The notes under the pieces were generated by a model. It did not search any database. It was given only the letters and a program-made list of their open reading frames with translations, and had not been told where the DNA came from. The position numbers and the translations under genes are program-made. Shown piece after piece: positions 1 to 6,216 of a stretch of DNA of 6,216 bases; position 1 is the stretch's first letter, and each line of letters starts with the position of its first letter. Location of the stretch: assembly GCA_001799195.1 (NCBI GenBank), contig MGSU01000255.1, positions 1 to 6,216 of the forward strand. The letters are read 5' to 3'. This DNA is from Deltaproteobacteria bacterium RIFOXYA12_FULL_61_11 (GTDB lineage: Bacteria; Bdellovibrionota_F; JAHFAK01; YA12-FULL-61-11).

Positions 1-1
1 C

Positions 2-1228
2 GTGCCCGGAACCGACTTTGGTGCCGTCATCGAGGACGTGACGGCCGATGTGAAGGTCGTGCCCGGCGTACGGGCTCGCTTCAAGGATGACCTGGTCGGG
101 CCGGAAACGAGGACCAAGGGATCGGTCTCTCCGCAGAAAAGCACGACCGTGACCCTCGAGGAACAACAAACATCCATGACCGAACTCGGCCTCGTCTGGA
201 GCAAGCCGCTTCCTATCTTGGCAGACAGGGTGTTCCCGTTCCCAGATGGGACGGATACCGATGCCGTGGCAGTGGTGACCGACGTGCCTTCCCGGGATAC
301 GAGGGTCGGATCGCTGGTGCGGGTCTACTCACCCACGGCACAGGTCCCTGAGAAGCCGGTTCGATCGTTCTTCCTGCCGCATCCGGTGACCTCTGCGATT
401 GTGGAGGGGAAGAACCTCTACGTTGGGACGGCTTGCACCGCAACCAGCACCGCGCACATCATCGCGTACGACCTGGAGGAGTCGGGTACCTCGCCGGTGG
501 AGCTGAGCAGGGTGGCGTTAGTGCGAGCGGGCAATAACCTGTATGAGGGCTGTGATGATGAGGTTGCCGAGATGGTACTCCGGGGCGATATCCTGACGGT
601 GCGTGCAGGTAGAGTGGCCGTTCGGGCCCTCGAGGTGTCGGATCCCACTGCGATGCACGAGATCAAACCGCGTTCTCAATCATGGATGGTTAGGTTCGGC
701 CACGTTGTGGATTTCGACCTCACGGATGATCATCTCATGATTGGCGATGGATACTTTTCCGATATCATCGAAGCCCTCGGCGCATCGAGTGGGCGCCTCG
801 AAGAGGGCCGGACCCTTGAGATGAAGATCGAGGATCGTAGTTCGGGTTCGGGCAATTTTATCCATTTCTTGCCGCACGGAAGGCTGGTGGTCCACTGGTC
901 CACGTATGGTGAGGACGAGCAGAACGCGGTATCGGTCTTCGATTTCGACTCGTTTGCCGAATTGAAGAGGATCGAACTACAACAATTCATTGAATTCGAT
1001 CGCGTTCCGCCGCAGGGCGAGACGGAGTTCTTCGGCCATTCCGGGGAGGCCTTGTACCGTCTGGAGGTTTCCGACGATGCCGGCATCTCCCTCCACGGGC
1101 CGATGATCGTGCCGGAGTTGATCATGAGCCTCTGCACCACGCCCTCGACCTTCGCCGTGGCTTTTGGCGACCGGGGAGTCGTGTTCTTCTCGAGATCGAG
1201 ACGGGCGCCGACCCCCAGCGGTTTTTGA
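2..1228 (+). CDS. Hypothetical protein with beta-propeller-like character, probably 5'-partial
   Basis: I do not recognise this 408-residue reading frame as a named family. It is rich in short beta strands spaced by turns and acidic loops, many ending in patterns such as RVYSP (about 107-111), IIAYDLEE (153-160), VRALEVSDP (207-215), VSVFDFDSF (310-318) and LYRLEVSD (351-358). Such spacing suggests a YncE/WD-like beta-propeller, but that is inference. No catalytic motif, signal peptide or membrane helix is visible in this window. The frame is open from the first bases with only a GTG at position 2, so the true start is probably upstream. An in-frame ATG at 176 (residue 59, where MTELGLVW begins) is an alternative, with a GAGGAA about 13 nt before it. 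The C-terminus (SRSRRAPTPSGF) is unlike the rest and stops just before a DUF4143 scar, so the protein may be truncated or frameshifted near 1190. Confidence 0.6.
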   Translation: MPGTDFGAVIEDVTADVKVVPGVRARFKDDLVGPETRTKGSVSPQKSTTVTLEEQQTSMTELGLVWSKPLPILADRVFPFPDGTDTDAVAVVTDVPSRDTRVGSLVRVYSPTAQVPEKPVRSFFLPHPVTSAIVEGKNLYVGTACTATSTAHIIAYDLEESGTSPVELSRVALVRAGNNLYEGCDDEVAEMVLRGDILTVRAGRVAVRALEVSDPTAMHEIKPRSQSWMVRFGHVVDFDLTDDHLMIGDGYFSDIIEALGASSGRLEEGRTLEMKIEDRSSGSGNFIHFLPHGRLVVHWSTYGEDEQNAVSVFDFDSFAELKRIELQQFIEFDRVPPQGETEFFGHSGEALYRLEVSDDAGISLHGPMIVPELIMSLCTTPSTFAVAFGDRGVVFFSRSRRAPTPSGF

Positions 1229-1230
1229 AC

Positions 1231-1284
1231 GACTCTTTCACCGTCTTGCCTTTTTACGGCCTGGCAAGGGTCCTGCAAGCTATG
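1231..1284 (+). pseudogene. Scar: C-terminal remnant of a third DUF4143 ATPase
   Basis: Read in the frame of position 1231, this stretch gives DSFTVLPFYGLARVLQA. The last residues of the intact ATPase at 2830-3975 are ETITALPLHGLTRVLQA, so 10 of 17 residues are identical with no gap. At the DNA level 39 of 51 bases agree, including 25 of 27 across 1256-1282 versus 3944-3970. The alignment may reach back to about 1210 (DPQRF against SQEYR). The stop codon is lost: the frame runs on to a TAG at 1321. No Walker motifs or other part of the gene lie upstream on this strand, because the orphan gene ending at 1228 occupies that space. I infer a decayed copy of the same ATPase subfamily as the plus-strand gene. 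Confidence 0.7.
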
Positions 1285-1352
1285 GGTGGTTCCTCGTTTT
1301 TCTGGATCGAGCCCCGCTCGTAGCATATGTCCACAGGTCGTGGTCGCTTGGG

Positions 1353-2528
1353 TTAGGGGAATAGGCTCTCGGCGATCGCGTGGAGGTGGCCCAGCATGTC
1401 CCGCGGAGAGGCAAGGACGACCTCGTCGCGCAGGCCGCGGAGTTCTCCGGTGTAGACCAGGATCCCTCGTGTCTGTTCTCCGACGGCCTCGCGCCAGCGC
1501 AGGATGCCCTTCCAAAACTCTCGGTGCAAAGTGCTGCCGGCCTTGATTTCCACGGGCACGTGCTGTCCGGCCACGGCGTAGAGGAGGTCGACCTCGGTGC
1601 CGTTGCTGTCGCGGTAGAAACTGAGGTTGTTGTCCTTGCCTCCATGGTAGCGAGACTTGAGCACCTCGCCGATGACCAGGTTCTCGAAGAGCGCACCGCG
1701 CAGGGGGTGGGTGGCGAGCTGCCGGGCGTGCTCGATCCCGAGGAGATAGCAGGCCAACCCGGTGTCGTGGAAGTACAGCTTGGGCATCTTGACGAGCCGT
1801 TTCCGGAGGTTGGCGTGGAAGGGCGGCAACCTGAAGACAAGGTAGCTCGCTTCGAGCAATGTCAGCCACTGCCGGGCGGTCTGCTGCGAGACGCCAGTAT
1901 CCGCGGCCAGGTGCTGCAGGTTGAGGAGTTGGCCGATCCGGCCGCTGCACAGGCGAACGAAGCGCTGGAAGAGACCGAGGTCCCGCACCATGCTGAGTTG
2001 ACGCAGGTCGCGTTCGAGATAGGTCGCGACATAGTCGGCCATGGCGCGGTGCGGGGCGAGGTTCCGGTCATGCAGGCGGGGGTAGCCCCCGGTGAAGATC
2101 AGGTCGTCGACCGACGCGTCGCGATCCGGGCGTTCGCCGAGGGATAGGGGCAGGAGGGACAGGACGGCGCTACGGCCCGCCAGGGATTGGCTAAGCGCCG
2201 AATTCAGTGCGAAATGCTGGCTGCCGGTGAGGACGAAAAGCCCGCGGAAGCCCGGCTCGTCCACGTGTACCTGCACCGAGGAGAGCAACTCCGGCACCCG
2301 TTGGAGCTCGTCGAGGACAGCGCCGTCCGGGATCGTGGCCAGAAAACCCTTGGGGTCGCTGAGAGCCCATTCGCGCTGTTCGGGATCCTCGAGGTTGCGA
2401 TAGGGCAGGTCTGGGTAGCACGCTCGACAGAGGGTGGTCTTGCCCGACTGTCGCGGTCCGGTCATCGTGAGAACCGGGTAGGAGGTCCCGAGTTCGATCA
2501 AGTAGCGGGCCAGGGTACGTTCGAACAT
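1353..2528 (-). CDS. AAA_14/DUF4143 ATPase, copy 1
   Basis: A 391-residue protein with the full architecture of the AAA_14 plus DUF4143 ATPases, which are common in bacteria and archaea but have no settled function. Walker A is GPRQSGKTT (24-32) and Walker B is GAVLDELQ (69-76, D73 and E74). LTGSQ (100-104) fits a sensor strand, and LAGR (116-119) and GGYPR (147-151) are family landmarks. YLERDL (170-175) precedes a helix-turn-helix-like segment (about 203-225). The DUF4143 part has FHANLRKRLVK and LYFHDTGLACYLLG, then E282, D314 and the E327-x-K329 pair, the layout of a restriction-endonuclease-like fold. The length is normal for the family. The ATG at 2528 gives the usual short lead to Walker A; no strong Shine-Dalgarno sequence is seen before it. 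The gene runs divergently from copy 2, and the two align only at family motifs, so this is not a recent duplication. Confidence 0.93.
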   Translation of the reverse strand: MFERTLARYLIELGTSYPVLTMTGPRQSGKTTLCRACYPDLPYRNLEDPEQREWALSDPKGFLATIPDGAVLDELQRVPELLSSVQVHVDEPGFRGLFVLTGSQHFALNSALSQSLAGRSAVLSLLPLSLGERPDRDASVDDLIFTGGYPRLHDRNLAPHRAMADYVATYLERDLRQLSMVRDLGLFQRFVRLCSGRIGQLLNLQHLAADTGVSQQTARQWLTLLEASYLVFRLPPFHANLRKRLVKMPKLYFHDTGLACYLLGIEHARQLATHPLRGALFENLVIGEVLKSRYHGGKDNNLSFYRDSNGTEVDLLYAVAGQHVPVEIKAGSTLHREFWKGILRWREAVGEQTRGILVYTGELRGLRDEVVLASPRDMLGHLHAIAESLFP

Positions 2529-2540
2529 CGTCGGCTGCCA

Positions 2541-2640
2541 TTCAATAGAAACAAAGCAATACTAGACAAAAAGCATGTAAATGCAAGAAACAATCATGGC
2601 TTTGCATAGGAATTTACTATAACATAATGTAATAATACTA
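2541..2640. other. AT-rich intergenic island (27% GC)
   Basis: Only 27 of these 100 bases are G or C, against roughly 60% in the surrounding genes. No coding signal is seen on either strand. The patch contains short palindromic pieces: ATGCAA at 2581-2586 faces TTGCAT at 2602-2607, and GCAT/ATGC flank 2577-2580. It probably carries the control region of the minus-strand ATPase. Its composition differs sharply from its neighbours, which is compatible with DNA brought in together with the ATPase genes. Confidence 0.6.
2559..2586 (-). promoter_or_regulatory. Candidate sigma-70-like promoter for ATPase copy 1
   Basis: Read on the minus strand there is TTGCAT (2586-2581), a 16-bp spacer, then TAGTAT (2564-2559). 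Both hexamers are near the TTGACA/TATAAT consensus, and the -10 lies about 30 nt before the ATG at 2528, giving a leader of roughly 20-25 nt. AT-rich DNA yields such matches easily, so this is a suggestion only. Confidence 0.35.
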
Positions 2641-2775
2641 AATCAAGGTCTGGTGCCGACCTGGCAGAGAGCCCACGTGGTCGGCGTGACTTCCAAGAGA
2701 CTGAAGCAGCGCCCTGCGTGATCAGGACCGCTCCTGCAAGCCAATCCGCCGCTGCTGCGTATCAACGAAATGCAA
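2641..2775. other. Intergenic stretch, no intact gene; possible gene debris
   Basis: GC content returns to that of coding DNA here, but no convincing intact gene is present on either strand. Two weak signals are visible. On the minus strand, about 2643-2710 reads GRCFSLLEVTPTTWALCQVG, which loosely resembles the strand-helix segment that follows the N-terminus of PIN toxins. On the plus strand, TCCTGCAAGC at 2732-2741 repeats the sequence at the 3' end of the second ATPase gene and in the scar at 1271-1280. Both are treated as hypotheses in the findings. Confidence 0.3.
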
Positions 2776-2818
2776 TATCCTTGAAAATCGAATCTTGCAT
2801 TTTCGATTTTCAAGGATA
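2776..2818. repeat. Perfect 17-bp inverted repeat before ATPase copy 2
   Basis: TATCCTTGAAAATCGAA (2776-2792) is exactly complementary to TTCGATTTTCAAGGATA (2802-2818), with a 9-nt loop. It ends 11 nt before the ATG of the plus-strand ATPase. The right arm contains AAGGA (2812-2816), the better-spaced of two possible ribosome-binding sequences. The other, GGGAG (2824-2828), lies only 1 nt from the ATG. Two competing pairings exist. The sequence 2766-2775 can pair with 2795-2805 (10 bp with one bulge). CAAGG (2811-2815) can instead pair with CCTTG at 2820-2824 across a 4-nt loop. There is no T-run, so a terminator is unlikely. It could be a dimeric operator, a translational switch, or the end of a mobile unit. 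Confidence 0.85.
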
Positions 2819-2829
2819 ACCTTGGGAGT

Positions 2830-3975
2830 ATGATCGAACGTCTACAAGCGCTCGCCCGGCTGGACCAGGCCTTCCGCATCCACCCGGCGGTGGTGGTCCT
2901 CGGGCCGCGGCAATGCGGGAAGACCACGCTGGCGCGGGGCTTTGCTCAGGAAAAACCCGGCGCGTATTTTGATCTCGAGAATCCGGTCGACTTGCAGCGT
3001 CTGCAGGCGCCCATGTTGGCATTGGACCCGCTCCGGGGCTTGGTGGTCATCGACGAAGCCCAACGTTTGCCGGAGCTATGGCCGGTCCTGCGGGTCCTGT
3101 GCGATCGATTGGATAACCCGGCCTGCTTTCTGCTGCTCGGGTCCGCTTCGCCCGAACTGGTCAGGGGGGCTTCGGAATCTCTGGCCGGACGGCTCGGTTT
3201 CCTCGACCTTTCCGGGTTCACGCTGGAAGAGGTCGGTGCCGAGCGGCTCTTCGATCGTTGGCTGCGCGGCGGTTTCCCCCGCTCGTTCTTGGCGCCGGAT
3301 GACCGGGCCAGCCTCGACTGGCGCGACGCCTTCATCCGGACTTTTCTCGAACGGGACCTGGCCCAGCTCGGGGTGGCCTTACCCCCCGAGACCATGCGAC
3401 GGTTATGGACCATGGTGGCTCATTATCATGGCCGGATCTGGAACGCCGCCCAGTTCGCGCGCTCCCTCGGGGTCACCGAGCCGACGGTGCGGCGTTATCT
3501 CGACGTGCTCGCCGGCACGCACATGGTCAGGGTGTTGCAACCCTGGTACGTGAACCTGCGCAAGCGCCAGGTCAAGGCCCCGAAGGTCTACCTGCGCGAC
3601 AGCGGCCTCCTGCACGCCTTTCTCGGACTCCGGACCATGGCGGACCTCCAAGGGCATCCCATGGTTGGCGCCTCATGGGAAGGGCTGGTGCTCGAACAAC
3701 TCTTCGCTCTGACCCGTTCCAGGGACCTCTTCTTCTGGGCCACCCACGGTGGTGCGGAACTGGATATGGTGCTCACGGTGAACGGCAAGACCTACGGGGT
3801 CGAGTGCAAATACGCCGATGCGCCGGGCACGACCCGTTCGATGCACGTCGCCATCGCGGATCTTGGTCTCGAGCACCTCTTCGTGGTCTATCCCGGCAGC
3901 CAGGAATACCGCCTCGCCGAGACCATCACCGCCCTGCCCCTCCACGGCCTGACCAGGGTCCTGCAAGCTACGTAA
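2830..3975 (+). CDS. AAA_14/DUF4143 ATPase, copy 2
   Basis: A 381-residue member of the same ATPase family as the divergent neighbour but from a different branch. Walker A is GPRQCGKTT (25-33) and Walker B is LVVIDEAQ (71-78, D75 and E76). These are followed by LLGSAS (102-107), LAGR (118-121), GGFPR (147-151) and FLERDL (172-177). A helix-turn-helix-like segment spans about 205-227. The DUF4143 part has YVNLRKRQVKAPKVYLRDSGLL (240-261), then E284, D312 and E325-x-K327. All expected nucleotide-binding residues are present, so the protein is probably functional as an ATPase; its cellular role is unknown. The ATG at 2830 gives the typical MIERL start about 24 residues before Walker A. The start region is unusual, with a palindrome covering the likely ribosome-binding site. 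The DNA turns AT-rich just after the stop, and a truncated vapC lies immediately beyond on the other strand. Confidence 0.95.
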   Translation: MIERLQALARLDQAFRIHPAVVVLGPRQCGKTTLARGFAQEKPGAYFDLENPVDLQRLQAPMLALDPLRGLVVIDEAQRLPELWPVLRVLCDRLDNPACFLLLGSASPELVRGASESLAGRLGFLDLSGFTLEEVGAERLFDRWLRGGFPRSFLAPDDRASLDWRDAFIRTFLERDLAQLGVALPPETMRRLWTMVAHYHGRIWNAAQFARSLGVTEPTVRRYLDVLAGTHMVRVLQPWYVNLRKRQVKAPKVYLRDSGLLHAFLGLRTMADLQGHPMVGASWEGLVLEQLFALTRSRDLFFWATHGGAELDMVLTVNGKTYGVECKYADAPGTTRSMHVAIADLGLEHLFVVYPGSQEYRLAETITALPLHGLTRVLQAT

Positions 3976-4013
3976 TGGTTTGTAAAAACTGCAATTAAAT
4001 AGAATAAAAAGAG

Positions 4014-4094
4014 CGTTTGACGCAGGGGATCGGTCTGCGGTTCCCCGAGCATGACCGCAAGCAGGGCCGAGGTATCGACGTAGAGGAGGTTCAT
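4014..4094 (-). pseudogene. Truncated PIN-domain toxin (VapC), N-terminus only
   Basis: From the ATG at 4094 the minus strand reads MNLLYVDTSALLAVMLGEP and then about ten more residues ending near PLRQT. This is the classic first strand and helix of a PIN-domain ribonuclease, including the first metal-binding aspartate (D7 in YVDTSAL). A complete VapC is about 125-140 residues. Here homology ends near 4014, where the DNA becomes AT-rich and the frame runs on into sequence antisense to the ATPase gene, to a stop at 3888. The remaining acidic residues of the active site are absent, so no working nuclease can be made. The start overlaps the stop of the preceding frame as ATGA, typical of vapBC operons. 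The break coincides with the flank of ATPase copy 2, suggesting that gene arrived by insertion or replacement. Confidence 0.7.
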
Positions 4095-4180
4095 TCCCGC
4101 TCGGCTAGGAAGCGGTGCACGCAACGGCCGGTCATGGAGGAAAGGTCTTGACGTAGAGTGCCGAGGCGGGGATACACACG
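4091..4180 (-). pseudogene. Possible tail of the cognate VapB-like antitoxin
   Basis: The minus-strand frame ending at 4091 gives MTGRCVHRFLAERE just before its stop. The stop overlaps the vapC ATG by four bases (ATGA). The ending resembles the last helix of ribbon-helix-helix type antitoxins, which often finish in a basic-hydrophobic helix with an LAERE-like tail. Further upstream the frame runs antisense into the phaJ gene and has no recognisable DNA-binding strand, so only a C-terminal piece seems to be left. The assignment rests mainly on position and overlap. It could simply be an open frame. Confidence 0.35.
4148..4176 (+). promoter_or_regulatory. Candidate sigma-70-like promoter for phaJ
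   Basis: TTGACG (4148-4153) is followed by exactly 17 bp and then GATACA (4171-4176). The -35 matches consensus at five of six positions and the -10 at three. Transcription would begin near 4183, leaving room for the GGGGG(A) ribosome-binding sequence at 4201-4206 and the ATG at 4215. It lies inside the antitoxin remnant, so it may have arisen as that gene decayed. Confidence 0.4.
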
Positions 4181-4214
4181 GGTCAGTGATCCATCATCCA
4201 GGGGGACCAAACCC

Positions 4215-4625
4215 ATGCACAGTCTGACTATCGGCCAGGAGGCCTCCTTCACGAAAACCCTGAGTGCGGAAGATGTTGAGGCCTTCGCCGTGATCAGCGG
4301 GGATGCCAACCCGGTACATCTCGACGAGGCCTATGCCGCCGGCACGGTCTTCAAGCATCGCATCGCCCACGGCATCCTGACCGCGGGCCTCATCTCGGCG
4401 ACTATTGGTACGCACTTGCCCGGTCCGGGCACCATCTACCTGAGCCAGTCCCTGCGCTTCGAGAAACCGGTGTATCTCGGCGACACCATCACCGCCACGA
4501 TTCGGGTGAAAATCCTCCGCGCCGACAAACCGATCGCGACGCTCGAGACCGTGTGTACCAACCAAGCAGGGGTCGTGGTGCTCTCCGGCGAGGCTGTGGT
4601 GCTGCTCCCTGCGAAGTCGGCCTGA
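4215..4625 (+). CDS. phaJ: (R)-specific enoyl-CoA hydratase, MaoC-like (PhaJ type)
   Basis: A 136-residue single hot-dog-fold protein. This family hydrates trans-2-enoyl-CoA to (R)-3-hydroxyacyl-CoA, linking fatty-acid beta-oxidation to polyhydroxyalkanoate synthesis in the cytoplasm. The hydratase-2 motif is intact as FAVISGDANPVHLDEAYA (24-41), with the catalytic pair D30 and H35. Next comes RIAHGILTAGLIS, the usual second conserved block, and GTIYLSQSLRFEKPVYLGDTI. The length matches known PhaJ proteins of about 134 residues. I chose the ATG at 4215 because it gives the family-like start MHSLTIGQ and is preceded by a G-rich ribosome-binding sequence at 4201-4206. The ATG at 4158 would add 19 non-homologous residues. 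No PHA synthase, thiolase or reductase gene is in this window, so a PHA role is inferred from family. A close relative acting on other enoyl-CoA substrates is possible. Confidence 0.9.
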   Translation: MHSLTIGQEASFTKTLSAEDVEAFAVISGDANPVHLDEAYAAGTVFKHRIAHGILTAGLISATIGTHLPGPGTIYLSQSLRFEKPVYLGDTITATIRVKILRADKPIATLETVCTNQAGVVVLSGEAVVLLPAKSA

Positions 4626-4630
4626 TCCAG

Positions 4631-4650
4631 CGGCAACATCTTGTTCGCCG
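4631..4650. terminator. Weak hairpin between convergent genes
   Basis: CGGCAACA (4631-4638) can pair with TGTTCGCCG (4642-4650) around a 3-nt loop, with one bulged C. It sits in the 45-nt gap between the convergent phaJ and nucleotidyltransferase genes, where a bidirectional terminator would be useful. There is no U-tract on either side, so intrinsic termination would be weak at best. Confidence 0.3.
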
Positions 4651-4670
4651 CCATCGGCCCCGTCCTCTCG

Positions 4671-5516
4671 TCAGCCGCAACGGTCAAGCAGCGCCGTCAC
4701 GAAACCGACCACGTCCGCCTGGATTTCATCGTCCGGTCTCCCCGTGATGAACTCGGCGACGCGCATTGGGCCGATGCCCTCTGGATCGGTGAAGTCGCGT
4801 CTCAGCACGTCGAGGGCTTTACGGGCCTCCTCGTCGTCGAGCAGAGGTTGGAGCTTAGCGACGACGTCCTTTATGCCGGCTCCGAAGTTGCGGACGATGT
4901 AGAACAGGTCGTAGGCGTCTTTGTTCTCACCACGGCTGTCGAAGGCGAGCGCCTTGAGCACGACGTAGGCCCCGGCTCCGCAGACCCAGACGTCGCGCTC
5001 AGCCTTCTCACCGAAGAGCGTGCGCCCCTGGAGGGTAATGTGCTGCCGGTCTCGAAATGCGCAGCGAAGGCCGGGGGCGATGATCGCCGCGAAGTCAGGC
5101 TCGATGTCGCGGAGCTTGCCTGGGCGGTCGCCTTCGCGCGAAGGCGGAATGAGAAAGTCGACCGTTACGGTGCCGGAGTTGGTGATCGTCCACCGCTGGC
5201 GGGTCGGGTTCCCGTCGTCGTTCTTGTCCATCGCGAAGCCGGCATCGCGCAGGCGCTCGGTGAGCTTGCGGTAGCGCCCCTCGTCGAGCAGCGCGAGTTG
5301 CAGGCCAACGTCGAGGTCCATCGTACCCACGTGGGTATCGACATCCTGCGGCAGCGTCGTCTGATCGACGATGAGGGAGGGCACGAGCCCACCGACGATG
5401 ATGAGGTCGTCCATCATGTCGCCGAGCTTGGTCGCGACATAGAGGCAGGTCGCTCGCACGAGCTCGACCTGCTCGCTCTTATACTCTGACGCTTGTTTGG
5501 GCTTGTCAGCCATCAT
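4671..5516 (-). CDS. AbiEii-like nucleotidyltransferase (putative type IV toxin)
   Basis: A 281-residue protein of the minimal-nucleotidyltransferase/AbiEii group. The strand-turn IIVGGLVPSLI (39-49) carries the Gly-Gly of the fold. GTMDLDVGL (64-72) supplies the metal-binding pair D67 and D69, and VTVDFLIPP (117-125) supplies a third acidic residue, D120. The C-terminal helices have VLKALAF (186-192, K188) and the conserved KDAYDL signature (199-204). AbiEii-type enzymes transfer nucleotides to RNA, tRNA in characterised cases, and halt growth; the substrate here is unknown. The first ATG (5516) lies 1 nt after a GGAGG and the second (5513) lies 4 nt after it, so the second start may be used. 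The gene overlaps the upstream winged-helix gene by 11 nt, implying translational coupling and a two-gene operon. Confidence 0.87.
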   Translation of the reverse strand: MMADKPKQASEYKSEQVELVRATCLYVATKLGDMMDDLIIVGGLVPSLIVDQTTLPQDVDTHVGTMDLDVGLQLALLDEGRYRKLTERLRDAGFAMDKNDDGNPTRQRWTITNSGTVTVDFLIPPSREGDRPGKLRDIEPDFAAIIAPGLRCAFRDRQHITLQGRTLFGEKAERDVWVCGAGAYVVLKALAFDSRGENKDAYDLFYIVRNFGAGIKDVVAKLQPLLDDEEARKALDVLRRDFTDPEGIGPMRVAEFITGRPDDEIQADVVGFVTALLDRCG

Positions 5517-6216
5517 GCCTCCAGGTCAGCAGCTCGGTGCGGAGGTGTTCGGCAGCCTCGGGAGCCCGTTCGGGGTGTTCCTTGAGGTCGAGGTAAACCT
5601 GTACCGGGTGAACGCATCGAACGCCGTCCTTCTCGACGGCGCCCTGGAACACGCCCGCGTCGTTCGGTACCACCAGCCAGAGATTCGCGCCGCGCGGTTC
5701 CTCCCGACATCCGAGCCGGTCGAGGAGCGCGGGCGACGGGTCCGTCGGCAGGTAGAGCGTCGCGATCCGGAACGCGGCAAAGCGGGTTAGTGCCCACGCG
5801 CCGGCGAGGCCGGTGGCCGCATGCTCAATCCCCTGCTCCAAAAGGGTGTCCCCAACGAACTGCAGGAGGGCGTCCCCCGATCGCGCGGCGACATGGCCCT
5901 GGTGGATGGTGTGTTTGGAGAACTGATATACTTCACGCCAGGCGTCGAGTAGCAGCGCGGGGTCCTTCGGACGGACAGCGCCACTTTCCTCACGAACGAG
6001 ATAACCCTCGCGGTCGAGTCGCCCGACAATCCGGCTGACGTACCCCTCCGTCATATCGGTGGCACGAGCGATCTGCCTCTGGGTGAGCGACTCGGACGCG
6101 TGGATCAGCAGCCAGCGTATGACCCGCGCGCTCTTCGGCGCGAAGGTGTTTTGCGGCCGTCCCGCGGAGCGGAAGCGATTGGGTCTGCCATCGACAATCA
6201 CGCGGATGCCGGGGGC
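5506..6216 (-). CDS. Winged-helix AbiEi-like protein (putative type IV antitoxin/repressor), 5' end at window edge
   Basis: At least 231 residues counted from a GTG at 6201, but the frame stays open to the window edge (reading APGIR before VIVDGRP), so the true start is probably outside. The N-terminal part, FAPKSARVIRWLL followed by SLTQRQIARATDMTEGYVSR and LDREGYLVR (about 20-70), is a clear winged helix-turn-helix. The C-terminal half ends with CVHPVQVYLDLKEHPERAPE and AAEHLRTELL, which resembles the closing segment of AbiEi-family antitoxins. In AbiE systems this protein binds operator DNA and represses the operon, countering the nucleotidyltransferase encoded downstream. Its last codons overlap the start of that gene, the expected antitoxin-first order. 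The operator and promoter should lie beyond the right end of the window. Antitoxin function is inferred from context and family resemblance. Confidence 0.78.
   Translation of the reverse strand, partial: APGIRVIVDGRPNRFRSAGRPQNTFAPKSARVIRWLLIHASESLTQRQIARATDMTEGYVSRIVGRLDREGYLVREESGAVRPKDPALLLDAWREVYQFSKHTIHQGHVAARSGDALLQFVGDTLLEQGIEHAATGLAGAWALTRFAAFRIATLYLPTDPSPALLDRLGCREEPRGANLWLVVPNDAGVFQGAVEKDGVRCVHPVQVYLDLKEHPERAPEAAEHLRTELLTWRHDG

Follow-up and report, generated by a model that had tools for sequence, protein, structure and literature searches.

A probable remnant of a DUF4143 ATPase gene 3' end behind an orphan gene

Between the orphan gene X and the intact ATPase gene B lies a stretch of 45 bases that resembles the 3' end of a second intact ATPase gene, C. 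The question raised by this locus is how such a fragment came to be there, and whether it testifies to a third ATPase gene. The window analyzed is an entire contig (C255, 6216 bp) of a genome assembly that comprises 342 contigs and is 87% complete; its features are collected in Table 1. Because the products of genes B and C are only 35% identical, their sequences place them in two separate lineages of the AAA_14/DUF4143 family. Farther along the window, the minus strand carries at 4671-6216 a gene pair resembling an AbiE type IV toxin-antitoxin system, in which a nucleotidyltransferase-like protein (weak match to PF12281) is encoded beside an HTH/AbiEi_2 protein. At 4015-4094, also on the minus strand, are the first ∼26 residues of an apparent PIN toxin (MNLLYVDTSALLAVMLGEPQTDPLRQ; Pfam PIN E value of only 0.11), truncated at the beginning of an A+T-rich stretch that follows gene C.

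Table 1. Positions of genes, repeats and the fragment in the 6216-bp window
Feature	Position	Strand	Remarks
Orphan gene X	2..1228	+	5' end beyond contig; no family, no relative found
Coding-like frame-1 stretch holding the fragment (LLEIETGADPQRFLNDSFTVLPFYGLARVLQAMGGSSFFWIEPRS)	1180..1322	+	codon signal; ends with TAG at 1320-1322
Fragment	1238..1282	+	putative decayed copy of the plus-strand ATPase 3' end; core 1256-1282
Gene B, intact AAA_14/DUF4143 ATPase, 391 aa	1353..2528	-	PF13635, E 5e-52
TCCTGCAAGC, third occurrence	2732..2741	+	also at 1271 and 3959; suggestive only
Perfect 17-nt inverted repeat, 9-nt loop	2776..2818		just upstream of gene C; type found before most relatives
Gene C, intact AAA_14/DUF4143 ATPase, 381 aa	2830..3975	+	Pfam PF13635, E 8.5e-44; PF13173, E 3.9e-20
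Counterpart of the fragment	3926..3970	+	3' end of intact gene C, codons for TALPLHGLTRVLQA

When the fragment region is aligned with the 3' end of gene C, as the earlier note had proposed, 37 of 45 bases (82%) are identical. Within the core, 25 of 27 bases agree with positions 3944-3970, and the final 16 bases are identical. Read on the plus strand in frame 1, the fragment peptide DSFTVLPFYGLARVLQA matches ETITALPLHGLTRVLQA at 10 of 17 residues; both this count and that for the core had been given previously and are correct. A blastn search of positions 1150-1340 against the whole 4.64-Mb assembly returned the query itself and then the pair formed by the fragment and gene C, with an E value of 9.5e-6. 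The next match had an E value of 0.12, so blastn gives no sign of the 45 bases elsewhere in the assembly. No direct repeat in the window is stronger than this pair, and none of 500 dinucleotide shuffles reached a score of 50 (mean 20.9, maximum 36).

The edges of the similarity are abrupt on both sides, the left one falling at 1238. Extending the comparison to the 26 residues before the fragment and the matching residues of gene C gave a score that was reached by 8% of shuffles (p 0.08). Likewise, a profile of the DUF4143 C terminus (built from the C-terminal 110 residues of 112 relatives, with gene C left out) did not report the fragment. Formally, then, no alignment above background extends beyond the 17 residues, an outcome that the earlier note had named as refuting its interpretation. 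Since a deletion remnant may be this short, we do not consider the lack of wider similarity to be decisive.

The case for a remnant is made with 15-17 codons only, and a similarity of this length, in a gene X whose frame-1 tail is coding-like throughout, could in principle reflect a chance likeness between the C terminus of X itself and the end of gene C. We regard this explanation as very improbable, however, given the E value obtained in the whole assembly, the outcome of the shuffle test and the run of 16 consecutive identical bases.

Gene X offers few clues of its own. It has no Pfam or NCBIfam family and no PDB match, and no relative was detected in 386 genomes, in the two genomes that represent its phylum, or by a contig scan sensitive to close relatives only. 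An AlphaFold model made without an alignment was useless (pLDDT 33). The codon signal of gene X lies in frame 2 until about position 1150; between about 1180 and 1322 it is frame 1 that carries the signal. This shift suggests that the gene probably carries a frameshift, or an assembly error, near 1165-1185. If so, the fragment is probably read in frame with the old frame of gene X, on to the TAG at 1320. The frame-1 coding score of positions 1180-1237 is equaled by just 0.4% of wrong-frame windows. Because frame 1 is already coding-like upstream of the match, part of the fragment could be the C terminus of X itself. When internal repeats were sought, the tail of gene X aligned with the gene no better than shuffles did (p 0.29).

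Which member of the pair is the source, and which the copy, can be judged from the conservation of the family. An alignment of 113 relatives yields a C-terminal box (ITALPL-like) with the consensus [IV][TS][VA][LVI]P[LIV], and the codons for this box lie inside the repeat shared by the fragment and gene C. The version in the fragment, FTVLPF, fits the consensus to a degree equaled by only 0.1% of the 6-mers from all six frames of the window, which makes it unlikely that the box was derived by chance from X. In addition, the 18 bases that flank the core within the 45-base match are identical at 12 positions (p 4e-4). Because the box is inside the repeat and the match continues outside the core, an origin of the fragment from the ATPase is favored over an origin from X. 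Furthermore, six of the eight differences are a T in the fragment where the gene has a C, and the first box position has changed from I to F, a residue seen at this position in none of the 113 relatives. With both the T-for-C changes and the unprecedented F on its side, the fragment is the drifting, decayed member of the pair.

The interpretation that we lean toward is that positions 1238-1282 are what is left, without function, of the 3' end of a DUF4143 ATPase gene of the gene C lineage, probably through deletion of a duplicate. Gene C, or its 3' part, would have been duplicated, and the copy would once have been located between genes X and B. A deletion would then have taken all of it except the final ∼45-55 bases, and these would have drifted subsequently. 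We infer that the copy formerly at this site was of full length. For the remnant we propose no role beyond that of a chance C-terminal extension of gene X.

A remnant of this kind would not be exceptional, since deletions that leave only a 3' end occur in the DUF4143 ATPase family. In Thermus thermophilus plasmids, a close relative of the window ATPases is found intact in several settings. A 3'-end piece of ∼515 bp (up to 519 bp) of one ATPase gene is present in pAA2-2c, pTTJL1802 and TTHNAR1 plasmid 3, and a 173-bp 3'-end piece is present in pVV8 and pTthSNM6-6c. These pieces occupy one locus behind a DUF433/PIN-like pair (L178-L182, L133), and all end 46 bp past the stop codon. The shorter form equals the longer one minus a deletion of ∼508 bp, through which the PIN-like gene in front lost its end as well. 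As a result, in strain SNM6-6 the open reading frame of the PIN-like toxin now continues into the ATPase tail piece. A further example comes from L065, where the decayed 3' half of a near-identical gene (ADFWATHGGAQLDLLTRVAAKISVVPLESIPRLAHSL; 86-88% DNA identity) lies 2.6 kb behind an intact one. The existence of the Thermus and L065 remnants makes the remnant scenario realistic for this family.

An alternative is that there never was a third gene and that just ∼45 bases of the 3' end of gene C were copied to this site, as might happen in the course of break repair. The two abrupt edges and the failure to find any other part of gene C are in keeping with such an ectopic copy, as are the pieces of neighboring genes, 44-66 bp in length, that are repeated near other family members (L115, L128, L137). 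In those cases, however, a piece of the host gene lies behind the ATPase, and the reverse direction was not seen; moreover, longer deletion remnants are documented in the family. We consider this short copying event improbable, though far less so than a chance likeness.

The earlier note had described the fragment as the scar of a third ATPase gene and had concluded that such genes had been acquired here on at least three occasions. A 3'-end origin is supported as the most likely one by the box, the one-sided decay and the precedents elsewhere, but a whole third gene goes beyond what the data show. The count of three gains is not supported either. The fragment carries the tail of gene C itself, which is variable among relatives, so it belongs to the gene C lineage and does not represent an independent gain; only two lineages are shown at the locus.

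The palindrome upstream of gene C raises another possibility. Most relatives of gene C, from many phyla, are closely preceded by a palindrome of the type CCTTGAAAAT...ATTTTCAAGG. An inverted repeat with a score of at least 9 was found within 90 bp before the ATG in 64 of 111 relatives (L011-L132), compared with 0 shuffled copies. The left edge of the palindrome is at about -52, and it often lies over a TATAAT-like -10 element. It is a candidate for an autoregulation operator or for the end of a unit. Across settings, one limit of the conserved unit coincides with the outer edge of the palindrome, at about -50 to -80, and the other lies at about the stop codon.

If gene C and its palindrome were inserted behind X as a unit, duplicating the target at both ends, then the similarity between the two sites would be an insertion-type direct repeat. 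The C-terminal codons and the stop codon of gene C would have come from duplicated X sequence, and gene B would have entered later. We think this course of events doubtful. It would be consistent with gene X reading in frame 1 into the fragment and with the occurrence of TCCTGCAAGC directly upstream of the gene C palindrome as well. However, this 10-mer is all of the window repeat that is present at the palindrome. A distance of 1.55 kb, in which gene B lies, separates the left copy from gene C downstream, no palindrome end follows the left copy, and X would have to supply the conserved box by chance, against the odds given above for the box and for the bases outside the core. Because the repeat holds the box codons and the left copy does not adjoin the unit, insertion is ranked second, behind the deletion remnant. 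Compared with other family members, gene C has an ordinary tail (35th percentile), unlike L061, whose tail is a repeat of upstream DNA and falls at the 4th percentile. The flanks of gene B share one 10-mer only.

The family as a whole provides evidence on both sides of the insertion question. Comparing the 600 bp upstream of each gene with the 600 bp downstream, we found direct repeats of at least 45 bits flanking 11 of 97 relatives, as against 1 of 112 other open reading frames at the same loci and 0 of 194 cross-locus pairs. Short repeats with a score of at least 12 were found for 14 of 107 relatives, whereas 0.7 are expected from cross-locus pairs. Relative to same-locus control open reading frames, however, this excess is modest (5/100 for the controls at score 12; 10/107 relatives versus 3/100 controls at score 14). 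An independent set of 34 genes included two with short repeats at a score of at least 14, with a null of 0.

In three cases that favor insertion (L061, 27 of 27 bp; L109, 17 of 18; L101, 14 of 14), the right copy is found at the stop codon and the left copy immediately before the palindrome. The L109 repeat is at the start codon of the downstream gene, read as hsdR, and that of L101 is where the upstream gene stops. In L128, L115 and L137, the DNA behind the ATPase repeats parts of the host gene that lies upstream, in the last case as judged by reading the translated repeat. Altogether, direct repeats of 14 to ∼300 bp flank the DUF4143 genes of L061, L101, L109, L049, L128, L115, L137, L095 and L129, and several of these have a right copy that is at the stop codon or derives from an upstream host gene.

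Some repeat cases have other causes. The repeats of L066 look by inspection to be of the REP/MITE type, that of L119 is an operator copy, and that of L102 probably represents the ends of a circular contig. The idea of a clean target-site duplication, in which the inner edges would be constant, was also rejected for the family, as the edges vary. The Thermus loci, which have been rearranged by IS elements, gave no clean empty site, and when one was sought for L049, the sole relative in its genus had no match.

These observations extend beyond the window. The AAA_14/DUF4143 gene together with its palindrome might form a compact mobile unit that duplicates its target on insertion, the window repeat being one such insertion repeat, but we hold this to be unlikely. 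Similarly tentative is the idea that the last codons and the stop codon of such a unit are sometimes borrowed from the target. DUF4143 genes number 29-44 per 2.2-2.6-Mb genome in four genomes (G001, G132, G157, G357), of which G001 belongs to the same class as the genome of the window, and even among strains of a single species their settings differ. The literature searched mentions DUF4143 only once, in a table row (PMC4406477), and COG1373 only in lists, including a list of horizontally transferred shared genes (PMC10782964); it gives no account of DUF4143/COG1373 mobility or of the palindrome.

Gene remnants are ordinary, and by itself the fragment is ordinary gene debris, by which a single loss in a fast-changing locus is dated. 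It also serves as a pointer to a very abundant and almost unstudied family, whose genes are more often flanked by repeats than other genes are. Given the remnants, the varied settings, the palindrome and the flanking repeats, autonomous movement of DUF4143 genes becomes a testable question, and this possible mobility is the part worth following.

Insertion sequences generate target-site direct repeats, which are two short copies flanking the unit. The DUF4143 cases are alike in that two short copies flank a unit occurring in many genomic settings. Unlike target-site repeats, however, the copies range from 14 to ∼300 bp, their inner edges vary, and the window repeat contains sequence of the element. 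A comparison with intact AAA_14/DUF4143 ATPases (PF13173/PF13635, COG1373; predicted) shows that the end of the fragment carries the C-terminal ITALPL-like box, whereas ATPase, HTH and nuclease-like domains are all missing and no profile matches. The Thermus remnants resemble the window fragment in that an AAA_14/DUF4143 gene has been reduced to its 3' end, which follows another gene and begins abruptly on the left. The Thermus pieces measure 173-519 bp and share 95-98% identity with intact copies from other strains, which makes their gene origin and the deletion certain, whereas the window fragment, with 82% identity over 45 bp, has no orthologous locus among the genomes searched.
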